This document shows, in pieces, positions 1 to 42,351 of a stretch of DNA of 42,351 nucleotides. The DNA comes from Leifsonia williamsii (GTDB lineage Bacteria; Actinomycetota; Actinomycetes; Actinomycetales; Microbacteriaceae): NCBI RefSeq assembly GCF_030433685.1, contig NZ_JAROCF010000002.1, positions 1-42,351 on the forward strand, given 5' to 3'. Made by a program: the position numbers and the translations under genes. Within the stretch, counting starts at the first letter, position 1; each line of letters starts with the position of its first letter. The notes beneath the pieces are model-generated. The model did no database searches and had not been told where the DNA came from. It worked only from the letters and a program-made list of their open reading frames with translations.

Positions 1-52
1 CGTTCGACTGAAAATCGAAAGGTCACCGGATCGATGCCGGTCGGAGCCACCA
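1..52 (+). tRNA. 3' part of tRNA-Phe (GAA), attachment site
   Basis: The first bases fold as the 3' part of a tRNA. A 5-bp anticodon stem (TTCGA/TCGAA) encloses the loop CTGAAAA, giving anticodon GAA for phenylalanine. A T-arm follows (stem ACCGG/CCGGT, loop ATCGATG), then the acceptor strand CGGAGCC, discriminator A and an encoded CCA ending at 52. The D-arm and 5' acceptor strand lie outside the window. Integration into the 3' end of a tRNA restores the gene, so this is probably attL; the matching copy (attR) should lie just beyond the right edge and is not visible. Confidence 0.85.
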
Positions 53-57
53 CCCGG

Positions 58-88
58 AACCCCTACTCCCGTCAAGGAAGTGGGGGTT
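58..88 (+). terminator. hairpin after tRNA-Phe
   Basis: A 13-nt arm (58-70) pairs with 76-88 around a 5-nt loop, with one mismatch and one G-U pair, followed by TTTC. The position directly after the tRNA suggests a Rho-independent terminator that replaces the host one after integration. Confidence 0.6.
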
Positions 89-113
89 TCGTCATGATAA
101 CCCCGAATCGGCT

Positions 114-134
114 GGTGTATCCGCCGGTGTATCC
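114..134 (+). repeat. paired integrase arm-type sites, left end
   Basis: GGTGTATCC occurs twice as a direct repeat (114-122 and 126-134, 12-bp period). The same 9-mer occurs twice with a 13-bp period at 42241-42262 at the other prophage end. Short direct repeats in both arms, close to the crossover site and absent as a pair elsewhere, are what arm-type binding sites of a tyrosine integrase look like. The role is inferred. Confidence 0.65.
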
Positions 135-143
135 CATGGCCGT

Positions 144-359
144 TCAGTCGAAGAATCGGGCCGGCGAACACCCCACCAGTCGGGCGATCTGCACCAGTTC
201 CTCGAAGTGCAGATCCGACTCCCCCATCAACGCCTCCGGCCTACATCCGGTCAGCTGCACGACGGACTCCCCCGTGAGCCCCGCCGCCGCTGCCGCGTCG
301 AGAACGTTCCCCCGAACTCTCGCGCTCACTTCTTCGGCGCGTTGGTCGCTTTGTTTCAT
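144..359 (-). CDS. small Cro-like HTH protein (71 aa)
   Basis: A 71-residue protein beginning MKQSDQRAEE. I chose the ATG at 359 because AAGGGGATCAC lies just upstream; longer starts in this frame run through the promoter-like region. Residues 20-70 have the alternating helices of a short XRE/Cro-like domain and end in FEELVQIARLVGCSPARFF. The pattern resembles the Cro-like protein at 39468-39701 (FEFEQLVAVGGFLSFSVPEL), so the two may be paralogues. It lies next to attL and points toward the tRNA, alone in its transcript. The function is unknown; it could control excision or integration, or bind the same operators as Cro. Confidence 0.65.
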   Translation of the reverse strand: MKQSDQRAEEVSARVRGNVLDAAAAAGLTGESVVQLTGCRPEALMGESDLHFEELVQIARLVGCSPARFFD

Positions 360-425
360 GCTGTGATCCCCTTGATGATGACCCGTCCCCCTTTGGAGGG
401 TGAGGGAATCGTAAGCATAGATAAC

Positions 426-441
426 GTGTCGTCTTTGACAC
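426..441. promoter_or_regulatory. inverted repeat upstream of the left HTH gene
   Basis: GTGTC-N6-GACAC forms a perfect 5-bp dyad about 70 bp upstream of the start at 359, next to AT-richer sequence with -10-like hexamers on the minus strand. It may be an operator for the small HTH protein. There is no further support. The rest of 360-588 shows no gene that I can support. Confidence 0.35.
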
Positions 442-588
442 GGAATGCGGACAGACAGACTAGTTGGTCCTCCACGGCGGTGCGGGATTCTGCGGAACCC
501 GTCAAGGGGTGACACTCGAACTGGGGTGGCTGCGGCATTCGCTGGCCGAATGACGATTCCCCGACCGGACGAGCACCTACCCCGATGT

Positions 589-795
589 TTACTTCCGCTG
601 CTTCAACCAGACCTGTACGGTGTTCGTGCTGATGCGGGCTTCCTCAGCGATCACCCTGACGGATCCGCCGGCGTCTTTGGCTGCGTAGACGGCGGCGCGT
701 AGTTCAGCGTCGGCTTCGGCTCGTTTCTCGCCGGCTTCCCGGAGGCGCTGCAGTGCAGGCTCGGGCGGGTATTCGCGGCGGCGTGGCACGTCCAC
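589..795 (-). CDS. small HTH DNA-binding protein (68 aa)
   Basis: Residues 3-40 form a charged Ala/Glu-rich helix. The C-terminal 28 residues (GGSVRVIAEEARISTNTVQV and following) are a clear helix-turn-helix of the kind seen in sigma region 4, resolvases and phage regulators. The start is uncertain: GTG at 795 has GGGGGAAGG about 12 nt upstream, whereas GTG at 789 sits exactly 6 nt after a TAACCT box, the spacing seen at other apparently leaderless genes here. It is transcribed leftward, divergently from hicA, and shares its upstream region. Role unknown; a regulator of neighbouring accessory genes is possible. Confidence 0.65.
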   Translation of the reverse strand: MDVPRRREYPPEPALQRLREAGEKRAEADAELRAAVYAAKDAGGSVRVIAEEARISTNTVQVWLKQRK

Positions 796-918
796 AGGTT
801 AGGGCACCTTCCCCCGGGTGTGGCAATTCCGCTACACCACGACACCCGGATGGGGGTATCGTAGCGCTTCTGATACGGAATGCGACAGGGGTGACTAGTT
901 CCAGCACTCCTCCGATTT

Positions 919-960
919 GTCTAGTGTTGCTTGACTTGTTTTGTCTAGTGATGTTAGACT
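919..960 (+). promoter_or_regulatory. hicA promoter with two tandem operators
   Basis: Two near-identical 17-bp dyads lie 24 bp apart: GTCTA-N7-TTGAC (919-935) and GTCTA-N7-TAGAC (943-959). A -35 box TTGACT (931-936) and a -10 box TAGACT (955-960) with an 18-bp spacer are embedded in the two dyads. The predicted start point falls on the ATG of hicA at 967. Binding of HicB, or HicAB, to both dyads would cover both promoter boxes, giving the usual autorepression of a toxin-antitoxin operon. Confidence 0.75.
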
Positions 961-966
961 ATAGTC

Positions 967-1161
967 ATGGCCAAAGAGGAAACCACCCGCAAGCTGACCA
1001 AGCGCCTCAAGGACGCTGGCTTCGTAGCAGTCCGCACCACGGGAAGCCACACGACCTATGTCAACGGCAAAGTCAGCGTCACCGTCCCGGATGGACACCG
1101 AATCATCTCGGCGGGCATCGTCCGCCAGGTCAACAAAGCAATCGAGGAGACACAACAGTGA
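967..1161 (+). CDS. hicA: HicA-type mRNA interferase toxin
   Basis: A 64-aa protein of the HicA (YcfA) family, which cleaves mRNA through a small double-stranded-RNA-binding-like fold. Visible hallmarks are the N-terminal helix (KLTKRLKDAGF), the catalytic-histidine strand (TTGSHTTY, His28) and the C-terminal part with PDGH and IVRQVNKAI. Length is typical. There is no Shine-Dalgarno sequence before the ATG and the promoter -10 box ends 6 nt upstream, so the transcript is probably leaderless. The stop overlaps the GTG of hicB by 4 bp. In a prophage such a pair can stabilise the element or act against other phages; which applies here cannot be told. Confidence 0.9.
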   Translation: MAKEETTRKLTKRLKDAGFVAVRTTGSHTTYVNGKVSVTVPDGHRIISAGIVRQVNKAIEETQQ

Positions 1162-1706
1162 ACACCTACAAAGCCACCATCACCCGTGAGGGGAAGTGGT
1201 GGATGGTAGCCATTCCCGAGATCGACGGGCTCACCCAAGCGCGTCGGCTCTCAGAGGCACCCTTGATGGCCCGCGAGTACATCTCCGCCGCGACCGACCA
1301 GCCCCTCGACGAAGTCGAAGTGACCGCCAGCGTCGAGAGGGTCGGAGATCTCGTCAACATTTCGGACGCGCTCAACGACATCCGCAGCTCCCGAGCGGCT
1401 GCCGCCGTTCTGGAGGACCACGCCACGGTAGTGGCAACGTGGCTCGCTCAGTCTCTGGCGGCTCAGAACGTCACGGTCCGCGACATCGGCACCATCCTCG
1501 GGGTCTCATACCAACGCGCTCAGCAGCTCACAGCATCCGCGTCGGCTGACCCTGAAGTGAGCGGGCTCGGGGCGGCGCTCGTGGGTGCCCTAATCGCAGA
1601 GGTGGGCACCCACACCGCGGGACAATCCCGCCTGATGGATCGTCTCGCAAACGCAGGTGAGATCACCGTGCTCGGCGGCTCAGAATCGAAGGCCTCCGCT
1701 TATTGA
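1158..1706 (+). CDS. hicB: HicB-type antitoxin with C-terminal HTH
   Basis: The GTG start overlaps the hicA stop (GTGA). The N-terminal ~65 residues match the HicB partial RNase-H-like fold (YKATITREGKWWMVAIPEID, then helix and strand ending VEVTASVE). The remainder is mostly helical and contains a helix-turn-helix near residues 105-124 (VTVRDIGTILGVSYQRAQQL), which could bind the two dyads before hicA. At 182 aa it is longer than common HicB proteins (about 110-150 aa); the extra C-terminal ~55 residues (GLGAALVGALIAEVG and on) have no match that I know. It should neutralise HicA by direct binding and autorepress the operon. Confidence 0.85.
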   Translation: MNTYKATITREGKWWMVAIPEIDGLTQARRLSEAPLMAREYISAATDQPLDEVEVTASVERVGDLVNISDALNDIRSSRAAAAVLEDHATVVATWLAQSLAAQNVTVRDIGTILGVSYQRAQQLTASASADPEVSGLGAALVGALIAEVGTHTAGQSRLMDRLANAGEITVLGGSESKASAY

Positions 1707-1748
1707 TCCGACGGCTCCCTGTCGGTGGCCGCGCTCTACCCTGTTCGC

Positions 1749-1811
1749 ATGAGCAACACCCGACGAAAGGAAGACACATGGCTGATACAGCACCCCGGCC
1801 GCTCACGTTGA
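1749..1811 (+). CDS. possible 20-aa leader ORF
   Basis: An ATG at 1749 lies 6 nt after TACCCT (1737-1742), the same geometry as the leaderless genes here. It opens a 20-codon frame starting MSNTRRKEDT that overlaps the start of the next gene in another frame. Its first 15 bases, with the preceding C, are duplicated at the start of the gene at 2161. It could be a leader peptide or merely a relic of that duplication. Confidence 0.3.
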   Translation: MSNTRRKEDTWLIQHPGRSR

Positions 1812-2164
1812 TCGGTTCGAGCCTGCTCTCAAAGTGGGGGTTCGGCGACGGGGATGTAGTCGGTGATTGGTGGTGGGACGCGTACGACGACGAATGTCCA
1901 GCCGATCGGCACGAAGTCCTTCGCCTGCTGGTACGTGAGTTCCTCATCCCAGCCGCTCTCGACGCTGGACTAACAATCGACCTCTATGACATCGAGACGA
2001 TTCACAACCCGATCCGGGCAAGGTCGGTGAACGGGGAGCCGGTCGAAGACCTGCCGTTTGAGGCAGAGCTGGACGAGGTGGTCGTCGCGATCTCGCCTCA
2101 AGCAGTCAAGGCAGCCGCCGAGCGAGTCTCTCTGGCTGGGATCGAGCCTACGATCAACCCATGA
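1778..2164 (+). CDS. hypothetical protein (128 aa)
   Basis: Start at the ATG of 1778 with GAAAGGAAG upstream. An acidic soluble protein with a Trp-rich N-terminal stretch (SLLSKWGFGDGDVVGDWWWD) and a helical centre (HEVLRLLVREFLIPAALDAG). I recognise no family. It follows hicB by about 70 bp across a weak hairpin (1708-1725) and overlaps the next gene by ATGA, so those two are coupled. It belongs to the rightward accessory block rather than the virion genes. The tail EVVVAISPQAVKAAAERV may form a strand-helix unit. Confidence 0.7.
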   Translation: MADTAPRPLTLIGSSLLSKWGFGDGDVVGDWWWDAYDDECPADRHEVLRLLVREFLIPAALDAGLTIDLYDIETIHNPIRARSVNGEPVEDLPFEAELDEVVVAISPQAVKAAAERVSLAGIEPTINP

Positions 2165-2343
2165 GCAACACCCGCACCAACGCTGACGGATTCCGCGGCG
2201 ACTACCCCAAAGAAGACGACTGGGTCGTCGAGCTGTACCGCGCCAACGGCATGGAACCACCCTGGCTACTCGAATGGCGCGACGGGAAACCGATCGGACC
2301 CGCGCAACCACCAACACCACCCGTCCCCCGTCACGAAGCCTGA
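2161..2343 (+). CDS. hypothetical protein (60 aa)
   Basis: A short hydrophilic protein whose ATG overlaps the stop of the preceding gene (ATGA). The middle (WVVELYRANGMEPPWLLEW) may form an amphipathic helix, and the C-terminus is Pro-rich (PPTPPVPRH). No family is recognised. High third-position GC and translational coupling support a real gene. Confidence 0.6.
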   Translation: MSNTRTNADGFRGDYPKEDDWVVELYRANGMEPPWLLEWRDGKPIGPAQPPTPPVPRHEA

Positions 2344-2414
2344 ACTGGGGCGGACGGGTGAACCGTACTTTCTAGTAGGGTCTCCACAGTCACTCCTCAC
2401 CCGCAAAGGCCCAC

Positions 2415-3803
2415 ATGTCCAACCTCGTCTGGTGCGGGATCACCATCCTGATCCTCGCCGCCACCACCGTCGGTGTGCGGTTCTACGCCCGCCCCGTGTT
2501 CTGGCTCTCCTTCTGGCACAACCTCGTCTGGGCTGCCGCGATGCTCGTCATCGGCTCCCCACTGGTCCACTACAAGACAGCGTCGTGGGGGCCCTGGCTC
2601 ACCCTGATCACCGGACTCGTCGCGTTCAACGTCGGCGCAGTGGTGATCTGGCAGCTGCTCGAACGGCGCGGCCCCCAACGAAGCCGAATGCAGGAGCGGT
2701 GGCCGCTGTTCCGGCAGAACCCCGACTACCTCACCACCCGACCCGTCTTCTGGACCGTGGCCGGCCTTTACGCTGTCGGGTTCGCGTTCTACCTGATCAA
2801 CATTCAGACCCGGTTCGGCATCGAGAACCTCGTCCTGCAGCCCACCATCATCCGCAAGGGCGCCGACGGGGTCTCCTACCTTGAGTCCCTCCCCCTGCCG
2901 GCGCGGATCCTGCTCTACCTGGGCCCGCTCGTGTTCGCGATGATCTGGTACACGCCCGCGTTGAACAAGCCGTTCAAGCCAATCCCCCGCGTCCTCCTCA
3001 CCATCGTCGTCCTGCTGACGATGATCGCGATGCTGCAACGCTCCAACCTGTTCATCGCAATCCTCCTCACCTGCGCGCTCTACATCACCGGCCCGCTCGC
3101 GAAGCAGACGACCAGCCGCCGCAGCGACGGGTTCCTCGGGTCCGTGGCGAAGTGGTGGGATGTCGCACCGAAGGGTGTCCGCATCCTCGGCGGCCTCATG
3201 CTCCTCGGCGTCGTCGGCCTGATCGCGTTCCAGTCCGTCGGCATCAGCCTCGGGAAGACCGCCACCGTGGAAGTGAAGTCCGGTGCCGTGTCCTCGGCGA
3301 TCGCGAAGACCGGCCTGGCGTCACCCGTGCAGTACTACACGGTCGGTGCGGTCGCGTTCCTCCGCCTGGTCGAAGAAACCGAGGGGCAGCCCGACACGTA
3401 CGGTTCCTCGACCCTCGCCCTGCCACTGAAGTTCGTCCCAGGCATCAACCATGAAGAAGCCATCCGCGGGTACATCGACATCGGCGTCCGTACCAACGTG
3501 TACACCTGGCTCGAGCCCTACTACCGCGACTTCGGCTACGTCGGCGTCCTCCTCGGCAGCCTCGGCTACGGCCTCCTCGCAGGTTGGTTGTTCGTCACCC
3601 GACACCGGTCCACGACGCGGCTGTGGATCTCCGCCGCCGTGTTCGCGACCGTATTCCTCGCCCCGTTCGCGACCCGCCTCGACTCCGCACTCGTGTTCTC
3701 GATCATCCTCTCCATCGGCGTCATCGGGTTCGTCACACGGTGGCAACTGCAGCGACGCACACCGGCACCTGTTGAGGATCGCGAGCTCGTAGAGAGCCGC
3801 TGA
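2415..3803 (+). CDS. Wzy-like oligosaccharide repeat-unit polymerase
   Basis: A 462-aa integral membrane protein with about ten or eleven predicted transmembrane helices, for example near residues 4-22, 27-48, 60-82, 110-131, 193-226, 256-280, 371-395, 401-423 and 426-445. The pattern and the periplasmic motif around residues 335-385 (RTNVYTWLEPYYRDFGYVG) resemble O-antigen/oligosaccharide repeat-unit polymerases, which join undecaprenyl-linked glycan units outside the membrane. AAAGG precedes the ATG. The gene stands in the accessory block next to attL, opposite in direction to the virion genes, with a strong terminator after it. This is the layout of a moron, so it may alter the lysogen's surface glycan and block superinfection. 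Family assignment is by pattern; another polytopic glycan enzyme remains possible. Confidence 0.7.
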   Translation: MSNLVWCGITILILAATTVGVRFYARPVFWLSFWHNLVWAAAMLVIGSPLVHYKTASWGPWLTLITGLVAFNVGAVVIWQLLERRGPQRSRMQERWPLFRQNPDYLTTRPVFWTVAGLYAVGFAFYLINIQTRFGIENLVLQPTIIRKGADGVSYLESLPLPARILLYLGPLVFAMIWYTPALNKPFKPIPRVLLTIVVLLTMIAMLQRSNLFIAILLTCALYITGPLAKQTTSRRSDGFLGSVAKWWDVAPKGVRILGGLMLLGVVGLIAFQSVGISLGKTATVEVKSGAVSSAIAKTGLASPVQYYTVGAVAFLRLVEETEGQPDTYGSSTLALPLKFVPGINHEEAIRGYIDIGVRTNVYTWLEPYYRDFGYVGVLLGSLGYGLLAGWLFVTRHRSTTRLWISAAVFATVFLAPFATRLDSALVFSIILSIGVIGFVTRWQLQRRTPAPVEDRELVESR

Positions 3804-3812
3804 AACGACGAA

Positions 3813-3852
3813 GAAGCCCCTCGACCCACCGTCTGGTGAGCCGAGGGGCTTC
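3813..3852. terminator. bidirectional terminator between accessory block and late operon
   Basis: An 11-bp perfect stem (GAAGCCCCTCG at 3813-3823 with its complement at 3842-3852) lies between the convergent genes 2415-3803 and 3851-4039. It ends both the rightward accessory transcript and the leftward late transcript. Confidence 0.85.
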
Positions 3853-4039
3853 ATTCGTACTTACTTGACGTCCGTTCAGGCTGTCTGCGCTTCCGGTAGT
3901 ACACACCGACCGACCGACGGTACCGGGCGACAGTCGCGGCGTCGCACTCGACCAGTTCCGCCACCTCCCGGTCCGTCTTCCCCAGACGAACAAGGCGCAA
4001 CACGATCGCGCGGAGGTGTTCAGGCAGCGGTGACGGCAC
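3851..4039 (-). CDS. small HTH protein at the end of the late operon (62 aa)
   Basis: A basic 62-aa protein with a clear helix-turn-helix (residues about 20-45: GKTDREVAELVECDAATVAR) and a basic tail (YYRKRRQ). It resembles small sigma-region-4/transposase-type HTH proteins. The GTG at 4039 is the furthest start; no good ribosome site is visible, so translation may depend on the gene upstream, 18 bp away. The stop codon lies inside the terminator stem. Role unknown. Confidence 0.65.
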   Translation of the reverse strand: MPSPLPEHLRAIVLRLVRLGKTDREVAELVECDAATVARYRRSVGVYYRKRRQPERTSSKYE

Positions 4040-4057
4040 GAACAGATCATGCCAGAC

Positions 4058-4324
4058 CTACTCGAGTCTGATGCTGCCCCCGTCACGGATGATGACCTCC
4101 GGGGTATCTGTCACCCTGAGTTGCACCTGCTGATTCGCCGACACGACCACGGCGCCTGCAGAGTCAGCGTCCGGGCCGGCCAGGAGGATACGACCCCCCG
4201 CGCCGTCCATCGTGAGCGGCCGCCACTGCCCGCTGATGAACGCCTCCACCGGCCCGTGATCATCAGGCAGACCGTTGAACGTCCAATGGAAGTACTCACG
4301 TCCAGCACGAGGCAGATTCGTCAT
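4058..4324 (-). CDS. hypothetical late protein, probable virion component (88 aa)
   Basis: A beta-rich 88-aa protein starting MTNLPRAGREYF with no membrane segment. Its middle reads like a small jelly-roll or Ig-like fold (AVVVSANQQVQLRVTD). The start overlaps the stop of the 440-aa repeat protein by ATGA, so the two are made together. It is likely a partner or decoration for that protein. No family is recognised. Confidence 0.65.
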   Translation of the reverse strand: MTNLPRAGREYFHWTFNGLPDDHGPVEAFISGQWRPLTMDGAGGRILLAGPDADSAGAVVVSANQQVQLRVTDTPEVIIRDGGSIRLE

Positions 4325-5643
4325 CGGGTTGCTCCTGTCACAGTGATCGGATTCCGGGATGCTGGGCCAACCGTCACCGTCGACCCGTGAACGCTCGTCA
4401 CAGTGAGGGAGTGACGGTACGGGCCCGATGCGGTGACCGTGATGTCACGTCGAACACCGTTGTCGAGCAGGAACCGCAGCACGGGCAGCACAGCAGCCAG
4501 CGTGCCGGTGTTCACCTGGACGGCGGTCATCGATGCCTGAGGCGCCGGGAGTACAGCGCTCAGCGCGGCCGAGTTGGTCGATGACCCGACCAGAGACGAA
4601 CCTAAGAGAGGAGCAGTCGCACTCAAGACCGCCGCGTTGACCGATGCGCCCACGACGACGCCGACTGTGCGCGGCAGGGACGCATTGAGCGTCCCCGTGT
4701 TCGCTGAACCCGTATCCACCACCGATCCGACGAGACGCGGCAAAGTAGGTGCCAGGCTTCCGGTGTTCACCTGCGTTCCGACGACAGCGCCAGTCACCCG
4801 CGGGACAGCAGCACTCAGGGCGCCCTGATTCGTGACCGTGTCAACAATCGATGACATGACCAGCGGCAGCCTGCCCCCGACATATCCACTGTTGACCTGC
4901 GCCGCAACGATCGCACCCGCCAACGGCGGAACAGTCCCGCCGAGACTCCCCGGGTTCGTCGCCGTCCCCGCCACCGACCCGGTCAGCAGTGGCAGGCCGG
5001 CGGAAAGCGTCGCCGGGTTGCTCTGTGTGCCGCTCATAGCAGCCGTGGCGAGAGGCACCTGCGCGGAGGCAGACCCAACGTTAGTCTGCGTGCCGGTGAC
5101 CGAACTGGTCAGTCGTGGCAGCGACGCCAAGACAGTGCCGGTGGTGCTCCCCGATGCGCCGTCCGTTGCGACGATGTCGACACCGAACCAAGCACCCGAC
5201 GTTCCCGGAGTTGCCGACGCGAGACCGGGCGTCGCCGAATAGTTGAAGCGGCTCGACGTACCCGTAGCGACAGAGAACTGAGTCGTCGACTTCGGCCACG
5301 CAGACGCGACCGCCGTGTAGTTCTCCGACGCTGCAGGCAGGAAAACGCCGGGGATGTAGACCGTGGCACTCGTGAGCGCCAGAGGAGTGGTGAACGGGAG
5401 TACGTTCCACCCCGCAGCAAGAGTGACCGAGGGGCCAGTGGCGACCACCGTCCCCGTCGTGCTCCACAAGTACGGGGTGGCGGTCTTCCCAGCGACAGGG
5501 GCGTACCAGCGCACACCAGTCGCCGTCAGCCCCGACACGCTCACCGTCACAAGGAAGCCGACACTGAGGCCGCCGCCGCTCGACCCGTCATCCGATGCCG
5601 ACCCGGGAGTTAGCAGCCCGGACGGGAACTGGTACGTCGTCAT
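4321..5643 (-). CDS. DUF4082-like protein with about ten 21-residue repeats
   Basis: Residues 1-165 look like a DUF4082-type beta-sandwich (GLTATGVRWYAPV, VTLAAGWNVLPFTTPLAL, YTAVASAWP, TPGTSGAWFGVDIVAT). Residues 171-390 are tandem repeats of about 21 aa with the consensus L-x-A-x-L-P-x-L-x-G-S-V-V-G-T-x-x-N-x-G-S. The last 45 residues form a small beta domain (RRDITVTASGPYRHSLTV). In phages such proteins are usually fibre, appendage or head-decoration components. The gene lies downstream of the lysis genes, overlaps both neighbours by ATGA, and is therefore expressed last in the late operon. The regular repeat suggests a fibrous beta structure. The precise function is unknown. Confidence 0.75.
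   Translation of the reverse strand: MTTYQFPSGLLTPGSASDDGSSGGGLSVGFLVTVSVSGLTATGVRWYAPVAGKTATPYLWSTTGTVVATGPSVTLAAGWNVLPFTTPLALTSATVYIPGVFLPAASENYTAVASAWPKSTTQFSVATGTSSRFNYSATPGLASATPGTSGAWFGVDIVATDGASGSTTGTVLASLPRLTSSVTGTQTNVGSASAQVPLATAAMSGTQSNPATLSAGLPLLTGSVAGTATNPGSLGGTVPPLAGAIVAAQVNSGYVGGRLPLVMSSIVDTVTNQGALSAAVPRVTGAVVGTQVNTGSLAPTLPRLVGSVVDTGSANTGTLNASLPRTVGVVVGASVNAAVLSATAPLLGSSLVGSSTNSAALSAVLPAPQASMTAVQVNTGTLAAVLPVLRFLLDNGVRRDITVTASGPYRHSLTVTSVHGSTVTVGPASRNPITVTGATR
4474..5133 (-). repeat. tandem 63-bp coding repeats
   Basis: This stretch encodes about ten copies of a 21-residue unit (one copy has 22). Each unit carries a conserved L-P or V-P near position 5-6 and an N-x-G near the end. 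Copies have diverged in DNA, so the array is old or under protein-level selection rather than a recent slippage product. Confidence 0.8.
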
Positions 5644-5804
5644 GCGTTGACCAGCTCATCGAGCCACATCCACACGGCACCGCTGTCAGTGGCGACCAAA
5701 GCAGCAAGCCGGAACCCCGTTGGCTTCAGCCCATTGGTGATAGCGGAGACCACGCCCGACCCGTCCGGGCCGACGACTGCATCCCCTACCTGAATCGCAT
5801 GCAT
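5640..5804 (-). CDS. small hypothetical late protein (54 aa)
   Basis: It begins MHAIQVGDAVVGPDGSGVVS and ends WMWLDELVNA. GAGAGG lies 8-9 nt before the ATG, and the stop overlaps the start of the 440-aa repeat protein by ATGA, which strongly supports a real, coupled gene. The sequence looks like a small SH3-like beta barrel (QVGDAVVGPDGSGVV) followed by a strand and a short helix. It may help assemble the repeat protein. Confidence 0.7.
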   Translation of the reverse strand: MHAIQVGDAVVGPDGSGVVSAITNGLKPTGFRLAALVATDSGAVWMWLDELVNA

Positions 5805-5826
5805 GACGTTCGCCTCTCGCGTGAGG

Positions 5827-5876
5827 CCCGCCTCGGGCGATCAACGGCGCGACCCTGTTGAGGCACCCGAGGCGGG
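5827..5876 (-). terminator. hairpin between late genes
   Basis: CCCGCCTCGGG (5827-5837) pairs with CCCGAGGCGGG (5866-5876): an 11-bp stem with a long loop and no T-tract. It follows the stop of the 131-aa protein on the minus strand and may attenuate transcription or protect mRNA ends. Confidence 0.5.
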
Positions 5877-5886
5877 ACGGATCAGG

Positions 5887-6282
5887 TCAGGAGACGGGAA
5901 CAGTGAACGTCGGCACGCCGAGATCCACCGGCACACCCGTGTTGATCGACGTCGACCCGAGAGTCATGTCCCCACCACCACCAGTGGCCGTGACAGTGCC
6001 ATCGAAGATCGCGGTGCCTCCCGACGTCGCGACACGGAAGTACCCCGCCGTGCCGGACGCTGACGGGTTCGCCGCAGCCGGATCAGACGCCGTCAGCACA
6101 CCACCAGACGACGTGAACGAACCCGACACCGGCACAGTGACCAGGAGCGTACCCGTCGCTGCCGTCTCCGGGGTGGCAGGCTTCGATCCGGAGTAGATCT
6201 TGATGGTCGAACTCGCGCCGATCGCGGTCGCGAGAGCGGAACCCATCGACTGCGCAGCCGCAGCGGTGAGGGACAGTGACAT
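5887..6282 (-). CDS. phage virion-type structural protein (131 aa)
   Basis: The N-terminal helix (SLTAAAAQSMGSALATAIG) is followed by a beta-rich region with the pattern IYSG-x-P-A, SGGVLTA, GTAGYFRVATSGGTAIFDG and a threonine/glycine-rich C-terminus. This arrangement is common in small phage structural proteins of unassigned function. It lies directly after the holin-like gene (2-bp gap) and before the repeat-protein cluster, so it is probably part of an outer appendage. Confidence 0.65.
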   Translation of the reverse strand: MSLSLTAAAAQSMGSALATAIGASSTIKIYSGSKPATPETAATGTLLVTVPVSGSFTSSGGVLTASDPAAANPSASGTAGYFRVATSGGTAIFDGTVTATGGGGDMTLGSTSINTGVPVDLGVPTFTVPVS

Positions 6283-6284
6283 GG

Positions 6285-6590
6285 TTACTCCTCAGTGGTT
6301 GTGGTTGCAGCGGACTTGGGGACAGAACCGAGGCCGATACTCGTCAGCCACTCATTCACAGCCGGGATCGCCATCACACGGGACAGCGCACCCGCAACAG
6401 CAGTCACCGCGGCCGCGATACCGACCAGGTACAGGCGCAGCTCCGACTCGACCGGCAGGCCGAGAGCCTCGATGATCTCCGGCAGGACCAGCGCGAACCC
6501 AAGGAACGCGGGGATACCGACCTGAACGATGGTGCGAAGGACGCGCTGTCCCTTGTTGATGACTTCGGGCACTGCGAGGTGCTTGCTCAT
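6285..6590 (-). CDS. holin candidate, two transmembrane helices (101 aa)
   Basis: Two hydrophobic segments near residues 22-41 (VQVGIPAFLGFALVLPEIIE) and 52-74 (LRLYLVGIAAAVTAVAGALS) are separated by a short turn, with a basic N-terminus and a polar acidic tail. Size and topology fit actinophage holins that form lesions in the cytoplasmic membrane and release the endolysin. It lies in a lysis cassette after endolysin and two other membrane proteins, and its start overlaps the preceding gene by 4 bp. Confidence 0.65.
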   Translation of the reverse strand: MSKHLAVPEVINKGQRVLRTIVQVGIPAFLGFALVLPEIIEALGLPVESELRLYLVGIAAAVTAVAGALSRVMAIPAVNEWLTSIGLGSVPKSAATTTTEE

Positions 6591-6931
6591 AGCTTCTCCT
6601 TGGTGTCTTCGAGCGTCGAACGCTCCTCATGGGTCAATGCGTTGTCGCCGCCGCGTTGGACTCGGTCGACGTAGTCGATGAACACAGCACGCACGCGGCG
6701 CAGTGTGTCCTCGACGATGATCCGGGCGCTGCGCTCGTACTCGAGCTTCTTCTCCACGCTTTCCAGCCGAGACCAGATCTCCGGGATGGTTGGCTCGCGC
6801 CTCGCCTTCGCGGAGCCGCGCTGATTCCACACAGCGAACCCACCAGTCACGAGGGCGCCGATCACGACGACCGCACCGGACACGTAAACGGGAAGGTTCG
6901 CATCGACACCGGCTGCAGCCATTTCAAACAT
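6587..6931 (-). CDS. membrane protein with coiled coil (114 aa)
   Basis: One transmembrane helix near residues 15-36 (VYVSGAVVVIGALVTGGFAV) is followed by a charged helical cytoplasmic region likely to be coiled coil (EIWSRLESVEKKLEYERSAR). This resembles DUF2746-type membrane proteins of actinophage lysis cassettes. It may regulate holin timing or act at the envelope; the role is inferred from position only. Confidence 0.65.
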   Translation of the reverse strand: MFEMAAAGVDANLPVYVSGAVVVIGALVTGGFAVWNQRGSAKARREPTIPEIWSRLESVEKKLEYERSARIIVEDTLRRVRAVFIDYVDRVQRGGDNALTHEERSTLEDTKEKL

Positions 6932-7334
6932 GCGGCCTCCCTGTCCGGTGAATCAGCATCGCCGCCCTCGCACCAGGCAGCAGAGACAGGGTGATTGCCA
7001 GGATGGAGTACGCCGCCCTATCCGTGTCCCCCGCGAGAACCAACTGCACGGGAGCGACCGCGTACCCGATCAGCAGCGCGAACAACACAAGCACCGCCCA
7101 CCGCTCCATCACCTCGAGACGAGGTGACGCGGAACCGATGATGCACGTCAGGCTCGCGACGATCAACGCGATCGACCAGAACGGCGTGTACCCCTCCCAC
7201 GTGGTGATATCGAGCGACGGCGACGACGCCACGTACACCGTCACGCCGACGAACACGAACATGACGTACTTCAGGGTCAGCACCCACCGTGGAATCAGGA
7301 TCGGTGACCGCCCCCATGTGATGAACTTCCGCAC
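6924..7334 (-). CDS. four-helix membrane protein (136 aa)
   Basis: Four hydrophobic segments near residues 20-38, 51-67, 77-101 and 108-126, with a basic N-terminus. It overlaps the next gene by 8 bp and follows endolysin by 35 bp. Multi-pass proteins of this size next to endolysin are frequent in actinophages; a second holin or antiholin is possible. Confidence 0.65.
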   Translation of the reverse strand: MRKFITWGRSPILIPRWVLTLKYVMFVFVGVTVYVASSPSLDITTWEGYTPFWSIALIVASLTCIIGSASPRLEVMERWAVLVLFALLIGYAVAPVQLVLAGDTDRAAYSILAITLSLLPGARAAMLIHRTGRPHV

Positions 7335-7369
7335 GAGAGTCCCCCTCTCAGGGTCGAGAGTGGGAACCG

Positions 7370-8350
7370 CTAGGACAGGCGACCCTGCAAAGCGATAGAC
7401 GTAGGGATCGACAGCTTCTTCGCCACCAGAGGGGCGAGGGCTGCAGCCAACGCGTCCACGTCCACCACTGTCCCGCTCGCCGGGGTACTGCCACTCGGCG
7501 CATCACGGACGATAGGGCCGAACGATGCAAGCGAGTCGACCGGCTTCACCGCAACCTGCGCATCCGTGTAACCGAGGGTGTTCTTCAGCCAGTACTGGTA
7601 GTCCTTCTCTGCCTGCGCGGTCAGCGGGTAGCGGCTCGCGCGGTTGATGGAGAGGTAGTGGGTGGCGTCGCCTGTCTTGCCTGCGACGATCTCGTAGATG
7701 TTCGGCACGTCGTCCTCCGGTTTGCTCGGTGCGTTGGTGAAGGTGAGCGCGTTGTCTTTGAACGCGTTCGCGTCGATGCGGCCCCCGTTGCCGAGGTTCG
7801 CGCTGCTGGTGTACTGGTGGCCGCCGATCTGCGACTCGGGCCAGTCCCCGAGCGGGCGAGGAAATTCGAGAGGTGTCTGGTCATACCAGGCCACGAGTGC
7901 CTGCGCCCCCGTGGCGATCGTCTGTGTCCACGCATACTTCTGCTTCATCGGGGAACCAGATGCGTAGTGGAACACACGCCGCTTATCGCCGCCCACAGCG
8001 GCCTGAACCGTGCGGATCCAGATCGCCGCCTCCGCATCGGAATACATGTTCCCGTCGTCGAGGTGCTCGTTGTCGAGGACGAAGAAGTCGCCGGGTTGCG
8101 GGTTGCGGAGGTTGCGAACGAAGAACTCAGCAGCAGACACCGGGTCATGGCCGCCGGTCACCCAGTAGTGACCCACGATCATGCCCTGCCGACGCGCGTC
8201 GTCCACCCTCACCGGGTACGACGACGACACATACCGGGGGATGTTGTCGCCGCCGAGCTTGATGTACGCCGCTCGCACACCCTGCGACCAAGCCAACGCC
8301 CAATCGAACACGGGGTTGTTGCTCGACAGGTCAACGCCGAGAATGCTCAT
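7370..8350 (-). CDS. GH25-type endolysin (326 aa)
   Basis: Residues 1-200 match glycoside hydrolase family 25 (Chalaropsis-type lysozyme): GVDLSSNNPVFDWALAWSQG, YIKLGG, GHYWV and the acidic active-site region FFVLDNEHLDDGN. Such enzymes cut the N-acetylmuramic acid to N-acetylglucosamine bond. The C-terminal 110 residues probably bind the wall (SRYPLTAQAEKDYQYWLKNT). The ATG at 8350 is chosen because GGAGGAG lies 5 nt upstream. No signal peptide is seen, so export should need the holin. It heads the lysis cassette immediately after the tail genes. Confidence 0.85.
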   Translation of the reverse strand: MSILGVDLSSNNPVFDWALAWSQGVRAAYIKLGGDNIPRYVSSSYPVRVDDARRQGMIVGHYWVTGGHDPVSAAEFFVRNLRNPQPGDFFVLDNEHLDDGNMYSDAEAAIWIRTVQAAVGGDKRRVFHYASGSPMKQKYAWTQTIATGAQALVAWYDQTPLEFPRPLGDWPESQIGGHQYTSSANLGNGGRIDANAFKDNALTFTNAPSKPEDDVPNIYEIVAGKTGDATHYLSINRASRYPLTAQAEKDYQYWLKNTLGYTDAQVAVKPVDSLASFGPIVRDAPSGSTPASGTVVDVDALAAALAPLVAKKLSIPTSIALQGRLS

Positions 8351-8358
8351 GGCTCCTC

Positions 8359-8955
8359 CTAGACCGTCTCGAACGAGTGCTCGAGCCACGCCACCGTCGG
8401 CGACGAACCCTGCGACGACAGCCACTGCACAGTCACCGCCCCATTGGTTTGGATCTGATAGGTGATGAAGCCAAAGTTCCCGCCGTTCGTGATCGCACAT
8501 GCCGGCGTGACCATCGTCGCGTACGGACGGAACCCGACCGGGAGAGTCATCACCGTCTCACCAACACCGATCACGCCAGCGCTCTTCACGATCTGCGCGT
8601 TGATCCGGACCTCGCCGTCACGCTTCACAAACCGGTTTGAGATGCCCGCGCCACTGCCGAGCGTGTACGGGGTGTTCATGGTCGGCTGACCAGACTGGCG
8701 CGCGCTCGACAACATCATCCACTGCAGGTTGCTCAGACAGACGTACAGCGCTCCTGAGCCGTCGTCGTTGGCGAAAAACATGAGCCCGGGGTACTTCTGC
8801 GGGGCGACGAGCGCGTTCATCTCCGCGACCGTGCCCTCGCGCACGTTGCCCACAAGCTCGATCAGCTCCCGCAGCCGGTTCAGGTCAGCGACCGTCTGCG
8901 GTGTGGAGTTGAAGACGTCGAGACCCTTGAGGCTCGTCCCTTCGCTGTAACCCAT
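8359..8955 (-). CDS. tail fibre-like or minor tail protein (198 aa)
   Basis: The ATG at 8955 has a near-perfect site (TAGGAGGT). The N-terminal third is helical (TVADLNRLRELIELVGNVRE) and precedes PGLMFFANDDGSGALYVCLS, typical of phage fibre segments. The C-terminal half is beta-rich (EVRINAQIVKSAGVIG, ITYQIQTNGAVTVQWLS). It lies between a minor tail gene and the endolysin. Probable appendage protein; the receptor is unknown. Confidence 0.65.
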   Translation of the reverse strand: MGYSEGTSLKGLDVFNSTPQTVADLNRLRELIELVGNVREGTVAEMNALVAPQKYPGLMFFANDDGSGALYVCLSNLQWMMLSSARQSGQPTMNTPYTLGSGAGISNRFVKRDGEVRINAQIVKSAGVIGVGETVMTLPVGFRPYATMVTPACAITNGGNFGFITYQIQTNGAVTVQWLSSQGSSPTVAWLEHSFETV

Positions 8956-8965
8956 TCGGTACCTC

Positions 8966-9847
8966 CTAGGCCCGGTATCGGATGCGCAGCGCCCCGGACA
9001 TTCCGTCCGCCGCCACAGAGTTGAAGATGGTGTCGCCGCCGTGATTGACGCCGACACCGAGGTACCCGCCACCGGCTTTCAACGAGTCCCCCCACGACGT
9101 CGGAAGAGGGACAAACCCGCCACTTATCCCCACAGGCTGCTGAGGTCCGAACGAGGGCGCAGGAGCACCGCTGACACTGCTGAACCCGTGCAGCCCAAAT
9201 ATCGCCGGCGCACCATTCGTGCTGACGATGGACTGGAACACCTCGACCGACAGGATCGTCGCCGACCCGGGAATGGTGCCCGGGATTTTCGCCCCGTAAG
9301 CCCATATGCCCTGATTCGTGTCGCCTGCACGAACCTGCGGCGTCCACCAACGCCCTCGGTACGAGCCGGACTCCGTCGCGGTGAACACCTGTGTCCGCTC
9401 CTTGGGGCCGCCATCTGGCGCGCTGGGGACTTCGCCCGGCGTGGTCGGTGACGGCAAGGGGCCGACGACATAAGGGCCGTCGTTCCAGTAGAGCTTCACA
9501 AGGTCACCCACCCCGACGGTGAACCCGCATTGCGCGTCCACTTTCCCAAGCGAGGTGGAAACCGTTACCAGCGTGCCCGCGATCGACGTCACGGTTCCCT
9601 CACCTGGCCGCGGGATCGTGAACCCCATAACCAGCGGGTCTTTGCCGTCGATGGTGAGAATCCATACCGAGTCATTGACCTCGGGCAGGACCGTCATCCC
9701 CATATCGGCCGGTACGCGCCCGTCACCGAAGTCGACGATCGCGCGGTTGCCGTCCATGCCTCTGAAGAACCCCGCCTCACGCCGCACCGCTGACTTCCGG
9801 TTTAGCCCTCCGAGGACAGCGCCAGCGAGGGGATCCTGGCTAGCCAT
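8966..9847 (-). CDS. minor tail protein (293 aa)
   Basis: Residues 15-130 look like OB-fold/baseplate-spike modules (GNRAIVDFGDGRVPADMGMT, DSVWILTIDGKDPLVMGF, VGVGDLVKLYWNDGPYVVGP). The C-terminal half is a beta-rich, Gly/Ser-rich receptor-contact type region ending SGALRIRYRA. Its start overlaps the stop of the upstream tail gene by 8 bp. Probably part of the tail-tip complex. Confidence 0.7.
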   Translation of the reverse strand: MASQDPLAGAVLGGLNRKSAVRREAGFFRGMDGNRAIVDFGDGRVPADMGMTVLPEVNDSVWILTIDGKDPLVMGFTIPRPGEGTVTSIAGTLVTVSTSLGKVDAQCGFTVGVGDLVKLYWNDGPYVVGPLPSPTTPGEVPSAPDGGPKERTQVFTATESGSYRGRWWTPQVRAGDTNQGIWAYGAKIPGTIPGSATILSVEVFQSIVSTNGAPAIFGLHGFSSVSGAPAPSFGPQQPVGISGGFVPLPTSWGDSLKAGGGYLGVGVNHGGDTIFNSVAADGMSGALRIRYRA

Positions 9848-10958
9848 TGATCACCTCGACATTCATCGACTGCTTCATGGAGTCGTCGCGATTGATCGAC
9901 CGGATCCGTCCGAGACGTGCCCCGCGACGCTCGCGAAGTTCGATCACGTCGCCACGCTCGCGGAGCGGGTTGAACGTCTCCACAACAGGCACCACGACAA
10001 CACCGAGCCCGGCCGTGCGCTCAAGCTCACGGTTGACGTAGTCCTGCGCCTGCTGCGTGGTCGTGATGTAGTCCGAGGAGACGAATCGGGTCACCCGACC
10101 GAACGGGGACGGTGTCCCGTCCGGTTCCTTAGTTCGCAGCGGCCCACTGGTGATCTCCGCGGACGCGAGGATCATCTGCTGCTGGCCGGACTTCCCCCGG
10201 AACGCGATCCGGTTGTACGTCTCGTCAGCGTTCATCGCGTGCCCAACGGACACAAGAGAGCCCCCATCGCCGTCCTGCAGCGAGTCAACCGGGTCAGGCC
10301 ACGCGTTGGGGCGGGCGCCCAGCGTGCCATCGGCGGTCACATGCGGGACCGCGTCGAGGATGTCGAGCAAATCAGCAACCGCATCCAAACGGTTCTCCTG
10401 GTACATCACGGCCCGACTGATCGCCGCGTCCGGAACGGAGCGGGTGATCTGAGCCCCTGTGATGCGGGCAACCTCATCCCACACTGATTTCAGCACGGTG
10501 GGGGCGGTGGGGACGTCGAACCGGTCCCGGTCGATCTTCGTGGTGAGTTCCTTGAACTCGAGCTCCACCACAGACCCGACGGTGATCAGTTCCGACCGGA
10601 ACTCCATCTCCTGGTCCACAGCAGATGGCACATTGGTGATCGGAAACTGGCCCAGCTTCACTCGTGCGCTGGCGCGCTTCCCCACCGTCAGCACCGAGTA
10701 CAGGTGCACTTCAGGTCCGAACGGTGACAGGGTGTCGCCGATCTGCCTCGGGCTGATCGACTTACCGAAGTCGTCCATCCACACGATCGTGAACGACCCG
10801 GACTGCTGGATCGCTGCGGCGCCGTCCTCCTTGTGCTCCGGACTCGTAATCGGCACACCCGCCAGTCGACGCTCACCGCCGTAGAAGATGTCCGCCTCGT
10901 AGTGGTGGTTGAACGACCCTTTGAGAACTGAAAGTTGTTCCTTGTCGTGGATCCTCAT
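9840..10958 (-). CDS. tail hub-type minor tail protein, DUF5047-like (372 aa)
   Basis: A protein with repeated beta domains typical of siphovirus distal-tail/hub proteins: an N-terminal region (LAGVPITSPEHKEDGAAAIQ), a central domain (WDEVARITGAQI, AVADLLDILDAVPH) and a C-terminal part (TTTQQAQDYVNRELERTAG, LRERGDVIELRE). It resembles the DUF5047 tail proteins of actinophages. It overlaps both neighbours by 4-8 bp, which suggests tight stoichiometry within the tail tip. Confidence 0.65.
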   Translation of the reverse strand: MRIHDKEQLSVLKGSFNHHYEADIFYGGERRLAGVPITSPEHKEDGAAAIQQSGSFTIVWMDDFGKSISPRQIGDTLSPFGPEVHLYSVLTVGKRASARVKLGQFPITNVPSAVDQEMEFRSELITVGSVVELEFKELTTKIDRDRFDVPTAPTVLKSVWDEVARITGAQITRSVPDAAISRAVMYQENRLDAVADLLDILDAVPHVTADGTLGARPNAWPDPVDSLQDGDGGSLVSVGHAMNADETYNRIAFRGKSGQQQMILASAEITSGPLRTKEPDGTPSPFGRVTRFVSSDYITTTQQAQDYVNRELERTAGLGVVVVPVVETFNPLRERGDVIELRERRGARLGRIRSINRDDSMKQSMNVEVING

Positions 10959-11935
10959 CCGGCGGCCCCCGCGAGGTCGTATGCCCGGTCGCGGTCCGTG
11001 TAAGTTGCGAACGCGGCGTCGGCGTCGTCGTAGGTGGCGAAGCTAGCGTCGATGTCGTCGTAGGACAGTAGCGGCACCACCAGGCCCGGATAGGGCGGCT
11101 CGACCTCATCCACGGTGCCCTGGAACGTGACCGCCGTGCCGCCCATCTGGACGTCGCGGCCGACCTCCTCAAGCGATTCCGTTCCGAAAAAGAACGTGGC
11201 AGGGATGCGGATCGGGTCAGTGGTCCGCATGCAGAGGATCGCGACCTGCTCCACCTCGTAGTCGCCGAGCATCGCCTGCACGGCATCCGCCTGCTCAGGC
11301 TCGGTGGTGAACAGCTTCAACGCCAGCCCTGCGACACCGCGACGCCGCTGACCGATCCGCCTCGGCAGGACTGCGCCCTCCGCGACGTACTTGTTCTCCG
11401 GCGTTGGTCGGACGATCGACTCCCCCGACCCGTTCTCGATCGTGACCGTCGTCCACAGGCTCGGCTCCAACGGCTGATGCACCACTGTCGTCCCCTCGGG
11501 GACAGTGAGAGTGATGCTGACCGGGTCCGTGAACCCGAGCGACAGACCAGCAGCGTCGAACATCTCAGCCCGGTACGTCGACTCGATGTTGAACGGCGCC
11601 TCGAAGTCCTGCGCCGGCACACCAGGCGCGATCTCCACACCACCACGGACACGCCACGTGCGGCCCTCGGAGTACCGGTAGATCGTCACCGCATCAGTCG
11701 CCGGATTCAACTGAGGGAAGTACACCTCCACCCACGGGTTCGCCTCCAGATGCGGGGTGAGCGAGGCGGAAGTGGCCGGGATCTCATTGAAGGCGTACAG
11801 CCCTGACCCGCTAGGCGACTCCGTGAATCCGGTGGTGTCGTAGAGCCGCGATCCGCCTGGGCTTTGAAACATGCCATCGCTGACGGCATAGATTCCGGGC
11901 TGGCCCCACACCTGCCGCAGATCATTGATCGACAT
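10955..11935 (-). CDS. minor tail protein (326 aa)
   Basis: The ATG at 11935 (MSINDLRQVW) is chosen for the GAGAGAGG site upstream; the longer frame lacks one. The protein is mostly beta with several Ig-like stretches (PVSITLTVPEGTTVVHQPLE, TVTIENGSGESIVRPT) and ends in an unusual near-repeat, DDIDASFATYDDADAAFATY. It lies between the spike gene and the hub protein. Between its start and the spike stop there is a plus-strand mini-gene. Confidence 0.65.
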   Translation of the reverse strand: MSINDLRQVWGQPGIYAVSDGMFQSPGGSRLYDTTGFTESPSGSGLYAFNEIPATSASLTPHLEANPWVEVYFPQLNPATDAVTIYRYSEGRTWRVRGGVEIAPGVPAQDFEAPFNIESTYRAEMFDAAGLSLGFTDPVSITLTVPEGTTVVHQPLEPSLWTTVTIENGSGESIVRPTPENKYVAEGAVLPRRIGQRRRGVAGLALKLFTTEPEQADAVQAMLGDYEVEQVAILCMRTTDPIRIPATFFFGTESLEEVGRDVQMGGTAVTFQGTVDEVEPPYPGLVVPLLSYDDIDASFATYDDADAAFATYTDRDRAYDLAGAAG

Positions 11936-11972
11936 ATGCCGTACCTCTCTCGCGAGCGCGACCACTACCCGC

Positions 11973-11978
11973 TAGGCT
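11973..11978 (+). promoter_or_regulatory. -10 box for plus-strand mini-gene
   Basis: TAGGCT lies 6 nt before the GTG at 11985, the same spacing as at hicA and the Cro-like gene, and predicts a leaderless transcript. No convincing -35 hexamer is visible. Confidence 0.45.
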
Positions 11979-11984
11979 GACCGC

Positions 11985-12134
11985 GTGTTCTACCAGGTGA
12001 AGCACCCGCAGCCCCAACGCCCGCGCATCCTCGCGGTCGTCCTGACCGCCGCCCTGATCTGCGGCGGCGGTGCCGCGTTCGGATCCCAGGTGGACGACGA
12101 TGTCGCCTTCATCGAAGGCGGCCACGGTCTCTAG
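11985..12134 (+). CDS. plus-strand small exported or membrane protein (49 aa)
   Basis: A 49-codon frame on the strand opposite to all flanking tail genes. It starts with basic residues (KHPQPQRPR), followed by one hydrophobic helix (ILAVVLTAALICGGGAAFGS) and an acidic tail (QVDDDVAFIEGGHGL), so it looks like a signal peptide or a type II membrane protein with a short outside tail. Third codon positions are almost all G or C, as in real genes here. It fills the only gap between the spike and minor tail genes, overlapping the spike stop by 4 bp. Position and orientation fit a moron expressed in the lysogen. No family is recognised. Confidence 0.6.
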   Translation: MFYQVKHPQPQRPRILAVVLTAALICGGGAAFGSQVDDDVAFIEGGHGL

Positions 12135-13759
12135 ACCACAGTCCCCGCGGCATCCCGCCACTGGCTGCCGGTCGACCAGATGGGCTTACCGAGCGTGGAG
12201 TCGTAGATAGACCCTCCAGCCGGGATGGAAGATGCGGCCGGCCTGGTCGCGGTCGTGAACGACGGGACCCGGAACGCGTTGCCGGTCGTCATGCCCCACA
12301 CCCCGGCCGACGACCGCTGCAGAACCACATCGGACGACGCAGCACCCGAGCCCAGAGTCACACGGCCATCCGCCAGGATGTTCACTCGGTCAGAGGAATC
12401 CCCATCCTGCCGAACGCTGACGACGGGACTAGTGCTGCCGGACGCGCCATAGAAGAACGCGCGCGGCCCGAACGAGATCGAGTTGCTGTCGACCTCGACA
12501 CGGGTCGAGATGCTGTCGAGTAGGTTCGTCGCGCCAGTCACGAAGCCGGAATAGTCGTTGCCGATCAGCTGCAGGCCAGACACGTTCGCGCCCGTCGTGA
12601 TGGCGTACCGGTGAGACCCAGTAACCGAGTTTCCCTGCACCTTCGGGCTCGCCATCGCGGCCGACGGAGTCATGTTGATGCCGTCGTACAGCCCCGAGCC
12701 CTGCTGGCTGTTGCTCCGGATCGCGCACGAGACGATCGACAGCGCCGCGACCGCTACAGCGACCGAGATGCCGTGCTGCGTGTTCAGCTCGATAGCGACG
12801 TCATCGAGGTTCACGTTCGCCATCGCCGCCGTGCCGTTCATCACGACACCCGGCCCCGTGTTGCCGCGGACGCTGCCGCCGAGCATCGTGAAGTCCGTCA
12901 CACCGATCAGGCGGATGCCACCACCGGCACCGTCGCCCGCGGCACCGTTCCCGACGATGTCGCAGCCGCAGAGGAGGATGTCGCCCTGCTTGACCGTCGG
13001 GTTCGTCTGGATCGCGACGAGGAAGCCGAAGTGCGCGTTGCCCTTCATTGTGCAGCCGAAGAATCGGATGTTCTCGCACACGACGTTGCCGACGTTCGGC
13101 TCGATGTCGACGCCCGCCTGCGGGTCGGTGCCGGCCGTGTTCGTGAAGTCGCAGTGCGTCGCCGTGAAGCCGGACACGTGCGAGATGCTCAGGCCCTGCC
13201 GCCAGTTCTGGTCAGAGACGACATTCTCCAGGTAGACGTCACGTGCGGCGCCGTTAGTCTGGTCGCCGACATAGATGCCGTCGCCCTTCGCATTGAAGGT
13301 CAGCAGGTCGCGCACAGTGACGTTCGTCGCGCCGACGATGTGCACGTTGTGCCGCTGCTCAGTCGCCGGGGTGAAGGCGGCCTTGTTGCCGTCGATCGAC
13401 CCGCCCTCGCCATCGATGATCACGTTCGTCGCGTTCTGCACGATCACCAGGCGACTGCCCGTGTTCGGCAGCGCACTCTTAATCCGCGCCCCGTTCAGGT
13501 ACAGCCGCGTCCCCGTCGGCACCATGATCGGATTCGCCGCGACGAGCACCGTCGACTTCGGGTCTAGGCGCACCGGCAACCCAGCTGCGGCCGCCACGGT
13601 GAGCAGCGAGTTCAGCGCTGTCGAGTCATCAGTGGTTCCGTCACCGACCACACCATTCGACCCGGCCGGCATATATGCCCCATACCGTCCGTCGAGAGCT
13701 TCCATCACGGTAGGCGGGAACAGGTTGCTTTCATCGACCGAGACAAGCCGGTTTGCCAT
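12131..13759 (-). CDS. tail spike with pectate-lyase-type beta helix (542 aa)
   Basis: The ATG at 13759 follows GGGAGAA. After a short N-terminal region comes the typical start of a phage pectate-lyase-3 domain (VGDGTTDDSTALNSLL, residues about 37-52), then a long right-handed beta helix up to about residue 400 with many repeated strands (NVIIDGEGGSIDGN, NVTVRDLLTFNAKGDGIYVG). The C-terminal part (VNILADGRVTLGSG, and GGSIYDSTLGKPIW) is a fibre-type cap. Such spikes bind or degrade cell-surface glycan. This may be relevant to the Wzy-like gene in the same prophage, which could change that receptor. Confidence 0.8.
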   Translation of the reverse strand: MANRLVSVDESNLFPPTVMEALDGRYGAYMPAGSNGVVGDGTTDDSTALNSLLTVAAAAGLPVRLDPKSTVLVAANPIMVPTGTRLYLNGARIKSALPNTGSRLVIVQNATNVIIDGEGGSIDGNKAAFTPATEQRHNVHIVGATNVTVRDLLTFNAKGDGIYVGDQTNGAARDVYLENVVSDQNWRQGLSISHVSGFTATHCDFTNTAGTDPQAGVDIEPNVGNVVCENIRFFGCTMKGNAHFGFLVAIQTNPTVKQGDILLCGCDIVGNGAAGDGAGGGIRLIGVTDFTMLGGSVRGNTGPGVVMNGTAAMANVNLDDVAIELNTQHGISVAVAVAALSIVSCAIRSNSQQGSGLYDGINMTPSAAMASPKVQGNSVTGSHRYAITTGANVSGLQLIGNDYSGFVTGATNLLDSISTRVEVDSNSISFGPRAFFYGASGSTSPVVSVRQDGDSSDRVNILADGRVTLGSGAASSDVVLQRSSAGVWGMTTGNAFRVPSFTTATRPAASSIPAGGSIYDSTLGKPIWSTGSQWRDAAGTVV

Positions 13760-13781
13760 GGGTTCTCCCTCTGCCCGCGTA

Positions 13782-16361
13782 TCAGCGGTTCTCGAGCGCG
13801 ACTCGTGATGTGCGCGACTGCCTGTTGATAAGTAGCTGTGCTTGCTCGCCCGCGACCTCGCGGATCCAGCCGAACAACGTGCCATCCGGCATGACGATCG
13901 GCCGATCGCCTGGGGTCTCACGCCCCTCCGTGAGCGAGCTCATGAAGGCTGGAGTGAGCGGGATAACCGCCTCGTCGTAGCGGCCCTCGCCGATGTTCGC
14001 GACGATGCCCTGACCAGGATTGGCCTGGACGATTCCGCCGGACGCCAGACGCGGGATTTTCCCGATCGTGAGGTTGACAGCACCGCCAGTCGCGTCCTTG
14101 ATCGCTCCGGCCACACCGTTGATGCCGCCGATGACACCGTTCACTGCGTCGATGATCGAGTTGATGACGCCCGTGACGATCCCGACGATGCCGTTCCAGA
14201 TTCCGGAGAAGATCTGAACGATGCCGTCCCACGCCTTCGACCAGTTGCCCTGGAACACACCCGTAATGAACGTGATCACACCGTTCAGAACATCGGTGAT
14301 GCCCTTGATGACCGGCTGGAGGACGTTGCTGATGATGCTGATGACCGCCTGGATGATCGGGATCAGGAAGGCGAACGCGCCCTTCAGCACTCCTCCGATC
14401 ACGTTCGCGAGGAACGTCAGCACGGCGGTGAGGGGAGGGATGATCGCCGTCAGCATCTGCATCAGCGGCTGAATCAGCGCGAGGATCGGCTGTAGCAGCT
14501 GAATGAACAGGTCCAAGATCGGCTGCAGCACCGGGATCAGCGCCGCAACGATTCCGATCAGTGGTGTGAGGATCGCTGACAGCAGCGGCATGAATGCTGC
14601 GATCAGCTGCGAGATGACCGGAGCCAGCATCGCGAAGATAGGGGCCAGCATCCCGATCAACGTGGTCGCGAGATTCACGATCATCGGGATGATCGGCGCC
14701 ACGGCAGCGATCAGTTGCGTGAAGATCGGCACCAGCGTGGAGATCAGCGACGTCGCGAGTTGCAGCACCACCGGTATCAGCGGCGTGATCGCCGACACAA
14801 GCCCGGCCACGATGGGCCCGACAGCCTGGACAACAGGCATCAGAGCGGACGCCAGAATCGACACCAGCGGCAACACCGCCGAGACGATCGTCCCGAACAC
14901 TGGTGCGATGCCGGACAGCGCCGGCACCAGAGCCCCCAGAACCGCCCCGATTACCGGGACCAGTGCCCCAGCGAAGGCCGAGAAGATTCCCGTCAGCTGC
15001 GTGATTAGCGTCACCACGGACGGCAGCACCGCCACGAGTACGCCGCCAAGGATACCGACAAGCTGCGACAGGAACGGAGACACCGTCAGCAGGGCATCGG
15101 CGAGCACGCCGCCGATCGCCTGAGCCATTACCGCAAGCGCGGAACCGATGGTTCCGATGACCGGGGCCAACTGCGCGAAAACTCCGCCCAGCGTTTGCCC
15201 GAGCTGCGCGAACACCACACCGAATGCCTGCTGCAACTGCGGAGAAACCGCGATCAGGCCAGCGAGTGCACCCGCGACGATTCCGATCGGCCCGGACAGT
15301 GCCGTCAGGGGGCCTGCTAGGCCGCCGATCAGCGGGATCTTGGCGAGCAGACCGCCGAGGCCGCCTGCGCCAAGCGCAACGAATGCGCCCGCGAGGGGGG
15401 CGATGATGCTGGTCAGCGGGGCGAGCTTCTCCTTCAGAGACGCCAGCCCGCCGTCCGCTCCGGTGATGAAACCGGTGAATGCTTGAATCGCCGGGTTGAG
15501 TACCGACCCAAGCTTCTGCCCAAAACTGCCGGCCAGCGTCTCGAGGGGAGACATAGCCTGAGTGACCGCCACGATGCTCGGCGCTATCTCTGGGAACACC
15601 CCGCCGAGGGCGCCTGCACCGATTCGAGAAAGAGCAGCCTTGAAGTTGTCGAAGGCGCCCGGGATGGTCTTACCCATCTCCTGCGCGACCGTGCCGGACG
15701 CCGTTGTCATCGCCTTCTGGAAGTCGGCGAACCCGATCTCGCCCGCGGAGGCCATGTCGAACACCGCGTCAGCGGTCGTCCCGAACTGCTTCGCGAGCGC
15801 CTGATAGATCGGGATGCCACGGTCGGCGACCTGCTGCAGGACGTCGTTCTGAGCCTTGCCCGTGGAGGCGACCTTGTTGTAGATCGACCCCATCTCGTCG
15901 AGCCCGACACCAGCAGTGGCGGCGGAGTTAGCGACGGACTTCAGGACACCCTCAAGCTCCTCACCGGGCTTGATGCCGGCCGCCACAGCGCCCGCAGCAA
16001 CGGTGGCCGCGTCACCGAGTCCGAACGCCGTCCCACGGACCGCGTTCAGGGCGTTCTTCATGATCCCGTTGACGGTGTCCGCGTCGTTCCCGAGACCGGT
16101 GAGCTTCGCCCGCGCGACGTCGATGTTGTTCAGGCGAGCGAAACCACCCGCAAGCGCAGCACCAATACCCGCCGCAGCGGTAGCCACAGCAGCGGTAGCC
16201 GTGCCCTTCAGTGCGGATCCGAGGCCGGCGACAATCCCTCCGCCGACCTTCGCGCCCACAGCCTTGCCAGCCGCGTCGCCGCCGAGCTGCTTCTCGATCT
16301 GGCCCTGCGCGCCCTTGGAGACCGGGATGATGGTTACTTCAGCGACGGCTGCTTCGGTCAT
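13782..16361 (-). CDS. tail tape measure protein (859 aa)
   Basis: This is the longest gene in the window. The N-terminal ~300 residues contain the usual tape-measure domain (AVRGTAFGLGDAATVAAGAV, GVGLDEMGSIYNKVASTGKA, AMTTASGTVAQEMGKTIPGA). Residues about 310-680 are a very long hydrophobic, helical, low-complexity region rich in P-I-I/V, followed by a Gly/Ala-rich tail and a short soluble end. Tape measure length sets tail length at roughly 0.15 nm per residue, which predicts a tail of about 130 nm and thus a siphovirus. It follows the frameshifted chaperone pair across a hairpin. Confidence 0.92.
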   Translation of the reverse strand: MTEAAVAEVTIIPVSKGAQGQIEKQLGGDAAGKAVGAKVGGGIVAGLGSALKGTATAAVATAAAGIGAALAGGFARLNNIDVARAKLTGLGNDADTVNGIMKNALNAVRGTAFGLGDAATVAAGAVAAGIKPGEELEGVLKSVANSAATAGVGLDEMGSIYNKVASTGKAQNDVLQQVADRGIPIYQALAKQFGTTADAVFDMASAGEIGFADFQKAMTTASGTVAQEMGKTIPGAFDNFKAALSRIGAGALGGVFPEIAPSIVAVTQAMSPLETLAGSFGQKLGSVLNPAIQAFTGFITGADGGLASLKEKLAPLTSIIAPLAGAFVALGAGGLGGLLAKIPLIGGLAGPLTALSGPIGIVAGALAGLIAVSPQLQQAFGVVFAQLGQTLGGVFAQLAPVIGTIGSALAVMAQAIGGVLADALLTVSPFLSQLVGILGGVLVAVLPSVVTLITQLTGIFSAFAGALVPVIGAVLGALVPALSGIAPVFGTIVSAVLPLVSILASALMPVVQAVGPIVAGLVSAITPLIPVVLQLATSLISTLVPIFTQLIAAVAPIIPMIVNLATTLIGMLAPIFAMLAPVISQLIAAFMPLLSAILTPLIGIVAALIPVLQPILDLFIQLLQPILALIQPLMQMLTAIIPPLTAVLTFLANVIGGVLKGAFAFLIPIIQAVISIISNVLQPVIKGITDVLNGVITFITGVFQGNWSKAWDGIVQIFSGIWNGIVGIVTGVINSIIDAVNGVIGGINGVAGAIKDATGGAVNLTIGKIPRLASGGIVQANPGQGIVANIGEGRYDEAVIPLTPAFMSSLTEGRETPGDRPIVMPDGTLFGWIREVAGEQAQLLINRQSRTSRVALENR

Positions 16362-16385
16362 CCCGGCCTCCCTCGGACATGAGAA

Positions 16386-16405
16386 AAGCCACCCGAAGGT
16401 GGCTT
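16386..16405 (-). terminator. hairpin between tail chaperone and tape measure
   Basis: AAGCCACC (16386-16393) and GGTGGCTT (16398-16405) pair around a 4-nt loop. Read on the minus strand the stem is followed by TTC after its terminal TT, giving a TTTTC run, like an intrinsic terminator. It sits on the stop codon of the frameshift product and probably lowers tape measure mRNA relative to the structural genes before it. Confidence 0.65.
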
Positions 16406-17068
16406 ATCGGCCGGCGTTCCGGCGCAGCTTTTCGATCGCTTCCTGCGGTGGAAGTTCGGTCTGACCGAACCGTTCCCCGCCGGGTGTCTTCCAGGGCCGC
16501 TTCAACGGCTTCCACTTCTTCCCGGCATGGATCCGCCCGGTGAGGTCCATGAGGTCGAGCAGCAGCATCCCCTCACGCGACAGCGGGTACTTCCACCCGT
16601 GAATAGCGGCGTGCAGTGGGGATTCGGGGAGGGTCGCGGCGACGCTGATGTACGCCAACGCCTCCGCCGGCCGTCGAGTGATGTCCTCCGCCTTGAACCC
16701 GCCCCGCCGGAGTTCGAAAACGAACTGGTCCGGGTAGCGGGCGAGCAGGTCGCGGAGTTCTAGGCTTTTCCCAGTTCGACGTACTCCATCCACGCCGGGA
16801 GGATGACGCCGATGTCGTCTAGATCGAGCTTGGAGCGCTGCTCCTTGGGGATGACGTGCTCGTACAGGAACGTTCCGGTCGCAGAGGCGACCATGTTCTC
16901 GTACGCGGCCTTCTGTTGCCCAGCCATCACCTTCGGCTTCGGGATGGAGTCGATGATGCTCAGCAGCTCGCTTGGGACGGCGCCCGGGAGCGGGCCGATC
17001 TTCACGTCGCCGTAGTTGATCAGCAGTTCTTCCCGCTTTTTTGCCGGAGTCAGGTCGATGGTTGCCAC
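16404..17068 (-). CDS. tail assembly chaperone, -1 frameshift product (about 221 aa)
   Basis: Ribosomes that slip -1 at the GGGAAAA heptamer (16772-16766) leave the 102-aa frame just before its stop and continue in the overlapping frame with SLELRDLLARYPDQF to the stop at 16404. This gives the long gpGT-type chaperone known from lambda and most siphoviruses. The extension holds a helical domain (AEALAYISVAATLPESPLHA) and a basic C-terminus (PQEAIEKLRRNAGR). Both forms should bind the tape measure protein during tail assembly. The second frame has no start codon of its own with a ribosome site near the junction, which supports frameshifting. Confidence 0.88.
16760..17068 (-). CDS. tail assembly chaperone, short form (102 aa)
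   Basis: The unshifted gpG-type product starts MATIDLTPAKKREELLI and ends at TAG right after the slippery heptamer. Length and position (between tail tube and tape measure) are typical. The AAAGGAGAGCCAATCGTGGC region upstream carries a strong AAAGGAG ribosome site. Confidence 0.9.
   Translation of the reverse strand: MATIDLTPAKKREELLINYGDVKIGPLPGAVPSELLSIIDSIPKPKVMAGQQKAAYENMVASATGTFLYEHVIPKEQRSKLDLDDIGVILPAWMEYVELGKA
16766..16772 (-). other. programmed -1 frameshift site GGGAAAA
   Basis: In the short frame the codons read CTG GGA AAA GCC TAG; the heptamer G-GGA-AAA fits the X-XXY-YYZ rule for -1 slippage. The stop codon comes two codons later, so unshifted ribosomes end at once and shifted ones make the long chaperone. 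Confidence 0.88.
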
Positions 17069-17113
17069 GATTGGCTCTCCTTTGCTCAGGTGGGTTGCTC
17101 AGGGTTGAAGGGT

Positions 17114-17148
17114 GGGACGGGGAGCCCCTGAGCCGAACTCCCCGCCCC
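17114..17148 (-). terminator. GC-rich hairpin after major tail protein gene
   Basis: GGGACGGGGAG (17114-17124) pairs with CTCCCCGCCCC (17138-17148) with one mismatch. It lies just after the tail tube stop on the minus strand, without a T-tract. Likely an attenuator or mRNA-protecting stem that favours tail tube expression over the chaperones. Confidence 0.55.
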
Positions 17149-17155
17149 GGTCTTG

Positions 17156-17911
17156 TTAGGCGTGCGCGCCGGCCGCCCAGGCAGTGCCCGACCAGTTGAA
17201 GTCGTAGCTGCCGACGGTGATCTTCTGACCGCTGGTCCAGGCCGTGGTCGGGTTCGCGACGTAGCCAAGCGCGGCGAGCTTGCCCGCGTTCGTGGAGTCC
17301 TGCGCGGTCACGGTCGCCTCGGCGGGGAACACCGTTCCCGGCGCTGCTGAGGCCTTGTTCGCTGTCGCGAGGGCCGGGTAGAAGCGACGCTCGGTTGCGC
17401 CGTCGATCGCGGCGGATGCGTACGCCTTGATGGTGATCTCGTAGCCGATGGGGTCGCTGCCCGAGTACACCTGGTCTCCGACCTCGGAGATCTCCGCGTC
17501 CGGCATCCACACCCGGATGATGTCGTCACCGTCCAGGACGTCGAACACGAACGACTTGCGTCCACCCGACGACGAAGGGTCCACATCGAAACTGCCGTCC
17601 GCGTTCACCGTCGTGCCGAAGTACAGCTCCACGGTTTCCCGGTTGGTCTGGATCAGCGTGAGCTGGTACGAAACCGACGCATCCGTGGTTACGGTACGGA
17701 CAAGCGCACCCCGCTGCCACGCCTTGATGTCGTTCGTCGACCGATCCGTCGTACGAGTCGTCCCATCCTCGGACAGGTAGCCGAGGTTGTGGAACGCGTC
17801 AGGCAGCTCGGACGAAGCCGAAGTGGGTCCAGTGGTGCCGGTCGGGGCGACGTACCACGCGCCCGTGACGGCGACGTTGACCTCTGCCGAATCGAGAGTT
17901 CCAGTTGCCAT
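17156..17911 (-). CDS. major tail (tube) protein (251 aa)
   Basis: The ATG at 17911 has GGGAGG upstream. The N-terminus (DSAEVNVAVTGAWYVAPTGT and LGYLSEDGTTRTTDRS) and core (GYEITIKAYASAAIDGATER) match actinophage tail tube subunits of the lambda gpV fold. The C-terminal ~55 residues look like a small Ig-like or sugar-binding-type decoration domain (TVTAQDSTNAGKLAALGYVA, KITVGSYDFNWSGTAWAA). Hairpins flank the gene on both sides, as expected for a highly expressed virion gene. Confidence 0.85.
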   Translation of the reverse strand: MATGTLDSAEVNVAVTGAWYVAPTGTTGPTSASSELPDAFHNLGYLSEDGTTRTTDRSTNDIKAWQRGALVRTVTTDASVSYQLTLIQTNRETVELYFGTTVNADGSFDVDPSSSGGRKSFVFDVLDGDDIIRVWMPDAEISEVGDQVYSGSDPIGYEITIKAYASAAIDGATERRFYPALATANKASAAPGTVFPAEATVTAQDSTNAGKLAALGYVANPTTAWTSGQKITVGSYDFNWSGTAWAAGAHA

Positions 17912-17937
17912 GTTTGCCTCCCAGGGCACATGAAAAG

Positions 17938-17955
17938 AGCGCCCCGTGAGGCGCT
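17938..17955 (-). terminator. hairpin before major tail protein gene
   Basis: AGCGCC (17938-17943) pairs with GGCGCT (17950-17955) around a 6-nt loop; on the minus strand CTTTTC follows. It stands 26 bp before the tail tube start and may be a partial terminator or a 5' mRNA stabiliser. Confidence 0.5.
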
Positions 17956-17979
17956 GGTGAATGGTTGATGCTCAGGGGT

Positions 17980-18402
17980 TCAGCGGAACTCGCGGCCGCG
18001 ACGCGTGACGTTCACGACCATGTACTGCTGAAACTGTGTGGTGTCGTTCGGCACCGGCACGGGACCGGCGGTGACACGTGAAGCTGTGATTGGTTTGCCG
18101 TCGATGATCCCCAGCGGGGCGGTCGCCTCGAAGACCGCGCGGATAAGTGCGGCGAGGTCTTCACAGTCGCCTTCGTCGTCGGCGTAGACGTTCACCCGGA
18201 GAGTCGTGTCATCGAGAGTGTCGAAGGCGCCGAGGCCGGGACCAGGGACGATCGTAACCATGCGCCTCTTGCCAGCGATCACCTGATTGGAGACAGCAGC
18301 CCCCGTGGTAAAAGGCTCGGGCCGCTCCGAAAGGATCGTCTTCACCTTCGCGATCACCGGCGCAGTTAGTGCTTCGTAGATCACGCTAATGGTGCCGCTC
18401 AC
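17980..18402 (-). CDS. tail terminator-type protein (140 aa)
   Basis: An alpha/beta protein (SVIYEALTAPVIAKVKTIL; TTLRVNVYADDEGDCEDLAA; FQQYMVVNVTRRGRE) in the order expected for the tail terminator/completion protein, last in the connector set and directly before the tail tube. Its start overlaps the upstream gene by ATGA. Assignment rests on position and fold pattern. Confidence 0.65.
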   Translation of the reverse strand: MSGTISVIYEALTAPVIAKVKTILSERPEPFTTGAAVSNQVIAGKRRMVTIVPGPGLGAFDTLDDTTLRVNVYADDEGDCEDLAALIRAVFEATAPLGIIDGKPITASRVTAGPVPVPNDTTQFQQYMVVNVTRRGREFR

Positions 18403-18731
18403 GATCGCCGCTCCTGGCGCTTCCGTTCACGGACCTTGTACGCACGAGTCCGCTTCGGTTCATGTGCGGAAGCGATGGTCGACTGCAGCGCCGAAAGCGC
18501 TTCACCCGTTTTCGTTTCCTGCTCCATGGGGATGCTCGTGGCGACGACCGCTCGCGCGCGACGACCGCCACCACGAACTGTGCGGGATGTCGTGACCTCA
18601 ACAGAGCCACCCGGCAGCTTCGACGCCACCCGCCCTCCGATGTTGCGGAGGAACGACTGCATTTCCGGGCCGGCCATGACCTGGTTACCCCAAGCCGCCT
18701 GGTTGATCTTGACCTTGATGCCCTTGGCCAC
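18399..18731 (-). CDS. HK97 gp10-like head-tail connector (110 aa)
   Basis: A basic protein with an N-terminal strand-helix (MAKGIKVKINQAAWGNQVMA) and a central GGSVEVTTSRTVRGGGRRAR loop, as in gp10-type tail-completion/connector proteins. It lies between the head-closure-like protein and the tail terminator. The C-terminus is strongly basic (RTRAYKVRERKRQERR). Confidence 0.65.
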   Translation of the reverse strand: MAKGIKVKINQAAWGNQVMAGPEMQSFLRNIGGRVASKLPGGSVEVTTSRTVRGGGRRARAVVATSIPMEQETKTGEALSALQSTIASAHEPKRTRAYKVRERKRQERRS

Positions 18732-18741
18732 GAGTTCCCCC

Positions 18742-19080
18742 TCAGTCAGTGGTGAAGGTGGTTCGACGGACGACGACTACCGTGCCGATCGGAATGTTGG
18801 CGCTATTCCTCCACACCGCTTCACGGCCTTCGGACTGGTACTCATCGCCGCGGATCACCCACCGATCGTCGGGCTCTGCGTCGACCATGTTCGGGTGTCG
18901 GAAGTACAGCGTCCCTCCGTCCACAGCTGTGACGGAGTCGAGGCCTCGCGTATCGTCCACCACGACGGGGGCGAAGACGTGCGCCACCTGCTGAGAGGTG
19001 CTCTGCGTGTACACGGGCTTGCCGTATCGGTCTTGTTCTCCGCTATCTACAAGGCGGATACGGGTGACGTTCTCGGCCAT
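18742..19080 (-). CDS. head closure-type connector (112 aa)
   Basis: A beta-rich small protein (TRIRLVDSGEQDRYGKPVYT, VDGGTLYFRHPNMV, DDRWVIRGDEYQSEG) matching the size, place and strand pattern of head-tail connector/stopper proteins of HK97/SPP1-type phages. It overlaps the adaptor gene by ATGA. Confidence 0.65.
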   Translation of the reverse strand: MAENVTRIRLVDSGEQDRYGKPVYTQSTSQQVAHVFAPVVVDDTRGLDSVTAVDGGTLYFRHPNMVDAEPDDRWVIRGDEYQSEGREAVWRNSANIPIGTVVVVRRTTFTTD

Positions 19081-19475
19081 CAGAGCATCCTTGAGCGCAC
19101 GCGGAATGACCGCACAGGGCTGCGTCCCGGGAGCAAGTCAGCAAGGTCCGCGCTTTCGATGTACAGTTCGCCGCTCGACAGGCTCGAGTCGATCGTCTTC
19201 GACGTGGAAAACGGGCCTGTCGTCTCGCTGATCTGCCGTAGCGCTTCCGGGTTCATCAGAACCCGCTTCACTGCGTTCACCACGGCTACGCGTGCAGCCT
19301 GCGCCGTGAGGTCGTCGGCGGTGACCATGGCGTCCATGTCTCGCCCACGCCGACGCGCAGCGAGTCGCAGCTTCAGCGACGCCTGCTCGAGAAGGGCTTT
19401 CGCAACGAGCACCTGTTCAGGAGTGAGAGGCTGCCAGACCTCCGCGACATCATCCGGGTCAGCAAATGCAGCCAT
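19080..19475 (-). CDS. head-tail adaptor, Gp19/Gp15-like (131 aa)
   Basis: Starts at the ATG of 19475 (MAAFADPDDVAEVWQPLTPE) with GAGAGG upstream. The N-terminal phrase and helical body (VLVAKALLEQASLKLRL, RVAVVNAVKRVLMNPEALRQ) match the Gp19/Gp15/Gp42-type adaptor family that sits under the portal. The C-terminus (LLPGRSPVRSFRVRSRML) is basic. Confidence 0.75.
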   Translation of the reverse strand: MAAFADPDDVAEVWQPLTPEQVLVAKALLEQASLKLRLAARRRGRDMDAMVTADDLTAQAARVAVVNAVKRVLMNPEALRQISETTGPFSTSKTIDSSLSSGELYIESADLADLLPGRSPVRSFRVRSRML

Positions 19476-19494
19476 GGCAGCCTCTCTCCCTGAG

Positions 19495-19827
19495 TTACTC
19501 GGTGGGGACGCCAGCAGCGTCGAGTGCGGCGATGATGTCCTTGCGAGTTGCGTCGTCTTCGACCGCCACCTGATGCGCAGCGGCGTAAGAGAGCCACGCA
19601 TCGACGGTCGCCCTGGGTCCGCTCTTGGGCGGAACCTCGGACGGCGGCTTCACCTCGGCGGGCTTGTCAGCGGCCGGCGCAGCCTTGATGGGACGGCTTT
19701 CACCAGCCCACGCATTGGGGTTGGTGATGAGTTTCTGCGCCCAAGCGGGCACGGTGTCCCCAGGTCCGAAGATCTGGGGGACACCGTGCTCGTCGTAGAC
19801 GTGGACGGTGCTTTTCAGCTCGGCCAC
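19495..19827 (-). CDS. head-associated hypothetical protein (110 aa)
   Basis: GTG start at 19827 with AAGAAGGGAA upstream. The N-terminal half is a beta unit (STVHVYDEHGVPQIFGPGDT, PAWAQKLI), the middle a Lys/Pro-rich linker and the last ~40 residues a small helical SAP/Rho-N-like domain (TRKDIIAALDAAGVPTE). Such proteins often follow the capsid gene in actinophages. The role is unknown. Confidence 0.65.
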   Translation of the reverse strand: MAELKSTVHVYDEHGVPQIFGPGDTVPAWAQKLITNPNAWAGESRPIKAAPAADKPAEVKPPSEVPPKSGPRATVDAWLSYAAAHQVAVEDDATRKDIIAALDAAGVPTE

Positions 19828-19839
19828 GGTGTTCCCTTC

Positions 19840-20883
19840 TTAGAGGACGTCAGCGGAGAAGCTGAGGTCCGCGTTGGCGAGGACCGGGAGCGCGATCGCG
19901 TCGGAAATCACCTCGGCGATCATCGGCGGCTTCTCGCCCCGGTATGCGCCGACGACGAGTCCGGGCTGCTCGCCGTCCTCGATGCCGTACGCCGGGTCGA
20001 GCGACGTGAGGGTCTGACCCCAGAACGTGGCGCCGAGCTCGGTGCCCTCCCAGTCGTCCGTCGCCACGGGGGCGGGGAGGAGCAGGAGACGGTCGTCCGG
20101 GATGACCTTCGTCGCCACACCGTTGACGTTCACACGGCGGTCGTAGACGACGATCGGAGGAAGGCCGGCGCCCTCGATGATCGCGTCCACGTCCGCACGG
20201 GTGGCCGGGCGGGCGCCACCGTTGATCAGCTGCGTCTGGAACTCGGTCCCTGCAGCGAGGGCACGGAGCACACGAGTGGACATCAGCAGAGCACCGGGCG
20301 CGACCCCGTTGTCGGCGATGTACGTGTCCGTCCACGTCTGCAGGTCAGCGAGCCGCGACACCGAACCGGTCGACCATGCCGAGGCAGCAGTCACAGTGTG
20401 CCCCGCGGAGCGACCGAAGTCGTCGTCGGACTGGAACTTGCCACCGAAGTTGGTCGGGTTGATGGTCGCCTTGCCGGTGGCGAGGACGATGCCGCGCAGC
20501 CGCTCGACGGAGTCCGCGACAGCGCGAGCGACGCGCCCCGTGGTGTTGAGGACGGCCTGCAGCATCTGGTCGTCACCCGCGTTGCGGGCCCGAAGCTGCT
20601 GATACTCCGACACGGGGATGTTCTGGCCGACAGCAGGCAGTTCGAGGGTCACTCGCTTGCCGCTGGGGCCCTTCCCGATCTCCGGTTCGGCGTCGTAGGC
20701 GCGCCACTGGGCGATGTCGACCAGACCAGTGGACCCCTGCATGAAGCGCACGACGATGTCGGCAACCTCACGGTTCGGGAGGAACTGGGCAAGGGTGCCC
20801 TTGCTGGCCTCGTAGTCTGCGAGCGAGGCCCGCGCATACCCGGTCAGAGTGGCCGGGTCGATGACGTCAGTCCAAAGTGCCAT
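19840..20883 (-). CDS. major capsid protein, lambda gpE-type (347 aa)
   Basis: The start MALWTDVIDPATLTGYARAS, the central NIPVSEYQQLRARNAGDDQM and the C-terminus (VVGAYRGEKPPMIAEVISDA, LPVLANADLSFSADVL) match the major capsid protein E family with the HK97 fold. Typical length is 330-350 aa. It lies after decoration and scaffold genes, as in lambda-like head modules. Confidence 0.9.
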   Translation of the reverse strand: MALWTDVIDPATLTGYARASLADYEASKGTLAQFLPNREVADIVVRFMQGSTGLVDIAQWRAYDAEPEIGKGPSGKRVTLELPAVGQNIPVSEYQQLRARNAGDDQMLQAVLNTTGRVARAVADSVERLRGIVLATGKATINPTNFGGKFQSDDDFGRSAGHTVTAASAWSTGSVSRLADLQTWTDTYIADNGVAPGALLMSTRVLRALAAGTEFQTQLINGGARPATRADVDAIIEGAGLPPIVVYDRRVNVNGVATKVIPDDRLLLLPAPVATDDWEGTELGATFWGQTLTSLDPAYGIEDGEQPGLVVGAYRGEKPPMIAEVISDAIALPVLANADLSFSADVL

Positions 20884-20898
20884 GACTGGTCACTCCTT

Positions 20899-21282
20899 TC
20901 AGGCGAAGACGATCGTGGTCGCGTCCTTCGCAGCCAGGGGCTTCGCGAAGTTCGCGTAGGGCACCTTGGCGACGTTGACACGGCCGTGGTCGATGATGGG
21001 AGCCGCGAAGTCGGTGGTGCCGACAACGGGCTGGTCGGTGAGGATGAAGCCGGCGAGGATGCCTGCTCCGGTCGTCGTACCGGTGGTCACGTCGTACGGG
21101 ACGGCGAGGCCACTGACGATGGCGACGGGGGTACCCGACGGGATGTATCCGTTCGGATAGTGCGTGTTGGCAGTGAACGTCGAGATGTCGATCGTCTCGG
21201 TACGCGCGTTGCGGATACCGTGCGACGAGCCGAGCCAGGACTGGTCACCGCCGCCGACGCTCTCAGTCTTCAGACGAGGCAT
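20899..21282 (-). CDS. head decoration protein, gpD-like (127 aa)
   Basis: The ATG at 21282 follows AAAGGA. The sequence (ETIDISTFTANTHYPNGYIP, GAGILAGFILTDQP, INHGRVN-like VIDHGRVNVAKVP pattern around residues 95-108) resembles lambda gpD-type decoration proteins that bind three-fold sites and strengthen the capsid. It is placed between scaffold and capsid genes. Confidence 0.75.
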   Translation of the reverse strand: MPRLKTESVGGGDQSWLGSSHGIRNARTETIDISTFTANTHYPNGYIPSGTPVAIVSGLAVPYDVTTGTTTGAGILAGFILTDQPVVGTTDFAAPIIDHGRVNVAKVPYANFAKPLAAKDATTIVFA

Positions 21283-21296
21283 GGCTGTGTTCCTTT

Positions 21297-21923
21297 CTAG
21301 GAATCGGTCTTCTTGGTTTTGCGGTTGGCGAAGAGGTCTGCCCCCGCGCCGACGCCCTTGGCGGGCTCGTTGTTGCCGCGTCGCCCTTGGCCGAGGTCGA
21401 TGCCCTTCTTCTGAGCTGTCGCCTCGGTCGAGTTTGCATCGACCCACGCGTTGATCGCGTCGATGTCAGCAGCTCCGTCCTTGACGAACTGACTCCGGTT
21501 CAGGTCAAGCAGCGCGCTCGGGTCCGGGATCCGCCCGGTGAGCGCCCTAGCCAGGGCGTTGTTCACGCGCTCGGCTGCGAGCTGAGCGCGGATCTCCGCG
21601 CGGCCCTCTTCCCTGGCCGCGTCCAGAGCGTTCTGCTCCGCGGTCTGGGTCTTCTGCCGAAGCTCAGCGTTGTCCTTCTCGAGCTGGGCGATCTTCTCCG
21701 GAGTCCATTCACCGAAGGCCTTCACGCGGCCTTCGTGCTTGCGGGACTGGTGCAGGTGGTAGGCCGCCTGCTGCTCCGGCGTCATTTCCTTGACAGGAGT
21801 GTTCGCCGGGAAGCCGGTGTCGCCACCAGTGTTGGTGTCACCGCCTTCTCCACCCGCGTTCTCCTCGTCGGTGATGAAGCGCAGGCGTGGGTTTCGGATG
21901 AGGATGCCGCCTCGAGTGAACAT
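21297..21923 (-). CDS. scaffolding protein (208 aa)
   Basis: Start at the ATG of 21923. The central region is a long charged helix likely to form coiled coil (KIAQLEKDNAELRQKTQTAE, ARAALTGRIPDPSALLDL-type end at residues 135-160), with a flexible acidic N-terminus (GGEGGDTNTGGDTG) and a basic C-terminus (ANRKTKKTDS) suited to bind capsid protein. This is the standard build of siphovirus scaffolds. The ribosome site lies in a pair of CCCATGTCGGG elements also present before terS. Confidence 0.85.
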   Translation of the reverse strand: MFTRGGILIRNPRLRFITDEENAGGEGGDTNTGGDTGFPANTPVKEMTPEQQAAYHLHQSRKHEGRVKAFGEWTPEKIAQLEKDNAELRQKTQTAEQNALDAAREEGRAEIRAQLAAERVNNALARALTGRIPDPSALLDLNRSQFVKDGAADIDAINAWVDANSTEATAQKKGIDLGQGRRGNNEPAKGVGAGADLFANRKTKKTDS

Positions 21924-21934
21924 GCTGGTTGTCT

Positions 21935-21968
21935 CCCATGTCGGGTGTTTGGGTTCCCCATGTCGGGG
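21935..21968 (-). promoter_or_regulatory. paired CCCGACATGGG elements before scaffold gene
   Basis: On the minus strand CCCGACATGGG occurs twice, 22 bp apart; the distal copy extends to CCCC-GACAT-GGGG (21956-21968), a 4-bp stem with a 5-nt loop. The proximal copy runs into the ribosome site (GGGAGA) of the scaffold gene. An identical pair precedes terS. Likely a translational or transcriptional control element. Confidence 0.6.
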
Positions 21969-21999
21969 CTCACCACCCAGGAAGGGTGGAAGTTCGTGG

Positions 22000-22809
22000 T
22001 CAGACCTCGGACGGGCCGGTGAAGTGGTCCTTACGCCAGGCAAGGACAGGACCGAGTTCGCCGTGCTCGTGCGTAACGATCACGTTGAGATAGTCGCTGA
22101 TCGGACTACCGAGGCCGACGTCGCGGCCCCCGCTATCCGCCCGGCCAGCTTTCGCCTCTACCGCTGCGTGGGTTTGCTCGAGCAGTTCCGGGGCGATGAC
22201 CTGCTCGTCAGGGTCGCCGATGAAGCTCTTGATCCCGCAGTCGCATCCGGGGTGGATCGGCATCAGCTTGCTCTTGTGATACCGCTGGGTGGACGCGATC
22301 ACGCAGAGGGCGCAGTCCTCACGCCCGGTCAGGGTGCGCTGGTACAACTCGACACCGGTTCGTGACATCGCTTTGCGTGCCGAGTGGGTCTTCGCCAGTT
22401 GCAGACCGGAGGAGACCAGGTCGAGGAGCCGTTCGCCGCCCTTCGACGCAGCTGTTGTAAGGCTGTCGCCGTCACGGAGACCCGTATACAGCGTCGTGAA
22501 CGGCCGCTGGTACACCGTGGCCGCGTCCACACCACGGAGAGCCTCCGTGGACGCGTCAACGACGGCGCCACGGGTGATCGCTGTCCCCAGCTGCTCCGCC
22601 GCGACCCTCGACAGGTACGCGTCCGTCAGTTCGGCGACCCGCTTCTGCCCTGCCTCGACACGAGGCACGATCTCAGCGATCAGCCGCTCAGCGTCAGCAT
22701 CCCGATATGCCGAGAGCGCAGACCAGCGCCGGTACGCGTACGACATCACCTTGCTGCGCACGGCTGCGACTTGGGCGTCGTAGTTCAGGTCAAGCCGCGT
22801 TACCGCCAC
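22000..22809 (-). CDS. MuF-like minor capsid protein (269 aa)
   Basis: A head-morphogenesis-type protein: helical N-terminus (RWSALSAYRDADAERLIAEI, PRVEAGQKRVAELTDAYLSR) and C-terminal MuF-like core with Cys/His pattern (CALCVIASTQRYHKSK, then HPGCDCG), which may bind zinc. Such proteins bind portal and are packed in the procapsid. The gene overlaps the end of the portal gene by 20 bp. Confidence 0.8.
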   Translation of the reverse strand: MAVTRLDLNYDAQVAAVRSKVMSYAYRRWSALSAYRDADAERLIAEIVPRVEAGQKRVAELTDAYLSRVAAEQLGTAITRGAVVDASTEALRGVDAATVYQRPFTTLYTGLRDGDSLTTAASKGGERLLDLVSSGLQLAKTHSARKAMSRTGVELYQRTLTGREDCALCVIASTQRYHKSKLMPIHPGCDCGIKSFIGDPDEQVIAPELLEQTHAAVEAKAGRADSGGRDVGLGSPISDYLNVIVTHEHGELGPVLAWRKDHFTGPSEV

Positions 22810-24199
22810 CGGTCAACTCCTCCGTCAGCAGTGCCTCGTCAGAGGACTCGGCCTCCGCCTGGGCGACCTGCTCCGGAGTGAACTGCCAGATCTCCCTCAT
22901 GATGGTCCGCTTCGCGAGCGTCTTCGACGCTTGCGCCGAGGCGTTAGCCTTGTCCGTGACGGTGTACCGAGAAGCAGGCTTCCAGTCGATCGTGATCTTG
23001 GACTTGTTGGCCCGCTCTTCGTCGCCGGCCGTGAGGAATGCCAGGTACATGACGTCCACGAGAGCGGCCGTGCACCGGATCTGCTTGTCCTCCGTGGCGA
23101 AGATCAGGCCCTCACTGTTCGCCTGCGCACCAGCAGCAGACTCATTGTCCGGGGCGAACATCGCCAGCGGACGCCGCGTCACCGCAGCGAGCTCCCGAAT
23201 GTCGTCCTTGATCGCCGACTGGATGCCCTGCATGTCCGCCTGGGCGGTCTGGAACACCTTCGAGTTGTACGGCAGCTGAATCCACGACCCGGGATCTGTG
23301 GTGAGGACGTTGTCCGGGATCGAGTCGATCTCGTTGCCGTCCTCGTCGACCGCGTCTTCCACGTCGACCTGGATGACCATCTGCTTGAACGCCTGATAGG
23401 CGGCGATGACCATGCTGTTGTAGGTCTTGTGGTTGATTCGGTCCAAGACGTCCGTGTGGGGCTCGAATTCTCCGATTCCACGACGATTCCGGAACCGGAC
23501 CACCGGAACCACCGGATGGTTCAGCTCCTCACCATCAGCGCCGCCACGGTCCTCATCCCACACGTACGCTGAGGGGCTGAACGAGATCGACTTACCGGGT
23601 GCGGAGCGCTCCCGATATGCGACCCAGCGGCGCGCGTTCGACTGGGAACCATCCTCGAGGCGCTGCCCCGGGAGGAACAGGTAGATGTAGTCCCTTTTCT
23701 CATCCGCATCGTGGAAAACCTTGACCGCGGCCCGCACCTCGGACTGCCTGACCGGGTTGTGGAACGTGACCACCTGGCGAGGATCCTCACCCGTGATTAC
23801 GACCTCACCGTCCTCGTCCAACCCAACGATCATGTACGCGTCGGACAGGGCGAGCATGTTCTCCAGGACATCGGCAAACTCAACGTCCAGGCCGTTGTTC
23901 TTCCAGATCTGCCATGCGACATCATCGACCTGGTCGTCGGACACGGCGGTGCGGATCTCCCTCACCGCGCAACGCTCCCGAATCGACCCCACGATCAGCT
24001 CGGCGAAGTTCGTGCACGACTTCTTCTGGAACGACTTGAACGCATCCGACACGCCACTGCCGACCGGAACCGGGAGGGGCGGCTCACCATCGTGGTAGCC
24101 GGCCAGGCGCTGCAGCCGCGGGAGACGGGCGTTGAGCTTCTTCACGCCCTTGACGATCCACCACCCGGGAGAGTTGATCTCGGTGACATCGATGGCCAC
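22790..24199 (-). CDS. portal protein, SPP1 gp6-like (469 aa)
   Basis: GGGAGG precedes the ATG at 24199. The sequence carries typical portal elements: the N-terminal wing (SFQKKSCTNFAELIVGSIRE), central beta region (VRAAVKVFHDADEKRDYIYL, VPVVRFRNR), the helix with NHKTYNSMVIAAYQAFKQMV, and the RPLAMFAPDNESAAGAQANS segment near the tunnel. Length fits the SPP1 gp6 family, which forms the 12-mer DNA gate. It directly follows TerL. Confidence 0.9.
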   Translation of the reverse strand: MAIDVTEINSPGWWIVKGVKKLNARLPRLQRLAGYHDGEPPLPVPVGSGVSDAFKSFQKKSCTNFAELIVGSIRERCAVREIRTAVSDDQVDDVAWQIWKNNGLDVEFADVLENMLALSDAYMIVGLDEDGEVVITGEDPRQVVTFHNPVRQSEVRAAVKVFHDADEKRDYIYLFLPGQRLEDGSQSNARRWVAYRERSAPGKSISFSPSAYVWDEDRGGADGEELNHPVVPVVRFRNRRGIGEFEPHTDVLDRINHKTYNSMVIAAYQAFKQMVIQVDVEDAVDEDGNEIDSIPDNVLTTDPGSWIQLPYNSKVFQTAQADMQGIQSAIKDDIRELAAVTRRPLAMFAPDNESAAGAQANSEGLIFATEDKQIRCTAALVDVMYLAFLTAGDEERANKSKITIDWKPASRYTVTDKANASAQASKTLAKRTIMREIWQFTPEQVAQAEAESSDEALLTEELTGGGNAA

Positions 24200-24213
24200 T
24201 GCGACCTCCCTTC

Positions 24214-25875
24214 CTACTTGAGACGGCGGATCACCGCCTTGCGCTTCGCCTTAGGCTTCGCACCCGTACGTCGCGCGTCAGCACACGCCTTCCACGACAG
24301 GACCGCAGCCATGCCGGCGTCGAACTTGAGCTCCTGCTGGCCTTCCTGCTTCGCCATGACAAGAAGGGGCTTGCCCTCGTCGTCTTTCACGCGAAGTTCC
24401 TTCACGCCAGCGTTGCCGAGGTGTCGGATCAGGTCGTTGTGCGGGTCGAAGTCGCCATCCGGATTCTCGATGCCACCGAAGCGGACACTGCGGGTGTCGA
24501 TCGCTTCGGTGTACTCGCGGAGCGTGTACGCCATCCGGACGTACTTGTTCGTCCAGAACTCCTCAACCTGATCCGGCCACTTGGCCGACCAGGAACCCAT
24601 CGTTTCCGTCCAGTGGGGCGGGTCGCCGTACAGCTTCCACACCTCGAACCGCTCCATGGCGTCTTCGAGGGTCTGGGTGACCTCATCCTCGGGGACTTCC
24701 CAGTCCTCGTCGTCTTCCGGTCGCTCCCAAAGACCCAGGAGTTCCTGCACACCGGTCGCGATGTCCGTCGCCACGAGCCCTGTCGCGTCTCGGAAGCGTG
24801 CGCCGTCGAACCCGAGGCCAACAAACGCGCCCTTGGGGATCGTCTTCCCCGGGTCGGCGAGGTCCAGCAGCTTCTTGAAGTCGAAGAACTGCGACCCCGA
24901 CTTCCGCCACCGGTTCAACCAGACACGCTCGAGATACGCCTTGTCAGCCTTCGGGCGATCCCACTGCTTCGCGATCGACTCGAACTGGCCCGGACCATAC
25001 TCGCCAACGGGACCTGTCGCGTCCGCTATAGCGGCGACCCGCTGGTCGATAGTCGTGAGGTCGTCGTGCTCGTCGCCAGCCCACCGTGCAAAGAAGAACA
25101 GCGCCGGGTTCTCGATCTCGCCCCGGTCGATCATCTCCGCCTCAGCGCGCACATCCTCTTGGATGCTGCCCTGCCCGGGCTTCCCTGCTGTGGACGTGTA
25201 CAACGCCCACGGGTCTTCCAGTGGACGCTTCGTCAGGTTCGCGCTCATCGTCTCGTGCGCGTTCTTGGCCGACGGAAGATACAACCGGTGCGGTTCGTCG
25301 AAGTGCTGAAACGTCGTCAGGGCACCATCACGCGACCCCGGCGAGTTCGACACCGGAACAACCTGACCATCAGCACGGCCCCGCGCATCAAGCCGGAGGA
25401 TCCGCTCGAGCGAAGAATCGAAAAGGTCAGCGTCAGGGCCTTCCTCGACCACGTACTTCAGCACACCGAACGCCAGCTCGGAGACCTGCTCCTCCGTCAC
25501 CGCCATCATCGGGATGTACGGGAACGCCACCGGCCGGCCGACAGGATCACCGTCAGCGTCGAATCCATCGCACCGAACGGGCCCCTCGGGGTGCAGCTCG
25601 GCGAACGCTACCCAGGCAGCGAACTCGGTCTTCGCCATGCCCTTACGCCACTCGATCGCTCCACGCTGGAACCGGCGCCGTCCAGCAAGACGATGCCCCT
25701 GCGGATACACCTCGTACAGGCGGTACAGAGCAGCGAGCTTCTCGTCATCCAGTCGCGCCGGCTGCCCCGCAAGAGAACCGGGGCCGAACACGCACCGGTC
25801 AAGGATGAACTCCGCCACCGAAGGGCCAAGCGTCGGGTACGTCAGATCGAGCGGCGGAACAATCAGGACCGCCAT
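24214..25875 (-). CDS. terminase large subunit (553 aa)
   Basis: The packaging ATPase/nuclease. A Walker A-like motif of actinophage TerL is seen at residues 76-84 (WRKGMAKTE) and Walker B at 192-194 (FDE, in LTTFQHFDEPHRL). The C-terminal nuclease half begins about residue 345 with the acidic GLGFDGARFRDATGLVATDI, and a later acidic residue lies in WKLYGDPPHW. It follows terS by 6 bp without a strong ribosome site of its own, so translation is likely coupled. Confidence 0.92.
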   Translation of the reverse strand: MAVLIVPPLDLTYPTLGPSVAEFILDRCVFGPGSLAGQPARLDDEKLAALYRLYEVYPQGHRLAGRRRFQRGAIEWRKGMAKTEFAAWVAFAELHPEGPVRCDGFDADGDPVGRPVAFPYIPMMAVTEEQVSELAFGVLKYVVEEGPDADLFDSSLERILRLDARGRADGQVVPVSNSPGSRDGALTTFQHFDEPHRLYLPSAKNAHETMSANLTKRPLEDPWALYTSTAGKPGQGSIQEDVRAEAEMIDRGEIENPALFFFARWAGDEHDDLTTIDQRVAAIADATGPVGEYGPGQFESIAKQWDRPKADKAYLERVWLNRWRKSGSQFFDFKKLLDLADPGKTIPKGAFVGLGFDGARFRDATGLVATDIATGVQELLGLWERPEDDEDWEVPEDEVTQTLEDAMERFEVWKLYGDPPHWTETMGSWSAKWPDQVEEFWTNKYVRMAYTLREYTEAIDTRSVRFGGIENPDGDFDPHNDLIRHLGNAGVKELRVKDDEGKPLLVMAKQEGQQELKFDAGMAAVLSWKACADARRTGAKPKAKRKAVIRRLK

Positions 25876-25881
25876 GCCGGC

Positions 25882-26355
25882 CTACTGAGCCAGACGAAGG
25901 CGAGGATCATCGCCCTTCGGCTTCTTCGCAGCCCGACGCTTCTCCGTCCGCTCCTCAGCCTCATCAGCCGCAGCGAACTGGATCTTCAACCGGGCCCGAT
26001 CCTCCGGCGTAGCGCCGAACTTCGCAACCCGAAGCCGCAACTCATTCGCCACCGACGTGTTACCCGTCCAGAACTTCGCGTGGATCAGGGCAGTATCCAT
26101 GAGCTCCGACCAGTCGGTCTCCGTGAACTCATCCGACAGCGGCGAACTCGCCCACATGTCCCACCACTGACGCGTCCGCTCCGGCCACACGAACTGCTGC
26201 ATCACAACGTTGCCGTCGATCTCCACCGACACATCAAAGGTAGGCAGTTCAGGCTGCTCAGACGGTGCCGCCTCAATGATGCGCATCTGCGCGCCACCAC
26301 CGTTGCGACGCACCCGCCGAGACGGATCCTTCGGAGCAGGTCCACGACCAGCCAT
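25882..26355 (-). CDS. terminase small subunit-like protein (157 aa)
   Basis: The ATG at 26355 (MAGRGPAPKDPSRRVRRNGG) follows GGGAGG; this N-terminal phrase is common in actinophage small terminase proteins. The middle is helical (FVWPERTRQWWDMWASSPLS, DWSELMDTALIHAKFWTGN) and the C-terminus basic (KRRAAKKPKGDDPRLRLAQ). It should bind the packaging site and recruit TerL. The paired CCCATGTCGGG elements lie directly upstream. Confidence 0.82.
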   Translation of the reverse strand: MAGRGPAPKDPSRRVRRNGGGAQMRIIEAAPSEQPELPTFDVSVEIDGNVVMQQFVWPERTRQWWDMWASSPLSDEFTETDWSELMDTALIHAKFWTGNTSVANELRLRVAKFGATPEDRARLKIQFAAADEAEERTEKRRAAKKPKGDDPRLRLAQ

Positions 26356-26363
26356 GACTACCT

Positions 26364-26395
26364 CCCATGTCGGGAAAACGAGAGCCCATGTCGGG
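26364..26395 (-). promoter_or_regulatory. paired CCCGACATGGG elements before terS
   Basis: Two perfect copies (26364-26374 and 26385-26395), 21 bp apart, occupy the same position as the pair before the scaffold gene; the proximal copy merges with the terS ribosome site GGGAGG. They may be a regulator or RNA-binding site, or TerS recognition sites near cos. The rest of 26396-26452 shows nothing that I can name. Confidence 0.6.
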
Positions 26396-26452
26396 CAGGA
26401 ACCACAGGGCCCAGAAAGTCCCAGACCCGTACGGCTCCAAATCTGCAGCACC

Positions 26453-26875
26453 TCATCGCCCTGTCGACGGGCCCCGGGGGTGGGGGGTGGAGGCCTGGGT
26501 GCTTGTTCGTTGTGTTGTTGTTCGTGGTGTGCCCGTGAAGGCTCGCGTCCGGCCTCGTGCTGCTTCTTGTTTGGTCTTGGCTGCGTGGCAGGTGGTGCAG
26601 GCCCCCTGGCCGTTGCTGAGGGTGTAGGTGCCGCCTTCAGCCACGGGTGTGATGTGGTCTGCTTCGGTGGCTTTGCCTGTGCACTTCGGTCCGCGTATCT
26701 CGCAGCGTCCGCCGCATCGTTGGAGTACCGCTGCTCTCCACTCGCGGTGGAGTGGGGTGTTGGTGCGGTCTGTGCCGTATGCCCAGTTGATGGGGGTGTG
26801 TTCGTAGCAGTACCGCTGATTGGTGATGCGGTTCTCGCAGCCTGGGGTGGGGCATTTGCGGGGGGCCCGGGGCAT
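26453..26875 (-). CDS. HNH endonuclease beside terminase (140 aa)
   Basis: An HNH domain with zinc-type cysteines: CPTPGCENRITNQRYCYEH near the N-terminus, then the core CGGRCEIRGPKC, EADHITPVAEGG (residues about 70-82) and ACTTCHAAKT. HNH proteins next to terminase are known to take part in DNA cleavage during packaging of cos phages (for example HK97). The ATG at 26875 is preferred; an upstream frame start at 26929 would read through a 12-G tract. The C-terminus is a low-complexity basic tail (RTTTQRTSTQASTPHPRG). Confidence 0.82.
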   Translation of the reverse strand: MPRAPRKCPTPGCENRITNQRYCYEHTPINWAYGTDRTNTPLHREWRAAVLQRCGGRCEIRGPKCTGKATEADHITPVAEGGTYTLSNGQGACTTCHAAKTKQEAARGRTRAFTGTPRTTTQRTSTQASTPHPRGPSTGR

Positions 26876-26884
26876 TGTTTGATA

Positions 26885-26896
26885 CCCCCCCCCCCC
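26885..26896 (-). repeat. 12-base C/G homopolymer before HNH start
   Basis: Twelve consecutive C on the plus strand (G on the coding strand) end 9 nt before the HNH ATG, where the ribosome site should be. Tracts this long are prone to slippage and also to sequencing error. Confidence 0.75.
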
Positions 26897-26903
26897 GGGT
26901 GGT

Positions 26904-26990
26904 TTAGTCGTACCCCCGGGTGTCTTCACAGCAGAGGGTGGCGGCGAACGCGGATGGGTATTCGGCGCCGCAGTTCTCGCATGCGGTCAT
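26904..26990 (-). CDS. 28-aa Cys-rich mini-protein
   Basis: It begins MTACENCGAEYPSA and ends with a CC pair and ED, matching half of a zinc ribbon (CxxC ... CC). It lies 8 bp after the gene at 26999-27223. No strong ribosome site is seen, but GAACGGC precedes the ATG. Small size limits certainty; Cys-rich mini-proteins recur through this phage. Confidence 0.5.
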   Translation of the reverse strand: MTACENCGAEYPSAFAATLCCEDTRGYD

Positions 26991-26998
26991 GCCGTTCA

Positions 26999-27223
26999 CT
27001 AGTCGGCCTTGCCTTCGATGCGGTGGTCGACGGTGACACGTTCGGCGAGGATGGTAATCGTGACGGCCGGGCAACCATCATCGCTGACCTGGACCGATAC
27101 GCCTGATGCGTCGATGTGCCAGGGGAAGTCTTCACCGTCGATTGTGATGCCGAAGCGTCGGCTTTCCGACTTGCTTTCGAGGAGTCGGGCATCGACATCG
27201 ATGCGGCCTGCGAGCTTCGGCAT
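26999..27223 (-). CDS. hypothetical protein (74 aa)
   Basis: The ATG at 27223 (MPKLAGRIDVDARLLESKSE) has CGGAGG upstream. The sequence is a series of beta strands (RRFGITIDGEDFPWHIDASG, VSVQVSDDGCPAVTITILAE), as in small regulatory or structural beta proteins. I recognise no family. It is divergent from the plus-strand gene at 27275 and shares a 50-bp promoter region. Confidence 0.65.
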   Translation of the reverse strand: MPKLAGRIDVDARLLESKSESRRFGITIDGEDFPWHIDASGVSVQVSDDGCPAVTITILAERVTVDHRIEGKAD

Positions 27224-27274
27224 TCGAGTTGCCTCCGGTCGTATACTGTGGCCCACTTGATTGAGGGGGCCGGC

Positions 27275-27466
27275 GTGGCTGTGAAGTTTGAGACCAAGAC
27301 GCTGAAGTTGAAGACGACGCGTGGGTCTGGTCGAGACAAGAAGAAGGGTGAGCGTCAGCTCGCTGAGCTGATCGCTGACGGGTGGGAGATCGTGTCCGAG
27401 CATCGGAAGGGTGCGCTCGAGTGGGGCAACAAGGACACGTACATCCTGCGTCGGGCGAAGGCTTAG
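27275..27466 (+). CDS. plus-strand DUF4177-like protein (63 aa)
   Basis: GTG start at 27275 with GAGGGGG upstream and a TATACT box at 27242-27247. It is read against the surrounding leftward genes. The C-terminal half (RQLAELIADGWEIVSEHRKG then DTYILRRAK) matches the small DUF4177/short-C-terminal type fold, in which an 'L-x-x-L-x-x-x-GWE-V' helix-strand unit packs against a final strand. The N-terminus is Lys-rich (KFETKTLKLKTTRGSGRDKK). It overlaps the convergent gene at 27463 by 4 bp. It could be expressed in the lysogen. Confidence 0.7.
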   Translation: MAVKFETKTLKLKTTRGSGRDKKKGERQLAELIADGWEIVSEHRKGALEWGNKDTYILRRAKA

Positions 27467-27744
27467 GCGATCCATTCGGTTTCGTCGATGATGCCGCACT
27501 TGCCGTCGAGTGCCATTGTCCAGATGCGTTCGCGTACTTCGTGCCAGTGGTGTGCGCACCAGTGCAGCGTGCCGGCCAGTTCGTCTTTGTCGCCGTCCCG
27601 GTACATGTGGACTCGGACGTATGCGATGGCGGGGCAGGATGCGTGGTCGCAGGTGTCGCCGTCGTGGAGGACACGGTATGTGCCTGGTTCGTGCGGGTCT
27701 TCGGGTGGCGCGGGGAGCGGTTTGGGTGCTGCTGTGTCGGTCAT
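27463..27744 (-). CDS. Cys/His-rich hypothetical protein, DUF7455-like (93 aa)
   Basis: GGAGG precedes the ATG at 27744. After a Pro-rich N-terminus (APKPLPAPPEDPHEPGTY), Cys/His pairs CDHASC and WCAHHWHEV suggest a small zinc-binding unit (residues about 31-65), like DUF7455-type proteins with a final 'CAHH' motif. Role unknown. Upstream, 27745-27905 (161 bp) shows no gene or clear RNA. Confidence 0.65.
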   Translation of the reverse strand: MTDTAAPKPLPAPPEDPHEPGTYRVLHDGDTCDHASCPAIAYVRVHMYRDGDKDELAGTLHWCAHHWHEVRERIWTMALDGKCGIIDETEWIA

Positions 27745-27905
27745 CGTTGACCTCCGCTCGTTGCGGTTGGTTGGTTCCGCCCGTCAGCTCGGGGGTTGAG
27801 TGTTTGGTCGGTCCGTCGCGTCTTGCGTGAGCGTCTGTGCTCGAACGTGTGGATGCGAGGTGCCCCGACCGTTCTGGTTGGTGTGTGATGCTGAGGGGCG
27901 GAAGA

Positions 27906-28112
27906 TCAGGTGTAGTACGCGCCTTGGCAGTAGGCGATGGGAATCGACGGTGTCGCGCCGAACTGATCCAGGATGCGCACATTGCCGCGGCCGTCAACCA
28001 CGACGATGACGACGCTGCCGTCAAATCCGCTGGCTGCGATCGCGACCGGCGTCTGTGGGGAAGGGAGGACGTCGCCTACTTCGACCACTTGAGCGATACG
28101 TGTCACGTTCAT
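27906..28112 (-). CDS. hypothetical protein (68 aa)
   Basis: The ATG at 28112 (MNVTRIAQVVEVGDVLPSPQ) overlaps the stop of the membrane mini-protein upstream by ATGA. The rest is beta-rich (VAIAASGFDGSVVIVVVDGR, GNVRILDQFG). Reads like a small barrel; no family is recognised. Confidence 0.6.
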   Translation of the reverse strand: MNVTRIAQVVEVGDVLPSPQTPVAIAASGFDGSVVIVVVDGRGNVRILDQFGATPSIPIAYCQGAYYT

Positions 28113-28279
28113 CGCGCACGCCTGCTGGTGTTCCAGATCACTCCGGCGGCGGCCCATGCAAGCAGGATCCATGCGATCGCTGCGAGCGGCGCCGCATCCA
28201 TCAGCGTCGCGTTGCGGATATTCAACGCTGCCACCACCGCGACCAGAGCCCATCGAAGCGCGAGTGTATCGCCGTCCAT
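28109..28279 (-). CDS. small membrane protein, two helices (56 aa)
   Basis: GGGGAGG lies 5-6 nt before the ATG at 28279. The protein (MDGDTLALRWALVAVVAALN at the start) has two hydrophobic stretches, residues about 9-19 and 30-48 (APLAAIAWILLAWAAAGVIW), and a basic end (SRRAR). It overlaps the next gene by ATGA. It is first of the late block. A holin-like or membrane-regulator role is possible. Confidence 0.65.
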   Translation of the reverse strand: MDGDTLALRWALVAVVAALNIRNATLMDAAPLAAIAWILLAWAAAGVIWNTSRRAR

Positions 28280-28297
28280 GGCGCCTCCCCGCGCAGA

Positions 28298-28337
28298 TCA
28301 GGTGCCTGACCCTGATGTGGTGGGGATCAGGTATCAG
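28298..28337. promoter_or_regulatory. cluster of ATCAGG/CCTGAT half sites
   Basis: ATCAGG (28298), CCTGA (28305), CCTGAT (28311), ATCAGG (28326) and ATCAG (28333) form two overlapping dyads in the 75-bp gap between the first late gene and the early-operon terminator. The site is where a late promoter or its activator should act; no consensus -10/-35 pair is convincing. Confidence 0.45.
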
Positions 28338-28354
28338 CGCCTTACATGAGAAAA

Positions 28355-28374
28355 CCCCCGCTGTTGGGCGGGGG
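28355..28374 (-). terminator. terminator of the early operon
   Basis: CCCCCGC (28355-28361) pairs with GCGGGGG (28368-28374), loop 6 nt; on the minus strand TTTTC follows. It ends the leftward early transcript about 55 bp after its last gene. Confidence 0.85.
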
Positions 28375-28430
28375 CTTCTCGAAGGCTTTTGGGCGCACTC
28401 GTAGTGCGTATCGTCATCGTAGCACGCGAA

Positions 28431-29195
28431 TTACACCGTTGTCATTCCCTCCTGACGTGTCGTTGCTTCGGCTTGTTCGAGTTCGAACTGCAGCTCTCTG
28501 AGGCCAAACTCTGCGCCGCATGCTCGGCAGATTGCGTGCCCCTTCTCGATCATCTCCGGGTCATCCCGCTTGTACCGAATCAGCAGCGGTCTGGGACGGC
28601 CGCGGCGAATACCTTCCATCGGGGGCAGGCGCCGTCGCGGCTCTCCGGGCTTGTCCTCGCTGGCGTCCCACCACTCCTCCGCATGGCAGACCGGGCACGG
28701 GTTGGGAAGGTCCTTCTCCCGCCACGGGTCGAGCATGGTCCGGATGCTGGCTGCCCACTTCTGCATGACTGCGGCGAAGAACGCCGCATGCTCCTCGTCA
28801 AGGTCGCGCACGTACACCGATGCGTTCCATGCTTCGAGGTTCTCTCTGGTGTGCTTTCGGTCGAGGACGCCGGCCATCCGGCACCAGTCGCGTACTGCTG
28901 ACGAGATCTTCATGGCCTCGTAGAGGGCGTGCACATTGAGGACAGCTGATTCGGAGGCGAGCGCGGCTCCCTTCGTGCTGCCGCCCATGCTTGACTGGAT
29001 AGCGTCGTCGAGCATGTCGAGAAGCGGGGGCAGTTCCACGGTCACCTTCTGCGTTCCTACGACATGCTCCGTGACCGTCTCGATGCCGTCGTCATCGGTG
29101 GTGACGTAGCGGCTGATGATGTCCTGTTCCTGGCGACGCTTCTGGGGTTTCGTGAGTGCTTCGACTGCTGCGAGGAGCGGATCAGTCTCAGACAT
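28431..29195 (-). CDS. zinc-ribbon hypothetical protein (254 aa)
   Basis: The N-terminal 130 residues are helical (DPLLAAVEALTKPQKRRQEQ, LPPLLDMLDDAIQSSMGGST, AVLNVHALYEAMKISSAVRD). The C-terminus carries two cysteine pairs, CPVC (about residues 168-171) and CRAC (about 223-226), a split zinc ribbon, in a basic context (GRPRPLLIRYKRDD). Similar proteins close the early operons of many actinophages; the function is not established to my knowledge. Its start overlaps the next upstream gene by 8 bp. Confidence 0.7.
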   Translation of the reverse strand: MSETDPLLAAVEALTKPQKRRQEQDIISRYVTTDDDGIETVTEHVVGTQKVTVELPPLLDMLDDAIQSSMGGSTKGAALASESAVLNVHALYEAMKISSAVRDWCRMAGVLDRKHTRENLEAWNASVYVRDLDEEHAAFFAAVMQKWAASIRTMLDPWREKDLPNPCPVCHAEEWWDASEDKPGEPRRRLPPMEGIRRGRPRPLLIRYKRDDPEMIEKGHAICRACGAEFGLRELQFELEQAEATTRQEGMTTV

Positions 29196-29388
29196 GCGGG
29201 GCCTCCTTCACGAACGGGTTGGGCCGATGGATCGGGTACGACGGGTCAGCCGCTTGCTTATCTAGTTCCACGCGGCGTGCGTCGTAGCCCGCGTCCCATG
29301 CCAAGGCGAGAAGTTCCTGCTGCTGGGCGAGCGCACGGCTGGCGGATTCGATCTGGTCGAGCAGGTAGTTGTGAAGGCGCTCGCTCAT
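29188..29388 (-). CDS. hypothetical protein (66 aa)
   Basis: A helical N-terminal two-thirds (LHNYLLDQIESASRALAQQQ) followed by an extended Pro-rich end (DPSYPIHRPNPFVKEAP). ATGA overlap with the gene upstream and 8-bp overlap with the gene downstream support it. No family is recognised. Confidence 0.65.
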   Translation of the reverse strand: MSERLHNYLLDQIESASRALAQQQELLALAWDAGYDARRVELDKQAADPSYPIHRPNPFVKEAPHV

Positions 29389-29513
29389 TTCTTGCCCTTC
29401 TTCTTGGTTTTGACGGTGATCGTCAGTTCGGGGAACTCTTCACGGAACACGGATGCGAGGGCTTCAGCGTCCACCTGGTGGAGGCCCTTGATCACTACAC
29501 GGGAATCCGTCAC
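29385..29513 (-). CDS. hypothetical basic mini-protein (42 aa)
   Basis: The GTG at 29513 overlaps the upstream stop (GTGA) and follows GAGGAG at good distance, so I prefer it to the ATG at 29546. The sequence (TDSRVVIKGLHQVDAEALAS, then FREEFPELTITVK) ends in a lysine run (TKKKGKK). Strand-helix-strand pattern; function unknown. Confidence 0.55.
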   Translation of the reverse strand: MTDSRVVIKGLHQVDAEALASVFREEFPELTITVKTKKKGKK

Positions 29514-29935
29514 GAGGACGTCTCCTCTGTAGTTACCTCGAACCATCGGCCGTTCCCGAGCCTCTTGACGACAACGACCGGGTCTTCGCCTTCCTCGCGG
29601 ACTGTGGTCATGGCATCCTCCTGGGCTTCTTTGAGGGACGCGCATTCGAACATGTCCCAGATGGTGCCGTCGTTGGCCTTCTGTGCAGTCCCGTACGTCG
29701 TCATGGCGTCGAGCTGGGCCTGCAACTCGGTGGTCGCGGTACGGACGGCTTCTGCTGCTACTGCCTTGTCGTGCTCAGCAAGCCAAGTGTCGAATTGACC
29801 AAGCGCCCCTTCGAAGTTGACGTTTCCGACCATGTCGTTTACCTCGTAGAGACCCAGGTGGTACACCTCGCGGACCTGCTCGGTGGTGGGTACCTCCGGC
29901 TTCGGCCGGATGTGCTCACTACCGTTGGTCATCAC
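29510..29935 (-). CDS. hypothetical protein (141 aa)
   Basis: An acidic, largely helical protein (TTEQVREVYHLGLYEVNDMV, VAAEAVRTATTELQAQLDAM) with a beta end (DPVVVVKRLGNGRWFEVTTE). No membrane segment or known motif. It is coupled by 4-bp overlaps to both neighbours. Confidence 0.65.
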   Translation of the reverse strand: MMTNGSEHIRPKPEVPTTEQVREVYHLGLYEVNDMVGNVNFEGALGQFDTWLAEHDKAVAAEAVRTATTELQAQLDAMTTYGTAQKANDGTIWDMFECASLKEAQEDAMTTVREEGEDPVVVVKRLGNGRWFEVTTEETSS

Positions 29936-30129
29936 TGCTCCTCCTTCGCGAGGGCACGGAGCTTGCGGATGCTGATGCCGGAGTGCCCGGACAAGCGCAG
30001 GGCGGGATCGTCAGCGGCTTCTCGAAGCGCTTCCTTCCGCGCCCACTGTGCAATAACCCGCGCGCTGCGAATGTCCACGACGTGGCCCGCGTCATCCGCC
30101 GCCAGCATCACTTCGTCTGGGATGTTCAC
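29932..30129 (-). CDS. hypothetical protein (65 aa)
   Basis: GTG start at 30129, preceded by AAGGAGACGAA and overlapping the Cys-rich gene's stop (GTGA). The sequence (VNIPDEVMLAADDAGHVVDI, then RSARVIAQWARKEALREAAD) is helical, ending RKLRALAKEEQ. It may be a small DNA- or protein-binding helix bundle. No family is recognised. Confidence 0.6.
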   Translation of the reverse strand: MNIPDEVMLAADDAGHVVDIRSARVIAQWARKEALREAADDPALRLSGHSGISIRKLRALAKEEQ

Positions 30130-30299
30130 TTCGTCTCCTTCTGGTGGCAGTTGTTGGGGCAGTTGAGGTTGTATCCGCACGGCAGCTCGCCGTATCCGGG
30201 GACTCCGCGCCGGCATTTCGCGCAGCACTTCGACACCCTCACGGACCGGTCTCGTGGGGTGGGTGACTGGTGGCAACCATTCGCAGACCCGTAACGCAT
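30126..30299 (-). CDS. Cys-rich zinc-binding mini-protein (57 aa)
   Basis: It begins MRYGSANGCHQSPTPRD and contains nine Cys/His-rich positions including CCAKC, CGYNLNC and CPNNCH, a dense pattern for one or two zinc sites. The ATG overlaps the HNH stop (TGATG), and its own stop overlaps the next GTG by 4 bp. Function unknown. Confidence 0.65.
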   Translation of the reverse strand: MRYGSANGCHQSPTPRDRSVRVSKCCAKCRRGVPGYGELPCGYNLNCPNNCHQKETK

Positions 30300-30973
30300 C
30301 AGCCGGCCACCTTTTCGATCGCGAGCAACAGGTGGTCAGGCAGAGGCGCACCTGGGTTTCGGCGCCGCCAGTTATGCCGTAGGTGGTAGAGCCGGTAGCA
30401 GTCGGCGCACCCCAGACCGCCTCGCCTGCCTCCGGCCTTGGCCGTAGCGCTCACCGGCCGGAGTTGGGTGTTCGGGTGTCCGTTCGCGCAAACCCCCATC
30501 GGCCAGTCGTGACCGTTCGTGCGACGAGCGTTCTCGAAGTTCGGGAGCAGGCGCAGGTGATCGGGGTTGACGCACCGCCGCTCTTTGCAGATGTGGTCGA
30601 TAGTCATTCCGAGCGGAACCTGGCCGTGAATAGCAGTCCATGCCGCACGGTGCGCCAACACCATCGCGTTCCGAGCAGCCGTTCGCCGCTCCTCCTTCGG
30701 GAGCGACCAGCCGATCTGCGCGTAGCCGTGAGTGGACACCGAGTATCGGCTGATCCAGCATCCGTTCGGCTGCTTGTCGACGTTGGTCAGGGCCCGCTGC
30801 GCTACTCGCTCAGGGACGACGACGGAGTTCCACCGGTCGGGGGTGCGGAAGTTCGCTGAGGCGTCGTGGGTAGAATCCATGACAGCCCTCCAATCGCTCA
30901 GATCGATTCGTAGGGTCAGGCCCTGGCTGAGCGTTGGCGCGCTCGTCGGGGCCGCTTCAATTCTATCGAACAT
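30299..30973 (-). CDS. HNH homing-type endonuclease (224 aa)
   Basis: CGGAGACGAAGAC before the ATG at 30973 supports this start. The core (GCWISRYSVSTHGYAQIGW, LAHRAAWTAIHGQVPLGMTI, DHICKERRCVNPDHLRLLP) is the HNH_3-type nuclease seen in freestanding phage homing endonucleases, with His/Asp in DHI and Asn-His in NPDHL. A second cysteine set (CANGHPNTQL and CADCYRLYH) binds zinc in the C-terminal part. It lies between SSB and a Cys-rich mini-protein. Mobile insertion is possible. Confidence 0.8.
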   Translation of the reverse strand: MFDRIEAAPTSAPTLSQGLTLRIDLSDWRAVMDSTHDASANFRTPDRWNSVVVPERVAQRALTNVDKQPNGCWISRYSVSTHGYAQIGWSLPKEERRTAARNAMVLAHRAAWTAIHGQVPLGMTIDHICKERRCVNPDHLRLLPNFENARRTNGHDWPMGVCANGHPNTQLRPVSATAKAGGRRGGLGCADCYRLYHLRHNWRRRNPGAPLPDHLLLAIEKVAG

Positions 30974-30988
30974 GTCTTCGTCTCCGGG

Positions 30989-31405
30989 CTAGAACGGGGT
31001 CGAGTCGTTGAACGACGGAGCCGGGTCATCCCAGACGCTCGATTCGGGCGTCTGCGGGGCACTGGTGGGCCGTGAGGCGGTCTTCGCGACCACTGCGGTG
31101 GCGAACCTGAGGTCCGGTCCGATCGCGTCGGCGGTGACCTCCCACCCCGTGCGCTTCTCCCCCGCCTGCGTCTCGTACTGCCGGGATGTGAGCCGGCCGA
31201 TGACCATCACACGGGTGCCCTTGTCGAACTGGGCGACGTGTTCAGCCATCTCCCCCCACACGGTCACACGGTGGAAGTCGGTCTCCTCTGACTCGCCACG
31301 CTTCCGGTTCACGGCGACGTTGAGGTTCGCGACCGCCTTCCCCGCCTGCGTGTACCTGAGGATCGGAGTCTCGGTGAGGTTGCCTGTGAATGCGATGCTC
31401 GTCAT
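30989..31405 (-). CDS. ssb: single-stranded DNA-binding protein (138 aa)
   Basis: OB-fold SSB: MTSIAFTGNLTETPILRYTQ, VANLNVAVNRKRGESEETDF, VTVWGEMAEHVAQFDKGTRV and VIGRLTSRQYE are diagnostic. The linker is short and the C-terminus ends in acidic/aromatic NDSTPF, close to the DDIPF-type tip that recruits repair and replication partners. It overlaps the upstream gene by ATGA. Confidence 0.93.
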   Translation of the reverse strand: MTSIAFTGNLTETPILRYTQAGKAVANLNVAVNRKRGESEETDFHRVTVWGEMAEHVAQFDKGTRVMVIGRLTSRQYETQAGEKRTGWEVTADAIGPDLRFATAVVAKTASRPTSAPQTPESSVWDDPAPSFNDSTPF

Positions 31406-31764
31406 GCTTCGTTGCCTTTCGGGTTGGTGATCTTGCGGGTATCGGTCGGGATGTTGAGACCCTTCAAAGCGGTTCGGACGCTGTCGTACGACACACCGAA
31501 ATGCGCGGCGATCTGCGGACCCGAACGGTGGAGGGTGATCAGTTCCCGGATCTCGGCCTCAACTGCGGGGTCGTGCCAGTTGAGTGCGGGTCGGGCGCCG
31601 TGGTTGCCGCCGTTCGGTGCCGGCGGGCGTTGCGTGGGGTGTGGGGGTGTGGTGCCGAGGAGGTGATGCGCGGTCTCCACGATCAGGTCCGCGATCCGCA
31701 TCTCTCGCTTGTCAGCGATCGACGCAAGCCGACCCCACACAGCGTCAGGAAACTCGACCTTCAT
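31402..31764 (-). CDS. DNA-binding HTH protein upstream of SSB (120 aa)
   Basis: ATG at 31764. The N-terminal part (KVEFPDAVWGRLASIADKRE) looks like a short ribbon-helix-helix-type unit. After a Pro/Gly linker comes a C-terminal helix-turn-helix (LITLHRSGPQIAAHFGVSYD, SVRTALKGLNIP). It probably binds phage DNA, as a regulator or in replication. Confidence 0.7.
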   Translation of the reverse strand: MKVEFPDAVWGRLASIADKREMRIADLIVETAHHLLGTTPPHPTQRPPAPNGGNHGARPALNWHDPAVEAEIRELITLHRSGPQIAAHFGVSYDSVRTALKGLNIPTDTRKITNPKGNEA

Positions 31765-32009
31765 GCGGTCACCTCCGAACGCTGCGCGGTAATCCACTCG
31801 GCGACGCCCATGAGCATCACGACCACGTCATCCGGCGCGTCCCCGACGTCGTGTCCTTCGACCGCGTTGTCTTCGTAGCTCTGGAAGATGCGGTCACGGG
31901 CCCGATCGAGGAGGTCTCCTGCCAGTGGGTGATGCGGGTTCTCCGCGTACGCGAGGAAGTCCGGGAGCCAGGCCTCGGTGAGCTCGTAAGCCATTGCGAG
32001 GTCGATCAT
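31761..32009 (-). CDS. hypothetical protein (82 aa)
   Basis: The ATG at 32009 follows AGGGGG and overlaps the upstream stop (TGATG). A helical acidic protein (AYELTEAWLPDFLAYAENPH, VVVMLMGVAEWITAQRSEV). An alternative GTG at 32045 adds 12 residues but lacks a ribosome site. No family is recognised. Confidence 0.65.
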   Translation of the reverse strand: MIDLAMAYELTEAWLPDFLAYAENPHHPLAGDLLDRARDRIFQSYEDNAVEGHDVGDAPDDVVVMLMGVAEWITAQRSEVTA

Positions 32010-32215
32010 CACGCCACCCCCTGACGGGAGATGCGAGTTATCCACAGTCCGACTCGTGCGTTTAGGAACAGAAGATTGATCGCATGAGTCTTAGAAGCGT
32101 GCGTCTGTTGCGTTCGTACGTTCGTTCGTTCGTTCGTGCCATCACGCACCCATCTGGGTAACCCATGCGGGGGTGCCATATGGCAGAACCGGATAGCAGA
32201 ACCGTCCTCAGTCAT
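32009..32215 (-). CDS. hypothetical protein with a tetranucleotide tract (68 aa)
   Basis: ATG at 32215 with AGGCGGGG upstream, inside the end of the replication gene; stop overlaps the next ATG (TGATG). The protein (MTEDGSAIRFCHMAPPHGLP at the start) is basic and lacks a known domain. Its middle is encoded by GAAC repeats (TNERTNVRT). The tight overlaps favour a gene, but the stretch could also be a replication origin next to the replication organizer. Confidence 0.45.
   Translation of the reverse strand: MTEDGSAIRFCHMAPPHGLPRWVRDGTNERTNVRTQQTHASKTHAINLLFLNARVGLWITRISRQGVA
32111..32137 (+). repeat. TTCG/GAAC tetranucleotide repeat
   Basis: Six to seven near-perfect CGTT/TTCG units, with one CGTA variant. 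Four perfect units are consecutive. Because 4 is not a multiple of 3, gain or loss of a unit would shift the reading frame of the 68-aa gene. Confidence 0.75.
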
Positions 32216-32570
32216 CACCCCACCTCGCCTCCGCACCCTTCTTTCCCGCGGAACTCTTGGCATCGTGGATGGCCTGCTGAGCTGCACCGACCACCTGACG
32301 GGTGCCGAAATTACGGATCCGCCACCCCCCATCGGTGGTCTCCCACAGGTCCGCAGCCACCAGAAGCGCCGCATCCGCGGTCGTTCCGTGCACCCATTTC
32401 AGGCTGGTGCGTTTGATCACACCGTCCGTTCCGTGCCCGACGGAGTGTCCGAGGGCGCAAATGTAGACGAAACCGGCTTGCTTTCCGCGTGCTCCGTGGG
32501 TCTCTACGAGCTCGGTGATCTTGTCGTGCGACGCCAGAGACGTGTCCGCTCTGAACCATGTGAGGTCCAT
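32208..32570 (-). CDS. replisome organizer-like N-terminal protein (120 aa)
   Basis: AAAGGAGG at ideal spacing selects the ATG at 32570. The sequence (MDLTWFRADTSLASHDKITE, VYICALGHSVGHGTDGVIKR, DAALLVAADLWETTDGGWRI) matches the winged-helix N-terminal module of phage replication organizers, which read a small origin site. The C-terminal helicase-loading part is absent or reduced to a basic end (KSSAGKKGAEARWGDD). Its role in replication is inferred. Confidence 0.7.
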   Translation of the reverse strand: MDLTWFRADTSLASHDKITELVETHGARGKQAGFVYICALGHSVGHGTDGVIKRTSLKWVHGTTADAALLVAADLWETTDGGWRIRNFGTRQVVGAAQQAIHDAKSSAGKKGAEARWGDD

Positions 32571-32974
32571 CAACGACCTCCTTTCGTCGTGTATCCGCCG
32601 GCTGCTGCGATCAGCTCGACCGCCTCCGCCCGCCCCATGACGTGTGCGCGTCCTTCCGTGTCGGGTAGGAACCAGCCGCCCAAGTTGCGGTCGTAGAACG
32701 GCACCTGATCCGCGGTGAGGAGCATGTGACGACGCAGCTTCCATCCGTTGTGGAGGGCGAGTTCCTGCAGGTCACTCTCGAAGCGCTGATTGCACGGAAG
32801 GCAAGCAGTGAGACCATCAGCCGGCGTCAGGACAGGCGCCTTCTTCCCACGGCCCCCATGCCCTGATGCGGCACGGTGCTGCCACGACAACGGACCCGTC
32901 GCACCACAGCACACACACCGGTAGCCGTCACGGAGGTAGGTGAGGTCGCGGACCTTCTGAGTCGGGGCGGTCAT
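32570..32974 (-). CDS. HNH endonuclease (134 aa)
   Basis: HNH core with a zinc ribbon: LRDGYRCVCCGATGPLSWQH (residues about 14-33), then LTACLPCNQRFESD (about 54-67). This resembles small phage HNH proteins. The C-terminal half (LALHNGWKLRRHM, VPFYDRNLGGWFLPD) is typical of actinophage copies. It overlaps the methyltransferase by ATGA and the next gene by TGATG. It is the third HNH gene in the window. Confidence 0.8.
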   Translation of the reverse strand: MTAPTQKVRDLTYLRDGYRCVCCGATGPLSWQHRAASGHGGRGKKAPVLTPADGLTACLPCNQRFESDLQELALHNGWKLRRHMLLTADQVPFYDRNLGGWFLPDTEGRAHVMGRAEAVELIAAAGGYTTKGGR

Positions 32975-33624
32975 GCGGCCACTTCCAACTCGCGGATGAG
33001 CTGACGGCCGATGAACTCCGTGTACGCTGGCGGGATCGCCTCTGCGAGCTCGCGACGGTCAGAGGTCCAGTCGATACCGAGAGCGTCCTGCCACTGCTCC
33101 ACGGTTCCCTTGCCGCCACCGTTGCCGTAGACCGCGAAGTACGGGCCGTCGAAGAACTCCCCGTGCCTCCACCCGGCGACACGTCCGCGATGCGGGACGT
33201 GATCGATCGGGGCAGCGGACCATCCTCCGAGCTCGAAGAACCGGTGACGGATCACCCGGAGCCCGAACATCTCCCCGCAGAGGGTGAGGTCTCGTCGGAC
33301 AGGGGCGCCCTGCACGTTCTCGATCACGTACGGAACGCCGATCTGGTCGAGCATCGCCCGGGTCGGTTCGATGAGCAGCGGCCACGGGTTCTTGTGGACC
33401 GCCTTGAGCGCCGTGTAGCCCTGGCAGGGCGGTGATGCGTGGATCGCGTCGAACTCGTGTCCGTGCTTCGCGAGGTACTGCAGCGCGTCGCCTAGGTGGA
33501 ACTCGAACGGGTAGTTGGGTTGCGGGTCGATGTCGACTCCGACGACGTCGAAGCCTGCCCGGTGGTATCCCATTGCGGCGCCGCCTGCGCAGGAGAACAG
33601 GTCGAGCAATCTCGGCCGGCTCAT
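32971..33624 (-). CDS. C5 cytosine DNA methyltransferase (217 aa)
   Basis: All key motifs are present: motif I LDLFSCAGGAAMGY (7-20), SAM-acid VDID (30-33), motif IV SPPCQGYT (64-71, catalytic Cys67), motif VI VIENVQG (100-106), motif VIII RHRFF (126-130) and a motif X-like AIPPAYTEFIGRQLI at the end. At 217 aa it is much shorter than cellular Dcm-type enzymes because the target-recognition region is small. No partner restriction enzyme is seen, so it is probably an orphan methylase protecting phage DNA from host restriction. Confidence 0.9.
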   Translation of the reverse strand: MSRPRLLDLFSCAGGAAMGYHRAGFDVVGVDIDPQPNYPFEFHLGDALQYLAKHGHEFDAIHASPPCQGYTALKAVHKNPWPLLIEPTRAMLDQIGVPYVIENVQGAPVRRDLTLCGEMFGLRVIRHRFFELGGWSAAPIDHVPHRGRVAGWRHGEFFDGPYFAVYGNGGGKGTVEQWQDALGIDWTSDRRELAEAIPPAYTEFIGRQLIRELEVAA

Positions 33625-33977
33625 GCGACATCACCGCCTAGGAGTGCGATGAGGTCGCGGACGGTCATGATGACGGTCTGGTCGAGTGCGTCACCCTTCC
33701 TCGCGCGTTTGGCGACGACGACGCCGGCGATTGCGTCAGCGTTGCCCTTCTCGATCTCGGCTTCGTTCAACCATGTGCCGATGTCGTAGCGGCCGCCGTA
33801 CTGCTTGCATTCGATTACGACGCGGCCGAACGGTGACCGGACGCCGCGGATGTCGCCTTCGTCCTTCGCCCCGCGGAGGGGTGCACGGTCGATGCGGTCG
33901 TCCTCGGGGAAGGCGTCTTGGAGGGCGCGGGTGATCAGGGTCTCAAAGGCGGTACCGCGGTTCTTGTTGCGGTTCAT
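33621..33977 (-). CDS. PD-(D/E)XK nuclease, Holliday-resolvase-like (118 aa)
   Basis: ATG at 33977. Residues 5-18 (KNRGTAFETLITRALQ) and the catalytic pattern APLRGAKDEGDIRGV ... RVVIECKQYGG (acidic D with E-x-K at residues about 72-74) match the archaeal-Hjc/VRR-like nuclease fold found in many actinophages. It probably resolves branched DNA made by RecT/YqaJ recombination before packaging. ATGA overlaps on both sides. Confidence 0.8.
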   Translation of the reverse strand: MNRNKNRGTAFETLITRALQDAFPEDDRIDRAPLRGAKDEGDIRGVRSPFGRVVIECKQYGGRYDIGTWLNEAEIEKGNADAIAGVVVAKRARKGDALDQTVIMTVRDLIALLGGDVA

Positions 33978-34267
33978 GCGGCGCTCCTGTCCATGTGACG
34001 TCGCTGCTTGGGTGCGACACCTCCCCAGAGCCCGTGGGTGATGTGGTTGTCGATGGCGTACTGGAGGCATTGGGCTGCGGCCGGGCAGGCTGCGCAGATG
34101 CGCTTCGCTGCCTTGGTTGGCTCGCCTTTCTCCGGGAAGAACGCCTCCGGATCGGTCTGCGCGCAGAGGGCGTCGGCCTGCCATGCGAGCGGGTCATCCT
34201 CACGCGTGTCAGCCGGCTCCTGGTACATGCGGGGCAGGGTGTTGGTGGGTGGGAACTGGTCGATCAC
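33974..34267 (-). CDS. WhiB-family transcription regulator (97 aa)
   Basis: GTG start at 34267 overlaps the recT stop (GTGA). Four cysteines in WhiB order: ALC ... ICAAC ... QC (about residues 34, 58, 61 and 67) should bind a 4Fe-4S cluster; the turn GLWGG (about 79-83) and the basic tail APKQRRHMDRS follow. WhiB proteins work with sigma factor region 4 and occur only in Actinobacteria and their phages, supporting the host call. It may switch early to late genes or alter host whiB control. Confidence 0.92.
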   Translation of the reverse strand: MIDQFPPTNTLPRMYQEPADTREDDPLAWQADALCAQTDPEAFFPEKGEPTKAAKRICAACPAAAQCLQYAIDNHITHGLWGGVAPKQRRHMDRSAA

Positions 34268-35043
34268 TGGTCCGCCCCCGTCTCGTTGACGATGATCGTT
34301 TCCGGATCGTCGTCGATGCGGGTGATCTCGACCTCGTCGAGCCCCTTTACCTGCTGCACCTTCTGCTCGTCGGCTTCGAGGGCACGGCCGAGGTCGGTGG
34401 ACTTCGGGAGATACTTCGCGAGGGCGCGGACGGCGGTCTTCTTCGCCATCTCGTCCTCGTGGGTTTCCCACGGGCCCTTCTGCCAGTACGAGGGCCGGCG
34501 GGCCATGATCTGGTCGCGGGTGAGGTACACCCATGTGGTGCCGCCGGTTCTCATGCGGGCCGTGGCGACGACACCGACCCAGGGGCGGGTCTCCTCGAAG
34601 TCGCGGGGTGTCCAGTCGTAGAACATCCCGCGGTCGGAGTTGGCGCCGTAGGTGAAGTCGTCGCCTTCGCGGACGAGGAACGCTTGCACGTTGGTGACGA
34701 ACTCCGAGCGGAGAGCGAGTTTCACCATGCCTTGGAAGCCGATGATGGGGAGGCAGATGTCGCGGCCGTGGTCCTTGCGGGGAGTGAGGTAGAACTCCCC
34801 GAGCCCGGAGCCGATCTCCAACCGGAGCTGTGCGGCGAGCATGACGCCGCCGAGGACGGTCTTCGGGTCGGCGGACATCAGCTTCGGCTGCTTCGTGATC
34901 TCCGACAGGACAGCGCGGACGAACGCATCCGAGTTCATCGCGCCGCCGAGCTGTCGCTCGATCGCGGGGAGTTGCTGCTCGACGAGATCCTTCATCGTCG
35001 GGTTCTTCTTGACCGCGACAGCGGCGGCCGTGAGGTCGGTCAT
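34264..35043 (-). CDS. recT: RecT single-strand annealing protein (259 aa)
   Basis: RecT family: MKDLVEQQLPAIERQLGGAM, LSEITKQPKLMSADPKTVLG, GVMLAAQLRLEIGSGLGEFY and LPIIGFQGMVKLALRSEFV are characteristic. The C-terminal region (ALAKYLPKSTDLGRALEADE) ends with an acidic variable tail. It pairs with the YqaJ exonuclease encoded just upstream (ATGA overlap) to form the phage recombination system. Confidence 0.93.
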   Translation of the reverse strand: MTDLTAAAVAVKKNPTMKDLVEQQLPAIERQLGGAMNSDAFVRAVLSEITKQPKLMSADPKTVLGGVMLAAQLRLEIGSGLGEFYLTPRKDHGRDICLPIIGFQGMVKLALRSEFVTNVQAFLVREGDDFTYGANSDRGMFYDWTPRDFEETRPWVGVVATARMRTGGTTWVYLTRDQIMARRPSYWQKGPWETHEDEMAKKTAVRALAKYLPKSTDLGRALEADEQKVQQVKGLDEVEITRIDDDPETIIVNETGADQ

Positions 35044-35972
35044 GACTTCTCCTTGAGTCGGCGCAGCACCTTGAATGGGGCGCCTTGGTTCGTGTACGCG
35101 GCGGCGAGGTCGGGGTGGTCGAGTTCGAAGGTGCGCTTGTCGAACGACGCGCGACCCTTCTGCGTCTTCCACGTCGCGACCGGGCGGCCGGCGTAGGTGA
35201 GGGTTTCCGCGCCTTGGACGAACTCGGACAGCGCGACCTTGAGGGCGTCGCGTTCCTTCTCCTGCGCGGTGATGTCGGAGTTGAGGACGGTGATGCGTTC
35301 GAGGGTTTCGAACGCCGTCTCGGGGAGCTCGAGCACAGTGCCAGGGTCGGTCGGGTACACCTCGGCGATCTCGGCGAGGTTCGCCGGCTCCGGTGGTGTC
35401 CCGGTGAGAACGCGGTTCCAGAAGTCGCCGAGGGCGGGGATCATGTGCTCATCGATGAACCGGTCATCTCGGGGCTCCCAATAGAGGCGGAACTCCCGTC
35501 CGCCGATCCAGACGACGACTCCGGCTTTCTGGGTGCCCGCAACGAACATCTCCGCCTGCACCTGGACACGGATGTCGGTGGGGATGCCCTCGTCCCAGTG
35601 GTGGCCCGCGACCGCGTGAGCGGTCTTGAACTGCCACGTTGTGAACGGGTCGAACGAGACACGGTCGAACGACGCGTGCAGGATCGGCACCTCGGCGGAG
35701 CGGGCCATGAACCCCGGCCAGAGCGTCGCGTGGACGCCGGAGAACTTGTGCACCCAGGCCTCCATGATCGGCTCGGACTGGTGGCCGATGAACGCGAGGA
35801 CCGGGTCGAAGTCGCTGTCGATGCCCTGCTTGTGCTTGTACACATCCAGGGCCGTCGAGAAGCGGGACAGACCCATGACCGCCGCGACCTCGGAAGCGCC
35901 GATCGACTTCCGCCGCTCCTGCTCCCACTCCGGGGTGTCCGGGGTGACGTCGACTCTCGCGTATGCGCTCAT
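35040..35972 (-). CDS. YqaJ-type exonuclease (310 aa)
   Basis: GGGGAGG precedes the ATG at 35972. The YqaJ viral recombinase fold is seen in SIGASEVAAVMGLSRFSTAL (about residues 23-42), LAFIGHQSEPIMEAWVHKFS, the catalytic HASFDRVSF ... WQFKTAHA (D and E/Q-x-K positions about 103 and 115-117) and VQVQAEMFVAG. The nuclease resects double-strand ends to load RecT. The catalytic glutamate is replaced by Gln in WQFKT, worth checking. The C-terminal ~80 residues are coiled coil (ERITVLNSDITAQEKERDAL). Confidence 0.85.
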   Translation of the reverse strand: MSAYARVDVTPDTPEWEQERRKSIGASEVAAVMGLSRFSTALDVYKHKQGIDSDFDPVLAFIGHQSEPIMEAWVHKFSGVHATLWPGFMARSAEVPILHASFDRVSFDPFTTWQFKTAHAVAGHHWDEGIPTDIRVQVQAEMFVAGTQKAGVVVWIGGREFRLYWEPRDDRFIDEHMIPALGDFWNRVLTGTPPEPANLAEIAEVYPTDPGTVLELPETAFETLERITVLNSDITAQEKERDALKVALSEFVQGAETLTYAGRPVATWKTQKGRASFDKRTFELDHPDLAAAYTNQGAPFKVLRRLKEKS

Positions 35973-36217
35973 GCGTCGTCCTCCCCGTCTCTGTAGGTGC
36001 GCTCCTCTTCGTTTTCGGCGCCGCACTTGGGGCACGCCCACTCGTATTCGAAGGTGCGTTCGTGGGTGCCGGGGTGGAGGAGGAAGACGTCTGCTTGGAC
36101 GTCGCCGTCGAAGTCGCAGTCCGGGTAGGGGCAGGTGGCGGGAATGGTGACGGTGTCGACGGGGGCGAAGTACGACTCCGCACCGGTCACGCCTTCGGGG
36201 TAGCCGGCGTAGCTCAT
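35969..36217 (-). CDS. zinc-ribbon protein (82 aa)
   Basis: ATG at 36217, GAGGA upstream. Two cysteine pairs, CPYPDC (about residues 29-34) and CPKC (about 62-65), form a small zinc ribbon. The tail is acidic (EEERTYRDGEDDA). It overlaps the gene at 36214 by ATGA and the nuclease gene by ATGA. Role unknown, perhaps nucleic-acid binding. Confidence 0.7.
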   Translation of the reverse strand: MSYAGYPEGVTGAESYFAPVDTVTIPATCPYPDCDFDGDVQADVFLLHPGTHERTFEYEWACPKCGAENEEERTYRDGEDDA

Positions 36218-36327
36218 GCGAGGTCCTCGTCTGCGGGTCGCCAACCGTCGAGGTCGTCGTACTTGGCCTTGTCGCGGTGGTCGTCGCCGGCTGCTTGGAG
36301 GTCGTCGTCGGGGAATGGGTCAGTCAC
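36214..36327 (-). CDS. acidic mini-protein (37 aa)
   Basis: GTG at 36327 overlaps the upstream stop (GTGA); stop overlaps the next ATG (ATGA). The sequence (TDPFPDDDLQAAGDDHRDKA) is strongly acidic. Double overlap and codon pattern support expression. Function unknown; an acidic DNA-mimic role is possible but unproved. Confidence 0.55.
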   Translation of the reverse strand: MTDPFPDDDLQAAGDDHRDKAKYDDLDGWRPADEDLA

Positions 36328-36593
36328 AGTCCCAGCCCCTCGACTACGCGGTCGGCGAGCTTCTGCAGACCTTCCTGGTCGGTGATGGTCGACTTCTCGT
36401 GCATCGCGATCCGGATGAACGCGAGGAGGTTCGCGATGTTCTCCTGCTCTGCGAGTGCGAGGGTCGCCTTCACCTGTGCGAGTTGCAGGTGGTAGTCGGT
36501 CATGGGCTTCGAGGTGCCGATGCTGTTGGCGGTCTCGATGTGAGTTCTGGCTTCGTCGATGAGGCTTCTCACCGTCGGCATCGGATCAGTCAT
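36324..36593 (-). CDS. hypothetical helical protein (89 aa)
   Basis: ATG at 36593 with GGAGG upstream. The sequence is almost all helix (VRSLIDEARTHIETANSIGT, YHLQLAQVKATLALAEQENI), probably a coiled-coil or helical bundle. No family is recognised. Confidence 0.65.
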   Translation of the reverse strand: MTDPMPTVRSLIDEARTHIETANSIGTSKPMTDYHLQLAQVKATLALAEQENIANLLAFIRIAMHEKSTITDQEGLQKLADRVVEGLGL

Positions 36594-36921
36594 CGGAGGC
36601 CTCCTCGCCGACGAAGTACTGCTGGATCTCGTCATCCGTGAACTCGTGGGTCGTCTCCGTGTAGAAGTCGTTGACCGGGAGACCATGAACGGCAGCCGCG
36701 ACATCTGAGCGGCAGACTTCGGTGGCCGGGTGCTGAAGAATCGAGAGCGCGAACTCGACCCACTGCCCCCACTGGCCCTCGGCGTTGGAGTTGCCATTCC
36801 GCGGGGAGTGGGAGACGAACCAGTCGCCCATCCACGGAGCGTGAACTAGGGTCAGGCGCTTGCTGGCGGCGATACCGGACACGTACTGCTCCTCGTAAGA
36901 GTCTCGGAATGGGCGGGTCAT
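36586..36921 (-). CDS. hypothetical protein (111 aa)
   Basis: AAGGAGAC precedes the ATG at 36921. The body is mixed alpha/beta (SKRLTLVHAPWMGDWFVSHS, WGQWVEFALSILQHPATEVC) with an acidic C-terminus (QQYFVGEEASDD). No motif known to me. It overlaps the membrane mini-protein at 36918 by ATGA. Confidence 0.65.
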   Translation of the reverse strand: MTRPFRDSYEEQYVSGIAASKRLTLVHAPWMGDWFVSHSPRNGNSNAEGQWGQWVEFALSILQHPATEVCRSDVAAAVHGLPVNDFYTETTHEFTDDEIQQYFVGEEASDD

Positions 36922-37088
36922 TTGTTGTCTCCTTCGAGGGAGTTGAGGATGGTGCCGCACATCGCAGTGCAGGCGGTGAGGATCGCGAGGACGGCGCCCG
37001 CGTAGTAGAGGGTCATCAGGCCGGCGAGAGCGGACGCGACGCAGAGGGTGATGGAGGCGACGAACGCCACCGTCAGGAACGCCTTCAT
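36918..37088 (-). CDS. small membrane protein, two helices (56 aa)
   Basis: The sequence MKAFLTVAFVASITLCVASA continues into a second hydrophobic helix (YYAGAVLAILTACTAMCGTI). The ATG follows GGGGGTGA and overlaps the upstream mini-gene by ATGA. It is one of four consecutive membrane mini-proteins. Possible superinfection-exclusion or membrane-stress function; unknown. Confidence 0.6.
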   Translation of the reverse strand: MKAFLTVAFVASITLCVASALAGLMTLYYAGAVLAILTACTAMCGTILNSLEGDNK

Positions 37089-37180
37089 CGGGTCACCCCC
37101 GCGACGGTGACGGTGATGACGATGACGGCTGCAGCGAACAGGAGGGCGCACACCCAGGACCAGAACGTGTCCTTGTTCAT
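37085..37180 (-). CDS. single-helix membrane mini-protein (31 aa)
   Basis: It consists of a short polar start (MNKDTFWSW) and one hydrophobic helix (VCALLFAAAVIVITVTVAGV). Its ATG overlaps the upstream stop (TGATG) and its stop overlaps the next ATG (ATGA). Coupled translation supports it in spite of its size. Confidence 0.55.
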   Translation of the reverse strand: MNKDTFWSWVCALLFAAAVIVITVTVAGVTR

Positions 37181-37362
37181 CACAGCCACCCCAGGAGGTG
37201 AGCCACGCCATAGCCGGCGGAGATGATGACGAGAGCGACAGCGCCGAACCCGAGGCCAGTGCAAACCACCAGCGCCCACACGAGCGCACCATTCGGCTCA
37301 CTCGGGTCGTAGTCGATGCGGTGAAAGTGATCCGCGGCTTGGCTTTCATTAGTGCGGTTCAT
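37180..37362 (-). CDS. membrane protein, one or two helices (60 aa)
   Basis: GGAGAGGAGAG precedes the ATG at 37362. A polar N-terminus with His/Asp/Glu (ADHFHRIDYDPSEPNG) leads into a long hydrophobic stretch (LVWALVVCTGLGFGAVALVI and on to GVAHLLGWL). It is the third of the membrane mini-protein run. Confidence 0.6.
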   Translation of the reverse strand: MNRTNESQAADHFHRIDYDPSEPNGALVWALVVCTGLGFGAVALVIISAGYGVAHLLGWL

Positions 37363-37466
37363 TTGAAAGCTCTCCTCTCCAACAGGTGGAGGTAGACGGT
37401 GGCGGCGAGGACACCCGTGACGGTCGCGGTCAACGCACCAGTCAGAAGCAGACGGAAAGTACGCAT
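37359..37466 (-). CDS. single-helix membrane mini-protein (35 aa)
   Basis: MRTFRLLLTGALTATVTGVL plus a short tail (YLHLLERRAFK). A basic N-terminus and one hydrophobic helix give a signal-anchor look. It overlaps both neighbours (TGATG and ATGA). Confidence 0.55.
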   Translation of the reverse strand: MRTFRLLLTGALTATVTGVLAATVYLHLLERRAFK

Positions 37467-37801
37467 CACGACTCCCCGAGAATCGAACGAGCCAGATCGA
37501 GGTGATAGTCGTACGGGAAGACCCGGGCATCACCGTTCTCGGCGCGACGCTCAAACTCCCGACCAGCCGTTCGCAGGATGGCGAGTTGCGCGTCGATGGT
37601 GCGATGCAGAGTCACGATCAGGCGACCGTCCGCGTCGAGCATCTGCTCCGCGACTTCGGTTTCGACTTCAAGTCCTGGCTCCTGCTGCGTGAAGATCGCG
37701 CCGAAGGGCTCAGGGTCGAACTCCCAGACGCCTGGGGTTGCATCGGCTTTGAGCGCTTCGAGTTTCTGGATCGCTGCTGCGATCGTCTCAGCCGCGTTCA
37801 T
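37466..37801 (-). CDS. hypothetical protein (111 aa)
   Basis: GAGGAG precedes the ATG at 37801. The N-terminal helix (ETIAAAIQKLEALKADATPG) is followed by VWEFDPEPFGAIFTQ and a second helix set (DAQLAILRTAGREFERRAEN, YHLDLARSILGES). This resembles a family of actinobacterial phage proteins with a 'T-P-G-x-W' motif; function not known to me. Confidence 0.65.
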   Translation of the reverse strand: MNAAETIAAAIQKLEALKADATPGVWEFDPEPFGAIFTQQEPGLEVETEVAEQMLDADGRLIVTLHRTIDAQLAILRTAGREFERRAENGDARVFPYDYHLDLARSILGES

Positions 37802-37896
37802 GACGGCTCCTCACAGCCGGCCGGCACCACCGGGAACGGGTAGATGAACGTCTTCCGGGGGAACAGTGGAAGCGGGATCTGGGCGTGATCACTCAT
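37798..37896 (-). CDS. hypothetical mini-protein (32 aa)
   Basis: The sequence MSDHAQIPLPLFPRKTFIYP continues FPVVPAGCEEPS. ATG overlaps the upstream stop (TGATG); stop overlaps the next ATG (ATGA). It is Pro-rich without a clear fold. Retained because of the coupling pattern. Confidence 0.5.
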   Translation of the reverse strand: MSDHAQIPLPLFPRKTFIYPFPVVPAGCEEPS

Positions 37897-38354
37897 CAGG
37901 ACACCGCCTCTTCCGCGACGAGGAACTTCCTTAGCCCCTCAGGAACCGATGCGACGAGTGCCGCCTCATGCTCAGCCGCGAACCGGGTCAGCGCCTCCTG
38001 ATACTCGTCCCAATGCGCGGCGAGCACCTTCTCAGCAGCCTCCTTCTCGATCCGCACAATGAGCGGTTGCGAGTTGAAGCGTCGGGTCTCTTCGCCTACG
38101 TACTGGCGAAGCACCTCGCCCACGTGGCGGGAGCACAGCACACGCTTCTTCACCTGAGTCCGCGGACGGTAACTCGTCTGCTCCTCCCAGATCGTCCGGA
38201 AAACGGCTACAGGCGCGCCGCAGGGGTGCTTCTGCTGCTTCGATGCGTGAGTGCAGGTCAGTCCGTCTCCGGGCTTCCACTCGCGGATGGCGAGCTCGTA
38301 CTCACTGTCACGCCCGACAGTGCGAAGGTTCTCGATCGGGGTCCACTGGCTCAT
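37896..38354 (-). CDS. hypothetical protein with Cys/His cluster (152 aa)
   Basis: The N-terminal half has spaced Cys/His residues (TCTHASKQQKHPCGAPVAVF, then LCSRHVGEVL) that may bind zinc. The C-terminal half is helical (IEKEAAEKVLAAHWDEYQEA, LTRFAAEHEAALVASVPEGL). It follows the antirepressor gene by a 4-bp overlap. No family is recognised. Confidence 0.65.
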   Translation of the reverse strand: MSQWTPIENLRTVGRDSEYELAIREWKPGDGLTCTHASKQQKHPCGAPVAVFRTIWEEQTSYRPRTQVKKRVLCSRHVGEVLRQYVGEETRRFNSQPLIVRIEKEAAEKVLAAHWDEYQEALTRFAAEHEAALVASVPEGLRKFLVAEEAVS

Positions 38355-39172
38355 GACGCCACCGCTTCCGTCGCGGCCGACAGTCGGCGGTAGATGACGT
38401 CGAGACCCTTACCTGTGATGCGAACCTGCGGCGCCGAGGACTGCAGCGTCTCCCCTGTCACGGTGTCCACATAGGTGCGGATCTTCTCGGTGAGGAGGCT
38501 CTGCTCGAGGATGCGCTGGTAGGCATGTGGGCGGCCCTTGTGGTCCCGGTACATCCAGGACCAGTCGACCAGGATGGCGACGAGGCGCTTCTGCCCGATG
38601 ACGATGTGCTTCTGCTCGTAGAGCGCGTGCGCGGCGTCCTGGTATGACCAGGAGCCGGCGGAGGACACCAGCGCATCCCACGCGGACGCCTTCGGGGCGA
38701 GGACTTCGATCTCCTGCGCCTGCTGCTCCGTCTTCGTCTTGAGGATCGTGAGCGCCTGCAGGACAACCTCAGCCTCGGACAGTTCGCGACGGACTGCGCC
38801 GCCGCTGATCCATTCGTGGATCTTGTCGGCGAGCTCGCGCTGGTAGCGCTCGACCATGAGGCGCGACTCTTCGTCGCGGATGCGCGATGTGGTGATCGTG
38901 GCGAGCCACATGCCGACGATGCGGGTATTGATCAGGTAGCGGGGGTAGGCGCGGTCGGCGCCGGGGAGCATGACGTGTGTTACGCACGTCATGCCTTCGG
39001 CCCACACCTGCCGCTCGAGGTTTTGCTGCTGGCCTCGGGTGTCGATGCCGAGGTTGTCGCACAGCTGCCCGAGGAGCAGGTAGTCGTTGCCGTCGAGGTG
39101 GATGGTGTCGATGCTCTGCCCGTAGAAGCTATGTGCTTCGGTTCTCGCGGGTAGGATGTCGGTGGAATTCAC
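38351..39172 (-). CDS. phage antirepressor (273 aa)
   Basis: GTG at 39172 with GAGAGGAA upstream. The N-terminal ~125 residues match the P22 antirepressor-type domain (IHLDGNDYLLLGQLCDNLGI, CVTHVMLPGADRAYPRYLIN, RIVGMWLATITTSRIRDEES). The C-terminal domain (SWSYQDAAHALYEQKHIVIG, RLVAILVDWSWMYRDHKGRP, ITGKGLDVIYRRL) is the KilA-C/ANT-type DNA-binding module. Such proteins bind and inactivate repressors or act on phage DNA. It is the third gene after the early promoter. Confidence 0.88.
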   Translation of the reverse strand: MNSTDILPARTEAHSFYGQSIDTIHLDGNDYLLLGQLCDNLGIDTRGQQQNLERQVWAEGMTCVTHVMLPGADRAYPRYLINTRIVGMWLATITTSRIRDEESRLMVERYQRELADKIHEWISGGAVRRELSEAEVVLQALTILKTKTEQQAQEIEVLAPKASAWDALVSSAGSWSYQDAAHALYEQKHIVIGQKRLVAILVDWSWMYRDHKGRPHAYQRILEQSLLTEKIRTYVDTVTGETLQSSAPQVRITGKGLDVIYRRLSAATEAVAS

Positions 39173-39191
39173 TACAATTCCTCTCTTGATT

Positions 39192-39214
39192 CGCCCCGGC
39201 TTCCACCCGGGGCG
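39192..39214. terminator. hairpin before the antirepressor gene
   Basis: CGCCCCGG (39192-39199) and CCGGGGCG (39207-39214) form an 8-bp stem with a 7-nt loop. Plus-strand reading is followed by TTTCTT; on the minus strand no T-run follows. Between the excisionase-like and antirepressor genes it may attenuate the early transcript. It could also terminate plus-strand antisense. Confidence 0.55.
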
Positions 39215-39252
39215 TTTCTTCGTTGTGGGGACTGAGCGGCTTCGGGTGAAGC

Positions 39253-39471
39253 TCAGGCCTTGCTGGTGGGGGTCACTTCCCAGGACTTGATCCACCGGTC
39301 GATTTCCTTCTCGGTGAATCTCTTTCTGGTCGACCCCTTCGGTGACGTTGGGATCAGTGCGCCGGCTTTGATCTGGTCGTAGATGAACGAGCGTCCGTAG
39401 CCCGTCATCGCCGCGACTTCGTTGACCGTGTAGGCCTTCTTCCCGACGGCGGGGGCTTCGTCTTTGGTCAC
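39253..39471 (-). CDS. excisionase-like HTH protein (72 aa)
   Basis: A MerR/excisionase-type winged helix (HTH_17): AYTVNEVAAMTGYGRSFIYD, QIKAGALIPTSPKGSTRKRF and TEKEIDRWIKSW. Length and sequence fit phage Xis or small activators. It overlaps the Cro-like gene by ATGA. As the second early gene it would be made on induction, when excision is needed. Integrase lies in another transcript. Confidence 0.75.
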   Translation of the reverse strand: MTKDEAPAVGKKAYTVNEVAAMTGYGRSFIYDQIKAGALIPTSPKGSTRKRFTEKEIDRWIKSWEVTPTSKA

Positions 39472-39701
39472 GTAATGACCACCTCCTTGATTAGTTCGGG
39501 TACCGAGAACGACAGAAAGCCGCCGACAGCGACCAGCTGTTCGAACTCGAATGAGCGCGCTCCTGTGAGGGCGTCATGGAGTTCGGCTGGCCGCATGTCG
39601 GCGGCTGCTGCTACAACGGCTTCCGATGAGCCGCTGTTACGGATGGCTTCGGCGACTGCTTCGCCGATCACCTCGTCCGGGGTTCTTCTCGACGAGTACA
39701 T
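39468..39701 (-). CDS. Cro-like protein (77 aa)
   Basis: First gene of the early operon, divergent from the repressor. Small helical DNA-binding protein (DEVIGEAVAEAIRNSGSSEA, AADMRPAELHDALTGARSFE) with the classic 'F-E-x-x-Q-L-V-A-V-x-G-F-L' end of XRE-type domains. TAGTCT lies 6 nt before the ATG and there is no ribosome site, so the mRNA is probably leaderless. Role by position: repress the immunity promoter after induction. Confidence 0.75.
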   Translation of the reverse strand: MYSSRRTPDEVIGEAVAEAIRNSGSSEAVVAAAADMRPAELHDALTGARSFEFEQLVAVGGFLSFSVPELIKEVVIT

Positions 39702-39791
39702 GAGTACAGACTACGGGTACAGAAGTACACATGCAAGTACCTCGGCGCACATTTATGCACATATGTACCCGTTATCGGTAGACTGACCCCC
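39702..39791. promoter_or_regulatory. divergent immunity promoters and GTAC operators
   Basis: Leftward promoter for cro: -35 TTGCAT (39736-39731), 17-bp spacer, -10 TAGTCT (39713-39708), start point at the ATG. Rightward promoter for the repressor: -35-like TGCACA (39756-39761), 17-bp spacer, -10 TAGACT (39779-39784), start point at the GTG. ACGGGTACA (39713-39721) and its exact inverse (39764-39772) overlap the two promoters; further GTAC units at 39725-39728 and 39737-39740 lie between. These are the probable repressor/Cro operators. Confidence 0.75.
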
Positions 39792-40184
39792 GTGGAACAG
39801 GGAAAGCACACGCGCGCGCTTGCGGCGGAAATACGAGCAGAGCGAGCCGCCAGCGGTTTGACTCAGGCACAACTCGCGGACAAGGCCGGAATCAACTACG
39901 AGACGCTGAAGCTCTTACTCAAAGGCACCAGGCCCATCAACATCTCCCAGATCGTGCAACTCGCCCAAGCGTTCGACATCTCACCGGCCGACCTAGTTGA
40001 GCGGGCGATGGACCGGGCGTCCCGAATGTCGGACGGGTCGACTACACCTTCTACTGAGAACAAGAGTGATGTGGATCCGCGCGGGATGAGCGCGGGACAA
40101 CTCGACCAGCTACGCCAGGGCGACGTCGCATTGGCCGCTCACCCGAACGATCCGGAGAGCGAGCAGGACGAGCAGTACCAGTAG
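39792..40184 (+). CDS. XRE-family immunity repressor (130 aa)
   Basis: The HTH spans residues about 10-70: AEIRAERAASGLTQAQLADK, AGINYETLKLLLKGTRPINI, SQIVQLAQAFDISPADLVER. The C-terminal 60 residues are polar and lack the Ser-Lys autopeptidase of lambda CI, so cleavage is probably done by the ImmA-like protease encoded next (cf. ImmR of ICEBs1 and phi105). The GTG start has no ribosome site and lies 7 nt after the -10 box. Confidence 0.85.
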   Translation: MEQGKHTRALAAEIRAERAASGLTQAQLADKAGINYETLKLLLKGTRPINISQIVQLAQAFDISPADLVERAMDRASRMSDGSTTPSTENKSDVDPRGMSAGQLDQLRQGDVALAAHPNDPESEQDEQYQ

Positions 40185-40192
40185 GAGGAACG

Positions 40193-40561
40193 GTGGGTGA
40201 CTACGACCCTTACAAGGACGCTGAACGTAGAGGCATCGAGGTCATCCACCGGCCCATCCGAACCGCGAACGGAATGTGGCTACCCGACCACAACCTCATT
40301 GTCATCAGATCCGGCATGAGGGCCATCCACGACCGGTCGACGCTCGCCCATGAACTCGCGCACGCTCACCTCGGCCATCGGGACGACCGACCCAAGCACG
40401 AGGTCATGGCCGACCGAACCGCCGCGGAATGGATGATCGACTACGACGAGTGCATCCACGTCATGCGATGGTGCCCTGACGCTCACCGGCTCGCTACTGA
40501 GCTCGGGGTGTCGACTCGATTGCTGCGGACGTTCCTGAACGTGCACCGGTTGGCGAGCTGA
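40193..40561 (+). CDS. ImmA/IrrE-type metalloprotease (122 aa)
   Basis: GTG start with AGGAGGAAC upstream. The zinc motif HELAH is at residues 53-57 and a downstream acidic residue (Glu70 in KHEVMADRTAAEW) can supply the third ligand. Proteases of this family cut their partner XRE repressor and thereby induce the element. It is encoded 8 bp after the repressor, as usual. Its last 68 bp overlap the end of the convergent integrase gene. Confidence 0.88.
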   Translation: MGDYDPYKDAERRGIEVIHRPIRTANGMWLPDHNLIVIRSGMRAIHDRSTLAHELAHAHLGHRDDRPKHEVMADRTAAEWMIDYDECIHVMRWCPDAHRLATELGVSTRLLRTFLNVHRLAS

Positions 40562-41810
40562 GCAGCGTACTAACCTGCTCGAGCGCTTTCCGGATGCGCG
40601 CCTGCTGCGCCTTCGAACGGGTCTTGTAGGACCTGGACATGGCCCGATCGGAGTGGCCGACGATCAACGGTATGAGGTCTTCGGACACGCCTGCCTCGTA
40701 AAGCAGATCGACTGCGGTGTGCCGCAACCCGTGGAGGGGCACGTCCTTATCGATCCCGGTGTCTGCGAGGACGCGGCGCCACAGGCGAGTGTCCGCATCC
40801 GGGTCGATGGGGCGTTGCTCGCCGTCCTGGTTGGTCCATGTGAACACAAGCCCCCACGGGTTGTTCGGGGTGCCGGCGATGTGTCGTTCGAGGATGGACC
40901 GCAACGGCTCCACAAGCGGGATTATCCGCCACCCAGCGGACGACTTGGGGCGGGTCCAGTAGAGGCCACCGTCAATGTGCCGGTATTCGTAGTCGGAGGG
41001 GATATGCAGGCGACGCTTGGGGCACGAGTGGCCTGTCTTCTGCTCGCACGGGTAGATGTCGCGTCCCTTGTCCGTCTTGCCCACGGGGTCACCACAGCCG
41101 TGTGCCCAGATGATGCGCTGCAGCTGCCAGGACAGGTCGAGATCGTCACCGACCCGGTTGCGCTCTAGGCCGATGACCTCGCCGCGGCGCGCGCCGGTCA
41201 GGAGGGCGGTAGCCCAGCGAGCCCCGAATACCTTGTCTTCGGAGATGTGACCGAGGACCTTCACGACCTCGTCCACCTCGAATGCTTGCTGGTCGTTGCG
41301 CGCCTTCCTGGGGGCGTCCATGAGCTTCGCGACGTTGCGGCCAACCCTGCCCTCACGCAGCGCTATCTCGAGAGCACGGGACATAACGGCGTGGGCATTC
41401 TTCGCGTATGTAGACGACTTCCCCGCAGCCAGCATCGCCCGCTCAACCTGCCGCAAGTGATTGGCAGTCAGCTTCTCCAACTTCACCGTGCCGATCGTCG
41501 GAATGATCCACTGGTTCGTGACGGACTTGTACCCGTCGACGGTCTTCGGTCGTCGTTCTTTCCTGACGATCTCAAGCCAGTACCGGAACCACTGCTGGAC
41601 GGTCATGTCGTTCGTGTAGAGGTCCCCACGCTCCCGGAGGTCCTGCTGCTTCTGCTCGAGTTTGATCTTGAGCTCGGTGATGTCCTTCGAACGGACGGGT
41701 ATGCGCCGGCGCCCTCCTTCATGTTTGGGGAGTTCGACCCACACGTAGTAGTACTTCAGGGGCAAGCTGGTGTCCTTCGGGTAGCGCAGGTACCACTGCT
41801 TCCTCGGCAT
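40494..41810 (-). CDS. int: tyrosine integrase (438 aa)
   Basis: Site-specific recombinase: N-terminal arm-binding domain (KYYYVWVELPKHEGGRRRIP), SAM-like core-binding domain (TVQQWFRYWLEIVRKERRPK, KLEKLTANHLRQVERAMLAA) and catalytic domain with Arg208 (TGARRGEVIGL), His360-x-x-Arg363 (LHGLRHTAVDLL), His386 (VGHSD) and Tyr395 (SRSYKTRS). Residues 237-272 contain an insertion with Cys and His (CGDPVGK, CEQKTGHSCPKR), like the Cys-rich insert of other actinobacterial integrases. It should join attP to tRNA-Phe. GAGAGGG and a 28-aa coupled leader ORF lie upstream. Confidence 0.93.
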   Translation of the reverse strand: MPRKQWYLRYPKDTSLPLKYYYVWVELPKHEGGRRRIPVRSKDITELKIKLEQKQQDLRERGDLYTNDMTVQQWFRYWLEIVRKERRPKTVDGYKSVTNQWIIPTIGTVKLEKLTANHLRQVERAMLAAGKSSTYAKNAHAVMSRALEIALREGRVGRNVAKLMDAPRKARNDQQAFEVDEVVKVLGHISEDKVFGARWATALLTGARRGEVIGLERNRVGDDLDLSWQLQRIIWAHGCGDPVGKTDKGRDIYPCEQKTGHSCPKRRLHIPSDYEYRHIDGGLYWTRPKSSAGWRIIPLVEPLRSILERHIAGTPNNPWGLVFTWTNQDGEQRPIDPDADTRLWRRVLADTGIDKDVPLHGLRHTAVDLLYEAGVSEDLIPLIVGHSDRAMSRSYKTRSKAQQARIRKALEQVSTLLSSPTGARSGTSAAIESTPRAQ

Positions 41811-41896
41811 TAGCTTGCCCTCTCATATGGCAAGAGGCGGTGCTCCACGAGTGCCGCCTCTTGCGTGTGGTGCCAGATGTTTCCGGGGGATCCCAT
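41810..41896 (-). CDS. 28-aa leader ORF coupled to integrase
   Basis: ATG at 41896 follows AAGGAAGGAAG, a strong ribosome site; the frame (MGSPGNIWHHTQEAALVEHR and on) ends in TAA whose last A is the first base of the integrase ATG (TAATG). A 10-bp hairpin lies inside. This arrangement suggests translational coupling or a leader peptide that tunes integrase synthesis. The peptide sequence itself gives no function. Confidence 0.55.
   Translation of the reverse strand: MGSPGNIWHHTQEAALVEHRLLPYERAS
41831..41863 (-). promoter_or_regulatory. hairpin upstream of integrase
   Basis: CAAGAGGCGG (41831-41840) and CCGCCTCTTG (41854-41863) form a perfect 10-bp stem with a 13-nt loop, about 20 nt before the integrase start and inside the leader ORF. 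Translating ribosomes would open it. Confidence 0.65.
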
Positions 41897-42062
41897 CTGA
41901 CTTCCTTCCTTATGTTTGGGGAGGGCGGGGCGCCGTTGCCCCTTCGCCTATCTCCCGTGGATCATCCACCTGTTGTCGCTTAGGACTCCTAGGTGCTGGG
42001 TTCTTCTACGGAATGGGGAAGTATGCTTCCTCATGTCGACCTGCTCCAATCAGGTTCGGCGC

Positions 42063-42092
42063 GAAGGCCCGGGACTCCACTCCTGGGCCTTC
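42063..42092. terminator. hairpin after Cys-rich mini-gene
   Basis: GAAGGCCC (42063-42070) pairs with GGGCCTTC (42085-42092). On the plus strand ACTGTTTTC follows; on the minus strand no T-run follows. It separates the Cys-rich gene from the integrase leader and may reduce integrase mRNA. The region 41897-42062 holds no other gene that I can support. Confidence 0.5.
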
Positions 42093-42108
42093 ACTGTTTT
42101 CGGTTCGA

Positions 42109-42222
42109 CTAGCGGGCGCTAGACGTCTTGTGGTCGCACGTGCAGTCGCCCCAGTACTCGTTGGGTCCATCGCACGCTGCGTGTTGACCGCGTGAACACG
42201 GGCCGCAGATAAGCAACTCCAT
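42109..42222 (-). CDS. Cys-rich mini-protein upstream of integrase (37 aa)
   Basis: ATG at 42222 with GAGGGGCGA upstream. Cysteines are at CGPC (6 and 9), AAC, and CTCDH near the end, with a His in GQHAACDG, enough for one or two zinc sites. Similar small proteins with 'C-x-x-C ... C-x-C' are common in actinobacterial phages. It shares a transcript with integrase. A directionality or nucleic-acid-binding role is possible but not shown. Confidence 0.6.
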   Translation of the reverse strand: MELLICGPCSRGQHAACDGPNEYWGDCTCDHKTSSAR

Positions 42223-42240
42223 CTGGATCGCCCCTCGTTT

Positions 42241-42262
42241 GGTGTATCCGACTGGTGTATCC
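42241..42262 (+). repeat. paired integrase arm-type sites, right end
   Basis: GGTGTATCC at 42241-42249 and 42254-42262 (13-bp period), in the same orientation as the pair at 114-134. In the excised circle they flank the crossover site on the other side. An inverted GTGTAT-like element lies at 42297-42302. Confidence 0.65.
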
Positions 42263-42304
42263 GAACCCCCGTACAGTGCCGGACGGTCGTGGACACGTAT
42301 ACAC

Positions 42305-42334
42305 ACTCTAGACGGATGCTTGTCCGTTTGGCAA
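42305..42334 (-). promoter_or_regulatory. promoter for Cys-rich gene and integrase, with GTAC operator
   Basis: On the minus strand TTGCCA (42334-42329), an 18-bp spacer and TAGAGT (42310-42305) form a good promoter; the start point would be near 42298. GTAC-ATGC-GTAC (42335-42346) abuts the -35 box and resembles the operator units in the immunity region, so the same repressor may control integration. Confidence 0.6.
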
Positions 42335-42351
42335 GTACATGCGTACCTAAA

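Follow-up and report, generated by a model that had tools for sequence, protein, structure and literature searches.

In a 42,351-nucleotide stretch of Leifsonia williamsii DNA (contig NZ_JAROCF010000002.1; hereafter the window), the genes for the terminase small subunit (terS) and the scaffold protein are each preceded by two copies of a short motif. Comparison with related phages strongly supports the conclusion that this motif is an RNA element, in which two hairpins stand in tandem, each closed by a pentaloop of the form G-N-N-A-N.

Tandem hairpins in the two leaders

The preliminary description reported four perfect 11-mers in two pairs, and an exact search of the whole window confirmed this. 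CCCATGTCGGG starts at 21935, 21957, 26364 and 26385, with offsets of 22 (scaffold pair) and 21 (terS pair), and there is no fifth exact copy anywhere in the window, as that description had also stated; base composition predicts 0.054 copies on both strands together. Matches with up to two mismatches are about as frequent as expected (22 versus 24.2), which leaves the exact copies as the notable ones. Since both genes are encoded on the minus strand, the mRNA-sense motif is CCCGACAUGGG. Each pair ends in the ribosome-binding site of its gene, and the fold CCCC-GACAT-GGGG that had been proposed for the distal scaffold copy was recovered in its RNA form. The features of the two leaders are:

26384..26396, minus strand: distal hairpin of the terS pair, GCCC-GACAU-GGGC (exact copy and fold; the homologous hairpin covaries)
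26363..26375, minus strand: proximal hairpin of the terS pair, UCCC-GACAU-GGGA (sequence and fold)
26355-26353, minus strand: terS start codon, ATG
25882..26355, minus strand: terS, terminase small subunit (Pfam Terminase_7, PF25673; PHROG 226 and PHROG 1897)
21973..21989, minus strand: further stem-loop directly upstream of the scaffold pair, CCACCC-UUCCU-GGGUGG (sequence and fold)
21956..21968, minus strand: distal hairpin of the scaffold pair, CCCC-GACAU-GGGG (exact copy and fold)
21935..21945, minus strand: proximal hairpin of the scaffold pair, CCC-GACAU-GGG (exact copy and fold)
21923-21921, minus strand: scaffold start codon, ATG
21297..21923, minus strand: gene for the scaffold protein (supported by PHROG 4708, head scaffolding protein, and by scaffolding proteins annotated in phage records)

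The two families of terS carry different labels, minor tail protein in PHROG 226 and terminase small subunit in PHROG 1897, and the scaffold protein has no match in Pfam. The 3' arm of the proximal terS hairpin enters the Shine-Dalgarno sequence of terS (GGGAGG, 26366-26361); that of the scaffold gene, GGGAG, lies at 21937-21933. Stem-loops resembling CCACCC-UUCCU-GGGUGG precede the pair in several relatives, as judged by eye and uncounted, and a cos-like TACGGGTCTGG upstream of the terS pair is separate from the hairpins.

Folding energies of the leaders are ordinary (short stretches, z of -0.43 and +0.61; longer stretches, -1.16 and -1.76), and the minimum-energy folds of the two short stretches lack the proximal hairpin or both hairpins. 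When the window was searched with Rfam covariance models (E up to 1), the sole match was a partial tRNA at the edge, and a megablast of 7001 bases of the window against phage records returned no match. The tandem element is nowhere described in the accessible text of the literature that we searched, and the exact motif string occurs in seven papers that, judged by title, appear unrelated.

Placement and covariation in related phages

In related phages, where the preliminary description had proposed to look for the motif, pairs were found upstream of the same two genes; the motif is neither missing from relatives nor placed at random, either of which that description would have taken as a refutation. 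The following counts include redundant loci. In loci that were retrieved by protein similarity, a tandem pair stands at 115 of 158 scaffold genes, compared with 52 of 2426 positions chosen at random. Of 274 tandem elements, 220 precede terS or scaffold and 263 lie on the plus strand of the oriented loci; two control patterns yielded 32 and 24 elements versus 274 for the motif. The protein searches were seeded with alignments from element-bearing loci and kept the best 80 of 513, the best 80 of 243 and the best 80 of 100 relatives; 6 of the 240 returned loci had already come by motif, and some are motif-fetched contigs (for example, L255 and L003, L193 and L089). Of 130 elements, with start codons accepted only 4-21 nt away, 112 have the codon 8-12 nt beyond the stem's inner GG, and in 111 the 3' arm overlaps the Shine-Dalgarno core, as expected of an operator at a ribosome-binding site.

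Removing redundancy at 85% in both proteins left 123 loci with both genes, including the window and the named phages that have both. The pair precedes scaffold, terS or both in 94 of these, scaffold only in 38, terS only in 8 and neither in 29; the last three numbers become 32, 10 and 27 when hairpins that contain the start codon are counted. The scaffold pair is the more general of the two, which would suit scaffold as the factor that reads both, and the terS pair is absent more often. One search rule (three-pair stems, start codon allowed inside) found the pair in 20 of 76 terS leaders, and another (two-pair core, tetraloop allowed, start codon downstream) in 56 of 123 terS and 86 of 123 scaffold leaders, to which a wider search interval adds 3 terS and 1 scaffold leaders, and start-codon hairpins, in which the second terS hairpin spans the codon, add 8 of the 123 terS leaders. 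The two-pair-core rule misses the scaffold pair of phage VWB. From 97 distinct elements, 77 were carried forward (48 scaffold, 24 TerS, 5 other). Many leaders in one set of 136 are without the distal hairpin and resemble chance matches, and six matches in genome contigs comprise three before scaffold or TerS and three that resemble chance or repeats.

Evidence for base pairing comes from the distal hairpin. In an alignment of 100 of the 122 distinct distal hairpins, 93.8% of cells are paired versus 76.5% in shuffles, 58 cells are doubly changed versus 17.6, and the covariation score is 0.377 versus 0.083 for shuffled and at most 0.069 for slid controls; since the search pattern itself dictates the inner two pairs and the G and A of the loop, the evidence lies in pairs 3 and 4. 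At stem pair 4, G-U pairs are tolerated (14 versus 15.8 by chance) and other mismatches are depleted (18 versus 68.8). The distal hairpin is thus a leader hairpin with compensatory change, as operators are; there is little covariation in the proximal hairpin. When 138 leaders were scanned without a preset loop, GNNAN pentaloops came out at the top (GACAT 36 versus 0.5, GAAAC 25 versus 0.78), and loop lengths of 3 to 7 all exceeded their shuffles, with the greatest excess at five. Loop position 4 is not always A: there are 225 CCG..A.GG pairs, 72 CCG..C.GG pairs and 62 CCG..G.GG pairs.

These results bear on the earlier suggestion of protein-binding promoter sites. The 11-mer is a short imperfect palindrome and paired sites are typical of operators, as would suit DNA operators or promoter elements bound pairwise by a DNA-binding protein. 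However, compensatory changes and tolerated G-U pairs speak for RNA, the orientation relative to the gene that 263 of 274 elements share speaks against a DNA operator, and so do core-to-core offsets that vary from 14 to 34 and follow the helical repeat only weakly (at 10.5, the vector strength is 0.26). We therefore reject this reading as extremely improbable. TerS recognition sites, which had also been suggested, would leave the scaffold pair unexplained; a cos or pac site was rejected for that pair.

Loop classes and the candidate reader

The elements fall into loop classes, which are set by the third loop base (C, A or U) or by a four-base loop. The terS and scaffold leaders share the same class in 46 of 48 non-redundant loci, and in 52 of 54 when start-codon hairpins are counted, with a shuffle maximum of 32 in either case; in the comparisons of protein pairs between loci given below, locus L259 was set by hand to C, its scaffold call (GATAG) having looked spurious. 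This agreement points to a single phage-encoded, loop-reading factor that would act on both mRNAs.

We propose that the pairs serve the two mRNAs as translational operators; in each leader the second hairpin overlaps the Shine-Dalgarno sequence or, in some terS leaders, the start codon. A phage-encoded protein, most probably free scaffold, would bind both hairpins and block the ribosome, such that synthesis of scaffold and TerS would drop as unassembled scaffold accumulates and rise as scaffold is consumed in procapsids. The hairpins, their placement, the ribosome-site overlap and the matched loop class are supported by computation; protein binding, the identity of the protein as scaffold, and repression are what we infer beyond these. 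We give a translational operator regulon of this kind, probably scaffold autoregulation extended to terS, about an even chance.

One natural experiment points to the scaffold protein as the best-fitting candidate reader of the loops. Between locus L220 and phage Cornie, the loops have changed in both leaders and the scaffold proteins are 41% identical; TerS, TerL, portal, decoration and capsid proteins are 74-91% identical (TerS 81%, capsid 77%), but identity is low, at 42-69%, in three connector proteins as well. In the comparison of L220 with L218, divergence extends to decoration (46%) and capsid (40%). Of 39 pairs, the two whose classes differ score lowest for scaffold, and since both involve L220 they represent essentially one event; scaffold proteins, moreover, evolve fast. 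Among pairs at least 60% identical, the class differs in 1 of 116 for scaffold, 1 of 40 for MuF, 21 of 168 for portal, 78 of 324 for TerL and 117 of 223 for TerS, a comparison across proteins whose rates of evolution differ. On trees of 112 loci, class changes number 12 for scaffold, 11 for portal, 14 for MuF, 15 for TerL and 17 for TerS, and with numbers so similar linkage does not single out scaffold; an earlier set of 94 loci gave 18 for TerS and 14 for scaffold, and 46 loci with all six proteins gave 4 to 6 on every tree. Nearest neighbours agree in class in 71 of 94 cases for TerS, 74 of 94 for scaffold, 70 of 94 for TerL, 76 of 94 for portal and 66 of 86 for MuF, which does not decide between the proteins, and presence of the element clusters only weakly on any tree.

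The scaffold protein has no recognisable RNA-binding domain. Predicted structures of scaffold (mostly helices; mean pLDDT 80.4) and TerS (81.6) gave no significant Foldseek match, and a sequence search of both against PDB chains (E up to 0.1) found no relative.

The preliminary description had envisaged RNA operators for a capsid or terminase protein. Its RNA operator holds, on the grounds of compensatory change, G-U tolerance, overlap with Shine-Dalgarno sequence or start codon, and presence at the same genes; its binders are not favoured, as the loops changed between L220 and Cornie with TerS and capsid 77-81% identical. The capsid protein was rejected as reader on this ground; moreover, a profile search with the capsid protein of the window yielded a relative in only 52 of the 123 loci, and none was found in the four A-class loci looked at. 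TerS might instead read the operators and repress both itself and scaffold: it is itself a target, TerS proteins are known to bind nucleic acids as oligomers, and its N-terminus is basic and arginine-rich with a conserved R-x-R-R-N. Furthermore, only a single locus, L115, has a scaffold element, TerL and upstream room but no Terminase_7 match, and L152 has a weak Terminase_4 match in its place. We nevertheless consider this clearly unlikely, given how often similar TerS proteins differ in class (the Cornie and L220 TerS leaders among them), that the basic N-terminus is present also where hairpins are undetected, and that it is the terS pair that is more often missing.

Another phage protein (MuF, connector or a distant regulator) or a loop-pairing small RNA could also be the reader, because class concordance requires merely some phage-coded trans factor and the fetched stretches reach 6-7 kb around the genes, with distant genes lying outside. 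Against a small RNA, loop positions 1 (G) and 4 (A) are enriched and positions 2, 3 and 5 variable, also without preselection, which fits a protein better than loop-loop pairing; we regard this group of readers as unlikely. Finally, the hairpins might act in transcription elongation or mRNA processing at the starts of the packaging and capsid blocks, either as nuclease sites or in antitermination of the put type. In layout, hairpins placed in tandem where a block begins recall the HK022 put sites. The P22 boxB shares the loop type (GACAA; PMC12550061). Antitermination, however, needs neither the usual distance of 8-12 nt to the start codon nor the Shine-Dalgarno overlap, nor terS hairpins that span the start codon, and this explanation is very unlikely.

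Known systems and implications

The proposed scaffold-based scheme has partial counterparts. The MS2-type coat protein operator is a ribosome-site hairpin through which an assembly protein represses translation of the replicase gene; hairpin position and proposed type of repressor are alike, but MS2 differs in being an RNA phage system with another hairpin and a replicase target. In P22, unassembled scaffold lowers scaffold synthesis post-transcriptionally, which resembles the proposed scheme in another phage group, and we know of no operator of the tandem-hairpin kind there. boxB works in antitermination together with boxA and, to our knowledge, does not overlap a Shine-Dalgarno sequence. In the P22 boxB, the third loop base (C) is flipped out and makes contact with the peptide (PMC12550061); the element thus resembles lambdoid boxB/N peptide pairs in its phage-specific GNNAN loop and in that the contacted position is the class-defining one here. 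Judged by the last loop base it is not a GNRA-like pentaloop ending in A, as in boxB, since this base is mostly C or U.

The leader hairpin of T4/RB69 gp43 (DNA polymerase) extends to the ribosome site, and gp43 represses translation of its own mRNA (PMC3014915). Both are tailed-phage operators or candidate operators that reach the ribosome site and vary in loop bases among relatives; unlike the element here, with two tandem hairpins and two head-assembly target genes, the gp43 operator is a single hairpin at a replication gene with loops UAAC and UAAA (CAAC from selection). The SAS/ESAS repeats of Cluster K and EF phages are likewise conserved at actinophage ribosome sites, with function given as unknown in PMC3203893 and PMC7302621. 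There, SAS is a 13-bp, GGGATAGGAGCCC-type sequence, located before non-structural genes in Cluster K, and a separate Cluster K inverted repeat is considered more likely a DNA-protein site by its authors (PMC3203893, PMC7302621). Direct comparison with the window leaders did not place the consensus GGGATAGGAGCCC or GGGAAAGGACCCC, as given there, at the ribosome sites, and the two elements have no common sequence or loop.

It has long been asked how scaffold, capsid and terminase are kept in balance in tailed phages, and for post-transcriptional scaffold control as in P22 we found no RNA target in the literature. The RNA element is conserved, simple to mutate and carries its own specificity code, which makes assembly-coupled translation testable, for example, with Cornie on Mycobacterium smegmatis or VWB on Streptomyces venezuelae, and it can aid start-codon placement for terS and scaffold genes. 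More tentatively, and at somewhat below an even chance, it may mark a widespread, fast-diverging regulon of actinobacterial siphophages, in which scaffold would sense assembly and throttle translation of scaffold and TerS through co-evolving loops, coupling capsid building to packaging. If true, the loop classes would provide naturally occurring, mutually orthogonal pairs of RNA and protein, and scaffold and TerS, the two main non-virion assembly proteins, would be under one translational control.

The paired element in its phage genome

The sequence CCCATGTCGGG occurs exactly four times in the window (at 21935, 21957, 26364 and 26385), where base composition predicts 0.054 exact copies. The terS, terL, portal, MuF-like, scaffold, decoration and capsid genes lie on the minus strand, so the mRNA reads CCCGACAUGGG, twice upstream of terS (ATG at 26355) and twice upstream of the scaffold gene (ATG at 21923). 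Two further features lie upstream of terS:

26453-26929, minus strand: HNH endonuclease gene, directly upstream of terS
26421-26431, minus strand: cos-like sequence TACGGGTCTGG or a near form

This sequence, or a near form, likewise lies upstream of terS and close to the genome ends in Mycobacterium phage Cornie, Brujita and others, and is likely a cos element. The window's TerS family (25882-26355; PHROG 226), named Terminase_7 in Pfam, appears as 'minor tail protein' in PHROGs and several phage records.

The window is the entire second contig of a 3.9 Mb genome in two contigs. Its positions 1-50 are identical to the first 50 bases of chromosome contig C1; placed after the end of C1, they restore a full tRNA-Phe(gaa) gene. 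The window is thus probably the complete genome of a temperate phage, cut at the attachment site. An Rfam search of the window matched no family except the tRNA fragment.

Recurrence upstream of scaffold and terS genes

Searching IMG/VR for the exact pair gave 43 stretches, mostly with the pair directly upstream of a start codon; by eye, the matches in at least L006, L025 and L042 are not of this kind. A search for the proximal copy (the one nearer the start codon) followed by AG and ATG returned at least 120 stretches. Among the matches listed were 136 distinct leaders, many of which lack the distal hairpin and resemble chance matches; many others carry a distal copy altered on both arms, with the loop still GNCAN. 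From 97 tandem elements, 77 were carried forward for assignment to downstream protein clusters: 48 precede the scaffold cluster, 24 the TerS cluster and five something else, including an HNH gene and a weak match, slightly below the curated cut-off, to Terminase_4 (a TerS family other than the window's).

Three protein searches, whose TerS and scaffold alignments were seeded from loci bearing the element, yielded 240 loci (the best 80 of 513, of 243 and of 100 relatives), 234 of them new. In these 234, tandem CCG(N)NANGG occurs 274 times before open frames, and two control patterns occur 32 and 24 times. Among single-length patterns, G..A has 225 matches; those with another letter at loop position 4 have 72 (C), 62 (G) and 29 (T), and those with another letter at position 1 have 9, 4 and 6. 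The plus strand holds 263 of the 274 elements, and the next frame is scaffold in 153, TerS in 67 and another frame in 54; most of the last resemble chance in coding sequence, and some resemble scaffold leaders in another reading frame (L272, L310). Pairs precede 53/79 and 62/79 scaffold genes (random positions, 22/1181 and 30/1245) and, by a strict rule that missed GAAAC and tetraloop GCAC forms visible in the same leaders, 20/76 TerS genes, all counts that describe protein-selected loci seeded from element bearers and not frequencies across all phages. One tandem element, at L332 4227, stands before a frame of 615 codons that has a scaffold-like beginning and may encode a fusion of scaffold with a second head protein.

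Among named phages, Cornie, VWB, vB_MoxS-R1, McProf, GAL1, prophiGD54-1, SF3 and xhp1 carry the element or a form that can be recognised as it. The leaders of Smoothie and prophiGD34-2 have single or altered hairpins, and those examined in ReT1v-2, Kuwabara, Brujita, Marvin, IdentityCrisis, TPA4, Lucky10, Aminay and phiGD17-1 have no clear form. In Streptomyces phage VWB (L169 7257), a GACAC pair precedes a small frame that lies before gp31, well ahead of terS.

Hairpins at the translation start

Of 122 different distal hairpins, 110 form pair 3, where shuffles reach 88 at most, and 104 form pair 4, where shuffles reach 73 at most. The covariation score of 100 of these is 0.377, compared with 0.083 for shuffles and no more than 0.069 for slid controls; pair 4 in the 100 is GC in 38, CG in 21, AU in 11, GU in 6, UA in 5, UG in 4 and other in 15. 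At this pair G-U is about as common as expected (14 versus 15.8), whereas other mismatches are depleted (18 versus 68.8), a pattern that a DNA palindrome would not yield. Judged from these sequence patterns, the paired element is RNA. When 138 non-redundant scaffold leaders were scanned without a preset loop, loop lengths 3-7 all exceeded shuffles, with the largest excess for five-base loops (798 versus 594); the top loops include GACAT, GAAAC, GACAC, GTCAT, GACAG, GTTAT and GATAT. The proximal hairpin, of three pairs, shows scant covariation. Leader folding energies are unremarkable and minimum-energy folds of two short stretches lack the proximal or both hairpins, which counts against the RNA reading. 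In loci that include L032, L066 and L107, longer hairpins resembling terminators lie upstream of the scaffold pair and bear the same loop (such as GGCCGGAGCCGACATGGCGTCGGCC in L066), perhaps a third site.

The proximal 3' arm lies within the Shine-Dalgarno core in 111/130 elements, with the start codon 5-16 nt past the inner GG. In 8/123 loci, including Cornie's relatives, a start codon lies inside the second terS hairpin instead, as in GCC-GTTAT-GGC with its ATG; of the eight, L288 and L404 are less certain. L184, L188, L206, L218, L220 and L407 have this arrangement as GCC-GNNAT-GGC.

Loop classes and their candidate reader

Loops fall into classes by their third base (C, A or U), plus a four-base GCAC, seen as CCC-GCAC-GGG in both leaders of L200, L215 and L226. 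The third base is identical within 122/127 pairs (shuffle maximum 79). Agreement also extends between the two leaders, measured against shuffles that take no account of kinship:

Elements and class agreement in 123 non-redundant loci with both genes
Without start-codon hairpins: both 48, scaffold-only 38, TerS-only 8, neither 29; class match 46/48 (shuffle mean 20.8, maximum 32)
With start-codon hairpins: both 54, scaffold-only 32, TerS-only 10, neither 27; class match 52/54 (shuffle mean 20.2, maximum 32)

Five protein trees each show between 11 and 17 changes of class, which suggests that the two leaders switched jointly and repeatedly. Classes also differ among phages of one host genus, which suggests that the reader of the loop is encoded by the phage: Microbacterium phage vB_MoxS-R1 has GGAAC/GAAAC loops, and GACAT pairs occur in two Microbacterium genomes. 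In the A-class (GAAAC-loop) loci L214, L228, L296 and L301, looking for relatives of the window's capsid protein gave no match; in L228 and L301 a different capsid-like frame immediately follows scaffold.

Scaffold is the leading candidate for this reader; the rival readings are TerS, another phage factor, or a transcriptional role of the hairpins. Locus L220 and Cornie share 81% identity in TerS, 91% in TerL, 79% in portal, 74% in decoration and 77% in capsid, but 41% in scaffold; three downstream connector proteins stand at 57, 69 and 42%. The loops of the two loci are GTCAT/GACAG versus GTTAT/GATAT before scaffold and GTCAG/GACAT versus GTTAT/GTTAT before terS. Of 39 locus pairs in which TerL and portal are conserved, 37 agree in class and have scaffold scores of 0.37-0.98, and the two that differ score 0.17 and 0.32; both include L220 and thus represent a single event. 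In pairs at least 60% identical, class differs in 117/223 for TerS, 78/324 for TerL, 21/168 for portal, 1/40 for MuF and 1/116 for scaffold, a comparison of proteins with unequal evolutionary rates. Trees and nearest neighbours did not separate scaffold from portal as the class correlate, and the predicted scaffold structure consists of helices with no recognised RNA-binding fold.

Among known systems, T4 gp43 is the closest parallel in working (excerpts of PMC3014915), P22 boxB has the closest loop (excerpts of PMC12550061) and SAS/ESAS is the closest actinophage phenomenon (excerpts of PMC3203893 and PMC7302621), but the element itself is not in common with any of them as these excerpts describe them.

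In siphophages generally, scaffold and TerS are assembly proteins absent from the finished virion. With scaffold as the reader, unassembled scaffold would bind both hairpins; binding at the second would mask the Shine-Dalgarno sequence or the start codon, and scaffold and TerS would be translated less until procapsids take up scaffold.
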